The notes under the pieces were generated by a model. That model had not been told where the DNA came from and made no database searches. It saw nothing but the letters and a program-made list of their open reading frames with translations. Shown here in pieces: positions 1-64,000 of a stretch of 64,000 bases of DNA. Every line of letters begins with the position of its first letter. The first letter of the stretch is position 1. Origin of the DNA: Diogma glabrata. Lineage: Eukaryota; Arthropoda; Insecta; Diptera; Cylindrotomidae. The translations under genes and the position numbers were made by a program. The stretch spans positions 46,442 to 110,441 of the forward strand of contig CAVNZG010001043.1 of assembly GCA_963693315.1 (NCBI GenBank). The letters are read 5' to 3'.

Positions 1-722
1 TGTTTTTAGTTATTAAATAACGCGATTGATATTTTTGCCAGTTTTATTTTTTTATTTTTATTTCTAACGCGGCATTTCAGAAATACAAAGGTGTATGTCT
101 TAAACATTCCCCATTTGTAACACGATCACTGAGAACTTCTTTTCTAGCACATTTTTTTTTGTTTAGAACAATTACCGACTGGCTAACGATTTTAAAATTT
201 TTTCGAGGTGCAACCCGTACTAATTAAAAATATCAATCGATTTTTGTATTGATGGAAAACCAAACAACACTTTCCTTAGATTTTAATTTAATTTTTGAAA
301 TCCAAAATTTGACCTACTAAATTTTAACAATTTTTTTGTTTTAATATCAAAATCCAACTGAACCAAAATTAAACAAAATGTGCAGTATAAATATTATTTT
401 TGATTTATGCTAAAGAAGGACAAAAGTTGTTTCATTATTACTCGTCCCTCTCATTAGTTTCTCTTTTGAAACCGACAACAAGTTTTATTAAAGCGCCAAA
501 GAATAGAGAACATTTACGAGAGAATATCATTTGTATTGTTTTTTCATTCTAACGCAAAAAATAAAGAAAAGTTATAATGCTGTTATTTCTTTATATTTGT
601 ATTTCATTTGTTTTGATTTGTATTAACATATATTAAATCAAAACAATGAAGAAAATGTAATAATAACAACATCCAGACACAGATGGTGCGTAATCAGAAA
701 AATACGGGTTGGATGGGTGATC

Positions 723-735
723 AAAAGATTCTTTA
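723..735. repeat. 13-bp target-site duplication, left copy
   Basis: AAAAGATTCTTTA here recurs exactly at 4993-5005 and occurs once at 15395-15407 in the uninterrupted LTR copy. The empty site proves that 736-4992 is an insertion. Confidence 0.95.
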
Positions 736-866
736 ATTCAGTAAATTATTTGTGATATAACATCACCCCGATGGAAAATCTCCCATCAAGAATAATATAA
801 GAACTGAATCTAAAAAATTATGGTGCAAATTATGAAACTTTTTGCAATCCATACAATTTTAGAGCG

Positions 867-944
867 ATCTAGTTTCGAACCAATGAGAAAATTTTTAAAC
901 TTTAAAAAAAGTTTATCATTCTCATCAGGGCTAGCCGACTAGAT
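867..944 (-). ncRNA. Hammerhead ribozyme motif, minus-strand copy 1
   Basis: This is the reverse complement of the plus-strand motif: stem III pairs 867-872 with 939-944, and the cleavage C is at 937 on the minus strand. The first half of the insertion is inverted, so its ribozymes read leftward. The gypsy element itself is also read leftward. Confidence 0.8.
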
Positions 945-1323
945 AAACTCTACCAAAAAATGTTAACGCTAATGATTATAAACCAAAAATTGGGCTACAA
1001 CTCTAGCGAAGTGTAAAAACAAAAAATTTACATAAACATACATTTAATAAATTCAGGTTTAGTCAATTAATTTCTCTGGTGATCACTGTTTTGTTATACT
1101 CTAGATTTTCTAGTATTGAATAACAAAATTGTATCTGTGAGAAGAAGATGACTAGTCTTCACTTGTGTCTATTGACACATGATCAACAATTAATTCAGTA
1201 AATTATTTGTGATATAACATCACCCCGATGGAAAATCTCCCATCAAGAATAATATAAGAACTGAATCTAAAAAATTATGGTGCAAATTATGAAACTTTTT
1301 GCAATCCATACAATTTTAGAGCG

Positions 1324-1401
1324 ATCTAGTTTCGAACCAATGAGAAAATTTTTAAACTTTAAAAAAAGTTTATCATTCTCATCAGGGCTAGCCGACTAGA
1401 T
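1324..1401 (-). ncRNA. Hammerhead ribozyme motif, minus-strand copy 2
   Basis: Identical to 867-944; cleavage C at 1394. Confidence 0.8.
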
Positions 1402-1780
1402 AAACTCTACCAAAAAATGTTAACGCTAATGATTATAAACCAAAAATTGGGCTACAACTCTAGCGAAGTGTAAAAACAAAAAATTTACATAAACATACAT
1501 TTAATAAATTCAGGTTTAGTCAATTAATTTCTCTGGTGATCACTGTTTTGTTATACTCTAGATTTTCTAGTATTGAATAACAAAATTGTATCTGTGAGAA
1601 GAAGATGACTAGTCTTCACTTGTGTCTATTGACACATGATCAACAATTAATTCAGTAAATTATTTGTGATATAACATCACCCCGATGGAAAATCTCCCAT
1701 CAAGAATAATATAAGAACTGAATCTAAAAAATTATGGTGCAAATTATGAAACTTTTTGCAATCCATACAATTTTAGAGCG

Positions 1781-1858
1781 ATCTAGTTTCGAACCAATGA
1801 GAAAATTTTTAAACTTTAAAAAAAGTTTATCATTCTCATCAGGGCTAGCCGACTAGAT
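1781..1858 (-). ncRNA. Hammerhead ribozyme motif, minus-strand copy 3
   Basis: Identical to 867-944; cleavage C at 1851. Confidence 0.8.
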
Positions 1859-2237
1859 AAACTCTACCAAAAAATGTTAACGCTAATGATTATAAACCAA
1901 AAATTGGGCTACAACTCTAGCGAAGTGTAAAAACAAAAAATTTACATAAACATACATTTAATAAATTCAGGTTTAGTCAATTAATTTCTCTGGTGATCAC
2001 TGTTTTGTTATACTCTAGATTTTCTAGTATTGAATAACAAAATTGTATCTGTGAGAAGAAGATGACTAGTCTTCACTTGTGTCTATTGACACATGATCAA
2101 CAATTAATTCAGTAAATTATTTGTGATATAACATCACCCCGATGGAAAATCTCCCATCAAGAATAATATAAGAACTGAATCTAAAAAATTATGGTGCAAA
2201 TTATGAAACTTTTTGCAATCCATACAATTTTAGAGCG

Positions 2238-2315
2238 ATCTAGTTTCGAACCAATGAGAAAATTTTTAAACTTTAAAAAAAGTTTATCATTCTCATCAGG
2301 GCTAGCCGACTAGAT
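2238..2315 (-). ncRNA. Hammerhead ribozyme motif, minus-strand copy 4
   Basis: Identical to 867-944; cleavage C at 2308. Confidence 0.8.
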
Positions 2316-2694
2316 AAACTCTACCAAAAAATGTTAACGCTAATGATTATAAACCAAAAATTGGGCTACAACTCTAGCGAAGTGTAAAAACAAAAAATTT
2401 ACATAAACATACATTTAATAAATTCAGGTTTAGTCAATTAATTTCTCTGGTGATCACTGTTTTGTTATACTCTAGATTTTCTAGTATTGAATAACAAAAT
2501 TGTATCTGTGAGAAGAAGATGACTAGTCTTCACTTGTGTCTATTGACACATGATCAACAATTAATTCAGTAAATTATTTGTGATATAACATCACCCCGAT
2601 GGAAAATCTCCCATCAAGAATAATATAAGAACTGAATCTAAAAAATTATGGTGCAAATTATGAAACTTTTTGCAATCCATACAATTTTAGAGCG

Positions 2695-2772
2695 ATCTAG
2701 TTTCGAACCAATGAGAAAATTTTTAAACTTTAAAAAAAGTTTATCATTCTCATCAGGGCTAGCCGACTAGAT
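2695..2772 (-). ncRNA. Hammerhead ribozyme motif, minus-strand copy 5
   Basis: Identical to 867-944; cleavage C at 2765. It lies in the partial unit next to the orientation switch. Confidence 0.8.
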
Positions 2773-3017
2773 AAACTCTACCAAAAAATGTTAACGCTAA
2801 TGATTATAAACCAAAAATTGGGCACAGATACAATTTTGTTATTCAATACTAGAAAATCTAGAGTATAACAAAACAGTGATCACCAGAGAAATTAATTGAC
2901 TAAACCTGAATTTATTAAATGTATGTTTATGTAAATTTTTTGTTTTTACACTTCGCTAGAGTTGTAGCCCAATTTTTGGTTTATAATCATTAGCGTTAAC
3001 ATTTTTTGGTAGAGTTT

Positions 3018-3095
3018 ATCTAGTCGGCTAGCCCTGATGAGAATGATAAACTTTTTTTAAAGTTTAAAAATTTTCTCATTGGTTCGAAACTAGAT
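3018..3095 (+). ncRNA. Hammerhead ribozyme motif, plus-strand copy 1
   Basis: All conserved core elements are present in order. Stem III is ATCTAG 3018-3023 paired with CTAGAT 3090-3095. The cleavage triplet G-T-C ends at C3025. Stem I is the self-complementary GGCTAGCC 3026-3033. CTGATGA is at 3034-3040. Stem II starts with the G3041-C3085 pair and GAA/TTC, with a possible TGA/TCA extension across a 4-nt bulge, and has an apical AAACTTT/AAAGTTT hairpin (3048-3065). GAAA is at 3086-3089. Stem III is the open end, so the topology is type III. Stem I would have only a 2-nt loop in a monomer, so a dimeric fold through the palindromic octamer is likely. Cleavage is expected 3' of C3025. Activity is not shown by sequence alone. 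Confidence 0.82.
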
Positions 3096-3474
3096 CGCTC
3101 TAAAATTGTATGGATTGCAAAAAGTTTCATAATTTGCACCATAATTTTTTAGATTCAGTTCTTATATTATTCTTGATGGGAGATTTTCCATCGGGGTGAT
3201 GTTATATCACAAATAATTTACTGAATTAATTGTTGATCATGTGTCAATAGACACAAGTGAAGACTAGTCATCTTCTTCTCACAGATACAATTTTGTTATT
3301 CAATACTAGAAAATCTAGAGTATAACAAAACAGTGATCACCAGAGAAATTAATTGACTAAACCTGAATTTATTAAATGTATGTTTATGTAAATTTTTTGT
3401 TTTTACACTTCGCTAGAGTTGTAGCCCAATTTTTGGTTTATAATCATTAGCGTTAACATTTTTTGGTAGAGTTT

Positions 3475-3552
3475 ATCTAGTCGGCTAGCCCTGATGAGAA
3501 TGATAAACTTTTTTTAAAGTTTAAAAATTTTCTCATTGGTTCGAAACTAGAT
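3475..3552 (+). ncRNA. Hammerhead ribozyme motif, plus-strand copy 2
   Basis: Exact repeat of the motif at 3018-3095; predicted cleavage 3' of C3482. Confidence 0.8.
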
Positions 3553-3931
3553 CGCTCTAAAATTGTATGGATTGCAAAAAGTTTCATAATTTGCACCATA
3601 ATTTTTTAGATTCAGTTCTTATATTATTCTTGATGGGAGATTTTCCATCGGGGTGATGTTATATCACAAATAATTTACTGAATTAATTGTTGATCATGTG
3701 TCAATAGACACAAGTGAAGACTAGTCATCTTCTTCTCACAGATACAATTTTGTTATTCAATACTAGAAAATCTAGAGTATAACAAAACAGTGATCACCAG
3801 AGAAATTAATTGACTAAACCTGAATTTATTAAATGTATGTTTATGTAAATTTTTTGTTTTTACACTTCGCTAGAGTTGTAGCCCAATTTTTGGTTTATAA
3901 TCATTAGCGTTAACATTTTTTGGTAGAGTTT

Positions 3932-4009
3932 ATCTAGTCGGCTAGCCCTGATGAGAATGATAAACTTTTTTTAAAGTTTAAAAATTTTCTCATTGGTTCG
4001 AAACTAGAT
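3932..4009 (+). ncRNA. Hammerhead ribozyme motif, plus-strand copy 3
   Basis: Same core and stems as at 3018; predicted cleavage 3' of C3939. Confidence 0.8.
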
Positions 4010-4388
4010 CGCTCTAAAATTGTATGGATTGCAAAAAGTTTCATAATTTGCACCATAATTTTTTAGATTCAGTTCTTATATTATTCTTGATGGGAGATTT
4101 TCCATCGGGGTGATGTTATATCACAAATAATTTACTGAATTAATTGTTGATCATGTGTCAATAGACACAAGTGAAGACTAGTCATCTTCTTCTCACAGAT
4201 ACAATTTTGTTATTCAATACTAGAAAATCTAGAGTATAACAAAACAGTGATCACCAGAGAAATTAATTGACTAAACCTGAATTTATTAAATGTATGTTTA
4301 TGTAAATTTTTTGTTTTTACACTTCGCTAGAGTTGTAGCCCAATTTTTGGTTTATAATCATTAGCGTTAACATTTTTTGGTAGAGTTT

Positions 4389-4466
4389 ATCTAGTCGGCT
4401 AGCCCTGATGAGAATGATAAACTTTTTTTAAAGTTTAAAAATTTTCTCATTGGTTCGAAACTAGAT
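4389..4466 (+). ncRNA. Hammerhead ribozyme motif, plus-strand copy 4
   Basis: Same core and stems as at 3018; predicted cleavage 3' of C4396. Confidence 0.8.
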
Positions 4467-4845
4467 CGCTCTAAAATTGTATGGATTGCAAAAAGTTTCA
4501 TAATTTGCACCATAATTTTTTAGATTCAGTTCTTATATTATTCTTGATGGGAGATTTTCCATCGGGGTGATGTTATATCACAAATAATTTACTGAATTAA
4601 TTGTTGATCATGTGTCAATAGACACAAGTGAAGACTAGTCATCTTCTTCTCACAGATACAATTTTGTTATTCAATACTAGAAAATCTAGAGTATAACAAA
4701 ACAGTGATCACCAGAGAAATTAATTGACTAAACCTGAATTTATTAAATGTATGTTTATGTAAATTTTTTGTTTTTACACTTCGCTAGAGTTGTAGCCCAA
4801 TTTTTGGTTTATAATCATTAGCGTTAACATTTTTTGGTAGAGTTT

Positions 4846-4923
4846 ATCTAGTCGGCTAGCCCTGATGAGAATGATAAACTTTTTTTAAAGTTTAAAAATT
4901 TTCTCATTGGTTCGAAACTAGAT
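4846..4923 (+). ncRNA. Hammerhead ribozyme motif, plus-strand copy 5
   Basis: Same core and stems as at 3018; predicted cleavage 3' of C4853. It lies in the last, partial unit. Confidence 0.8.
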
Positions 4924-4992
4924 CGCTCTAAAATTGTATGGATTGCAAAAAGTTTCATAATTTGCACCATAATTTTTAGATTCAGTTCTTAT

Positions 4993-5005
4993 AAAAGATT
5001 CTTTA
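4993..5005. repeat. 13-bp target-site duplication, right copy
   Basis: Exact second copy of 723-735. LTR sequence resumes immediately afterwards and continues to 5105. Confidence 0.95.
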
Positions 5006-5105
5006 TTTGTGCAACTGATTATTTAATTGAGCGTTAAACGAAAAATTTATTTAATGCAAATCAGGTAATAACGTAGTTAGAGAATGCAGAATTGTGATCA
5101 CAACA

Positions 5106-6130
5106 GAGTTTTGTTAACCGCCGCTAAGTAGCAGATATGGTAATTAGCAAGGATTAATAAAAGAAAATGATCAAGATGATGTTATTTAGAAAATTCGAAT
5201 TGATGAATTGAATGTTTCTCCCAAGACAACCAGACGCACATCATAATGTACGATGTTGTGTAACGTGATGAAAGATTTTGAAATTGTAGATGTTGTACAA
5301 CTATGATGCGTGAATTGAAAATGATGTTTGTTGTATTTTGTAATAAAGAAAAATTCATTTATTGTACTTAAATTGTTTGATTTCATCTGCATCCTATATT
5401 CTTGACCGATGAAGCAAAAGGTTTGTTGGTCCACTGTATTAAGATTGTATAACCTAACATGTCTCGCAGTAAAGCTCCCCAGTTGAGACACACCGGGTCC
5501 TGGCACGTTAACAACCCCCAAGCTGCAGCACAGAGTTGGTAATTGAGTCAAGCAATAGATACAGGTAAATGAGATTATTTTGTTAAAGGTAAGTTCTATT
5601 GCAATATAAGGAAATAAAAATGTTGACCATCATGACCATCAACCGAAATTCCATACTTGAGAGCCCTGTTCAGTAATTGTATGTGGAACTGATGACAGAT
5701 ATGAGCCTAATAATCTCTTTCTACGTACATCAAATTTCCCAAAAAAAACTAAAACTGAAGAAAAAAACAGAACTACCTAATACTCTTACTGAACAGTGCC
5801 CTCAAGTACCAAAGCTCAATTTCAGGTAATGAGAGACAACATGACTATTGTTAGCGATGAGAGCTATTTCGAAAAATAGTAAAAATTTTGAAATTTAATT
5901 GAAAAATGAATGTGGAGGGCAAGCTAATTCAAAGTAGAGTCAGATAACCGCAGACAAGGTCTTAAGCGGCTCACATCTAACACGAAAACGTTAATATGTT
6001 TAGCATAGTGGATGATTTATTAGAACAACCAAGGTGAGAAATTGTAATAAATCAATTAAAGTTAGGATAAAAAAAAAACTAATAATAATTAATAATAAAA
6101 AAAAAGATGAAAACGATTACAAGAGATAAA
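5106..6130 (-). other. Gypsy 3' non-coding interval between pol and LTR
   Basis: No domain-bearing reading frame is seen. A 121-codon minus-strand open frame at 5186-5551 matches nothing I recognise and is probably chance. No envelope-like gene is present. The interval holds a short inverted repeat (5654-5676 with 5785-5807). Confidence 0.5.
5654..5807. repeat. Short inverted repeat, MITE-like
   Basis: 23-bp arms (5654-5676 and 5785-5807) match with two mismatches around a 108-bp A-rich interior. No clear target duplication was found. Confidence 0.4.
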
Positions 6131-7720
6131 TTAACAGAAAGCTATTCCATAGGTATTTATTCTTTTCCAAATTTTTATGTCTTTGGCATGGAAAGTCCCG
6201 ATGGACTTACCATCCAAATTTGTACATTTGTACAATACGTTACCAACCCTGCTTTCTATAATGGCTGGTAGAAATTTCGGAGCCAGCTTGGCCGAAAATT
6301 TGTTTGCTGCATCACTTAGGTGATGTTGTCGTACCAAGACTCGTTGTTGTGGCTCGAATATTCGAGGTCGCGTACGCAAATTGTAGTGTTGTTGAGACTT
6401 CGCAAAAGCTGTTTCCATATATTTTTTTATGCAGGTTCTAACGATCGCTAATTGGTCTGTGTGATCCAGGTCCATGTCAATTGGTTCACCAAGACTATGT
6501 AAAGTTCGAAGAGTTGAATAAGTTTTGCCATCAGATACCGGATGTTGACCAAACAGCACGTAGTATGGAGAATGAAGTGTTGTGCTATGTACTGCCGAAC
6601 GCAGCGCAAAAGCTATATCTCCCAGATGAGAATCCCACGTATTATGCATACCTTTTATATAAGATCTAATCGCAGCTAATATAGACCTGTTGACCCTTTC
6701 CGAAGCGTTACTTTGAGGACTGTAGACTCCAGTTTTAATATGTGTAATGTTGCATTCTGACAGTAGTTTTTGAAAAGAATTACTGAGGAACTGTTTACCA
6801 TTGTCGCTGTGTACAAACTCTGGAACACCATAAGTTAGAAAAACTTCATTTCGCAGAAATGTATTCACAGAAGGTGAAGTAGCATTTCTGAGTGGTTTAA
6901 TTAATACAAATTTTGACAAATGATCAAGTACAATCAGAAGAACAGTATTCCCAGATTTTGATCTGGGATACGGACCCAAAAAATCAATATATATACGCTG
7001 CCATGGTCTATCTGTTATAAATCGGGATTGCATTGGTGGACGCAATATCTGATTTGTTGCCTTTGATTGTTTGCAGACATCACAAAACACGACATAGTCA
7101 TGAGCTTGGGATGCCATGCCCGGCCAGTAGTAGAGACGCCGAAGACCCACCAAGGTCTTCTTTACCCCTCCATGAGCAGCTATACAATTGTCGTGATGTT
7201 CCTTGATCAATTTAATAGTTAAAGGTTTTGGTATCCAAAGTTTCCACACAGGCAAATCGTTAGGTACTGCATCAGCTTTAGGTTCTATACGCATGTATAG
7301 CTTACCATCCAATTGTTTCACCATTGGAAAATCTTGGGGAGACAATTGTACTTTGGCTATCATATCAGTGTACTCATGGTGCCGATAACTTTCATCATCT
7401 ATTTTAATTGTGTCATCAATATGAGCGAGTGCTTCAGCAAATTCTTCAGACGTGTCGTCATGTATACGAGACAGAGCATCAGGTACTACGTTTTGGGTCC
7501 CCTTACTATGTATAATAGAAAAATCCATATGTTGGAGCTTTAAACTCCATCTAGCTAACCGACCACTCAAGTCTTTTTGTGACATCAACCACTTTAGACT
7601 TGAATGATCGGTCACAATAGTAAATTTGTGACCCTCCACGTAGGCTCTGAATTTCTTCACGCTGAGAATTGCTGCCAGACACTCAAGCTCAGACACTTTG
7701 ACATAAAAGCTATCGGACAC
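6131..7720 (-). pseudogene. Gypsy pol, RNase H tail and integrase
   Basis: This is a 529-codon frame. It opens inside RNase H (VSELECLAAI, then TDHSSLKWLM near residues 38-47). The integrase zinc-binding HHCC region follows at about 173-220 (EHHDNCIAAHGG ... FCDVCKQ). The DDE core is complete: IDFLGPYPRS, VHSDNGKQFL and NASERVNRS supply D, D and E. The C-terminal region ends near the 3' UTR. The integrase itself looks intact, but it is out of frame with the upstream RT because of a small deletion near 7700, so the polyprotein cannot be made whole. It acts in nuclear integration of the cDNA. Confidence 0.88.
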
Positions 7721-7977
7721 TCATGGCCTTCATCGTCCAGTTGGTACAGTACACTTCCTACACCCGTGATGCTTGCATCACATCTGATGAAAAATTCTTT
7801 TTCATCATCTGGGTTAATTAAAACTGGAGCTACTGTTAAAAGATGTTTTAAATTATTAAACGCAGTTCGAGGTTCATCAGTCCATCTCAGTCGTTTGGGA
7901 CCTTTTTTCAGAAGATCTGTTATAGGAGAAACAACGCTTGCATAGTTAGGTATGAAACGTTGATACCATCCTGCCAT
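7657..7977 (-). pseudogene. Gypsy pol, RT connection and RNase H start
   Basis: This 106-codon piece carries the thumb/connection signature MAGWYQRFIPNY and the first RNase H catalytic segment (FFIRCDASITGVGSVLYQ). Both are typical of Metaviridae pol between the RT palm and integrase. It is joined upstream and downstream by frame changes. At about 7700 roughly a dozen codons between CPIAFMSK and VSELECLA are missing compared with family members, and the loss shifts the frame. Confidence 0.85.
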
Positions 7978-9316
7978 ACCTAATAACTGACGAATCTGCT
8001 TGACAGTTGTTGGAGCTGGCCATGTGTTCCTCGAATGTTGAGGACACTACCAGTAGGTCGTCTAAATAGACGAAGACACTTTCATGATACTTGTGAGGTA
8101 TCACTTTATGCATCAGCCGACACATTGTCTGGGGAGCATTGCACAAACCAAAAGGCATAACCTTGAATTGGTACAATGGTCGTCCAGGCACTGTGAAGGC
8201 TGTTTTATCTCGAGATGTTTCTGGCAAAGGAATTTGCCAGAACGCATCTTTGAGATCAATACTGCTTATGTATCTCGTACTATTTAGGCGGCCCAACAAG
8301 CCATCGATTAATGGAAGTGGGTAAGCATCCTTTTTGGTCAGTGCGTTGACACGTCTTGAATCTAAACATAAACGATTCTTTCCAGAAGATTTTTGTATTA
8401 AAACCACTGGCGAGCACCAAGAACTGTCAGAACTCTCTTCGATCACCCCTAATTGAAGCATACGGTCTAATTCGGCATAAATCTTTTGTTGAACTGCCGG
8501 CGATGTGGGGTAATGCCTCTGTTTCACAGGTGCACTATCCCCAACATCGATGACATGTTCAACCAAAGATGTTTTACCGAGACCTAATACCTCAAAAGAA
8601 GGGAAAGAATCCTTGTCGTTCTCCAGTTCCTGTAGCTGGTCAGGGCTTAGATCATGAGTTAAGTTGTCATTAGATTCAGTTAGTGTCAATTCACTGACAA
8701 ATAAAGGAGTGATACCAAATTCCCTCCAAAAATCGATGCCCAGGTAGAGTTCCTCATGCAGACTTGGGACAACATGAAAGCGAAAGGATTTCGATGAGCC
8801 ATTGAAATTTATTGGAACATCCACATAACCTAAAATATTATTACGGGTTCCATCTGTAGTGCGGATGGCAGAAAACATTTTGTTGTAGGTTATGCCGGCG
8901 CTCCTTAATAATTCTAGGGAATTTCTTCCCAGAATACTGATAGAGGCTCCACTATCTAGAAGTCCATAAACTTTTTTATTAAAAATGTTTATATAAAGGT
9001 GTGGCCTAGGATCATTTACCCGATAAATGATCGAAGAAACACACGCTTTATTTAAGAGTTTTCTTTTTTTGAAGTAATTGCGCGAACGTTCGATACGTTT
9101 TATAGATCTATTTTTCCGACGGACCGGAAATGGTGTTGATAATGAAGCAGATTTGTTTATTTTGGGTGTTGTGGTGGCAAAAGATCTTCTTCGGTGGTGG
9201 TTGATACATCTCTCAGACGACCTCGCGGACTCAAAGATGGGTTTGGGGGCACAGCACGCGAGTTCTGTACTCCCGCCCGGGAGTTTAAATGAAGCGATGG
9301 ATGACAGTTGGTGCAT
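7946..9316 (-). pseudogene. Gypsy pol, protease and reverse transcriptase
   Basis: The frame starts overlapping the end of gag in a different frame, the usual gag-pol frameshift layout. The aspartic protease motif LLDSGASISILG is near residues 115-126. RT follows with SPVVLIQKSSGKNRLCLDSR, IDLKDAFWQIPL and the catalytic FVYLDDLLVVSS. After FEEHM near 8035 the frame shifts and about 65 codons of RT thumb are absent: sequence jumps to the WPAPTTVKQIRQLLG-like segment that belongs just before GMAGWYQRF. This copy is therefore defective even though its LTRs are nearly identical. Confidence 0.87.
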
Positions 9317-10917
9317 TTAGTAGAGATAGTATCAGCCTTACCACATCTGTAACAGTACGGCTTTTGAAGACAGTTATATATTGAATGACCAATATCCTTA
9401 CATCTGCTGCAAATCTGATGCTCTGTTCTATGTGGTGGTGGTGGCAGGATGGACCTATTGGTATTTGTAGGTCTGGCCAGAAGTCTAGGTGGTGCATTGT
9501 AGGCGTCTACATATGTTGATGAACCTGTTGAGTAGTTTCCTGGACCTGTATTATAGTTAGATGAAGCGGTTATGTAATTCGATGGACCTGTTTCATCTTC
9601 ATCTGAAGGTGTGACTTCGCTGATCCGGTATTGACCAGCTGTTCTGGTCGGTGGTAGCAGAGGTTGCCCACCTGTCCTTGACGCTACGGGTGATGATGCC
9701 CATAATTTTTCAAATTTTTGGCACATCACACGCAGGTCTTCAAGAGAAGCAAACTCTGCTATCATGGTGGCATTATTGAGTTCCACGGACAAACCGTCCC
9801 GAACTATGTCTATCAGATCGCGTGGATCATACGGCCGGATCAATCTACTGTTCAGGTTGTTCATGCAGATTATGTAATCATAAACACTTTCCTTGTTTTT
9901 CTGCCTACGGCTCAGCAATACTTTTAACACCGCTTTATCATCGGTAAGGGTACCAAACGTGTTTACTAAAGCTTCTCTCAGTATGGGATAGGTCACCATC
10001 CGATACTCATAGGTCAGATTAATATAATGTCTTTCAGCCGCTCCACGGAGATATCGGGGAACGATTGACTTTAAATCATCAAAAGTCACCCGATCCCTTC
10101 GTGCAGCTACTTCGACCAGATGGAAAAACTCATGAGCATCAGGTGAGGACCCGTCTCCAAAGAAGTAAGGAAGCCAATTAGAGTAAAATTGACTCAAATA
10201 CCTATTTGGTTGGTACCCTTCATGCGGTTGTATTTGAGCTGGCACTGCTGAAACTCTAGCTGAACGGTAAGGAGGTGGCGCTATCCTAATGTCGTTGAAC
10301 AGCTCTTCCAGTGGTACTGCTGGTCCAAGCTGTTCCTGCTGTACATCATTGGCTTGTTGTGGAAGACGCACTCTTCGTTGACGGCCTGTCATATCGTCAA
10401 TCAGGTCACCCAGTGGTTCCATGTGATTCGGAGTTGATCTTGCGAACACTCCTTGAAACGATTCATCTAAGTTTGCAGGAGCCGGTACATCCTTTCTTAT
10501 GGCTCCTCCTTCTGGTCCCATTATCAATGCAGTGACGGTCCTAACAGTCTGAGACAGTATCTTGATGGCGTATTCAGTGGCATCAGTTAACTCTTCCACG
10601 TTATTGATACGATTGTTTCGATCCACATAATGGGTTATTCTATTTATTAACCCTTTTAATACGTTCTGTGGTACTGGAGCCACCAAACCCCTCACTTCAC
10701 GAGCCAAGAATAACGCTGCTTGCACGATCATTTCGCTTTCTTCTTTAGCATTAGAAGCGTGTGACTGTAACACTGGCATAGCCGAATTTCGAACAGCATC
10801 ACTTAATCGTTGTATCCAGTTTTCGCTGTTGTACTGGATGTCCCGGAGGAAACATTCAACCCACAGCTCGCACTGTTCGAGACCGAAAAATGGATGATCT
10901 AAAGGTAAATTTGACAT
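9157..10917 (-). CDS. Gypsy gag polyprotein
   Basis: This is an intact 586-codon frame. The central part (about residues 240-400) resembles a retrotransposon capsid domain (YFFGDGSSPDAHEFFHLV, YLRGAAERHYINL, ESVYDYIICMNNLN). A nucleocapsid follows at about 509-545 with one canonical CCHC knuckle (CSRCKDIGHSIYNC) and a second cysteine cluster (CYRCGKADTISTKC) whose usual histidine position is T. It packages element RNA. The start ATG at 10915-10917 is followed by MSNLPLDHPFF. The last about 160 bp overlap the pol frame. Gag is the only undamaged gene of the element. Confidence 0.85.
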   Translation of the reverse strand: MSNLPLDHPFFGLEQCELWVECFLRDIQYNSENWIQRLSDAVRNSAMPVLQSHASNAKEESEMIVQAALFLAREVRGLVAPVPQNVLKGLINRITHYVDRNNRINNVEELTDATEYAIKILSQTVRTVTALIMGPEGGAIRKDVPAPANLDESFQGVFARSTPNHMEPLGDLIDDMTGRQRRVRLPQQANDVQQEQLGPAVPLEELFNDIRIAPPPYRSARVSAVPAQIQPHEGYQPNRYLSQFYSNWLPYFFGDGSSPDAHEFFHLVEVAARRDRVTFDDLKSIVPRYLRGAAERHYINLTYEYRMVTYPILREALVNTFGTLTDDKAVLKVLLSRRQKNKESVYDYIICMNNLNSRLIRPYDPRDLIDIVRDGLSVELNNATMIAEFASLEDLRVMCQKFEKLWASSPVASRTGGQPLLPPTRTAGQYRISEVTPSDEDETGPSNYITASSNYNTGPGNYSTGSSTYVDAYNAPPRLLARPTNTNRSILPPPPHRTEHQICSRCKDIGHSIYNCLQKPYCYRCGKADTISTKCTNCHPSLHLNSRAGVQNSRAVPPNPSLSPRGRLRDVSTTTEEDLLPPQHPK

Positions 10918-11269
10918 TTTCTTTTGTTGTCAAAAAAAAGATAAATTATAACGATTTCCAAAAAATAAAGATTCGTACACAATTGCTAATTACCAAACAC
11001 ACCCCAAATACGATTATGAAAAGCGAAAACAAGACCGCACCCTGCAATGTTCGTAACGAAAAATGAATCAACCAATATCTATAAAAATAATGTAAACGCG
11101 ACCAACAATATACGAAATGCGTGACCAACAATAAATTGTAAAAACGCGACAAAAAAGCGTAACACGCGACTAGCAGAGACGTATTATAATGAAACAACCT
11201 TTGTCCTTCTTTTACAGGGTTACCTAAATTTAAAATTTTTAGTTAATTTATACAAATATATATAAACAA
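10918..11269. other. Gypsy 5' non-coding leader
   Basis: Upstream of gag on the minus strand. No conserved reading frame and no tRNA primer-binding site that I could recognise. Confidence 0.4.
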
Positions 11270-11820
11270 ATATATCTATTAAATTTTCCAAAAAGGGAAA
11301 ATTTTTATTTATTTATCAGAAAAAATATTTATTTATTTATATCTGTATTTTTACCTAATATTTATTTATCAAAAAATATTTATTTAAAAGTTATTTATAG
11401 AAATAATTGGTTTAATATTTATTTGTTATTTATTTATTTATTAAATAATAATTTATTTATTTATTTAAAATATTGAAAAATATTTATTATTTTATTTAAT
11501 AATAATATCCAAAATATTTATTTTATTTATATAAAATATCAGAATATTTATTTAATTATTTATAGCGAAAAAAGGTATATTTAAAAAAATATCAAAATTT
11601 TTATTTAATTAATTATAGAAAAAATCAAAATTATTTAATTAATTTTATTTATTTATTATGATAATAATATCAGAAAAAAATTATTTATTTATTTATTTCA
11701 AATAATAATAGTATCAAAAAAAAATATTTATTATTTATTTATTTAAATGATAATTTATTTATTTATCAATAACAAAAAAGTATTTATTTATTTATTTTAT
11801 TTAATGAGTTAGAGATTTTT
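11270..11820. repeat. AT-rich simple repeat, (TTTA)n-like
   Basis: About 550 bp of degenerate TTTA/ATTT repeats with almost no G or C. Confidence 0.85.
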
Positions 11821-13280
11821 TCCCAGGCAAAGCCCATACCGATTGACTGTATTATAAAAAGTTTAAGAAATTGTAGTAGCAGAAGTGGATTGGAAAATCG
11901 AGCTCGCGATCTCTCCTCAGCACTGATATGTGAGGTCTAGAATAAAAATAGGTCTAAAATCCTAAAATCTACACTCTAGTATCCTCCCGAATGATGAAAA
12001 GAACTCAGCATTGTTTTAAGATACAGCCTAAACATCTGTTTCAACAAAAAATCATATGCTGTGTTCAATCATCCTTAAAACTAAGAAAAAATATAGGAAA
12101 ACATTAACGCTAATATCATTGCTGAGAGTGGACCAGTATAGAGTTCCACCCTACAGATCCGTCTGTACTACAAAAATTAAATATACTATTGTTTGTTGGT
12201 GATGGATGGATTTGTTATGTCCATTAAAATGTTTGAAGGGAGGCTGGGTTGAGCTTTGGCTCTTCCCAGCAGTGTGGAGATATGAATGTGGCTTCACCTT
12301 TGCCACGGTGAGTGGTTAAGCTCTGGAGTGGTTAAGCTCTGGAGAAGAGATCCTGTTTGGTTAGGCGATACTAACACCAACAGGTATCTCTTCACTTTTG
12401 CAAAACCACGTCCAGCGAAGTCCGCATCACATCTCGGGCAGGAAAACTAAAGGAAATTTAAATTTTATTAATGAGAAAAAATCCACCTGGTGATCGCATG
12501 TCTCTAGACAGAGGCGACCTTCAACCAGCAAAACATGTTAAGAGAGTTAAGCTCTCCTGGATACTTTGTTAGAGGAACCAATGTTATTCAATTACATTAT
12601 TGCAAAAAATTCTTGTCGCATCATACATCATATCGATCAAAGATATCAAATATCAAAAAAAATATAATATCAACTATACAATGAGTATTTAAAAAAAAAA
12701 TTCACTCATATTCAACATACATATCATCCCAGATGCAACAAAATCATTACAATTTACAATATCCGAATATTCATATTGTATTTTAACGTTTTTAAAAGAA
12801 AACCGTATGATTCAAAAAATATCAAAAAATATTAAAATATCAAAAACATTCAATATAGAACATTTATAACGTTTTTGATATTGTATGTAACGCGTTATAA
12901 CGTTACATACTTGTTTTTAATTCAGCGCCATTTTTTTGTTCTAACTGGATCTGAGGATCCTGTTATTATCCGGGATATTACGTGAGTATCTATAAATTAC
13001 TCTAAAAATGAAATCGCTGCGGCCTTCACCCGAAAAAAAATCTCCAATAAAAAAACAAATATCTTATATGACCATTATGGTCGTAAAGAAAAGCAATTCA
13101 ATAATAAAAATAAATTCAAAGAATTTGATAAGTAGCCCGACAAACAATTGTAACCCAACATTTGTAACCGTAAAAAGACTGAAATGTTGCCGGTGACTGT
13201 TATCGGGCACAAGTGGTAACGTTACTGATTAGTTACCGTATTTTGGTCAGACAATAGGCGGTAACGGTAACCGAACGAGG
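11821..13280. other. Non-coding, no gene seen
   Basis: Contains a perfect two-copy 16-bp tandem duplication (12310-12341, GAGTGGTTAAGCTCTG) and a 10-bp inverted repeat around 12883-12912. A 62-codon plus-strand frame at 13008-13196 is lysine-rich and unconvincing. It may be leader or LTR sequence of the gypsy element. Confidence 0.4.
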
Positions 13281-13605
13281 TCCGTGTCGGTTACATTTCA
13301 GTATTCGTACGGTTACAATTTTAGTTATACTTTTAAGTTGATTTTAGTAATTTGCTGGGTAAAATTACAATTATATTACAGTTACTGAATGGTATTTGTG
13401 TCGGTTACATTTAGGTTGCTATTGGTAATTTGAGGGACACAATTACGATTATATTTCAGGTATTAGATGATATTTTTTTTCGGTTACATTTTGGTGATTT
13501 TTAGTCATTTGACGGGCACAATTATGGTTATATTTCAGATACTGATCGACGATCGTAGTTGTGTCGGTTACATTTCGGTTGTTTGTGGTAATTTGACATA
13601 TAAAT
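13281..13605. repeat. Degenerate tandem repeat with CGGTTACATTT core
   Basis: The block CGGTTACATTT...GGGCACAATTA...ATATTTCAG recurs starting near 13288, 13402, 13481 and 13565, with spacings of 114, 79 and 84 bp. Confidence 0.6.
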
Positions 13606-14673
13606 TCTAACAATAATAGAATATTCTAATAATAATAATATTATTATTATTTTAACATATTCTTTTATATTATAATTCTCTTAAAAATGATTGAATAAAA
13701 CCGAAATTAGTTGAGTTATTTTTATTAATATGTTTAATATTATTTGGAAATAAATATTAATATAAAATAAAACAGTTTTTGAAATTAAGAAACAAGAAAA
13801 ATTTAAAACTCCATATTATTATAACATGTTTTGACAAGGAGTAACGTCTGCTTTGTTCCAGTATATAATTAAAACTGCGTTCGTGTTTTTAAACTATAAT
13901 TATAGTGACGAATACAATACAATACACTACCATTTTTAATATCGGGACATACTCGTGGGTATTTCGATAAATTTCGTTGTTTGCAAACGAGAATTTAAGC
14001 AAAAATGAATATGTGCTGGTGATATTTACACTTTTTTTATTTTGTTTTGTGTTTGTAGTTCGTCTTCGTCGTATTTACAGATAAAACTTTTATTTTCGGC
14101 GGTAACATTGGGACTGTAGAGGTACTGTTGGTTACAAAATGTTTGTCGGGTAGAATTATATAATAAAAAAGGTAACTTATCTTAATATTACTGTTAGTAG
14201 TGATAATATGTCCGCAATTTTCATCCGGGTATGTTGCCTTGGTTATCTCTTAATATTCGGTTATTGTAGTTCCAATTAATTTATACAACAACTAATTCCG
14301 TTCACGCCATAACTGGTAATTTCATGAAAATATACATAAGTGATGTTTTTCCCATAAAATTCTGGTTCAGCCCAATAGATTCGTATTCAAAACAGATTTG
14401 CCCTTATTTTGTACTAATCGTATTAATATTGCAAAAAGGTATTATAAATATTGCAAATAACCCAAACAACCTGTGCCGTTATCATTATTAAGTCGATAAC
14501 AACATGCCATAGCCTAATTTTTGATTCGTTACAAATAATTTGACACGGTACATATACATAAAATTGATTTTTTTGTTTTTTATTTAATTGATTTTTTTGT
14601 TATTATTTTTTTGCTTATACACTGGTACATATATACATAAATGTTTAATTTTTTTATTTTTCTCTAACTATTT
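13606..14673. other. Non-coding, AT-rich
   Basis: No gene recognised. It may contain the inner part of the gypsy 5' LTR, because homology with the left LTR copy is cut off only by the window start. Confidence 0.4.
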
Positions 14674-15507
14674 TGTTTTTAGTTATTAATTAACGCGATT
14701 GATATTTTTGCCAGTTTTATTTTTTTATTTTTATTTCTAACGCGGCATTTCAGAAATACAAAGGTGTATGTCTTAAACATTTCCCATTTGTAACACGATC
14801 ACTGAGAACTTCTTTTCTAGCACATTTTTTTTGTTTAGAACAATTACCGACTGGCTAACGATTTTAAAATTTTTTCGAGGTGCAACCCGTACTAATTAAA
14901 AATATCAATCGATTTTTGTATTGATGGAAAATCAAACAACACTTTCCTTAGATTTTAATTTAATTTTTGAAATCCAAAATTTGACCTCCTAAATTTTAAC
15001 AATTTTTTTGTTTTAATATCAAAATCCAACTGAACCAAAATTAAACAAAATGTGCAGTATAAATATTATTTTTGATTTATGCTAAAGAAGGACAAAAGTT
15101 GTTTCATTATTACTCGTCCCTCTCATTAGTTTCTCTTTTGAAACCGACAACAAGTTTTATTAAAGCGCCAAAGAATAGAGAACATTTACGAGAGAATATC
15201 ATTTGTATTGTTTTTTCATTCTAACGCAAAAAATAAAGAAAAGTTATAATGCTGTTATTTCTTTATATTTGTATTTCATTTGTTTTGATTTGTATTAACA
15301 TATATTAAATCAAAACAATGAAGAAAATGTAATAATAACAACATCCAGACACAGATGGTGCGTAATCAGAAAAATACGGGTTGGATGGGTGATCAAAAGA
15401 TTCTTTATTTGTGCAACTGATTATTTAATTGAGCGTTAAGCGAAAAACTTATTTAATGCAAATCAGGTAATAACGTAGTTAGAGAATGCAGAATTGTGAT
15501 CACAACA
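14674..15507 (-). mobile_element. Gypsy 5' LTR copy (uninterrupted)
   Basis: Matches 1-735 plus 5006-5105 at about 99%. It ends at the same base (…AACA), giving a TG start on the minus strand. It contains the single, unoccupied target AAAAGATTCTTTA at 15395-15407. Its left edge is unresolved and may be further left. To the right it abuts an RTE fragment, so the gypsy element inserted into that older RTE copy. Confidence 0.7.
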
Positions 15508-16217
15508 GCACATCAAATCTTTCTTCTCAGCCTCTCTTGAAACATTCATATGTTTGGTTTTATCATAGTTAATTTGAAGACCAATTTTTGCACCACTAGC
15601 ACCACTCTCAAGCAACTTGAAAGTCTCACTCATAACAGCTTCACTTCGGCCGAGGATGACAACATCATCAGCGGACGCGATCATTTGTACTGAGTTTATT
15701 GACAAGATATTGTTATTAATCAGTAGTTTCTTTTGACGGCACACATATTCCAAGGCTAAATTAAAAAGTATAGGAGAGATAGCATCACCTTGTCTTAATC
15801 CGGAGTCGACTTTAAAAAACTTTGATATTTCATTTTCTACTCGTACACAGCATTGAGAGTTCTGTTCTGTCATTTTGCATAGTGATACCAGTTAACCAGG
15901 GATTTCCATTGACACCAGAGCAGACCATAGAGTCTCTCGTTCGAGAGAGTCGTAGGCCTGCCTGAAATCAATGAAAAGTTGGTACACAGGTATGTTGAAC
16001 TCTCGACAATTTTCCAAAATCATCCTTATCGAGTGGTGGTACCTCGGCCCCGCCGGAAGTCACACTGATATTCTCCAAACAGTTGTTCAGCAAAATAATT
16101 GATTTTTGATAGCAAAATTTATGAAAAGGTCGTATATGCTGTGCAGAGTATAGCGATTCCTCTGTAGCTTGCACATTGTAGGCGATTAACTTTTTATGGA
16201 TTGGTATCAGCATCGCT
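15508..16217 (-). pseudogene. RTE-type LINE ORF2 fragment, RT palm (piece 3 of the old minus-strand copy)
   Basis: Minus-strand translation gives IPIHKK, an RT block ending in FIDFRQAYD-like sequence, then VDSGLRQGDAISPILFNLAL and the catalytic region ASADDVVILGRS, where the usual YADD motif reads SADD. Several frame changes. It continues directly from the piece at 17696-17949 once the copy at 16218-17695 is removed, because the flanking CAGCATCGCT is duplicated. The gypsy LTR cuts it at 15508. Confidence 0.8.
16208..16217. repeat. 10-bp target-site duplication, left copy
   Basis: CAGCATCGCT recurs exactly at 17696-17705 on the other side of the RTE insertion. Confidence 0.85.
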
Positions 16218-17695
16218 CATGGTTGGAAGAGATATCTCTTTTGGAAATGTGGTGGGTCCCAACAGCTTGCATTTGAATTCGAATGATAATGGTGAGAGAA
16301 TGACTGAGTTTGCATTATCAAATAATTTGAGAATTGCCAGTACGTTCTTTCCGCATCGATCGATTCATAAGCAGACTTGGGTCTCACCGAATGGAAATAC
16401 TCGGAATCAAAATGATCACGTTCTAGTAACAACACGTTTCTTTTCGAGCGTTCTGGATGTGCGATCCTTTAAAGGTGCAAACATTGGAAGTGACCACTTC
16501 CTTGTATGTGCAACGATAAGGTTCTACTTCCCAAATCCAGGCATTCCAAAATTCAATCAACGGAAACGTTTTAACATATCATCATTAAAGAATGCTGAAA
16601 CAGAAGAGAAATATCGAATCCATATTGCCGAAACATTGGAGAAATCAGAAACCATTAATGGAGACGTCGATAAGTTATGGTATTTGCTCAAAGATGCTGT
16701 TTTAAGCGCTGCTGAGAACTTGGACGACCACAGAACCACTCCCAGAAGCCATGGATGGATCAAGCATGCCTTGATGCTATTCAATACAAAAGAGATTGCT
16801 ATCTGAAGTGTCTTCAAAGACGCAACACCAGGTCCACAAAGGAGAACTATAAACTGGCAAGACAAGCCGTTACAAAGCTATGTAGACGACTGAAGAGAGA
16901 ATGCTGGAAGAGACAGTGTGAGGAGATTGAAAGCTTCAATAAGGAACATCAATCGCGTAACTTCTTTCAACAGGTTAAAACCTTAAAGAAGAGCCCTCAA
17001 ACTAGATCAACTGCTATTAAAAACAAAGATGGGGAGCTACAAGTAGACCTTAAAACTATTTTAGATACTTGGGCCGCTTATTTTGAGAATCTTCTCAACT
17101 TAAGTGACCAGCAACAAGTCGAGCGACGAGCAAAGCTTATTCGTGCGTCAAAGGTACATGTAGACGAACCAACCAAAGAGGAATTCAAAGCGGTGCTGTC
17201 TAAATTAAAACGCAATAAAGCACCTGGTATCGACGATATAACATCCGAAATGATTGTACATGGTGGCGAAACTCTATCCTTAAGATTGTTTGAACTTGTT
17301 CAAATGACCTGGAGGACTGAAACCATGCCACAGGACTGGAACACAGTTACGCTGATACCAATCCATAAAAAAGGTAATCGCCAACAATGTGCAAACTACA
17401 GAGGAATCGCTCTCCTTTGCACAGCATATAAAATCTTTTCTTACATTTTGCTATCCAAAATCAATCCTTTTGCTGAACAACTGTTTGGAGAATATCAGTG
17501 TGGTTTCCGGCGGGGCCGAGGTACCACCGATGCACTTTTCTCGATAAGGATGATTTTGGAAAAGTGTCGAGAGTTCAACATACCTGTGCACCAACTTTTC
17601 ATTGATTTCAGGCAAGCCTACGACTCTCTCGAACGAGAAACTCTATGGTCTGCTCTGGTGTCAATAGGAATGCCTGGTAAACTAAAAAAAAAAAC
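16218..17695 (+). mobile_element. RTE-type LINE copy, truncated at both ends, with A-tail
   Basis: Plus-strand fragment of the same family as its target. The first frame (to 16803) carries the C-terminal half of the APE endonuclease (STFFPHRSIHKQTW, NQNDHVLV, GSDHFLV). A second frame (16755-17750) carries the linker and RT blocks up to VSIGMPGKL (NKAPGIDDITSEM, IPIHKKGN, YRGIALLCTAYKI, GFRRGRGTTDALF, DFRQAYD). The element stops mid-RT and goes straight into an A run at about 17685-17694, then the target duplication. That implies reverse transcription from a prematurely polyadenylated or internally primed RNA. Confidence 0.8.
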
Positions 17696-17949
17696 CAGCA
17701 TCGCTGTGTTCCAGTCCTGTGGCATGGTTTCAGTCCTCCAGATCATTTGAACAAGTTCAAACAATCTGTACAATCATTTCGGATGTTATATCGTCGATAT
17801 CAGGTGCTTTATTGCATTTTAATTTTGACAGCGCCGCATCGAATTCCTCTTTGGTGGATTCGTCTACATGTACCTTTGACGCACGAATAAGCTTTGCTCG
17901 TCATCCGACTTGTTGCTGGTCACTTAAGTTGAGAAGTTTCTCAAAATAA
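17696..17949 (-). pseudogene. RTE-type LINE ORF2 fragment, RT N-terminus (piece 2 of the old copy)
   Basis: Reverse complement of the segment equivalent to 17090-17345 in the plus-strand copy, with a roughly 25-bp deletion. It ends at TCAAAATAA (17941-17949). The old copy resumes at 31349 with GCGGCCCAAG, exactly the next bases expected from the family sequence. Confidence 0.8.
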
Positions 17950-18239
17950 TTGAAGAATCGAATTAAAAATGGCGTATATTGTGGTTATCAAATGTCAGTC
18001 GTGCTTTAAAAAAATAAATAAAAATTGTTAGAAAAGGAATATAAAAATAAGAATAGTTTTAAATTGTGTAATTAGTGTCAATGAAAGTTCTAGTTATAAT
18101 TTATCTATAATTCTATATTATTTTAAGTGTTTTTTATTGAGTTGAGAAATAAAAAAATAGTAAAAAGTTTTTTTATTGAATTGAAAAAAAAATAAAAAGT
18201 GAAAAGGAATAAAATACAACAATAACTGAGACAGCAAAC

Positions 18240-18851
18240 ATGGCCACAAACAACGGTTCATCCAAAATTGAAAGTACTGCTCGTACTCGATCAGCTACAA
18301 AACCAGATAGCACACCACCAAATACAAGTAAGTCAAATGAAAATATTATTGTTGATCTACAAAAATTATCAGTTGAACCAAAAATCGATCATTTGATTGT
18401 GAAAATAAACAGCTACGACGAAAAAATATCTCGTTTACTGAATATGGCAACAGATATTGAACGAGTTATGAAAGATTACGATGACATCAAACAGCAAATA
18501 ATTACAATAAATGACAACCAACAAGTTCTTAGGGACGAATTTGATACTCTCAAAAACTCTGTAAATGAATTAAAGTCAAAAAATACCAACTCTGAAACGT
18601 CTAAACTCAGATCCTATTGTAATCATTTCAAGCAAAATTTCCTAATGAATGATATCGAAATAAATGGCCTACCAGAAAGTAATGGCGAAGATCTTGACGA
18701 TAAAGTTCATACACTATTTGCAACTAAGGATATATTATTTGATAGGGATGACATAAAAACAATTTATCGTAAAAAGATCAGAAACATTAATACAGGTATG
18801 CCTGGCTCATATATAGGGCATAGGGTAAGCAGGTATGCCTGGCTCATATAG
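18240..18851 (+). pseudogene. LINE ORF1 protein, C-terminally broken
   Basis: 203-codon frame. The low-complexity N-terminus (residues 1-40, S/T/K-rich) is followed by a heptad-rich, likely coiled-coil stretch (about 50-125: LLNMATDIERVMKDYDDIKQ, then FDTLKNSVNELKSK). An RRM/transposase_22-like start follows (NDIEINGLPES, residues about 138-148), as in ORF1 of CR1/L2/L1-type LINEs, whose product trimerises and binds element RNA. After residue about 185 it runs into a 37-bp tandem duplication (18793-18856) and stops. The rest of ORF1 is missing. Confidence 0.7.
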
Positions 18852-18856
18852 GGCAT
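18793..18856. repeat. 37-bp tandem duplication inside ORF1
   Basis: CAGGTATGCCTGGCTCATAT begins at 18793 and again at 18830, followed both times by AGGGCAT. Confidence 0.75.
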
Positions 18857-18906
18857 TATAAAACATGTATGGAATATTAATGGGAGGATTTACATACGAA
18901 TAAAAG

Positions 18907-19685
18907 ATGGGGGTGATCCCATTAAAATTGATAACGTCGACAATCTCAATGAACTTAGAACTCGATATTGAAGATACATTATCCTTCCAGTCTATAACAA
19001 GAATTACAAACACAAATAATTTAATATTTTCAAAAGAAAACTCCGTAAAGATTCTATATCTAAATAGTAGAAGCTTAATAGGAAAAGTAGATGGTATTAA
19101 TTCAATCCTATGCGATATTCCACAAACAATACATATTATTGCTGTTACTGAAACTTGGGGTAGTGAAGAGCTGATGAAATATGTAAAATACCAAACTATT
19201 ACCAAACGATTGCTGTCGACCGGATCAGGCGTATGGTGGAGTAGCTTTTTTCATACTGAATTCTATCAATGCTGCAGTTGTTGAAAAATCAAGTGATAAT
19301 CATGACAGCTTTCTCTCAATAAAATTGACAGATAATAAAATTAACATGATACTAATATGTATTTATAGACAAGGTCGAAACAATATAAATGACGTCACCA
19401 ATTTTACGAATCAGCTCGATGAATTATTAAATAAATACAACAATAATAATACGCTCATAGTTGGAGATTTTAATTTGGACTTACAACAAACAAATAATCT
19501 AACTAATATGTATATCAATACGTTAATGACCAATAATTTTTTCATATGTGACAAAACAACAATTACTAGATATGAAAGCGGCACTACATTAGATCATGTG
19601 ATTGCTAACACAATTAAAAACAACATTAAACTGCAACATGTTAGAATAAGTAATTTTGATCACAACTGGATCTTTAAGAAAAAAG
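18907..19685 (+). pseudogene. LINE APE endonuclease (CR1-like)
   Basis: Two adjacent frames. The first has YLNSRSLIGKVDGINSIL and IIAVTETW (the catalytic E segment). The second has ILICIYRQGRNN, IVGDFNLDL, a TTLDHVI segment and SNFDHNW near its end (the terminal DH pair). A frameshift lies between 19240 and 19325. The Jockey-like element interrupts the reading at about 19685, right after the FDHNWIFKKK codons, and A residues on both sides hide any target duplication. Confidence 0.75.
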
Positions 19686-19964
19686 AAGAAGTTATTTAAG
19701 ACTTATCTTAAATTTAAATTTAAATTTAACTTTTACGTTGCAATTCATTTTGCTTGTTATATTAGTTTTGGCGTTTTTTGTTGATTGTTTACCTTATTTG
19801 CGATTTCAGAGTTTAGATTGTCGATTTGGCAGCTGGAACTTAGACTTAGATTCAAGTTTTCGAGCTGTTGATTTGTCAGTTTAGATTTTGTTTTTATATT
19901 GAATGCAATTAAGGCTTTTCTTCAGGGTTTAAGGTTTATTAAGGTTTATAAACGTTGAGTTAAA

Positions 19965-21005
19965 ATGTCTGAATTATCAATCAATTTTACAAACATAAGA
20001 GGTTTGAACATCAATCTCAACTCGGTCCACCAATATCTTGAACGTTACCATCCTGATATTCTTTTTTTAACAGAAACGATTATCAGTGGGAGAGCCGTAA
20101 CATTAGATAAGAGTAAATATATTTGTCCTAATTATGATCTACAATCTTCATTCTATAACAAACATGGTGTTTGCGCTTATGTTCGAAATTCTATTCCATA
20201 TGTGAGGATTAAAAAATTTGAATTAAACACTAAACACCACAATATGGTATCTTTAAAAATTTGTTGCCCTAATCAAACTTTGTTTGTTTTTGGACTGTAT
20301 CGTTCTCCTAATTCACCTGAGACCATTAATTTATTTCATGATCTGTATGAAAAGATAGATAGGTTAGCTCAGTATCCTAATGCTAAGTTTATTCTTCTAG
20401 GGGACTTTAATGTTCATAATAAAGGATGGCTCATACACAGCTCCTCTACTGATGAGATAAGTAAACAGGCTGAGCTCTTTGCTCTTTATCATAATTTCAC
20501 TCAGATAATAGACCAGCCTACCAGAGTTCCTGACATTTCTGGACAATGTAGCAACTTACTTGACTTATTTTTGACAAATGATCCATGCTTAGTACAATTT
20601 AAAGTATCAGAGCCTTTAGGTGGGTCAGATCATAATTTGATCTCCACTAAATTAAATATACAAATTCCTAAACAATTTAAAGCGAATCCCCGTCTTGTTT
20701 GGGATTACAAAGCGGCGGATTGGCAAGGACTTAAAATCTTCTTCAAACGCTTTCCTTGGAAACCTAGTTGTCTTACTGGCCAAGATCCAAACATTGCTGC
20801 TATTAATTTTTCTGAAATTATAGGTGAAGGCATGCGTAGATTTATTCCTAATAAGTTGATCATTCCGAAGGTTGATCTATGGTTTTCGAGTAAATGCAAA
20901 AAAGCAATCAAAGCTAAAAAAAAAGGTTTTCGAAAGTTTTTCCAAAACAAAACTGATGAAAACCTTAGAGAGTATCGAAAGAGAGGAATTTATGTAGGAA
21001 ACTAA
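19965..21005 (+). pseudogene. Jockey-like ORF2, endonuclease domain
   Basis: 346-codon frame beginning MSELSINFTNIRGLN, the typical EN N-terminus. LFLTETI (catalytic E), VFGLYRSPNS, ILLGDFNVHNKGW and GGSDHNLIS give the full set of APE motifs, and DQPTRVPD and LLDLFLTNDP are family signatures. The frame shifts just before 21005. The RT linker continues in another frame. Nicks target DNA for target-primed reverse transcription. Confidence 0.85.
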
Positions 21006-22834
21006 TAGATGGAGAGAAAAATCTTTTTAATTTCAAAAAAGCTTCTAAATTTGCTGAGCACCCAACTGGATCGCGTAACTTCTTTAAAGCCGCTAAGGCT
21101 ATCCAAGGTAATTTCTGTAAATCTTCTCTTCCTCCTCTTTTTGATAGAGATATACCTATTATTGACCCAAAAGAAAAGGCTAATTTGCTAGGACATATTT
21201 TTTCTATAAATTCTACCTTAGTCGAACCCAATTTCCAACCTACACCTATTCCTAAAGCATCGCTCAAAATAAAGCGAATAATTTTTCGTAAAAACATTAT
21301 TCGAAAAATGCTGTTAAAAATTAATACCAACAAGGCATCTGGGCCTGATAATATTCCTCCAATTATACTTAAAACGTTTGCTAGGGAGCTAGCACCTATC
21401 CTCACTAAAATATTTTATTTGTCTTATAAGAAAGGGATTTTTCCTGTAATATGGAAAATTGCTAGTGTACAGCCAGTAGCAAAAAAGGGTAGCAAAACTG
21501 ACCCATCCAATTACAGACCCATTTCAATTTTGTCAGTAGTGTCTAAAGTTTTTGAGAAATATATAAATTTTAATTTAATGAGCTTCTTAGAGTCTTCCAA
21601 ATTACTTAATGAAAGACAATACGGCTTCCGAAAAGGAAGAGCAACAGGAGATTTGCTTTCGTTTGTTACTCATCTTTGGAACAAATCCCTTGAAAACTTT
21701 GGTGAGACTTTCGGTGTTGCTCTTGATATTTCCAAAGCATTTGACAAAGTTTGGCACAAAAGTCTTATATGCAAGTTGAGATGTTATGGTTTAGATGAGC
21801 CACTAATTTCCTGGATTTCCTGGACACTACTAATTTCCAGCAAAAATTTCGAGGCAATGTTGACGGTATTTCATCGGATGTATTTTCGACTAATGCAGGA
21901 GTTCCTCAAGGTTCCGCTTTGTCCCCAACTCTTTTTCTTATCTATATTAATGACTTGTTGGTTTCAACAATTAATCCTATTCATAGTTTTGCTGATGATA
22001 GCACTCTTCATGCATCTCATGTTGAACCTAGATCGTATTCACCTTTAGCGCTTAATAACTGTAGATCAAATTTGATAGATTCATTAAATGTTGATCTTAA
22101 AACTATCTTTAATTTGGGGTGTTACTAACAGTGTTGAATTCAATACGTCCAAAACACAAGTTTGCCATTTTTCAAGATTATCAACACCTAACCCTTTTCC
22201 ATTGAAGTTTGATTCCAACGTTTTGATAGAGAAAGAGTCCGTGAAACTTCTAGGAGTTGAGGTTGAAAATAATATGAAATGGAATTCTCATATTTTTACC
22301 CTAGCAAAAAGCGCTGTTCAAAAATTGGGGTTTTTAGGACGATGTCGTAAGTTTTTCAGTAGCGAACAACTTCTTTTAATATACAATTTTTTTATACGTC
22401 CCTGCATGGAATAATGTTCTCACATATGGGGTGGAGCATACTTATGTAGTTTGAAGTGTCTTGATTCTGTACAGCGGAGAGCAGTTAAATTGATTGGTAA
22501 TTCAAATCTTACCAATGACCTTGATTCCTTGCAGCATAGAAGAAATGTTGCTGATTTGACGATTTTCTACAAATATGTCATGGATGAACGGGTTTCTGAA
22601 GAGATCAAATCGATTTTACCTAAGCCTGCAAACCTATCGCGTCATACCAGAGCATCGGTAGCGGCCCATCCTTTTACGGTTCAAATTATTAGATGTAGAA
22701 CTGTTGCCTCCCAGCGCGACTTTTTCAACAGAGTCTCTCATCTCTGGAATTCATTAACTTCGTGGGTTTTCCCTGATAACTTTAACCCTCAAAAGTTCAA
22801 AGTCAACGTTCATAAATTTCTAAAAGAAACTTAA
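21006..22834 (+). pseudogene. Jockey-like ORF2, reverse transcriptase and C-terminus
   Basis: RT blocks in order: INTNKASGPDNIPPIIL, KKGSKTDPSNYRPISILS, RQYGFRKGRATGDLL, ALDISKAFDKVWH, QGSALSPTLFLIYINDLL (partly out of frame) and the catalytic SFADDSTLHAS. A C-terminal region follows (SVQRRAVKLIG to VNVHKFLKET). Frame breaks near 21810-21920, 22110 and 22412 make the copy non-functional. Confidence 0.85.
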
Positions 22835-22938
22835 TTCTCAATTGATTATAATCCCTAGTTGGCATGGTATCTTCGGAAATTCAGAAACGTTAATGTATAA
22901 ATAATTTTATTAACACTAAACATGCCTAACTTCCAATA

Positions 22939-24085
22939 AAAAAAAAACTGATACAAAACTAAAACACCACACAAAAATAAAACGAGAAAAAATTAATCAA
23001 CACAAACTCGTAGAATCACTTTTACATAATCCAATTAACCTAGATGAAAATGATCAGATTGATGATATGTATGAAAAATTTAATGATCAACTACAACATC
23101 ATATATTGAACTGTACTACAACCTCACAGATCACAATTAAACAAAAAATCAACAAACCATGGATAACTGAGTCTATACTTGAAATGCAGCGCACTAAAGA
23201 ATTTTGGTTTAAAAAGAAAAACAAATATCCTAACAATGAGTACGTTAATTGGGAATATAATTTTTAGAGAAATAAATCAACCAACGAAGCACTCGCAAAC
23301 AAAAAAAAGTACTTTGCAGATAAATTCAGCAACAGAAGTAAAAATACAAAAGCAACTTGGGATATCATAAAAGAAGTCTTATATGATGGTAAACATACAG
23401 AAAGGAGTCTTAAGACTTAGTAAGACTTAGTAAACATAATGTTCTGCTAAACAATGTGAAAGAAAATGCTGACTATCTAAATGAATATTTCTCTACGGTT
23501 GGTGAAAATCTTTTAAAAAATTATAACACCCACTACACATCTGTAGCTCCAGAACCAAAATTCACAAATTTCACTGAAATCAGTGATACAGAAGTTCTTG
23601 AAATAATAAATACGCTAAAAAATACTTCATCTCGGGGATACGATAACATCGATGTTCATACTGTCAAATTGTGCAAATTCTTACTATTGGATCCATTAAA
23701 AAAAGTTATTAATCGGTCGATGAAGCAAGGAGTTTTCCCGAAACAACTAAAAATTGCTAAGGTAATCCCAATTTATAAAGGAGGAACAAAAACTGAAGTA
23801 ACAAACTATCGACCGATTAGTCTTAATTCTATTATATCAAAAATAATCGAAAAGGCAATAAAAAGAAGACTGATTGAATTTTTGGAACGAAATCAAATTT
23901 TGAGTAATGCACAATATGGCTTTAAAAATAATTCAAATACACAAATTGCGCTGTTCGATGCACTTTCCATGATTCAATCAAATGTTGACAATAAACTTAA
24001 AACCGGATCTTTATTCGTTGACATGTCGAAAGCGTTTGATACTGTAATTCCAACTATCCTGCGATCAATATTGATAAATTCACCA
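22939..24085 (+). pseudogene. CR1-like LINE, RT N-terminal half
   Basis: Resumes the disrupted LINE: linker (NKPWITESILEMQRTKEFW), then RT blocks NTLKNTSSRGYDNIDVH, NYRPISLNSIISKIIEKAI, NAQYGFKNNSNTQIAL and VDMSKAFDTV. It is cut at 24085 by the BEL-containing insertion and continues at 30007. Confidence 0.78.
24070..24085. repeat. 16-bp direct repeat, left flank of BEL-containing block
   Basis: ATTGATAAATTCACCA recurs exactly at 30007-30022. Reading of the LINE continues past the right copy, with a frame change. Confidence 0.75.
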
Positions 24086-24126
24086 TGCCGGCCCTCTTAA
24101 AAGGCTTGACTTTCAATAAATAAAAA

Positions 24127-26130
24127 TTAACATATATAATGAATTATATAATTTAGCACGACATGTGACAGTTTGGCTATACTTGCAGCATTCGTTGGCC
24201 AAAAACGTTGTCGTACTATTGAGACTAACTGTGTTGGACCAACATGTAAATTCTTTTCATGCTCATATCTAAATATAAGTGTAGTAATGTGATGATTTTT
24301 TGGAAGGAGGATTTGATGTTTGGAGTCATATGGGATATTTGCGTTTTTGATTCGGCCACCACCTTGAATTATATTATTGACATCTAAAAATGGTGTAAGA
24401 GAATGTATGTTACTTTTTTCGTTCACCATTCCTGTTTTCTTAATACTGGTTATTTCAGGTTTAAAGTGTTCAGACTGGACGATTTTGACAATGACCACTA
24501 AAGCTCGATCAAACTCATCAATTGTTAACACGCCTGTTTGCTTAATTTGATTGCGGCAATTATGGATAAACCTTATACAGAATGCCGTTACTCGAATTAA
24601 TTTTCTATATGAGCTATATTTGACTAAAGGAAAAAATTGTTGGTTATTTTGAAGAAAATTAATGGTTGTTTCCTTTGGTTTCAATTCAAGCAAGGTTGGA
24701 TCAATAAAGGTTTCGGGAACTGAGGGAATATAATTATTTCTTAATAATATCTCAGGCCCGTTCCACCATAATGTATTAGGTTTTAGATCGTTTGGCATTA
24801 TACCACGTGAAATGATATCTGCTGGGTTATCAGTTGTATTTATGTATTGCCCTACACAGTTTTCGGTCAGCTCCAGAATTTCAGTGACCCGATTTGCTAC
24901 AAATATTTTTAGTTGATATGGTGGTAGTTTTATCCAGTGTAACACAATAGTGGAATCCGACCAAAGGAATATTTTCTCGAATTTTATTTCTAGCGATTCT
25001 AGAACTGGATTTAGCAATTTACTTAATAAATGAGCAGCACAAAGCTCCAAACGTGGAATAGTGATAGTTTTTAGAGGTGCCACTCTGGATTTACTACACA
25101 ATAATGTAACTTGTGTGTTTTGAAATGCATCAATTGACTTAATATAAAAACAAGCTCCATATGCCTTTTCAGATGCATCAGCGAAACCATGTAGTTCTAA
25201 AGTGGAGGGTATAGAACTAGTGACACACCGAGGTATTTGAATATTAGGTATACAATTTAATTGATTTTTAAAATTAGACCACTTCAACTGCATTTCTATG
25301 GGTACTGGTGTATCCCAATTTGATTTTAATTTCCAAAGGGACTGAATCATGATTTTTGCAGTTACAAGAATTGGAGAAATGAGTCCCATTGGATCATATA
25401 TTTTCAGAACGTCGGAGAGAATTGATCGTTTGGTACAATTTTTACTGGTAACTGATAGGTTTTTTAAATTAAAACTAAGTACATCTTCGTTGGGTTTCCA
25501 TTCGACTCCTAAGGTCTTAATGGATTCATGAGAACTGGTGTCTTGGCTATCCAAACTTTCGCGAAGCTCATTAGGTATTGTGTTTAGAATATCTTTTGAA
25601 TTGGAACTCCATTTATGAAGCTCAAATTGCCCAATTTTTAGAAGGCTAATTAACTCATTTTTTATTTCTAAGGCTTCAGATAAACTATTTGCTCCTGTGA
25701 GAACATCGTCAACATAAAAGCCACGTTTTAGTATAGTAGCAGCTAGTGGAAAACGTGAATTTTCATTATCAGCCAACTGTTGTAAAGTTCGAGTGGCAAG
25801 GTACGGCGCTGAAGATGTGCCGTATGTGATAGTTGTTAGCTCACAAGTTTGAACGGGATCAGATGGAGCAAATCTCCACAATATTCTTTGCAACCTAGAG
25901 TTTGAAGGATTAATTAGAATCTGCCGATACATTTTACAAATGTCAGCAGTGAGTACGTATCTATACTTCCGAAATCTCAATACAATTTTAAAAAGATTTT
26001 GTTGGACGGTGGGACCAACTAACATTGCATCATATAATGATAAATTTGAAGACCCCTTGGCAGAAGCATCAAATACTACACGCAATTTCGTAGTAGAACT
26101 ACTAGGTTTCAATACTGCATGGTGAGGCAT
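24127..26130 (-). pseudogene. BEL/Pao pol: RT, RNase H and integrase start
   Basis: 667 codons. RT: PHHAVLKPSSSTTKLRVVF, ADICKMYRQILI, GTSSAPYLATRTL and the catalytic FYVDDVLTG. RNase H: LHGFADASEKAYGACFYI, IPRLELCAAHLLSKL and FLWSDSTIVLHWI. The integrase zinc region begins (LLPKNHHITTLIF, NLHVGPTQLV) but the frame ends directly after it, so the DDE core is lost. An in-frame TAA at its upstream edge separates it from the protease frame. Confidence 0.88.
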
Positions 26131-27207
26131 TTAGTAATAACTTAAACTAGGATCATCAAAAGTTTCGTCAACAATTTTCATATGATTATTTTCTAAATAT
26201 TCATTCATAAACTGGGTATATTCAATTTTAAGATCCGGATGGGAATTGAGACGTTGTTCCAAATAATTGAACCTTTTCATCGCTTGTGCTTTTGTTTCAC
26301 CAAAATTAACAACATTTGATTTTAACGGTAACGATACAACATACCTATTATCAGAATTTCGATAGGTTGTTTGAGAATAGAAGGTCTCACAAAACTGTTC
26401 TTCTTTGGTTAGACGCGGTTTATTTGGAACGGTTTCTAACTCAAAAAATTTCTTAAGAGATTCTTGAAGTTCTTCATTATTATTACTATTATGGTTGTTA
26501 GTAATACACAAACTTTGTTGGCTATCTCTTTGATAGTTACCACTTACAATAAAACCGAAAACTGTTTCTACTAACATCGGTAAATTTGGCTTCAATTGGA
26601 TATTTTTATTACGAATTGCATAGAAAAATATTTCAGCTCCAAGCAAGATATCAATCGGCCTAGGTAAATGACATCCAGGATCTGCTAAAATAATATTTGA
26701 AGGAATACCCCAAAGGGAAATATTCACTGGACTTTGAGGTAAAGCATCTGAAATGTTATTGACTACCAACAAGGTACATGGTTTTTTATAAGAAGAAGTT
26801 TTTGAACTAATTTCAGAAAATATTTCTTCATTGATTGAAGTAGCATTTTCATTTAAACCGGAAACTGAAACATTTGTCGTTTGGCGTTTATCAAAATTAA
26901 ACCTTTGGGCAAAATTAATGGAAATAAAATTTGACTGGCTACCACTATCCAACAACGCTCTTGCTTCATGAGTCTTTCCGAAGCGATCTTTAATTAAGAT
27001 AACTGCAGTTGATAACAGAGTTATTTTGCCAATATCTTTCTGTAGTGCACAAAATCCACCAGCTCCAATTTCTTGGCTTGTGCTTGGAATGGAATTTAAA
27101 TTGGAATTAGTAGTTAGGTTTTCAACCAAATTTGTGCTAACGGTAGTGGTATTGCGTATTGTGATGCAACAACGTATGATGCTTTTTAGAACATGTTTTA
27201 CAACCAT
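26131..27207 (-). pseudogene. BEL/Pao pol: aspartic protease (A17-like) and linker
   Basis: 358-codon frame. The protease active-site motif ARALLDSGSQSNFIS is near residues 83-97. The A17-type region (IDILLGAEIFF, ETVFGFIVSG) and the linker with RYVVSLPLK and AMKRFNYLEQRL are characteristic of Pao/BEL pol. It ends SLSYY-stop immediately before the RT frame. The stop is probably a single mutation in a once continuous pol. Confidence 0.85.
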
Positions 27208-28417
27208 GAATAAGGCAGTTACTTGTACAATGTTTTGAACTAAAACAATTAAGACATAAGTTTAGTTGTTTTACTTTTTCGTATCTACCGATTGAAGACA
27301 TTTCTAAAAATTTAGGGCATTCAACAAAACGATGAAATGGTAGTTGACATATGGCACAATTTTGAGAATAGTTTGTACCTGTTTTATGTTGATTGTTTGG
27401 ATTTTGGTGTTGCGAGGCACTAACGTAGACTGATCTTTTATAAGGTATGCTGGCGCTATGAGGCAGAATTACTTTATGTTGATGGCTGGGTAGTGTGGAT
27501 GACGATGGATTTTTATGGACATGTTGAAAGGGTGGTTGTACTATATCAGTTATACGTGTTTTCTCTATCAGAAACTGTTTCAATTTTACCCAATTGGGTA
27601 AAGCATTAGTCTCAGACTCACTTTCCCAATCCTTTCGTAACTGGAAATTAAACTTTCGAACAATACAATTGACTACAAAAAGTTCACCAAGGGCATTTAG
27701 TTTTTGGTCACAAGCTTCAAGGGAAGAAGTGTGACCAATTGCTCGATTTAAAAGATCTCTTAGTTCTTGACTACTACCTCTAATTATATTGGGCAAATTA
27801 ATTAAACCATCTAGGTGAACATCTATAAGCACTTTTGGGTTGTGGTATCTTTGATTAAGCTCATCCCATGCTTTTATATATCCGTTATGAGATAAGTCAA
27901 TATGACCAATTGTAGCACGAGCATCTCCTTTGAGGTGTTTTAATAATAAATTAAATTTTGTAATGGTATTTTTAATTTTGTCATTATTATGAATGACCGA
28001 TTCGAAGGTTTGCTTAAACGTAAGCCATTCATTTGGTTTACCATCAAAAATGGGTATATAGAGTTCTGGAATTCTAATATCTATATTATCGGAAATTTCA
28101 TAATTTTTAATAGGTTTTTTGGCAAATTGGCTATTGCTCAATACCATCAATTTTAACTTAGTATCTTGCAAAAATATTTCAAAATCTTGAACAAGATGTT
28201 CAAAATCAGGGTATTCCGCATCAGTTACATCGTCAGAAAAACGATCTTTTTTACTTTGAAAATCTAGATTAATTGAATTTAACTGTACTAATTTGCAATT
28301 TATCTCTGGCAAACTAAGGGAAACGGCAGTATTTAAGGATTTCTCAATTTGAGAAATGCTACATTTTAGCAATTTGAATTTTGATTTAAAATTATCAAAT
28401 TTGTTTTTTTTTTGCAT
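27137..28417 (-). CDS. BEL/Pao gag-like N-terminal polyprotein region
   Basis: 426 codons. The BEL-type gag domain (about residues 110-280: LYIPIFDGKPNEWLTFKQTF, LLLKHLKGDARATI, AWDELNQRYHNP) is followed by cysteine/histidine clusters (NCAICQLPFHRFVECPKF, LNLCLNCFSSKHCTSNC, KTCSKKHHTLLH) that bind RNA. It overlaps the protease frame by about 70 bp in another frame, where pol should continue, so one frameshift separates them. The start is M at 28417; an A-rich leader lies upstream. Confidence 0.82.
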   Translation of the reverse strand: MQKKNKFDNFKSKFKLLKCSISQIEKSLNTAVSLSLPEINCKLVQLNSINLDFQSKKDRFSDDVTDAEYPDFEHLVQDFEIFLQDTKLKLMVLSNSQFAKKPIKNYEISDNIDIRIPELYIPIFDGKPNEWLTFKQTFESVIHNNDKIKNTITKFNLLLKHLKGDARATIGHIDLSHNGYIKAWDELNQRYHNPKVLIDVHLDGLINLPNIIRGSSQELRDLLNRAIGHTSSLEACDQKLNALGELFVVNCIVRKFNFQLRKDWESESETNALPNWVKLKQFLIEKTRITDIVQPPFQHVHKNPSSSTLPSHQHKVILPHSASIPYKRSVYVSASQHQNPNNQHKTGTNYSQNCAICQLPFHRFVECPKFLEMSSIGRYEKVKQLNLCLNCFSSKHCTSNCLIHGCKTCSKKHHTLLHHNTQYHYR

Positions 28418-29389
28418 TTTTATGTTTTAAGTTTTTTATTTTAATTTTAGTTTAATAAATTTTATTAATTTAATGAGTTTAAATAATTGTTAAAAAAATC
28501 TGATTAAATAATTTATGTTATTTAATTTAAATTAAATTAAATAATTTATGGAATAATAATAGTTAATCTAAATATTAATAACTAAAATTTTAAAAAATTA
28601 ATACCTAAATAATGTTTTGAAACTATGTAATTGATTTTAATGGTTGGTTTACCTTAAACTTATTTTTCTTTTGAATTTGATGATGGCTGGCAGGATAGCA
28701 AAACTGTACTTTATTCTTTCTTCTGGCAGGATAGCAAAACTGTACTTTATTCTTTCTTCTCGTATATCTGATTTTTAGAACTTCACTTTGTACTTCAATT
28801 GAATTTTCTATAAATAAATTGATTTTATTTTACATAATGTTTCCAAATTAACACAGCTTTTTGTTTTTTTTTTGTTTGCACACAGGTTTGTTTTATATAT
28901 CACTGTTTCTGTTTCTTTTGCACTGTTTATTATAATTATTATTCACTATGATTAACTTGGCTTAAAAGTTCGGCAAAACTCAGATTTTAATTTGTATAAA
29001 CTGTTGTTATAATTTATTTTGCTCCTGTTATAATTTGATGAAGTTTGGTTTTAATTCGGTTCGAATGGACCAAAAAATGGTTGGTAATATAGTATGGACT
29101 GTATTAATATAATTCAAATTTGAGGATATATAATCGGCGATTATGATCTCTCAAGATGGTTTGGTAACTTTAAACAAAATTCCTGGATGGAATTTGTTCT
29201 CTTTTTAATTTAAAATTAAACAGCCTTTCTTCTTCGGATAATAAGTATTGAATAATTTATTTTCTTTAAATGTATTGTTACAAAATTTTCATATTTAAAA
29301 TGTATATTGTATATAATTATATATATAAGAATTTAAACTAAAACTAAAGGATCACAAAATAAACAAAACAAAGGAAGTAGATAGTAAAA
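28418..29389 (-). other. BEL leader and probable 5' LTR, boundaries unresolved
   Basis: No gene. Contains a 36-bp tandem duplication (28686-28757, unit starting CTGGCAGGATAGC). An LTR is expected here, but the 3' partner is missing, so ends cannot be defined. Confidence 0.45.
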
Positions 29390-29870
29390 TAATTTTATTT
29401 ATTTATTTAGCGTATGGTTTTTGTTGTGACACATTAAAAACAAAAATAAAACTTAAAATAGATAGATTTTCATATGAAATCTACATAAAACAAAACATAA
29501 ATACAAATTAAATGAGCTTACAATCAATATGATTGCGCGTCTTTTAGTTAAAAATTAAAAAGTAAAATATTAAAATATTTGAACATTGGGCAGTACATTT
29601 GAACATTAGATATTTACATCGAGCGAGTCTATCCATGCTACTACATCGGGAGTTGCCAAATGGATGTCTGAGATGTTGCCATTGTAACATCGAATTGGAC
29701 AAACAGTTGCAATGTGTTTTATAGTTTGTTGTGGAGCGCCGCAGTCACACTCAGGGGACTCTGAAATGCCCCACTTGTAGAAAGAATCAGCACAACGTCC
29801 ATGATTCGTTCTTATTCGGTTTTTATTAATAAAATAATGAAAACAAAAAATAGTTATTGTTAACACTAAA
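29390..29870 (-). pseudogene. LINE 3' end (C-terminal cysteine-rich domain), 5'-truncated
   Basis: 86-codon frame at 29606-29866 with RTNHGRCADSFYKWG, then SPECDCGAPQQTIKHI and TVCP: the CCHC-like C-terminal domain found after RT in several LINE clades. On its 3' side, a TTTA-type tail (29391-29410 on the plus strand) is consistent with a LINE 3' terminus. Confidence 0.65.
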
Positions 29871-30006
29871 ATGCGAAATATTTATAAAAAATTTAAGTAA
29901 AAAAAATGTGTTATAATATATTTTGTTTATTTTTACTGAACAAATACAAAAAAAGGAAAGGATATTGATTTGGATATTTTGAACGTTTTTTTATTTTTAA
30001 GATTAA

Positions 30007-31050
30007 ATTGATAAATTCACCACAATACTTCGGAGTTATGGTATCGATGGAGCCGTTCTCAACTGGTTTAATACATACCTAAACGACAGACAGCAATATG
30101 TAGTAATCAAAGAAATAAATAGCTGTACAAAAAACATCAAATTCGGAGTACTTCAAGGAAGTGTTTTGAGCCCAATACTTTTTTCACTCTACATAAATAA
30201 TCTGACTACATTCAAACTTCAAGGCGAAATAATCATGTTTGCAGATGATATATTAATAATCTATAATGACCATAACTGGAGCAATATTGAAATTAAGATG
30301 AACGCTGACTTATCCATCTTAAAAGAATGGTCTGAAGTGTTTAAACTAACACTAAACATTGAAAAAACAAAATATATGCTATTTAGTGAAATGAACAATG
30401 TTAGTCTTGACATATTATATAACACCAATAAAATAGAGATAGTATATCAATACAAATATTTGGGAGTCATTATAGATAGTAAATTAAATTGGGAACCTCA
30501 CATTATCACACTACAAAAAAAACTATCTGGAATTGCAGGAGTGCAAAAAAAAGTACGTGAATATATACCAGATTACATCAAACATCAATTGTTTTCATCT
30601 TTCTTTCAATCACATGTACTGTATAGAATAGTATGCTGGGGCACAGCTGCAAGATTTCTTATATCATCTATACAAACAACACAAAACAGGGTAATCAAAA
30701 ACCTTTTTGAATATGAGAGACTAACTCCTACAAACATAATTCATAATGAAAGAAAAATACTTAAAGCGCACCAAAACTACACACTGTTTGCTTCAATTAT
30801 GGTTCATAAAATTAAAACAAATCAAATCACATCCAGTATTATATTAAATTCTGTCAGTCAAAATCATAGATACCCTACTCGTTCTGGCGGAATATTAAGA
30901 ACAATAAGAGGAAACACAACAAAAAATGGCTATAATTCAGTACTCAATTCAGCACTCAGATCCTACAACGAAACACCAGTCAACATAAAAGAAATGAATT
31001 GTTCCATGTTTAAACATCACTTCAAGCAACTACTTATCAGAGCATCATAA
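30007..31050 (+). pseudogene. CR1-like LINE, RT C-terminal half
   Basis: Continues the LINE after the BEL block: TTILRSYGIDGAVLNWF and LNDRQQYVVI (up to about 30115), then a long frame from 30166 with SPILFSLYINNL, catalytic MFADDILII, thumb (YKYLGVIIDSKLNWEPHI) and the C-terminal region ending FKHHFKQLLIRAS. It stops at 31050. A 3' UTR of about 290 bp ends in an A run near 31348. Confidence 0.82.
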
Positions 31051-31348
31051 AACTATTTTCTTTGAAAATTAAATTGTTTGATAAAAATATATTAAATATC
31101 TCATATTCTGATTTCGCTCTCTTTCTAAATATAATAAACTATTATCTAAAAAAAAAATCAATCCACTTGTCAAATTTTCTTATTTTCTTTTAATTTCAAT
31201 TCAATTTTTAATTTGTAAAATATATATTTGTAAGTCTAGTTAGTTTTATTTTATTTTTTATAAATGTATCAACCACATTAAATATTTGTCAGATTCACTA
31301 TGATTTTGTAATCGAGAATTATGTAAAAATAAACGTAAAAAAAAAAAA

Positions 31349-31893
31349 GCGGCCCAAGTATCTAAAATATTTTTAAGGTCTACTTGTAGCTCCCCAGTTT
31401 TGAATAGCAGTCGATCTAGTTTGAGGGCCCTTCTTTAAGGTTTTAACCTGTTGAAAGAAGTTACGCGATTGATGTTCCTTATTGAAGCTTTCAATCTCCT
31501 CACACTTTCTCTTCCACCATTCTCTCTTCGCTCGTCTACATAGCTATGTAACGGCTTGTCTTGCCAGTTTATAGTTGTCCTTCGTGGACCTGGTATTGCG
31601 TCCTTGTAGACATTTTAGATAGTAATATCTTTTGTATTGAATAGCGTCAAGACATGCTTGATCAATCCATGGCTTCTGGGAGTGATTTTGGGGTCGTCCA
31701 AGTATTTCCTCAGCAGCGCTTAAGACAGCATCTCTGAGTAAATACTATGACTTATCGACATCTCCATTAATGCTTTCTGATTTCTCTAACGTTTCAGTAA
31801 TGTGGTTTTGATATATCTCTTCTGTTTCAGCATTCTTTAGTGATGAGATGTTAAATCGTTTCGTTGATTAAATTTTGGAATGCCTGGATTTGG
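31349..31893 (-). pseudogene. RTE-type LINE ORF2 fragment, EN-RT linker (piece 1 of the old copy)
   Basis: Reverse complement of the region equivalent to about 16520-17080 of the plus-strand RTE copy. It begins GCGGCCCAAG, the exact continuation of piece 2 at 17941-17949. Identity stays recognisable to about 31893 (…GGAATGCCTGGATTTGG) and then stops. Confidence 0.8.
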
Positions 31894-32054
31894 AAAGTGG
31901 GTAGTGAAATCCGAAATTCTACGTCCACGCCGTGCTACCTGGGTAATGCTTACAGAATTAGGTTGGTGTAGTTTAGAGGGGCAGAGTAAATACTTCATAT
32001 ACTCAATGATTCTGCACCATGGCGAGTCATTGGCGCCACAAAACCAATGCAACT

Positions 32055-32187
32055 CAAGCGTCTGTTCTCCATGTTAGGGGCGGCTTGGAGCGGGCGCCTG
32101 TCTTGGATCAAGCGGCTCGCTATATAAACGTGTAGCAAGCGTCTGTTCTCCATGTTAGGGTCGATTTGTAGCGGGCGTCTGTCTTAA
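32055..32187 (+). promoter_or_regulatory. Two-copy 5' UTR repeat upstream of RTE ORF
   Basis: About 50 bp starting CAAGCGTCTGTTCTCC at 32055 recurs at 32136 (period 81), with a TATATAAA-like stretch between (about 32121-32128). Position just before the ORF suggests LINE promoter monomers. This is inference. Confidence 0.45.
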
Positions 32188-32243
32188 AAGGTTGTTTCTG
32201 GTGACCTTAAGATGCAAAACGAACCCATTCACGAAAATTTGGG

Positions 32244-35213
32244 TTGGGTGAAGGGCTAACACCCCATTTCCGTAAAAAATTACTCGTCATGAAATCTGTA
32301 CAATGGCCTCGGATTATCTCGGATTCATTATTAGAACGACCTTGGAAACTGTACCCGGACTACGATTTCAAAATGGGAACCTGGAACATGCTAAGCCTTA
32401 GAAGACCAGGAGATCTACTAAAACTTACAAACCAAATCAATAGCTATACACTGGATATAGTGGCGTTACAAGAACTAAGATGGCCAGGCAGTGGAATCCA
32501 CGAAACAGCCAAGGGATACACTCTCTACTATTGCGGTCATGAAAACGGAGGAGAATTTGGAGTTGGGTTTCTCATACATAGTCGCGTGAATCATCATGCT
32601 ATCGACTTTCGCCCAATTAATATGCGGATATGCACACTGAGAATCCGTAGGCAAAAATTTAATGTAACGATCATCAATGTTCATGCACCTACTGAAGACA
32701 AAGCAGATGACATTAAAGACTTGTTCTTTCTAGAACTCGAAGAAGTCATCAATAACATCCCGCGGCACGATATAAAAATCGTGGTAGGTGACTTCAATGC
32801 TCAAATTGGTAGAAGTGCAGAACTTAAAACACATGTCGGCCCTAACAGCTTACATCATCCTAGTAACAATAACGGCTTTCGCACAGCTGAACTGGCTATG
32901 ATGTATGATCTAGTAATTTCTAGCACTTTCTTTCCTCATAAGAGAATCCACAAAGCAACGTGGAAATCAAAAGATGGAAGAACTGAAAATCAAATCGATC
33001 ACGTCATGATTTCTAAGAGACACTCTACAAGTGTAACTGACGTTCGATCATACAGAGGTGCTGATATGGACACCGATCATATGCTTGTCATCTTTAAGTA
33101 TAAGTGCAAATTATCATCTACATTTAATAGGCAAGCAAAAAAGACCGTGCGCTGGAATGTCGAAACATTTAAACACCTGGAAACACTGAATAGATATCAG
33201 AAAAATGTAACGCAAAGCATAGAAGAGCATGACATCCCATATGAGATGCCATTAAACATACAAGAAGAATGGCAAACGCTTCAATCAACCATCATATCCG
33301 CAGCACAAACTACAATCGGAAAACGACCACCAAGATCACGTAACGAATGGTTTGATGACAAGTGCCGCGAAAACATTGAGCACAAACAAAAACTGCGAGA
33401 AAAATGGTTAACAAGAAACACCCGAGGCTCCCAAACTGATTATCTATGCGCCAGAAAAGCCTCAGCAAAACTCCTACGGAAAAAGAAACGCGAACACATG
33501 AAGAGCTGTATCGAAAACATCAACCAATATGCGGCTAATGGAAATTCGCAAGAGTGTTTTGCCAATGCGCGGAATCTGACCAAAGATTTCCACCCAAGAT
33601 CTACACCCAAGATCAAAAATGGAAACAACGAGCTTCCAACAAGTGAACGTTATGTGCTGGAAGTATGGCGATCCCACTTTCAAGACCTACTGAATAGGAC
33701 GAATGAAGTTCATCCTATCCGAGCAGTTGCTCCGTCAAGTGAGGAGACTTTTGTCCCTTACCCAACAATAGAAAAAGTGGAAACTGCCATCAAAAAATTA
33801 AAAAATGGCAAATCACCAGGTAGCGATGGAATCCCTGCAGAACTATTTAAGAATGGAGGAGCAGCTCTGGTCTCACGTATATATGATCTGATTCTTGCAA
33901 TCTGGGACCAAGAAGAACTAACTGCTGAATGGAAAACAGCTCTCATTGTTCCGCTACATAAAAAAGGTGACCGCCTAAAGTATGCGAATTATCGTGGAAT
34001 CGCACTGTTGAACACTGCATATAAAATACTAGCTAATGTCGTACTCGTTCGGCTCATCCCGTTCGCCGAATCTATCATCGGCGACTATCAGTGTGACTTA
34101 CGTCCCAACCATTCAACCACAGATCAATGTTTTACCTTAAGGATGATTCTGGAAAAATGTTAGGAGTACAACATCAGCATTTACCAGCTCTACGTTGATT
34201 TCAAGCAAGCATATGATAGCATCATCCGCGACAACCTCTGGTCTGCACTCATATGCCTTGGTATTCCAGCGAAACTTGTTTCTCTGTGCAAACTTACAAC
34301 ATCGGGATCAAACTGTAGAATAGTAATCGAAGGGTCAGTTTCTGACTCTTTTGATATAACATCAAAAAGCCGCATTGAGACACAAAACTGTATATTTAAC
34401 AAATCTAGTCAAATTCTTGGCTATGCAGATGATATTGTGCTTCTCGGACGTAGAACAAGCGATATCAAGGATAGTGTCTCCCAGCTTGAAAGAAATGCTA
34501 AACGACTTGGATTATGCATTAACACCGGCAAGACTAAACTTTTAACAACATCCAGGAACATACCTCCCGGCAATCTGAATACTGGCGACTATGAAGTGGA
34601 ACGTGTAAAAAACTTCAAATACCTCGGGTCTATAATAACATCGTCAAATGACATGCAGGCAGATATTAAAGCCCGTGTCTCAGCCGCATACAGAGTTTTC
34701 TACGCATACTCAAAACTTTTGCGATCCAAACATCTTTCGCAGTCGTGCAAACTCACACTTTACAAAGCATTAATTCGACCTGTGTTTATCTTTGGAAGCG
34801 AAAGCTGGACACTGACTTCCTCCGATTGTAGAATTTTATCAACATTCGAGAGGAAAGTCATACGAACAATTTATGGTCCATGTAAAGTTGCTGAAAATCA
34901 GTATAGAATCCGAATGAATCATGAAATCAGACAGCTTGTTGGAGGCTGCGATGTAATCGGATTCATTAAATCTAACCGGATTAGATGGTTTGGTCATGTA
35001 GAAAGGGCACCATTAGATAGAATGATTAAAAAAGCGTCCCAACAACAACCAGCTGGTGTTCGTCGAAGAGGAAGACCTAGACAACGCTGGCGTGATGACA
35101 TCATCCAAGACCTTCGTGATATAGGATGTCGAAACTGGGGTCAACTGGTCATGGAACGAGACGATTGGAAGCTGATTGCACAGACGGCAAAATCCCTCCA
35201 TGCAGTGGCGTAG
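32244..35213 (+). pseudogene. RTE-type LINE ORF2 (endonuclease-RT), one in-frame stop and an internal deletion
   Basis: A single frame of about 990 codons, broken only by TAG at 34161-34163. The APE endonuclease is complete and of the BovB/CFDP2-like kind: MGTWNMLSLRRPG (from 32373), LQELRWPGSG, VVGDFNAQIGR, NQIDHVMIS and DTDHMLV. RT has GKSPGSDGIPAELFK, PLHKKGDRLKYANYRG, VDFKQAYDS and catalytic GYADDIVLLG. The QG-PLSP-type block is missing through an in-frame deletion near 34375-34395. The C-terminal part (IRWFGHVERAP, RRRGRPRQRWRDDI) is well preserved. The end merges with the hAT terminal repeat at 35206, so the true 3' end was displaced. Confidence 0.87.
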
Positions 35214-35698
35214 CTAGCATGGGTGGCACCCGGGGTGGATAATGTGGTGTCACCCCAAGAATGAAAACTGTCAATATTAATAAGAAGCCAATAAACGTAA
35301 TTTATAATTTTATTTAATTAATACAAATGAACATAATTATTAATAATTTACATATAATTAAAGTGTACTGTTTTATCCACGACTACTAAAGAATATATAC
35401 TTTCCATGCGTATATCTTTCATTGTAATTGTATTCATTCCTTTTTATATATATCTAATTCTTTTTTATTTATTTCATTCCGCTTTATTTATTCAAAATTC
35501 CCCTAACAAATTAAAAACTTGAGTTGTTGGAATAGTAATATAAACAAGGTAAAACAAGAACAATACATATAAAATAAACAAACATGTTTTGTTTTTTTTT
35601 TTTTTTTTCATAGATTTATTTCAATATGGCGATTTAACTTTTACAGGAAAACTTGAATGAAATTATTTGAAATATTTGTAGTCGTGGTTAAAATTTAT

Positions 35699-35816
35699 CT
35701 TGTATTCGCTTAGGATGAAGGCAATTCTTCACTCAGATGATTCCCTTCACTCGCTACGCTCGTTCCGGTAAACTTCATCCTCGTGAAGAATTGCCTTCAT
35801 TCTAAGCTAATACAAG
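35699..35816. repeat. 34-bp inverted repeat, hairpin-forming
   Basis: Arms 35699-35732 and 35783-35816 pair with one or two mismatches around a 50-bp centre. Probably a small MITE in the hAT 3' UTR. Confidence 0.65.
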
Positions 35817-35911
35817 AATCTACTATTATTATACATTCTTTTACATGGATCTATGAAAATGAAACTTTTTTGATGAAAAATGACTTTTTTGAAAGAAAAA
35901 TGAGAGGAGAA

Positions 35912-36205
35912 TTAATATACTCTCACATACATATTATGTTCACACATTTTAAATCTCTTCTTTCTAGTTTTAACAGCTGCAAACTTAGAAATCACATCTT
36001 CAAAATTTATATTTTGTGTTGCCTCATGTTCTATTGTTAATATGCCAAGATTATTAAGTCTCGTTTGGGTCATTGTTGCCAGCATGTAATGTTTAATTAA
36101 TTTTAATTTGCTGAAAATCCTCTCACTCAAAGCCACTGATACGCAAATAGTCAAAAATAGCTTTAGGGGACCATAAGATTCAGAAGAGATTCTGTAAAAT
36201 CCCAT
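35912..36205 (-). pseudogene. hAT transposase, C-terminal dimerisation domain
   Basis: 97-codon frame: GPLKLFLTICVSVALSERIF, FSKLKLIKHYMLATMTQTRL, NNLGILTIEHE. This is the hAT dimerisation domain (Dimer_Tnp_hAT), where the S-ERxFS-LK-IK pattern is diagnostic, and it carries the catalytic C-terminal segment of the transposase. A stop separates it from upstream pieces. Confidence 0.85.
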
Positions 36206-36218
36206 TCCACGATCAATT

Positions 36219-37444
36219 TTAAAATGTATATAGGCACACCCAGCTAGAAACTGTTACATTGGCCACTTTTAAATGCCCTCTCAACCTTAGTATCTCTATG
36301 ACGAGTTCTGCTTTTGATGCCTCATCATAAAAACCGGTAAATTTTGGTTCAGATAATTGCAACTCTTCGATGTTCGCCAAAAGCCCAATGTTTGTCGGCA
36401 CCACCTCGAACAATGAAACTACATCTTGGACTGACTTTAATTTTGTTTAGAGTTCCACATTGAATCGGTCAAGACATCCACACATGTCCTTTTTAAGTTC
36501 AGCTCTTAGTGTCAGTCCTACATCAGGGGCCAACTCACCAGCCATTCGTTTTTTACGACAAATTCGTCTTTCAATTGGAATGTCGTAGTCTTCCAATTTT
36601 TTCACAGCAAAATCTATTGCCTTTGCCTCTTCTACAATATGACTAGGTTTTTCTTCAATATAAAGACGAAGTGACTGTATTTTTATAACTAATCGATCAA
36701 TATTGAACCCTTTGCAATACACTCCACGCACAATTTATTCCCCTTAAAACATCATTCCGAAACAAAAGATAGCAAAGAAGTATAAAATCACACACAATTA
36801 CCACACATAAGGTTCTGTGTAGCGCCTCTGGTGTCTACATTTTCTTGTTGATCACTTAGTTTCTCAATGTCACGTTCCAAATGTCACAAAAGCTACATTT
36901 TGTGCAAATGAGTGTTGGTCACATAAATTAATTGAATGATTTATACACCAACAAATATTGCTTTGTTGTTTTTTGCTTTAATAATAGCTTGCACTCCTCC
37001 ATGTATACCACTCATAAAAGCTGCAATATCATAACCTTGGGAACGACAATTCATAACGTCTAAACCGTCATTTTCAAGATTTTTAAGAATTTCATCGCTT
37101 AAATCAGCGGCTTTTTTCCATGTAAAGGAAAAAATCCAAGGAATACTTCATTGATTTCAACTTTTCTATCACAAATCACATCAGGTGTGCTATCAAACAT
37201 AATTCCAAATATTTAGCCAAAATATTTATATTTTTTTTAATATTTAATTCAAGATGTGTTATTTTAATACTAAATCATACTTTGACATTAGTTTTAAGAA
37301 ATTGCCTTTATTTAAAGAACTTTGTCCTTCATCATATCCATGAAATGCTAGGTTTTCTTTAGATAAAAACAAAGTTATATCCAATAATCTGGATAAAAGA
37401 TGTTTCCACTTCTGCAGCTTTTCATTATCTACGCAAGACTGCAT
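36219..37444 (-). pseudogene. hAT transposase, catalytic and insertion regions in fragments
   Basis: Pieces at 36219-36413, 36447-36731 and about 36950-37200 plus 37259-37444. The most telling are FGIMFDSTPD with a first catalytic D (near 37190), FLGFFPLHGK, KNLENDGLDVMNCRSQGYD and MSGIHGGVQAI, all in ZMYM1-like order, and NLAFHGYDEGQSSLNKGNFL (37300-37400). Multiple stops and frameshifts. Confidence 0.8.
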
Positions 37445-37592
37445 CTCCTATCGTTTTATGAACTTTTAACCTCGTTTCCAAAGTGTTCCATTTTTTAAAA
37501 TTGGGTTATTCTAAAAATTGCGAAACCGTTTTTCAATAAAATTAAAATAACTAAATGCAAAGTTCGTGAAAACTGGCATTATGTAATTTTAA

Positions 37593-38855
37593 CTTACAAT
37601 AATAATAATAATAATAATAATTTATTGTCAGAAACGACATTTTTATAATACAGGTACAATTAACATCATATTATTCATATTGTTTGAATTAAAATAAAAT
37701 TTAAGAAGTTGATTATCTGATTTCCTTATTTTAATAATAGTACTGAACTAAACTAATGGAAATTTATGTTTTACAAAAGTGTTTAATTTTCTTTTGAAAT
37801 CACGAAAATTAATAAATTCATCATTTCCTTTAAATTCATTGTACAAATTTAGTCCTTTTGAAAAAATTGAGTTTTTTGCTCTTTCTGTTTTGTATTGTGG
37901 AATTACATAATGAGTATTTCTGGTGTTATATGAATGCTGGTCTCGATTGGATACTAGATGACGTCTTAAATACTGTGGTAATTCACCAGTTGTTATACGA
38001 TGCAAAAATTTCAATGTATTGAAATTCACTCGTTGTTCAATGGTCTGCCAACTTAAAGCATTCAACATATTAAGTCTATGTGTATCACGACTCACTCTTA
38101 AAATTACTCTCATAAATTTGTTTTGTTGTTTTTGCAACTGTTGTAATTGACCTTGATTTAAAGTAAAAAGTATTGTGCTGCAATAATCAATATGAGGCGA
38201 CACAAGGGCTTTATAATAAATAATTGCACTATCTAATGTAAGTTTTTTTCGTATACGTTTTAATAAACCAAGTTTTTTGTTTATTTTTTTATATATGTGT
38301 TCATGGTGTTCTTTAAAGTTCAGCTTATCATCAATAATAACACCAAGATGTTTTATTTGGGACACTCTTTCGATATGTTGCCCGTCTATTAAGACACTAA
38401 AGTTACTAATTTTTTTGGATGATAACATCATAAACTTAGTTTTTGATAAATTTAATGCTAATTTATGAACTTTGAGCCAATCTGATAAACGTTGTAAATC
38501 ACTGTTAATTTTATTTATAGCATCAAAATCTGTATCAGATGAAACTGTAAGAACTGTGTCGTCTGCAAATATATATATTTCTGATTCTTTGATTGCATTT
38601 ACAATTTCATTAATATAAATTATAAATAGCAGTGGTCCCAAAACAGATCCTTGCGGTACACCGTGATCGTTGTTAATTTCTTCTGAGAAGTGCTCATTTA
38701 TTTTGACTTTTTGTTTCCTATTAGACAAATAACTTTTAAACCACTCTAAAGAAGGGCCAGTTACTCCAATTTTAATTAATATGCCAATCATTATTTCTAT
38801 GTTAATTGTTTCAAAAGCTCTTTTAAAATCTAAACGAATTGAAAAAACTCAAGTC
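37593..38855 (-). mobile_element. CR1/L2-like LINE, 5'-truncated, with (ATT)n tail
   Basis: The 3' end is marked by an (AAT)n run on the plus strand (37598-37621), a microsatellite tail typical of CR1/L2-type LINEs. The 5' truncation lies inside RT at about 38850 (LDFKRAFETIN is the first recognisable block). Confidence 0.8.
37748..38791 (-). pseudogene. CR1/L2-like reverse transcriptase, C-terminal two thirds
   Basis: This is an open 347-codon frame: GPSLEWFKSYLSNRKQKVKI, HGVPQGSVLGPLLFIIYIN, catalytic YIFADDTVLTV (about residues 73-83), the thumb (IKHLGVIIDDKLNFKEH) and C-terminal helices (YYKALVSPHIDYCSTIL to FKRKLNTFVKHKFPLV). Being open over the whole length, it looks younger than its neighbours, but it lacks endonuclease and the RT N-terminus, so it is dead on arrival. 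Confidence 0.85.
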
Positions 38856-38972
38856 AGTCTTCAACCTCAATAATGATAATATGCCCAAAAACCTAAAATT
38901 CGTTTAGAAATTTAATTTTTTCTACTAATTTGCTCTTCTATTCATATAGTCAAGAACGTAAACGAAATACAT

Positions 38973-39591
38973 CCCGAGTAGAAATTTGTCAGGGCTTAAG
39001 TAAGGTCCTGAGGTCCTAAGGTCCTGAGGCTCTAGTCCGGATCAGGCATTGGTGAGGCCGCCTGATTGAGCCCTGATCATGAGTGTAACGCTTTTACCTT
39101 ATCAGATCCTGTTTGGGATTGCCGGATCAGACCCTGATTGGGATTATCGGATCAGGCCCTGATTGGGATATCCGGACCAAACCCTGATATTATATTTATA
39201 AATTAATCAAATTAAAATAAAAAAAAATTACAATCGAAAAAATTAAAACATATATACCACCTTATAATCACTATTATTATAGTCTTTCAGCCAAGAAGCG
39301 ATAATTAAAACATACATGAAACGATTTTATTTACATATTTCTAAAATGGACAATACTCTAGTGAATTTTAACCAATTGAAATTTCAGCTAGGGGTCAAAC
39401 ACGAAAAACCTGATAAGGGACGGATATATTCAAATAAGGTTAACCCTAAAAGGGTATTCTAAATCCGGCCCGGAACAGGCCTACATCAGATTGCCCTAAT
39501 TGGGAATGCCCTTGTAAGACTGACCAGGCCCTGATAATGCCCTGACTGTATTCAGGTTCAGGCTGTATTAGGTAACTAATTTCTGCTCAGG
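38973..39591. mobile_element. 619-bp MITE with internal CCTGAT repeats
   Basis: The ends are imperfect inverted repeats (CCCGAGTAGAAATT at 38973, AATTTCTGCTCAGG ending 39591). The interior carries about three approximately 33-bp units (GGATCAGACCCTGATTGGGA-type, 39100-39190) and more CCTGAT/ATCAGG motifs near both ends. No coding capacity. The target duplication is unclear. Confidence 0.65.
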
Positions 39592-40282
39592 ATCTTATAA
39601 AACCATGTATGTAAAATGTTCAAAATGTTACCATTTACAATCAGTAAGACAAATATCCCAGATAAAATCCAATTACAATTCGAAATTATTGACCGTACGT
39701 TTTATTTAAATCCAGACAACGGACAAAAATTCAATGATGCCCCGGTTTTGTACACTGTGTACAATTCATTCTTAAGTTCGTTATAGTCCAAGATCCGAAA
39801 TCATAACCATCAAATAATTGACTAAATGGAAATTAATCCCAGATTTTGTTCAATTAGTCCCATATCTTCTTATGTATCACAATTGAACGGCTGAGTAGAA
39901 AAAGGTTAATATTCCTCAACACCCAATTTTCGGAAAATTTAAAAAAACTTTTTATTCTCTTCCATTTAATTATATCAGCTTTATTTGTAGGTTTTTTCGA
40001 TAATAATAGTATGTATTATTGTATTGTTTTCTAACCTATAACCTAATGAACTTAACCTATTGCCTAATGAACATTTTATTCAATCGGTATGATTCCAATT
40101 GGTCAAATTGTTTTGATTTCATTAAAATTATTTTCAAATTATAATCACAATTGCTTTGATAAGTTTTGTTCAAAAATCAAATTTTAATAAATTCTCTTAT
40201 TTCGTTTAGTTGAACTTGGTTGATTGTATGAGAAGGGCGTTTTTTATCATCAGGGTTTTTTTTATTAAGAAATTTGATTTAT
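39592..40282. other. Non-coding, no feature recognised
   Basis: AT-rich sequence without motifs or repeats I can support. Confidence 0.5.
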
Positions 40283-40316
40283 CAATTAAAACAATAAAGA
40301 TTTATTGTTTTAATTG
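40283..40316. repeat. Perfect 16-bp palindrome arms
   Basis: CAATTAAAACAATAAA and its reverse complement are separated by GA only. Cruciform-prone AT sequence. Confidence 0.6.
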
Positions 40317-40383
40317 AAGAAAATGTTTTTATTTTTTATAATACACAATTCTTTTTTATAATAAAATCTTTGTCAGAGAATAA

Positions 40384-40516
40384 AGTATTGTAATCGATTC
40401 GTGAATAATGAATTTTATTCTCTCGCAAATTAAAATTCTCGCTCGTGCCTCGCTCAAATTTTAAACTTTTGCTTGAGAATAAACTACTTCATTATTCACT
40501 CATTGATTAAACTACT
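40384..40516. mobile_element. Palindromic MITE-like element
   Basis: Arms of about 45 bp (40384-40428 and 40469-40516) are reverse complements with several mismatches around a 40-bp centre rich in CTCG. Confidence 0.6.
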
Positions 40517-40748
40517 ATTATTTCGTTCATTTTTATTTGAATTTTAATTTTATGTAAACAAAAAATACTTATTTGTATCCAACCTTTAACCTCCTAAAAT
40601 ATGGTATCGTGATAATTTTTTTTTTTTGATATATATAAAACTTATAAAGTGCTGGAATATTATTCGTTTTCCACTCACTGTAATAATAAGATCTTAAAAT
40701 AATTTTAAAACTTCATTTTATTCTTAATAAAAGGCTTTATTTAGTACA

Positions 40749-40881
40749 ATAGTACATTATGATGCTAGGACGTAAAGCTAAAGATTTTGGACGGATGTGG
40801 AGTTTGCAAATCGAGGCGCTAGCCGAGATTTGCACCCACATTAAATCCAAAATAGCTTACGTCCGTGCATCATATACTATT
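40749..40881. mobile_element. Palindromic MITE-like element
   Basis: AGTACATTATGATGC... on the left pairs with ...GCATCATATACT on the right; the inner arms (GATTTTGGACGGATGTGG, GCAAATC) also pair with the right half around GAGGCGCTAGCC. A second, outer inverted pair (TTTTTTATTCGCC near 40875, GGCGAATAAAAAA near 41231) suggests two overlapping small elements. Confidence 0.6.
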
Positions 40882-41339
40882 TTTTATTCGCCGCAAGCAA
40901 AATATTGTAAGAAAAGTTGTTTATTCTAAATTAAAATTACAAATTTTCATAAATTTTAAAATCAAAATATGTGGAACAAGTAACCTTTGAAAAAATATTT
41001 ATTATTTTTTCCAAATTCTATGACAACAAATGATAACAACTATTTTAATTGGATAATGAAATTTTGAATTTGCGGGTTGCTTTGATAAAAAAATTTATTT
41101 TTCATAGAATTTAAACAAATACAAATGCTTTTTACTTTTTTGGACGTAGCTATGACGACAAAATAAATAGCTGAAAAGTGATACTTTAAAGCCGCAAATC
41201 ACAGTAATAAAGTAACACTTTAATATATAGGCGAATAAAAAAGTATTTTAAAGTACTGTCTTATTTTAGTTTAAATATAATATACATTTTAAAAATAATT
41301 GAAGTTGTTAAAAGCATTAAAATAATAATTGATAGGTTT

Positions 41340-41700
41340 CTAAAATCTTAATGTCCGTCATCATCATCACTAGTTGCTCCATTCGAAGTGGGCAGGTTCA
41401 AAATTTCATCATAGAATCCTTGATATTCTTGCGGGATGTATTGCTGACTTTTGATATGTCTTGAATCTTTTTGGGGTTGACTGCAACTTTGTCTTGATAG
41501 ATTTTATCTTCCGGGAACAGCACTTCTTTTGTTTTATTGAGTTTGAAAGTTAAACTTAGAAGACCGTCTATAAAGGTTTCAATAAAGGTTTGCCTTCACA
41601 TACCCTTTTAGTTCACTTTTATATACCAAGTGTTTGTACTGGCTTATACTGAACTTTTCACCTTTTTTTCTATATCAGTCACTGTTTTTTTGAAATAAAT
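41340..41700 (-). pseudogene. Possible degenerate coding remnant, unrecognised
   Basis: The minus strand gives short open stretches such as LLSLTFKLNKTKEVLFPEDK and YIPQEYQGFYDEILNLP followed by an acidic DDDDGH end and a stop. Codon-like composition and the K-K-I-Q-D / Y-I-P-Q-E pattern recall C-termini of some DNA-transposon proteins, but I cannot assign a family. Confidence 0.3.
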
Positions 41701-44700
41701 TAAAAAATGGATTTGATTGACATAAATTCAATTTTTTTTTTATTTTGTCAAAGCAATACACTTATGTTTTTGACAAATGATTTCTTTCTTGCAATATTGT
41801 AATGTTATTAAATATTTTTGTCTTAATAAATTTTATCATTAATATTATAAAACTAAAAACAAACAGGATGAGTATGTATCTACCTTTAAAAATTTGCAAA
41901 ACTATAGTAATTGCAAAACTACCATTTTATTCCACAGTAATTATTTATGTGTCCATTCGAAAACGATCCATTCCAATTTACGAGTTTCAAGATAAAGGAA
42001 AGAAAATTAATTTGAGATTATTTACAAACATGGTGATTTGATTGTTTATTGGTTTCTTTAGGTGTTTGCAATTAATTTGTTTGAAATGTAAAACATATTA
42101 GGTAGTAAGTTTAAGCTGATATTTTAGAAATAATTTTGGAATGGAGACATAGTTTTGGAATAGAACAGAACTCAAGGGTGTCACCCTATCGACACAGGGT
42201 GCCACATTATCGACGGAGACCACTTTTCTTACACATTATTCAGCATGTGTGTTTTCAGACCTGGTCGTTAAAGAATCATTCTTGCGTACTAAATAATGTA
42301 CCGTAAAAGAAAACGGTTAATATGGTATCTATATCTAATATTCAAAGTTATTGAGTAATTGCGGTGATGGTATTCAATGCTCAACATGTTGCTTCGATTA
42401 AAAAAAAGAAATACACACATATTGTTAAAATTTTATTTTACGTAATAACTCAAAAATTAAAAAGTCGAATAGATCATTTTTGAGCCGATAGGACACATTT
42501 ATAGAACACATTATGTCATTATTATAAGTCATCACAATTTATAAATTAAAATTATATGGATAACCTGGCTAAAATGGTTTTAAGTGATTTATCGTTGAAA
42601 ACATTGTGATGGTTTGTTTAAATTTTGTACGGTCGGGTGTCACCCCAAAGCGGTGATCCGTAAAACCAATTTCAATTTCTGATTTTAAATTAATTTTGTA
42701 TACCAACTAAAGAAAAACAAATTACGTGCGAATACAATTTTGGCAAATTTAAAGTAATTTCTCATATTTCCTTATGAATATAAGACGATACTCGAGTATC
42801 GTAAAATTATCGAGTATAGTAAAATTTATTATCATCTTTTATTTCCTTTTTTCACGATCCATTAAAAAACATATAATTTCAATAAATTCAATAATCAATT
42901 TAGAGGAAAAATATACACGACAGGAAAAAGATATAAAATGCAAATTCATTTTTATTTTAAAGAAAACGAAGCGAAATTTAGGAGAGGTGTATCAACAGTT
43001 TTATTATACTGTCGTTCAAAATAATTTTCGGTTAAGTTGAACAGGGAGGGGGATTTCAGCCGAAAGAAGAAAATGAATTAATGTCGGGGTTATTTTGTAT
43101 AAATTGAAAGAGATTGGGCTTAAATATTGATTAGGTTCTGGTTTGATTCCAGTTTGGTTGAGGTTTGGTTGTTTGTCAATTGCATGATATTGATGTGGAA
43201 AATAACCACTACTAGTTTTTTGAACCTTCGTCCTCATGAAGATTTATTCTTGAAACACTATTTTTATCAATTAGTTAGACATATTAAGCATAATAAATAT
43301 TAAATATTGATTAATTAGTCTTTTTGAATATCAGTCAACTTGAAAAGGAAGAGATTTGGAGAAAATGGAAAGAATGATGGTATAAAGGTATTGATCTTAA
43401 CAGTGATGGATGCTAAAGTGAATCAAGTTAAACAGTTAATTTGGCAGTATTAGTTAACCAGAGAGTCTTGCCCGTCCTACAAGCACCCCTTAAAACGTGA
43501 CACAGCATGTCAGAAAATAAATGAATAAATTTGATTGAATTGAAATTAAAAACCTTGTGACATCTGACCAAAACTACCTCACATTGCATTTTATACTTTA
43601 CTTGCTTATACTTTAATCAATTTTAAGTGTGACCATATATAGGTTAATATAAATACACATATTTTTATTTTAAACTGATTGATTCTATTATATAACATTT
43701 TAATTTAATTTTAAGAAACATACAAACTACCAATATGACAATAATGTGCAGAATATCCTGTTAGAATCCTGACAGAAATTAAAAAATGTTTTGGTTTAAT
43801 TGGTAGAGCAATGACACATGTTTTTCTTAAATACATAAAATAATAATTAAAGAATTTTTTGCTTGTTCCTAAATCCTCATTTCAGGAGCAACCAAAAAAT
43901 CTTTAATTATTATTAATAAACAGTGTTTGTATAAAGTTCTAGTGTTTACTGATAGCATTTGTTTTACAGTTTTATATCAGGCATGTAGGGAATCACCAAG
44001 ATCGATTTATTTTTTTATGATTTTGACACAAAAAAAACGCAAGAATGCCTAATGAGACTTTAGTACTTAGTGCGCGTTAACAATTTAATTAACACTTTTT
44101 ATGATTAAATTGATGATGATATTGAACAAAAATGGAAGAAGGTTTCGCAAAAGAGAGGATTTAGAAGCCAAATTTTTTACTGTTGTACTATCCTTTGACT
44201 CACTTGTTCTATGCCAATTATTTCTTGTAATGGATCGTCTGAACATAGTATATCATAGTCGTAGTTTCATTAAGTGTCATTTCTATTATTAACCGGTACC
44301 GCTCATAATAGTTTCCCAATCATTCATCATCAATAGTCATATTTCTTTTAGTCCCCGTAATTCATCGTTTTCTTATTTTTCTTAAAATCTAATTAAATTT
44401 TCATTAGCTGGACGGACATGTTTGAAGAGAGTTGAACTCCTTGCACTAATTGATTTTAAATTGTAATTAATTAAAAGTTGTCATTACCTATAGTAAACTT
44501 TCATCTTGATCGAAAATTGTATGAATGTAAAAATTTTCCTTAAATTTTGTCTCTATAAACATTGCTATTTAATTTTGCAATTCACTAAAATTAACTCATA
44601 CTATATTTCCATTCACTTTGGTTCACTCTATTACTTCAATTTGAATTCTCTAAACATCAAACGTAACTTACACAATGAAGTTTTCAAAACCTTACAACAG

Positions 44701-46380
44701 CTGTGCGTTTATTTTTACAGTTATTAACATGCAAAGAAGTATTATCTTGTTTTGTTATACATTTAATCTTTTTTTTTCTCTTTGCCTGAGAAAAAGAAAA
44801 TTTACTTCAAACAATCTTTCCGATATAAAACCGAACTTCACTGTACTGAGTAGTTCTGTAATGCCTGAACGCCGTAACGTCGATTAAACTTGCAATTGAT
44901 TCATTCTAAACTCAATGATAAATGTTATTAATATATCGGAAATAAGTTGTATCGTAAAATTGTTATTGCGCAATATTTTGAAAAACCAAACGGTTTTGTA
45001 CAACTATAAAAATTTCCTAACACTTGATTTGAATTAATTGTTTTACATCTGAAATCCTATATTCGAGGTTTTCGATTTTCGAACAGGAATTTTTTTTGGT
45101 ATACATGGATCGACTGTAGTCTTTTCAATCTCTTAATTCTATTACATTTGCCTAGAGTCGTGTGACGTCTCTTATGTCTTCACATCTATATTGTGGATGT
45201 CAAACACGGAATGTTTGATTGCACGTGTTTTATTTTTGTTTAAATCTAATTCCGGATTAATTAGTGAAGTTTTTTTAAATTAATGTTGTAACTTAGTTTT
45301 TCAATTAGTATAATTTTCTTTTCGAATAAGTTTAAATAGTCGTGATGTTAAATACGTTATTTTGGTATAAGTTCAAAGTTAAACGGTAATAATACTTAAC
45401 CAAAACAAAAAAATATTGTTTGTGAATCTGTCCTTGTTATTTGTAGTACATATAGTTATAACGTAAAACTTGTTCTTTCGTGAATGTTAGCTTTATCTAG
45501 TCATAAATTTGCAATAAAATATACAAAAAATTTATTAATATGAAAAGAATCTAAATATTAAAATAGTTAAATATTACTGTGAACTAACTGTTTATGCATT
45601 CTGTGATACACAAAAAAAAATATAATAAATCAAATTGTGAATAAATTATTTGTACATATGTATATAATCTGTAGTCGTGGTCCTTATAGGAAGTAATGAT
45701 AATATAAAACGGAGTCAATACCGTTGTCTGTACCACAAATTATGACGTGCTCGGCTGAATGAGGTCCAAAAATTGTGAACAAGGTAATGCAATCACCAAC
45801 CGGTCATTGACCTACATCAACTGTTTATTTAGTTTTTTTAACTGCATAAACCAAAACAAAAAGCCGTAAGTTTCTTTTGCTCGTTACTTTATCATTGTGT
45901 TTACGTGTGTGTACTAACTAAATAAAACATTAATTTATTGGGGATAAATTTTTATTGAAATATTAAAACAAACAGTGCTAGCATGGTAATCTACGTATCT
46001 TAATTTTTAATATGAGGAAACTAAATTTAACAATGTTTGAGTGATAGAACTAAAACGATAAATAAAGTCATTAACGTAGTTTCATTTTTGTAATTTGTGT
46101 AAGAAAACAAAAAAATCCATGACCTGCTTTTTTTGGTGGTTAATCTAAAATAAAAAAATAAAGTTTTTTTTTGGATTAAAATAATTTAAAATAATTTAAA
46201 ATAATTTACATATCGAGCGCTTAAGTATAAAAAAAAACAAAAGAAACCAATTGAGTTTGTTTCTAAATGTTATTAAAAAGGTAATCTAGTATCGACGAAG
46301 ATTAAAAAAGGGAGCGCAACAGTTTTATATAATTTGGGATATTACTGCCGTATAGTATTTCGCCGCCTCTTCTTATATCA
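41701..46380. other. Non-coding, AT-rich, no gene recognised
   Basis: Only short chance frames. Two spots share GGTGTCACCC-type motifs (42177-42215, 42634-42660) with the hAT subterminal region near 35243, possibly solo hAT-derived debris. A hairpin at 43840-43914 is listed separately. Confidence 0.45.
43840..43914. repeat. 31-bp-arm hairpin
   Basis: Left arm 43840-43870 and right arm 43884-43914 are reverse complements with few mismatches; the loop is 13 nt. Size is compatible with a MITE or a pre-miRNA-like fold. Confidence 0.55.
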
Positions 46381-47261
46381 AAGTTTTACTATTACCACTG
46401 TATATTTGGATCATAGTACTACTCAACGTTTATGTCAAGTTTTGCAGATGCTACCATCAACTGCAACTCATCATTTGTAAATCATTTTTGCTGTTACCAC
46501 CCAACATTTATCTCAAAAGTTGGTTGTTGCTGTCGTGGGTTGTGGGTTACATACTGCGACGTAACTTTGATATTGAGTTTTTTTTTGCTGTCATCAAATC
46601 TACAGTGTTATCAAATCATCTACTTTATTACTGTTACCTCAACATCGATATCCAATCTGTGCTATTGCTGCGGTGTATTATACCGGTTTCGATTCAACAT
46701 TGGTGTCAAAATTCTGCAATTGCGGCCATATACTGTGCATATTGAAACGCAGCATTATTCTCAAGTTTTTTTTTTGGTTGTCGCTACACCTTACCAACCA
46801 TCATTTACATCGCAGTCATACGATTGCTGACATATATTGGACATCTTTCTAGCCATCCTTGATATCAACATTTAGGGCCATTACTATCATCAATTTGGCT
46901 TATTTCAGATCTACAACGATTTCAATTATTTGCTTCGATTTAACCCCGGGTTCTTCAACTACAATCATATAGGTTGTTCTACGAACGTTCACTACAATGA
47001 TTTGTTTGAGTATACAACGATAATGATAAAATATTATTCTACGATTTCAATTTATCCAAATTATTCAACGGCAATTATTGATGTTATTCAACGAAGGTGC
47101 TCTACAATTGTCTGTCTGATTATACAACTACAATTATACCGATTATTCTACGATTTCAATTCATCCAATTTATTCAACTGTCATCATAGATGTTATTCAA
47201 CGAGGGTTCGCTACAATTATTTATTTGATTAATCAACGATAAGTATACAAGTTATCTAAAT
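46381..47261. repeat. Degenerate minisatellite-like region
   Basis: Loose repetition of ATTCAACGA..GTTCGCTACAATTATTT-type units (about 46900-47260) and, before that, of TGCTGTTACC/CAACAT motifs. Frames here are artefacts of repeats. Confidence 0.4.
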
Positions 47262-47490
47262 TATCCAACGATTGCAAGTTTATGTAACGTTTCTACTTAT
47301 CATTTTGATTCAACAAAATTATCCATCGATTGCAAGTTTATTGAACGTTTCTACTTATCATTTTGATTCAACAAAAGTATCCAACGATTGCAAGTTTATT
47401 GAACGTTTCTACTCATCACTTTGATTCCACAAACTTATCCAACGATTGCAAGTTTATTGAACGTTTCTACCTAACATTTTGTACAACGTG
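47262..47490. repeat. 58-bp minisatellite, about four units
   Basis: TATCCAACGATTGCAAG recurs at 47262, 47320 (one change), 47379 and 47436, each followed by TTTATTGAACGTTTCTAC and CATTTTGATTCAACAAA with small changes. Confidence 0.85.
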
Positions 47491-48385
47491 TGTACGTGCA
47501 ACGTTGATCAACATTTGTGATATACAAGTATTTTCGAGAGATTTCAAACGTGACCAACGAGCTGATGGAGGGCTGATCTAAATAGGACTTTGGAGGCTAG
47601 GAGGATATAACCATGGGTGAGTCGATTTGAATGTTTCTTTTTCTTTTTTTATTATTCTTATGATTTAGGGGGGTGAATGTGTGTGTGTGTGGGCGTATGT
47701 GAGTGAACGTGGGGGTTGGACGTGTTGATCGTGGGTCTTTCGCAAATAGGGTCGCCAGAGTCTCTCTTTTTTTCACTTGTATTTCCTTCCATTTCTGTAA
47801 ATTTCCGCGAATAGCGTACATTTCTGTATTTGTGCTGAAGTGGCAGGGTTTCTTAATCGTCCCCATGGACTGAAGCTGGCTTGGGGCAATAAAAATAAAT
47901 CTCGTTAGGTACGCTTCCTGCTATGCCGTTCTCATTGGTTCGCCAATGAGAAAGCTCTTCATTACATTCTTTAACTCGTTCTCCGTACCAAATTTTGAAT
48001 GATTAATTTTCTCAAAAACTAAAAGTTCTCAACTTTATTGGCTCAACTTTAAAGATGAAATATTTAGGAATTGTTAGAATAACAATTGATTTTTGGGATG
48101 GTATTTGTGTAAATATGAAATGGGAGTTTTTTCGTAAGGGGTTTATTTTATTTTATTTCATTAAATTCTTTTGAAAAAATCTGATGTTCCATGGGAACGA
48201 AAATAGATAGACCTTTATTCAGTAGAATTATCAATCTATTGTTTCGAGATAGGAATTACAATATGTTTAAAACAACACTCAAAAATCTGTTAAGACTTAC
48301 GACCCACAATGATATGAGTGCTGAAGTGTTGATGGAGGCCACTTTCTTTGGGTTTTTTTTCATTATAAGATGCAAAACAAAGTTC
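47491..48385. other. Non-coding interval and 3' flank of the TIL gene
   Basis: Contains a (GT)n run (47681-47692) and the string ACCATGGGTGAGT at 47610, a start codon directly followed by a donor-like GTGAGT, but no exon can be proven. The left end of the TIL array repeats (ATTATAAGATGC, 48363) lies at its right border. Confidence 0.4.
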
Positions 48386-48558
48386 CTAAACTTCATAAAT
48401 TTCAAACTTGTACTTATCGCAAAAAACATCAGAAACACAGGATCCTGATCTTATACTGCCAGCTGGACAATAACATCCAGCGGAACACGGGACAGTATTT
48501 GCATAACAATACCTCTCTACGCCACAAGAGTTGTACACGTCACCCGAAGTACATGAAG
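48386..48558 (-). CDS. Terminal exon of the TIL-like gene
   Basis: Starts after an AG acceptor (ASCTSGDVYNSCGVERYC...), encodes a variant domain with all eight cysteines, and reads through the donor position into CDKYKFEIYEV and a TAG stop at 48386-48388. Divergence from the other units begins where the donor would have been, which marks it as the true last exon. Confidence 0.75.
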
Positions 48559-50931
48559 CTAAAATTATTGACAATATTATAATTAATGTACTTTATGTTG
48601 ATGGAGGTTGGTGGAGTTGATGGAGGTGTTCATGGATCCAACTTTCTTTGTTGTTTTCATTATAGGATGCAGGAAAAAAGTTCTTAAACTTCATATTATC
48701 GTGCTTACCTTGGCAAGCTGCATCAGAAATACAGGATCCTGATCTTATACTGCCAGCTGGACAATAACATCCAGCGGAACACGGGACAGTATTTGCATAA
48801 CAATACCTCTCTACGCCACAAGAGTTGTACACGTCACCCGAAGTACATGAAGCTAAAATTATTGACAATATTATAATTAATGTACTTTATGTTGATGGAG
48901 GTTGGTGGAGTTGATGGAGGTGTTCATGGATCCAACTTTCTTTGTTGTTTTCATTATAGGATGCAGGAAAAAAGTTCTTAAACTTCATATTATCGTGCTT
49001 ACCTTGGCAAGCTGCATCAGAAATACAGGATCCTGATCTTATACTGCCAGCTGGACAATAACATCCAGCGGCACACGGGCCAGCAGATTGTCCAGAACAA
49101 GTCCTCTCTAAGCTACAAGCGCTGTACACGTCACCCGAAGTACATGAAGCTAAAATTATTGACAATATTATAATTAATGTACTTTATGTTGATGGAGGTT
49201 GGTGGAGTTGATGGAGGTGTTCATGGATCCAACTTTCTTTGTTGTTTTCATTATAGGATGCAGGAAAAAAGTTCTTAAACTTCATATTATCGTGCTTACC
49301 TTGGCAAGCTGCATCAGAAATACAGGATCCTGATCTTATACTGCCAGCTGGACAGTAACACCCAGCGGCACACGGGCCAGCAGATTGTCCAGAACAAGTC
49401 CTCTCTAAGCTACAAGCGCTGTACACGTCACCCGAAGTACATGAAGCTAAAATTATTGACAATATTATAATTAATGTACTTTATGTTGATGGAGGTTGGT
49501 GGAGTTGATGGAGGTGTTCATGGATCCAACTTTCTTTGTTGTTTTCATTATAGGATGCAGGAAAAAAGTTCTTAAACTTCATATTATCGTGCTTACCTTG
49601 GCAAGCTGCATCAGAAATACAGGATCCTGATCTTATACTGCCAGCTGGACAGTAACATCCAGCGGCACACGTGCCAGCAGATTGTCCAGAACAAGTCCTC
49701 TCTAAGCTACAAGCGCTGTACACGTCACCCGAAGTACATGAAGCTAAAATTATTGACAATATTATAATTAATGTACTTTATGTTGATGGAGGTTGGTGGA
49801 GTTGATGGAGGTGTTCATGGATCCAACTTTCTTTGTTGTTTTCATTATAGGATGCAGGAAAAAAGTTCTTAAACTTCATATTATCGTGCTTACCTTGGCA
49901 AGCTGCATCAGAAATACAGGATCCTGATCTTATACTGCCAGCTGGACAGTAACATCCAGCGGCACACGTGCCAGCAGATTGTCCAGAACAAGTCCTCTCT
50001 AAGCTACAAGCGCTGTACACGTCACCCGAAGTACATGAAGCTAAAATTATTGACAATATTATAATTAATGTACTTTATGTTGATGGAGGTTGGTGGAGTT
50101 GATGGAGGTGTTCATGGATCCAACTTTCTTTGTTGTTTTCATTATAGGATGCAGGAAAAAAGTTCTTAAGCTTCATATTATCGTGCTTACCTTGGCAAGC
50201 TGCATCAGAAATACAGGATCCTGATCTTATACTGCCAGCTGGACAATAACATCCAGCGGCACACGGGCCAGCAGATTGTCCAGAACAAGTCCTCTCTAAG
50301 CTACAAGCGCTGTACACGTCACCCGAAGTACATGAAGCTAAAATTATTGACAATATTATAATTAATGTACTTTATGTTGATGGAGGTTGGTGGAGTTGAT
50401 GGAGGTGTTCATGGATCCAACTTTCTTTGTTGTTTTCATTATAGGATGCAGGAAAAAAGTTCTTAAACTTCATATTATCGTGCTTACCTTGGCAAGCTGC
50501 ATCAGAAATACAGGATCCTGATCTTATACTGCCAGCTGGACAGTAACATCCAGCGGCACACGTGCCAGCAGATTGTCCAGAACAAGTCCTCTCTAAGCTA
50601 CAAGCGCTGTACACGTCACCCGAAGTACATGAAGCTAAAATTATTGACAATATTATAATTAATGTACTTTATGTTGATGGAGGTTGGTGGAGTTGATGGA
50701 GGTGTTCATGGATCCAACTTTCTTTGTTGTTTTCATTATAGGATGCAGGAAAAAAGTTCTTAAACTTCATATTATCGTGCTTACCTTGGCAAGCTGCATC
50801 AGAAATACAGGATCCTGATCTTATACTGCCAGCTGGACAGTAACATCCAGCGGCACACGTGCCAGCAGATTGTCCAGAACAAGTCCTCTCTAAGCTACAA
50901 GCGCTGTACACGTCACCCGAAGTACATGAAG
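48386..50931 (-). CDS. TIL-like eight-cysteine multidomain protein, nine-exon array (5' end not found)
   Basis: Nine exons on the minus strand each encode one cysteine-rich domain with spacing C-x8-C-x5-C-x6/7-C-x3-C-x-C-x9-C-x5-C. The CxxxCxC core (CAAGCYC) followed by PAG..R.G.C is the hallmark of TIL (trypsin inhibitor-like) domains, here with eight instead of ten cysteines. Exons are preceded by ATTTTAG acceptors and followed by AAG|GTAAGC donors. Both junctions are phase 1, so domains join in frame as ...DAACQ-ASCTSG.... Downstream to upstream exons: 48386-48558, 48709-48852, 49003-49149, 49300-49446, 49597-49743, 49894-50040, 50191-50337, 50488-50634, 50785-50931. A signal-peptide exon must lie to the right but I could not identify it. 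Likely a secreted serine-protease inhibitor; inhibition is not shown. Confidence 0.75.
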
Positions 50932-50947
50932 CTAAAATTATTGACAA
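48559..50947. repeat. 297-bp tandem repeat (exon plus intron)
   Basis: Eight units of 294-297 bp plus the terminal unit, nearly identical in both exon (147 bp) and intron (150 bp). The few differences are scattered, for example GGGCCAG versus GTGCCAG, giving P or T just before the fourth cysteine. Intron identity as high as exon identity means recent unequal crossover or conversion. Confidence 0.95.
48709..48852 (-). CDS. Penultimate, variant TIL exon
   Basis: 144 bp. Shares the YNSCGVERYCYANTVPC loop with the terminal exon but the DAACQ end and GTAAGC donor with the upstream seven, so it looks like a recombinant between the two types. Confidence 0.75.
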
Positions 50948-51049
50948 TATTATAATTAATGTAGTTTAAGTTCTGATGTGTTCTGATGCCTAGAAACACT
51001 CTATATACAATGTTATCATATATATATTAGCAAAAGAATTCTTGAAAAA

Positions 51050-51124
51050 TTGCATGATATGTGCATGAACTATGCATGTTACAAAATCCTTACGCACAAA
51101 ATTGTGCATAACACATATCATGCA
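51050..51124. repeat. Inverted repeat
   Basis: TGCATGATATGTG near 51050 and CACATATCATGCA ending near 51124, with further TGCAT/ATGCA pairs between. Confidence 0.5.
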
Positions 51125-51181
51125 CATGATGTACACCATACCGTGCACATGCCGTAAAATGCCTGAGTATATATGTCGCAT

Positions 51182-52539
51182 GTCTTACGAATAATTAAAA
51201 ACGAAACGAAATGAAATTTATTTAATGTTAAAAAAATGGAAGAAAGAATAAAAAAAATAGGAGTGAAAAAGTAATGGTTCCATTTAATTATTTATGAGAT
51301 AATAAGACTTTCGTAATAAAAAATTAATGAAATTTATTTTATTTTCATTTAAAATTAAGTTCGAACGAAATTTTTTTTGAAGGTAATGAAAACACACTAA
51401 AAACAAACGGGAACTTTGAATAATTAATTTTAGTAGTTCAAAAAAATTATTATATATATTTATTATTTTTTGTTCGTCCTTTTTCATGTTAGTTTACTTA
51501 TATTTAAATTTATTTGTTTATAATATTAAGAAAATTATGGAAAATTAATATTATTTTTTATATGTAAGACAAATATTTAAATATTGTGAATTCTGATTTT
51601 TTTCATTTAAATTGTGTCGTTAAAAAATGGCAAAAAATTGTCTCCTCATATACAAATGCCATCACACACATGCATTTTCATTTTACAACTTAAAATACGA
51701 CCGCTATCTTCATTTGTCGTAATGATTTCATCAAAAATATTAGTCTAGGAAAGAATCATAACGTATTAGAAGAAGCTACCGTCTTCTCCGAAAAACGCCT
51801 AGGCGTTGTAAACAAACAGAATATTTTCAATTTTGTGCAGCAATGCAATCTATCGAGACAAAAAACCTTACATACCCCATATTTTGTTTTACTTGTGTTT
51901 TGGACCTTGCTCTATCTACAAAGCCAATAAAAAAATTGGTGTATGTCTGTTTGGTTTTCGTGACAGTCCTGCATAGAAAATGGAGGATCTGGTGGACAAA
52001 AAGAGGGGGGTCTCAGTAACACCTGTTTTAATCTTTAATAACTTCAAAGTCCAGCTTTCGATTTTATTGAGACTTTGTATAGAAGGTTTCGTACTGGTTT
52101 CAATATTTCTGCATACCAACTTCCAGTTTGTCACTTTCGGTTAAAAAGTTTTTTTTTCAGGTGTTTATCCCTACTGTAGCCTACAATTACAGATCGATTT
52201 TCATGAAACGTTGGTAAAATTTTTTAAGCAATATGAGAAAGATTTGATTAGCTTTTGGGGTATATTGAACAAACCATACCACCACATACAACTGCTGACT
52301 TTTCACACTTTTCAAAAGGATATTGGATATTTGATTAATTGGATTCATTGGAATCACGTTCTCTAAGTTCGGTGGCAATTACAAATATTTATAAAAAGAA
52401 AGGAAAAGAAAAGTGAAGAAAAATAGGAAAAACAGATAAGTTTTTTGTTTATGCATTAATTTTTTGTAAAATTTTTACTTATTTCTATTGTTGTTTTTAA
52501 ATCCACTATCGGTATCCTTCCTTTGAGTTACATCATGTG
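51182..52539. other. Non-coding; contains one dispersed repeat
   Basis: No gene. Bases about 52095-52150 (CAACTTCCAGTTTGTCACTT...) resemble 57325-57370 (CAACTTCCGGTTCGTCACTT...), so a dispersed repeat is present in two places. Confidence 0.4.
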
Positions 52540-52719
52540 TTGATGTTTCTTTAGTAATATTCTACTTACGGATTCATAATTTAGATTATCGATTTTAACA
52601 GTCAACCTAGACTTAGATTCAGGTTGTCCAGCTGTTGAAGTAGGCGATTTGGGTTTTATTTGTTTGCGTATTATTGTGTTGTATATATTTCACATAAATT
52701 TCTCTTTGAATTAAAATGA

Positions 52720-54100
52720 CAATATCAAGATCAGTTTTGCGAACATAAGGGGATTGAATGTTAACCTTAATTTCAGTCCATCTTTTTCTTGAAAATATGA
52801 AACCCGATATTTTGTTTTTAACGGAAACAATTGTCAGTGCGCGTGCTGTGACCTTAGATAAAAGTAGATATCATTGTCCGAATTATGAGCTTGAATTTAT
52901 TTCATGACTTATCTGAAAAGATAGATAGGTTGGTTGAGTATCCTAATGCAAAGTTTATAGTTCTTGGACATTTTAATATCCACATTAAAGAATGGCTTAC
53001 ACACAGCTCTAAAGCTGACGAGACAGGCTGAGTTGTTTGCTCTTTATCACAATTTTTTTTGACCAGCCAACCAGAGTTCCCGACATTCCTGGACAAAGTA
53101 GTTACTTACTTGATTTGTTTTTGACAAACGATCTATATCTGGTTCAATTTAAAAAATATCAGAGCCATTGTGGTTCAGATCATAATTTGATCTCCACACA
53201 ACTAAATATACAAATTTAAAAACAATTTAAAGTGAATCCTCGCAATGTTTGGGATTACAAAGCTGCGGATTGGCAAGGACTTAAAAGTTTTTTTAAATGC
53301 TTTCCTTGGAAATGTTATTGCTTTACCGGCCAAGACCCAGACATAGCTGCATCAAATTTTTCTGAAACAATAATTGTTGGTATGCGCAGATTTATTCCTA
53401 ATAAATTGATCATGCCAAAGACTGATCTAATGTTTTATGGTAAATGCAAAAAAACTATAAAAGTTAAAAAACGGCTTTTCGAAAGTTTAATCAGAACAAA
53501 ACTGATGAAAACCTTAAACAGTACCGTAAAGAGAGAAATTTTATAGTTCTTCCACAATAAAGAATGGCTTACACACAGCTCTAAAACTGACGAGGTTGGT
53601 AGACAGGCTGAGTTGTTTGCTCTTTATCACGGTTTAGTCAAGTGATAGACCAGCCAACCAGAGTTCCTGACATTCCTGGACAGAGTGGTAACCTGCTTGA
53701 TTTGTTTTTGACAAACGATCCATATCTGGTTCAACTTAAAATATCAGAGCGATTGGGTGTTTCAGATCATAATTTGATCTCCACACAACTAAATATACAA
53801 ATTACAAAACAATTTAAAGCGAATCCTCGCAATGTTTGGGATTGCAAAGCTGCGGATTGGCAAGGACTTAAAGTTTTTTTAAATGGTTTCCTTGGAAACA
53901 ATATTGCCTTACCGGCCAAGACCCAGATATAGCTGCGTAAAATTTTTCTGAAACGATAATTGATGGTATGCGCAGATTTATTCCTAATAAATTGATCATT
54001 CCGAAGACTGATCTATGTTTTTTTAGTAAATGCAAACAAGCAATAAAAGTTAAAAAAAGGCTTTTCGAAAGTTTAATCAAAACAAAACCGATGAAAACCT
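52720..54100 (+). pseudogene. Jockey-like endonuclease, with a 572-bp internal duplication
   Basis: Pieces of EN: NIRGLN-like start, ILFLTETIVSARAV, then DQPTRVPDIPGQSSYLLDLF (53050-53110) and WDYKAADWQGLKSFF (53240 on). The segment from about 52967 to 53540 is repeated from about 53539 to 54100 (AAAGAATGGC at 52987 and 53559), with several differences, so the duplication is not recent. Many frameshifts. Confidence 0.75.
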
Positions 54101-54126
54101 TAGACAGATAGACAGACAGACAGACA
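54100..54126. repeat. (GACA)n microsatellite
   Basis: AGACAGATAGACAGACAGAC and following bases sit where the element reads AGTACCGTAAAGAGAG in the other copy, marking a local rearrangement. Confidence 0.7.
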
Positions 54127-54129
54127 CGC

Positions 54130-55884
54130 AATTTCTATAAAAGCCGCAAAGGCTGTTCAAAGCGACTTTTGTAAATCTTCCCTACCACCTCTTGTTAATG
54201 GAGATATACCTATCATTGATCCAAAAGAGAAAGCTAATTTGCTTGGGCATTATTTCTCTATAAATTCTACTTTAAAAGAACCTTTAGGTTTAGGTTGGAA
54301 ACCTATTTCTAAAGTTTCTTATAAAATGAGGCGGATAGTTTTTCGAAAAAACTTTATTCGAAATGCTTTTTCAAATTAATACTAACAAGGCAACAGGCCC
54401 TGATTTTATTCCTCCGATTATACTTAAAACATTTGCTAAGGAGCTAGCACCAATCCTCACTAAAATTTTCTATGTGTCATATAAGAAAGGAATTTTTCCT
54501 GAAATATACAAAAAATGGCTAGTGTACAGCCAGTTTCAAAAAGGGCAGTAAGACTGATCCAACATATTACAGACCCATTTCAATTTTATCGGTAGTTGCT
54601 AAATTTTTTGAGAATTATGTAAATTTTAATTTAATGAGCTTCTTAGAGTCTTCCAAATTACTTAATGAGAGACAATACGGCTTTCGAAAAGGAAGAGCGA
54701 CGGAAGATTTACTGTCTTTTGTCACTCATATCTGGAACAAGTCGCTTGAGAGCTTTGGAGAAACATTCGGTGTGACTCTTGATATTTCCAAAGCATTTGA
54801 CAAAGTATGGCATAACAACCTTATATGCAAATTGAGATCCTATGGTTTAGACGAGCACCTTATATCTTGGACACAGAGCTTTATATCTGATCGAAAATTT
54901 CGGGTTAATGTTGACGGTGTATCATCGAATATTTTTTCAACTTATGCAGGAGTTCCTCAAGGTTCCGCTTTGTCACCAACTCTTTTTCTTATCTATATTA
55001 ACGATTTGTTAGATTCAATGGTTCATCCAATACATAGTTTTGCTGATGATAGCACTCTTCATGCGTCTCATGAAGCATCTAAATTATATACACCCCTAGC
55101 GCTGTGTCAAAATTGATAGATTCCCTTAACACTAATCTTAAAACATTTATGGATTGGGGAATTGTTAACAGTGTTGGATTCAATACAAGCAAAACACAGG
55201 TTTGTCATTTTTCTAGAATAACGACACCTTATCCTTTTCTATTAATGTTTGGCCCCAAACATCTTTTAGAGAATGAGTCTGTCAGACTTTTAGGAGTTGA
55301 GATTGAAAATAATATGAAGTGGAATTCCCATATTTTTAATCTGGCTAAGAATGCTGTCCAAAAGCTAGGTTTTTTAGGGCGATGTCATAATTTTTTCAAT
55401 AGCGAATAACTTTTTATAGTTTATAAATCTTTTATACATTCCTGCATGGAATACTGTTCTCACATATAGGGTGGAGCTTACTTGAGTATAGTCTGAATTG
55501 CCTTGATTCTGTACAGCGTAGAGCTATTAAACTCATTGGTAACTCAAGTCTTACTAACTTCAAATCTTGATTCTTTGCAACACAGAAAAAATATTGCTGA
55601 TTTGACTATATTTTTTTTATAAATATATTATGGATGAACGAGCTTCTGATGAGATCAAATCGATTTTACCTAAATCAGCAAACCTTTCGCGTCACACCAG
55701 AGCAACTGTAGCGGCCCATTCCTTTACGGTTCAAATAACTAGGTGTAGAACTGTAGCCTTCCAGCGTGATTTTTTCAACAGAGTCGCTCATCTTTGGAAT
55801 GCCTTACCTTCCTGGGTTTTCCCTGATGACTTTAATCCTCAGAGCTTTAAAGTGAACGTTCATAAATTTCTCAGAGAAACTTAA
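54130..55884 (+). pseudogene. Jockey-like reverse transcriptase and C-terminus
   Basis: RT blocks INTNKATGPDFIPPIIL, RQYGFRKGRATEDLL, TLDISKAFDKVWH, GVPQGSALSPTLFLIYINDL and catalytic SFADDSTLHAS lie in frames at 54363-54551 and 54634-55116. The thumb (55104-55409) and the C-terminal part (55630-55884, ending VNVHKFLRET) follow. Frameshifts near 54550 and 55110 and stops near 55410-55620. Confidence 0.85.
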
Positions 55885-55912
55885 TTTGCATTCCATTCTT
55901 ATCCCTAGTTGG

Positions 55913-57012
55913 TGTAGGAAAACTATGTAATTGGTCATTAACGTCATCATTAACAATCATCATTAACGATGAAAACAAAATCTTTTTTCCGTGGGGGAGG
56001 ATTGTAGTAAAACCAATTACATAGTTTTCCTACAAAAACTCCCCAAACTATATTCGCAATATCTTCCAAACTCCTACCAATGACTATAAAAACAATTGAT
56101 CTAAAACCTTATTAAAATTAAAAACAAATATTTCATAAATTACCTTTATCCGGGTTATTTTCAAATATTTTGTTAATATCGTTTAATTTAAATAAAACCA
56201 ATTCGCGAAATTGGCATTAAATAAAATTCAATTAAAAACAAAGTCAGTGTGTCAATTGTTTCAATATCAATTCACTAACAATAATTAATTCCAACGAGTA
56301 ATCATTTTTTATTTAATTATAAAAATAATATTTGGATCAATAATTGAAGTAGTCGGAACAAACAAGTCGAATCAAGTCAGTCATTTTTTAGAGTCTATTC
56401 TACAAAATCAATAAAACAATAACACAGTCAGTTTTTACAAAATATAAAATCGGTCTAGAAATTATCAATTTTTACATTTAAGTAGTAACGAGAAATTAAG
56501 TCTACAAAATTCAGTAGTAAGTAAGTCGGTCGTTTTCAATCAAGTCAAGTTCAGAATATAATTAGCCGTTATAGACCCGTTAATAATAAAACAAGTTAAC
56601 AAAAAGAAAGTGTTTCCTAAATTATAAGTTACAAGTTCGTCAGTTGTGAAAGTGAACAAAAAGTCTAAATTGTTTTTTAAAGTACCATATAGTGTATAAG
56701 TTAAAGGTTTATGAAAGCTGTGAACTAATTGTCAATGCATAAAAGTTAATACCCAATAAAACTATACTTTAATATAATCCTGTTAAAACGTGTTTTAAGA
56801 AAAGTTTTCTGGTTTAAGGAGCGTGAGATCGAGTTACAATACTCGTATTTAATCAACGATAGTGTAAAGTACAAAAGTCGCATTATACATTCCAATAACT
56901 AGTGCTAAGCAAAATATTCGCACTACTCACCATCACAGTAGTGTACCAAAACGAACATTGGCACTACATTTTATTATATAGTGGCATTAAAGAAATATTA
57001 GAGGGCACTACA
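55913..57012. mobile_element. Solo LTR, 1100 bp
   Basis: Begins TGTAG and ends CTACA, the TG...CA form with 5-bp inverted tips, and is flanked by TTGG on both sides (55909-55912, 57013-57016). The interrupted 3' UTR of the LINE rejoins exactly when it is removed. No coding. Its first 122 bp contain a perfect 22-bp inverted repeat (55913-55934 with 56013-56034) and a purine tract GTGGGGGAGGA (55991-56001). Confidence 0.8.
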
Positions 57013-57104
57013 TTGGCATGATATCTTCGGATATTCAGAAACTTTAATTTATAATTTATTATAATTAACGCTAAACATGCCTAGCTTTGAATAAAAAAAA
57101 AAAA

Positions 57105-57694
57105 GTTTGTTTTAAAGTTTGTTGCGAGACTACAGACTTCGTTCATTAATCAATTTTGATGATACTATCGTAAAATATGAAGATTTAAATGACAAAGAAC
57201 TGATTAGTTTTTGGACGAGTGGGATAAGTGGAAGAGGACCTTTATTTGAAACTTCAATAACATCAGTTCCTGATAATTGATTTTGTTGGAATTTGGTATA
57301 TATGCAAAGAGTATGATTTGTAACAGTTTTGCATTGCAACTTCCGGTTCGTCACTTCCGGTAAAATTTTTTTTTACTTTTTCTCGTACTACAGAAATTAT
57401 GATATAGATACTACAGATTTCTTTAATGTTTTTATAATTAGAACTGCGCGAAATTTATAGCATTGGTTAGCCATTAATTAAAGTATTTGATCGATAATAG
57501 CTCACTATATATCCAGAACATTTTTTGAAAAACAAGTTATTTCTTTTTGACTGTTTTCAAAAAATTCAAAACCGGTTCCAAACGTGCCTAATAAGTATTA
57601 TAAGCGATATCATCTTAATAAATGAAGCCGATCTAAATGATCTTAGCGACGAGAACCATTTATTATTTGCACCTCTTTTCAGCCAGTGAATAAG
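57105..57694. other. Non-coding, dispersed repeat
   Basis: Bases 57325-57370 carry the ACTTCCGGT-type repeat related to about 52095-52150. No gene. Confidence 0.4.
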
Positions 57695-57907
57695 TATATC
57701 TTAAAAGTTTTTTAATTTTTCTTTCAATTTTTATAGTTGCAATTAAACAATATATCGCCACATTGGAATTATCAAGTTATTTAATATTGTGAACATTTAT
57801 TTCAATATTGTGAACAACATTAAATAACTTGATAATGCCCATGTGGCGAAATATTGTTAAATTGAAGTATAAAAATTGAAATAAAAATTAAAAAACATTT
57901 AAGATAT
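57695..57907. mobile_element. Palindromic MITE-like element
   Basis: Arms of about 95 bp (57695-57790 and 57812-57907) are imperfect reverse complements, including ATATCGCCACATTGG against CCATGTGGCGAAATAT and ATTATCAAGTTATTTAAT against its complement. Confidence 0.7.
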
Positions 57908-58480
57908 TAAAATAATTTTTAATTTTTAAATTAGAACATATGTTGTTATATGAGAGCAATTACGTGTAAATTCAAGACATCTCTAATTCTAATTTCGCTG
58001 CGCAGTGGCAGTGCTACCACAATTTAAAAAAAAAACTACTTGAAAACTCAGACAAAAATGGATGATTTTGACATTTTTTTGAAAATGAATTATTTTTTTA
58101 TAACTCAGATAAAAATGGATGACATTGTTTTTCAAAACGAAATTAGTTTTGTAATGAAATATTTTAAATAATACAAATTATAAAATAGTTAAAACTAATA
58201 TTGTTAATTTAGATGATACTACGTAGAGTGGAGGTAGATTTTAATATAGAGGCTGGCTGCTAGTGGCGTTGAATTCTCCAGGAGATGAATATGATGATAC
58301 GAGATGTTGTTGGAGATGTTGTATCCAATATAATGAGTTACTTTGAATGTGTTGATTAAGCTGAATCTTCGGTTATGATTTAACAATTTTACTGTTCACG
58401 TAAAGTAAACACAAAAGGCAGCAGATAAAATGTTGTTGTATCAACCTTATAATGAATTAAATTTATTTCCCAAATTCTTC
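57908..58480. other. Non-coding, no feature recognised
   Basis: AT-rich; no conserved frame or repeat supported. Confidence 0.4.
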
Positions 58481-58560
58481 AGGTACAGTAGCTTTCACAT
58501 CCACCTGGTCCACCTGGTCCACCTGGTCTTGAACCATTATTAAGTAGCACGAATATAAAT
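58481..58560 (-). other. Possible 3'-terminal coding exon with GGP repeats
   Basis: The minus strand reads NNGSRPGGPGGPGGCESYCT followed by a stop, from a 9-bp tandem repeat (TCCACCTGG on plus, 58499-58525). It is preceded by a stop in frame about eight codons upstream, so only a spliced exon would make sense. No acceptor is convincing. Confidence 0.3.
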
Positions 58561-58709
58561 TAGATTCCCTCAATGCACAATAACATTTCAGAGTTTAATT
58601 GTATTTATACGAAATAGCTTATACAAGTTACATGAAATTGGCCTTATTGTATTTATAAAAATATGGAGGGAAATATCAAGCTGAAATCTCACAGCTCTGA
58701 GATATCAAG

Positions 58710-60564
58710 ACTTCGGTCTGGGTTAAGGATTTTGATATTGTTTTCGGCAAAAACTTTTATGCGGACATGGTTTTTAGTTAAACTCAGCAAACTACTCAAA
58801 AACCTCTCCATTTAGTGTTTCGAGAAAATATTACAAAATCACAAATTCATATATCTTTCAAAATTCCAAAAACTTTGTAAAAAATAAATAAAATCAAACT
58901 TTTTCCAAAATCCTAAAAATATTCCAAAAATTATTACAAAATCAACGATTAAGCTTTTTTCAAAAATTCTAAAAATATTGCAAAAATTATACAAAATCAA
59001 AAATTGAAACTTTTTTCAAAATTCCAAATATTCCAAAAATAAGAATAAAATCAAATATCTAAACTTTTTCTAAATTCTAATAATATTCCAAAAATTCTTA
59101 AAAATTCGAAAATTGAACCTTATTTCAAAATTCTAAAAATATATATAAAATTAAAAAATTTTTTTTTAAATTCTAAAAACATTCCAAAAATTGGAATAAA
59201 ATCAAATATTTAAACTTTTTCTAAATTCCAATAATATTCCAAAATTTCTTAAAAATTCAAAAATTCAAACTTTTTCCAAAACTAAAAATATTGCAAAAAT
59301 TATAACAATATCAAAAATTGAAACTTTTTCCAAAATTTCAAAAATTGTAATAAAATCAAAAATTTAAAATTTTTTAAAATTCTAAAAATATTCCAAAAAT
59401 TCTTACAAAATCAAAAGTTGAAACTTTTTCAAAATTCCAAAAATATTCAAAAACTATAACAAATTCAAAAATGTCCATGCCCAATTTAATTTTCTTTTAC
59501 TTTTTCAGCAAACTATTCAAAAACCTTCAATTTGGCGATTCGAGAAAATATTACAAGGTCACAAATTCATATTTCTCTCGAAATTCCAAAAATATTGTAA
59601 AAATTATAATAAAATCAAACTTTTTTCAACATTCTAAAATAATTCCAAAAATTATTACAAAATCAAAAATACATACTTTTTTCAAAATTCCAAAAATATT
59701 TCAAAAACTGTAACAAATTCAAAAATTTCCATATCCAATTTCATTTTCAATTACATTTACGTCATAAAAACAGCTACATTTCTTTTGCCAAAAAATTGGC
59801 TAAAAAAATAAATGAAATCATTTTTTGACACGCTTGACATTATTTTTTTGACAAACTTATAATGCCATAATTATCTATAATAGTAATATATTTTCACGTC
59901 ATACAAATTATTTATTTTATTTTTTTCCAAAAAATTGGGTAAAAAATAAATAAAGATCTTTCTTTTGACAAACTTGACAACATTTTTTTGATAAACTTAA
60001 AGTGCCATAGTTCTCAATAATAATAATAAAATCATTTCAAACAAAATTTTAATTTAATTTTTTTTTCCGAAAAATTGGGTAAAAAAATAAATAAAAATCT
60101 TTCTTTTGACACACTTGACAACATTTTTTGACAAACTTATAATGCAATAATCTAGATTTTGGTCTCACATACCAATCCCGACCATCAAAATTTCTCGAAA
60201 TTTAATGTTCCTACTCGTTATCACTTAAAATGAAAGTTTTTTAAGCAAAAAATATGCAAATTTCCTTGTTTTGACACACATAATGATTTTTTTGACACCC
60301 TTCCGGTACAGTTATCGAACATAGCATCCTTTCGGACCTGTCTCTTGAGTATACCTATTTTTAGAAAACAAAATTTTTGAAATCCCTCCAGTGGTTTTCC
60401 CTGCAGCGTAGGTAATGACGGCCGGCCGGCAGACAGACATACATTTTTTTTTTGCTTTTTTAGAATCAGTAGGTCTTAAAACGTCGAGAAATGCGAAAAA
60501 AAGTGGGGGTAAGAATTTCACTTTGAGCTCATGAATGTAATACTTAGGTCTTTCAGACCGAAGT
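58710..60564. mobile_element. Non-autonomous element candidate with ACTTCGGTCTG ends
   Basis: ACTTCGGTCTG at 58710-58720 and CAGACCGAAGT at 60554-60564 are exact inverted copies bounding one higher-order unit. A second unit, 60696-62665, has the same ends with one change on the left. Confidence 0.5.
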
Positions 60565-60567
60565 AAT
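60150..60567. repeat. End module of the satellite block, copy 1
   Basis: Runs from ATCTAG/CTCACATACCAATCCCGACC to CAGACCGAAGTAA and includes CGGCCGGCCGGCAGACAGAC. A 69-codon minus-strand frame inside (FLDVLRPTDSKKAKKKC) recurs in the other copies but with shifted ends, so it is not a gene. Confidence 0.75.
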
Positions 60568-62252
60568 TTTTGGTGAGGCGATGCAATGTAATTTATATAA
60601 AGAATTACATTTTTAATTTAACACGAAAAATAAGAACTTAAAACTATATGGAAAAATATGGAGGGGCTGAAATTTCACAGCTCTGAGATATCAAGACTTC
60701 GGTATGGGTTAAGAATTTTGATATAGTTTTCGGCAAAAAACTTTTATGAGGACATGGTTTTTAGTTTTGGGTTGCGATGTACATCAAACATAACTCTTTG
60801 TTAAAGTACAAGTATTTTTTATCTCTGTTTAAAAATTTATTACAAAGCTAACACGAAACATCAATACGTTGCCGGAAAATTATAGTCGAAATTCCAAAAA
60901 TATTGTTACATTAAATAAAATCAAACTTTTTCAAGAATATTCCAAATATTAGTATAAAATCAAATATTTAAATTTTTTCTAAATTCCAATAATATTCCAA
61001 AAATTCTTAAAAATTCAATTCAAAATCCAATTCTAAAAATATTGCAAAAATTAGTACAAAATTATAATAATATCAAGAATTACAAATTTTTCAAAATCCT
61101 AGAAATATTTCAAAAGTTCTTACAAAATCAAAAATTAAAACTTTTGCTGAAATTCTAAAAATATTGCAAAAATGATTACAAGATCAAAAATACAAACTTT
61201 TTCAAAATTCTAAAAATATTCTAAATATTAGAATGAAATCAAATATTTAAACTTTTTCTAAATTACAATAATATTCCAAAAATTCTTAAAAATTCAAACT
61301 TTTCCAAAATTCTAAAAATATTGCAAAAATTATTACAAAATCAAAAATTGAAAGTTCTTTCAAAATTCCAAAAATTATAATAAAATCAAAAATTAAAAAT
61401 TTTCAAGATCCTAAAAATATTTCAAAAATTCTTACAAAATCAAAACTTAAAACTTTTGCCGAAATTCTAAAAATATTGCAAGAGTTATTACAAAATCAAT
61501 AATACAAACTTTTTCAAAATTCCAAAAATATTTCAAAAACTATAACAAATTCAAAAATACCCATGTCCAATTTCATTTTAAATTACATTTACGTCATAAA
61601 AACAGCTACTTTTTTTTCCCAAAAAATTGGCTAAAAAAATAAATGAAATCAGTTTTTGACACGCTTGACATTATTTTTTTGACAAACTTATAATGCCATA
61701 ATTATCTATAATAATAATATATTTTCACGTCATACAAATTATTTATTTTATTTTTTTCCAAAAAATTGCTAAAAAAATAAATGAAATCATTTTTTGACAC
61801 GCTTGACATTATTTTTTTGACAAACTTATAATGCCATAATTATCTATAATAGTAATATATTTTCACGTCATACAAATTATTTATTTTATTTTTTTCCAAA
61901 AAATTGGGTAAAAAAATAAATAAAGATCTTTCTTTTGACAAACTTGACAACATTTTTTTGATAAACTTATAGTGCCATAGTTCTCAATAATAATAATAAA
62001 ATCATTTCAAACAAAATTTTAATTTAATTTTTTTTTCCGAAAAATTGGGTAAAAAATAAATAAAAATCTTTCTTTTGACACACTTGACAACATTTTTTGA
62101 CAAACTTATAATGCCATAATTCTCAATAATAATAATAAAATTTCATTTTAAACAAACACATTTATTTTTTTTCCAAAAAATTAGGTAAAAAACTAAATAA
62201 AAATCTTTTGACACACTTGACAACTTTTTTTTGAAAAACTTATAATGCAATA

Positions 62253-62667
62253 ATCTAGTTTTTGATCTCACATACCAATCCCGACCATCAAGATTTCTCC
62301 AAATTTAATGTTCCTACTCGTAATCACTTAAAATGAACGTTTTTTAAGCCAAAAATATGAAAATTTGCTATTTTTGACACACATATTGATTTTTTGACAC
62401 ACTTCCGGTACGGTTATCAAACACAGCGTCCTTTCAGACCTGTCCCTTGAGTATACCTATTTTCAAGAAAAAAAATTTTTGAAATCCTTCCAGCGGTTTT
62501 CCATGCAGCGTAGGTAAGACGGCCGGCCGGCAGACAGACATACATTTTTTTTTTGCTTTTTTAGAATCAGGAGGTCCTAAAACGACGAGAAATGTCAAAA
62601 AAAGTGGGGGTAAGAATTTCACTTTGAGTTCATGAACTTAATACTTAGGCCTTTCAGACCGAAGTAA
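62253..62667. repeat. End module of the satellite block, copy 2
   Basis: About 90% like copy 1 by eye, ending CAGACCGAAGTAA. Confidence 0.75.
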
Positions 62668-63498
62668 TTATTACAAAATCAAAAAATTGAAAAATTTAAT
62701 AAAATCAAAAATTCCAAATTTTTTTAAATTCTAAATATATTCCAAAAATTCTTACAAAATCAAAGATTAAAACCTTTTTCAATAATTCTAAAAATATTGC
62801 AAAAATTATAACAATATGAAAAATTGAAACTTTTTTCAAAATCCCAAAAATATTCCAAAAATTAGAATAAAATTAAATATTTAAACTTTTTCTAAATTCC
62901 AATCAAATTCCAAAAACTCTTAAAAATTCAAACTTTTTCCAAAATTCTAAAATATTGCAAAAATTATTACAAAATCAAAAAATGAATTTTTTTTCAAAAT
63001 TCCAAAAATTATAATAAAATCAAAAATTTAAATTTTTCAAAATTCTAAAAATATTCCAAAAATTCTTACAAAATCATATAATGCCATACATAATTCTCAA
63101 TAATAATAATAAAATTCTTTTCAAACAAACAATTTTATATTTTTCCACAAAATTGGGTAAAATATTAAATAAAAATCTTTTTTTTTGACACACTTGACAA
63201 CATTTTTTTGTCAAACTTATAATGCCATAATTCTCAATAATAATAAAACCGAAGTAATTTCATTCTAAACAAACAATTTTATTTTTTTCCCAAAAATTAG
63301 GTAAAAAATAAATAAAAATCTTTCTTTTGACACACTTTACAATATTTTTTTGACAAACTTTTAATGCCATAATTCTCAATAATAATAATAAAATTTCAAT
63401 TAATTATATTTTTTTTCCAAAAAATTAGGTAAAAAAATAAATAAAAATCTTTCTTTGACACACTTGACAACATTTTTTTGACAAAATTATAATGAAAT

Positions 63499-63917
63499 AA
63501 TCTAGTTTTTGATCTCACATACCAATCCCTACCATCAAAACTTCTCCAAATTTAATGTTCCTACTCGTAATCACTTAAAATGAACGTTTGTTAAGCAAAA
63601 AATATGAAAATTTGCTATTTTTTACAGACAAAATGATTTTTTGACACATTTCCGGTACAGTTATCGAACACAGCGTCCTTTAGGACCTGTCCCTTGTGAA
63701 TACCTATTTTTAGAAAAAAAAATTTGAAATCCCTCCAGCAGTTTTGCCTGCAGCGTAGGTAATGACGGACGGCCGGCCGGCAGACACACACATTTTTTTT
63801 TTTTTGCTTTTTTAGAATCAGTAAGTCCTAAAACGTCGAGAAATGCCAAAAAAAGTGGGGGTAAGAATTTCTCTTTGAGCTCATGAATGTAATACTTAGG
63901 TCTTTCAGACCGAAGTA
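63499..63917. repeat. End module of the satellite block, copy 3
   Basis: Same module again; the unit before it is shortened to about 1.25 kb. Confidence 0.75.
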
Positions 63918-64000
63918 AAACAAAATCTGAATAATAGTAATATATTTTTGGTTTTTTTCATAAATGTTAACGATGTTTTCGCCTGCTAAATTTTAAATTT

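Follow-up and report, generated by a model that had tools for sequence, protein, structure and literature searches.

Insertions of a 457-bp repeat family in Diogma glabrata consist of two divergent arms, an arrangement that is new here, and the family is probably a non-LTR retrozyme-like element, with a type III hammerhead and a circular RNA, that a Penelope-like reverse transcriptase (RT) with a GIY-YIG endonuclease would insert by two-sided target priming. The structure of the insertions, their ends, their target-site duplications (TSDs), the use of one template per insertion and an anatomy matching that of Penelope-like elements can all be read from the DNA. In the window (the whole 64-kb stretch analysed), positions 736-4992 are such an insertion, of 4257 bp, bounded on the left (723-735) and on the right (4993-5005) by the exact 13-mer AAAAGATTCTTTA; the 13-mer occurs a third time, unoccupied, at 15395-15407, in a paralogous copy (14674-15508) that matches the flanks of the insertion over 735 bp at 99.3% and over 101 bp at 98.0%. 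The TSD and the empty site had both been part of the original prediction. The unit has a GC content of 29% and, in tandem, a longest stop-to-stop run of 42 codons, so that RT and GIY-YIG domains are not encoded. The left arm (736-2823, minus strand) holds 4.6 units, antisense on the plus strand, is identical to the unit at 2088 of 2088 bases and has its outer end at unit offset ~407. The right arm (2824-4992, plus strand) holds 4.75 units in sense orientation, ends at offset ~344 and differs from the unit only by one T missing from a T6 run near the arm end. The arms are thus inverted relative to each other (<- ->), and what are presumably the cDNA 5' ends of both meet at an inner junction at 2811-2835 (unit offsets 145 and 1). 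The segment of ~60 nt between the two presumed RT start sites (offsets 345 and 408) is exemplified by 3168-3230 on the plus strand; it is bordered by ATTCAGT and ACTGAAT, which, judged by reading, can pair.

The family extends far beyond the window: a 35-mer covering part of the hammerhead has 4159 exact copies in the 1.33-Gb genome. Copies are dispersed and flanked by TSDs, as had been anticipated for a mobile, non-coding tandem repeat; they are not confined to long local arrays lacking TSDs, as a simple satellite would be, a pattern that the original claim had named as counting against it. Ends were mapped in 29 loci, made up of the window plus all the others in the listed set, and both outer ends were resolved in 26 (where BLAST and the outermost match differed, at L133, L135, L142 and L143 among others, the outermost match was used). 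One outer end lies at unit offsets 396-412, near 408, in all 26 resolved loci, and the second at offsets 336-350, near 345, in 23, the other three having their second start at 317, 104 and 268; the same start site is used twice in none of the 26. In 25 of these loci the insertion is flanked by matching TSDs of 11-15 bp. It is hardly credible that the layout is an assembly artefact, a false inversion or a collapsed repeat: long identical inverted arms are difficult to assemble, but the left and right TSDs agree in all but one of the resolved loci, the end rule is common to loci on several contigs and the window has its unoccupied paralogous site. When the positions of the 35-mer are taken in coordinate order, the first 100 (C1, 0-77 Mb) form 60 clusters; all 18 two-stranded clusters run minus-then-plus, that is, divergent, and none is convergent (p 8e-6). 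Single-armed copies also occur (L162, by eye). The longest arm, in L131m, comprises two blocks of units that together span about 8.4 kb, and the lengths of the two arms show no significant correlation over 25 loci (Spearman 0.33, p 0.11). Terminal inverted repeats were considered and ruled out, the outer ends being two different unit sites.

Each insertion apparently derives from one monomer template, as a circular RNA would give. The arm consensuses of one locus differ by 0.0007 per bp and those of different loci by 0.0059 (24 loci; permutation p 5e-5), and six of 13 rare variants are present in every unit of both arms; T12C in L148, for example, is found in 2/2 minus units and 13/13 plus units. 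None of 27 loci is mixed for an A/G polymorphism at 145, and one of 28 is mixed for an indel at 230. One-template insertions could also be obtained from a linear multimer of a homogeneous array. Inner ends fall within 5 nt of the predicted cleavage site in 2 of 50 cases, 1.2 being expected (25 two-armed loci, L131m left out); RT run-off at that site was therefore rejected, and this lack of a pile-up is what a circular template predicts. The shared private variants, the recurrent ends and the TSDs are what one would expect if a single RNA circle were reverse-transcribed with the two target 3' ends as primers. Perfect tandem identity, dispersal and TSDs would also be found if a satellite or extrachromosomal circle had multiplied at the DNA level and entered new sites through break repair or the action of a transposase. 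Such an origin is very improbable: the outer ends are two different unit sites on opposite strands, without terminal inverted repeats, the clusters are never convergent, the inner junctions are scattered from locus to locus, as with incomplete cDNA, and an RT-encoding family obeys the same end rule.

Sequence evidence supports the assignment of the motif in the unit to type III hammerheads. The 78-nt motif is present in exact form five times on the plus strand (motifs 1-5: 3018-3095, 3475-3552, 3932-4009, 4389-4466 and 4846-4923, with predicted cleavage 3' of C3025, C3482, C3939, C4396 and C4853, respectively) and five times on the minus strand (motifs 6-10: 2695-2772, 2238-2315, 1781-1858, 1324-1401 and 867-944; predicted cleavage at C2765, C2308, C1851, C1394 and C937), in agreement with the ten hammerheads originally proposed, and a descriptor search of the 64 kb for types I and III returned these ten and no others. 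The core is complete (CUGANGA, GAA, A15.1-U16.1 and C at H17), stem III is open and of 7 bp, and stem I is the 8-nt palindrome GGCTAGCC alone, or 2-3 bp if formed as a hairpin. A type I reading was ruled out, as the descriptor finds no type I completion. The covariance-model check proposed with the original claim gave no hammerhead in 2900-3500 at E<=10, and genome-wide none exceeded the Rfam cut-off among the 68 of 148208 candidates scored. The best genome-wide match to RF00008, L158, was dismissed as tRNA-like by eye. Viral contigs, among which records of this genome may be missing, gave no match to the motif or to a generic short-stem version of it.

Fold prediction did not return the three hammerhead stems as the favoured fold of the motif. 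The hammerhead fold has an energy of -9.3 kcal/mol, compared with -21.6 kcal/mol for the predicted optimum, a gap of 12.3 that results from pairing between GAUGAGAA and UUCUCAUU, by which the core is buried. As a control, although one biased to a canonical stem II, 119 hammerheads complete by the descriptor were taken from viral contigs; they lie within 2.8 kcal/mol of their optimum. A double hammerhead paired through the palindrome was tried as a rescue of the fold and proved unfavourable (-31.8, where two monomers give -43.2 and the free dimer -54.8). The RNA of the whole unit is strongly self-paired (z -6.3, compared with -3.4 to +1.7 for 26 control folds taken at 13 places). Possibly, the predicted hammerhead with its minimal stem works transiently only, or as a dimer.

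The unfavourable fold, the minimal stem I and the silence of Rfam, together with a U4 to G core variant carried by units of the loci L131m and L136, would suit a chance or decayed look-alike, in which case circles or multimers would arise otherwise, for example through the Penelope machinery or splicing, and the repeat would be mobilised by Penelope without a working ribozyme. We regard this as unlikely, though less so than the other alternatives. When first-order Markov sequence was scanned, 30 Mb with the composition of the unit gave 71 matches to a loose descriptor and one equally good motif, with full core and 7-bp stem III; in 20 Mb of window composition the figures were 23 and 0. The chance rate per unit, both strands counted, is therefore ~0.002 for the loose descriptor and, from that one match, ~3e-5 for an equally good motif. 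The silence of Rfam weighs little, since only one of 20 control loci with hammerhead patterns reached the hammerhead cut-off. Across 49 loci, core, cleavage site and stem I carry none of 65 fixed substitutions but nine of 141 singletons (p 0.06), two of the nine being an identical change in two loci; this test leaves out nine loci chosen by the exact hammerhead 35-mer, and including them gives p 0.018. The pattern is no more than suggestive of selection on the core. Each of the two subfamilies has an intact core in its consensus, and conservation of core and stems between them is not significant (0/41 vs 25/416, p 0.15).

The resident LINE first proposed as the copying agent is not supported, and the evidence points instead to Penelope elements as the engine of the 457-bp repeat. 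The insertion anatomy of the family is that of Penelope-like copies in the same genome. Among 150 GIY-YIG matches, neighbouring pairs are minus-plus in 16 cases and plus-minus in none; Penelope-like copies have TSDs, and their arm ends are offset by 41-49 nt in five of six usable pairs, the extension of one arm's 3' end being ~60 nt in the 457-bp family. In one Penelope-like array checked, RT and a C-terminal GIY-YIG domain lie in a single ORF, and the matches of that array are spaced 2868-2869 bp apart. Drosophila Penelope also has inverted terminal parts with a short extension. Penelope-like elements thus share divergent arms, TSDs and tandem copies with the 457-bp family, but they encode RT and GIY-YIG, whereas the unit does not, and there is no clear shared sequence: against 21 stretches of Penelope-like elements the unit gave short matches only (best E 0.002). 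CTGANGA-stem-GAAA motifs are present in nine of 20 Penelope-like 3' flanks sampled.

Twin priming by a LINE, in which the LINE protein copies the RNA and a second, internal priming event generates the inversion, deserves consideration, as LINE-type RT or endonuclease domains are abundant in the window, one LINE family has 31189 first-look candidates in the genome, and TSDs of comparable length and inverted parts occur with LINEs too. Ordinary twin priming, however, inverts a portion of a single copy, at positions that vary, whereas here each arm is built of complete units in tandem, and all but three of the resolved loci have their second start close to one site. In one young LINE family, none of 116 loci had a neighbour within 8 kb, a weak control, because ordinary LINE inversion would not duplicate the C-terminal region used. 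The full anatomy is seen in Penelope-like elements. Twin priming by a LINE is accordingly quite unlikely, and divergent arms, TSDs and the arm-end offset, with the LINE control lacking pairs, fit the Penelope machinery better.

In the mechanism that we propose, units would be transcribed in the hammerhead sense, and the encoded type III hammerhead would cut the RNA to 457-nt monomers. These would then be circularised, for which a host tRNA ligase such as RtcB is the probable enzyme by analogy with published retrozymes. A protein, presumably Penelope-like with RT and GIY-YIG endonuclease, would make a staggered cut, giving rise to the TSD of 11-15 bp. One target 3' end would prime reverse transcription at circle position ~408. 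Priming by the other would take place on that same molecule, in most cases at ~345, which is ~60 nt upstream. The two cDNAs would travel round the circle, often several times, yielding tandem units, and their far ends would finally be connected to each other within the insertion, so that a divergent pair of arms lies inside the duplicated target. More broadly, we lean towards the view that the Penelope machinery carries out double target priming on one RNA circle, at two preferred sites 40-60 nt apart, to give palindromic tandem insertions, and that the 457-nt type III retrozyme is a parasite of that route; on this view, the anatomy of its insertions would bear direct witness to the autonomous element on which retrozymes of animals depend.

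According to the available text of Cervera and de la Pena (2020; PMC7229834), metazoan non-LTR retrozymes are likewise short, low-GC tandem units with a hammerhead, highly self-paired RNA and multimers; they lack LTR features, have TSDs longer than the 4 bp of plants, as here, and have been proposed to use a circRNA intermediate and a Penelope driver. As described there, they have a type I hammerhead and an RNA of ~170-400 nt, whereas the present element is 457 nt long and has a predicted type III motif whose stem I is a palindrome of 8 nt; since it is not type I, we call it a retrozyme-like variant. On reading, no LTR, PBS or PPT was noticed in it. The two-armed divergent layout and the two preferred start sites are not mentioned for metazoan retrozymes in the same text. 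Plant LTR retrozymes share with the element, as proposed here, the type III hammerhead, the circRNA cycle and self-pairing that blocks the ribozyme, but differ in their TSD of 4 bp and size of 600-800 nt, and have LTR, PBS and PPT (PMC7229834, in the portion available). Type III is also less unusual in animals than originally claimed: the accessible part of PMC7936874 reports type III hammerheads from termite and toad delta-like RNAs and from termite and dipteran genomes, and that of a review names insects as holding type III hammerhead elements (PMC7761336), so that type III topology alone is not new. The hammerheads described in PMC7936874, to the extent covered there, have long helices I and II and occur as isolated genomic copies, whereas the present motif has a minimal stem I and lies inside a mobile tandem unit.

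Penelope has been proposed as the mover of animal retrozymes because of co-occurrence and shared ribozymes, as set out in the available parts of PMC7229834 and PMC7761336, and the 457-bp family bears on which enzyme moves them. Copies of this one family record the integration reaction, in its start sites, template identity and target cut; the same record is found in Penelope-like elements, and the LINE control is without paired copies. The family widens the range of retrozymes to include a predicted type III hammerhead with a minimal stem, suggests a route from circular RNA to DNA and offers defined start sites for biochemistry.

The insertion at 736-4992 is present as described in the original prediction, with its ten hammerhead motifs and 13-bp target duplication, and the putative empty site (15395-15407) is the same 13-mer, lying within 14674-15508, where the flanks recur as a paralogous copy (matching over 735 bp at 99.3% and over 101 bp at 98.0%). 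Because this copy lacks the insert, the insertion is probably younger than the flank duplication. It consists of two arms of the 457-bp unit, 4.6 antisense units on the left (736-2823) and 4.75 sense units on the right (2824-4992), and the 78-nt hammerhead motif is identical in all ten copies. The window, contig C1002 in the 1.33-Gb assembly, also carries minus-strand LTR-retrotransposon ORFs (RT/RNase H/integrase; Pao peptidase A17) at 6131-9316 and 24127-26130, ORFs for LINE-type RT or endonuclease in the 16.7-38.8 kb interval, a 297-bp tandem repeat at 48427-50972 (8.6 copies, 98% matches; 40% GC vs 32% for the window) and satellite-like alternating AT-rich tandem arrays of ~55-bp and ~130-140-bp blocks at 58860-63501. 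Genome-wide, there are 4159 occurrences (2128 + 2031) of a 35-mer taken from the hammerhead and 3215 (1583 + 1632) of one from the region of unit offset 408, with 0 of either reversed control. A second subfamily, with tandem shifts of about 450-459 bp and a consensus differing from the first at 25/457 positions, also has the motif. The assembly's COI shows 87% identity to a query sequence of insect type. Near full-length COI matches, with scores equal to that of contig C1788, were seen at G000:C1:340085811 and 340103051 and at C5:20072995 and 20090897; these are recent nuclear mitochondrial copies or misassembly.

Besides the window insertion, we mapped every other locus among the matches listed, 28 loci from 29 fetched stretches (two being one locus); these are the loci that match the window's unit best. 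Both outer ends were resolved in 26 of the 29 (the exceptions being L136, L141 and L149). Among the matches listed, one outer end falls at offsets 396-412 in 26/26 loci (the 408 end) and the other at offsets 336-350 in 23/26 (the 345 end; deviating in L138 at 317, L140 at 104 and L155 at 268), these being presumed starts of reverse transcription. The genome search for unit copies with target duplications, suggested in the original prediction, found them, of 11-15 bp, in 25 of these 26 best-matching loci, all except L140. With the 408 arm setting their orientation, target sites carry A at position -3 in 23/25 and at position -2 in 18/25. Inner junction offsets are scattered between loci. The first 100 places of the hammerhead 35-mer in coordinate order form 60 clusters at 6 kb; 18 are two-stranded, all 18 minus-then-plus, and the remainder have a single motif (36) or several on one strand (6). 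Single-armed copies occur, for example L162 with a 14-bp duplication, read by eye.

A similar arrangement is found among Penelope-like elements. Within 8 kb, neighbouring matches to the GIY-YIG endonuclease domain (150 scored of 4129 candidates) form 16 minus-plus, 0 plus-minus, 6 plus-plus and 2 minus-minus pairs. Five of the plus-plus pairs belong to one head-to-tail array on G000:C598 (L172), with one 832-aa ORF containing RT and, near its C-terminus, GIY-YIG; matches outside this array are assigned as Penelope-like by GIY-YIG alone. The 2868-2869 bp spacing of the array looks as if Penelope RNA were also copied as a circle. Outer flanks were fetched for ten minus-plus pairs, and a usable shared flank word (12-15 bp) was found in six, the other four being dropped for low-complexity ends, arms exceeding the fetched stretch or unclear repeats. 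In five of the six, one arm has a 3'-end excess of 42, 41, 49, 48 and 43 nt, compared with an arm-end offset of ~60 nt in the retrozyme-like element; the offset of the sixth (C4:92.76) is ambiguous. The unit has no clear similarity to 21 Penelope-like stretches (best E 0.002). CTGANGA, a stem and GAAA occur in 9/20 3' flanks of GIY-YIG matches, stem II being preceded by one extra nucleotide; by eye, the hammerhead-like cores in these flanks (L173-L192) form about three sequence families. Copying by a resident LINE, as originally proposed, is disfavoured, since insertion anatomy resembles that of Penelope while in a young LINE family 0/116 scored loci have a neighbour within 8 kb. Because ordinary LINE inversion would not duplicate the region examined, the control counts against circle copying by that family and not against twin priming generally.

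Each insertion appears to derive from one template. Arm consensuses differ by 0.0007 per bp within loci vs 0.0059 between (24 two-armed loci; permutation p 5e-5, the minimum attainable with 20000 shuffles). Thirteen rare variants could be compared across both arms; six of them are in every unit of both and seven in one arm or a subset. An A/G polymorphism at offset 145 is mixed in 0/27 loci (L144 has a third base there in 2/13 units), and a T indel at offset 230 in 1/28, namely L145, which also contains an older diverged fragment. A circular monomer would explain this pattern directly; alternatively, the template may have been a linear multimer derived from a homogeneous array. Folded as a circle, the unit gives z -5.1 (200 dinucleotide shuffles), and as a linear molecule -6.3 sense and -5.2 antisense (60 shuffles), with 26 control folds from 13 window places ranging from -3.4 to +1.7 (25 shuffles each); such strong predicted folding is expected of viroid-like and retrozyme circles.

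The motif has every type III hammerhead core nucleotide, a 7-bp stem III and a stem I that is an 8-nt palindrome, GGCTAGCC. The ten motifs are the sole descriptor matches within 64 kb, and 30 Mb of Markov sequence with the unit's composition yielded a single motif as good, against 71 matches to the descriptor in either of its types, I or III. An Rfam search of the motif gave no hammerhead match, which says little, because at gathering score Rfam called a hammerhead in just 1/20 IMG/VR control loci tested. The hammerhead fold is predicted at -9.3 vs an optimum of -21.6, a gap of 12.3 kcal/mol that counts against the motif. All 119 descriptor-complete control hammerheads (from 130 generic-pattern matches in 120 IMG/VR loci) lie ≤2.8 kcal/mol from the optimum, the control pattern requiring a canonical stem II and thus being biased toward good folders. 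In plant retrozymes and viroids the ribozyme is described as hidden within the circle by highly complementary sequence (PMC7229834), whereas here the motif itself would refold. In an older single unit, L214, hammerhead positions are altered, with C17 changed to U and G5 to C. In 49 loci, substitutions fixed across an insertion (present in its every unit, and hence passed via the template) number 0/65 within a 20-position mask of core, cleavage site and stem I vs 9/141 for singletons (p 0.06); the same mask, slid around the unit, is empty at 32/457 positions. Three of the four fixed changes in stem III (A196G, A200G and A272G) still pair, as G-U, and the fourth (A196T) does not, but any A-to-G change within an A-U pair preserves pairing. 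The two subfamilies differ at 0/41 core and stem positions vs 25/416 others (p 0.15). Together, these comparisons are suggestive, not proof, of selection on the ribozyme.

Judged from its sequence, the element works like a non-LTR retrozyme, with predicted hammerhead activity, and integrates like a Penelope element. Published animal retrozymes have the type I hammerhead as a defining feature; it is absent here, with type III in its place, and we therefore call the element a putative new variant of animal retrozymes. The type III topology is less unusual for animals than first thought, having been reported previously (PMC7936874), and a 2020 review lists insects among the holders of elements with type III hammerheads (PMC7761336). 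In the parts of the retrozyme literature consulted (PMC7229834, PMC7761336), with Penelope literature outside this scope, we found no statement of a two-arm, two-start-site rule. In strength and usefulness, this rule, which connects retrozyme with Penelope, ranks first among the results.
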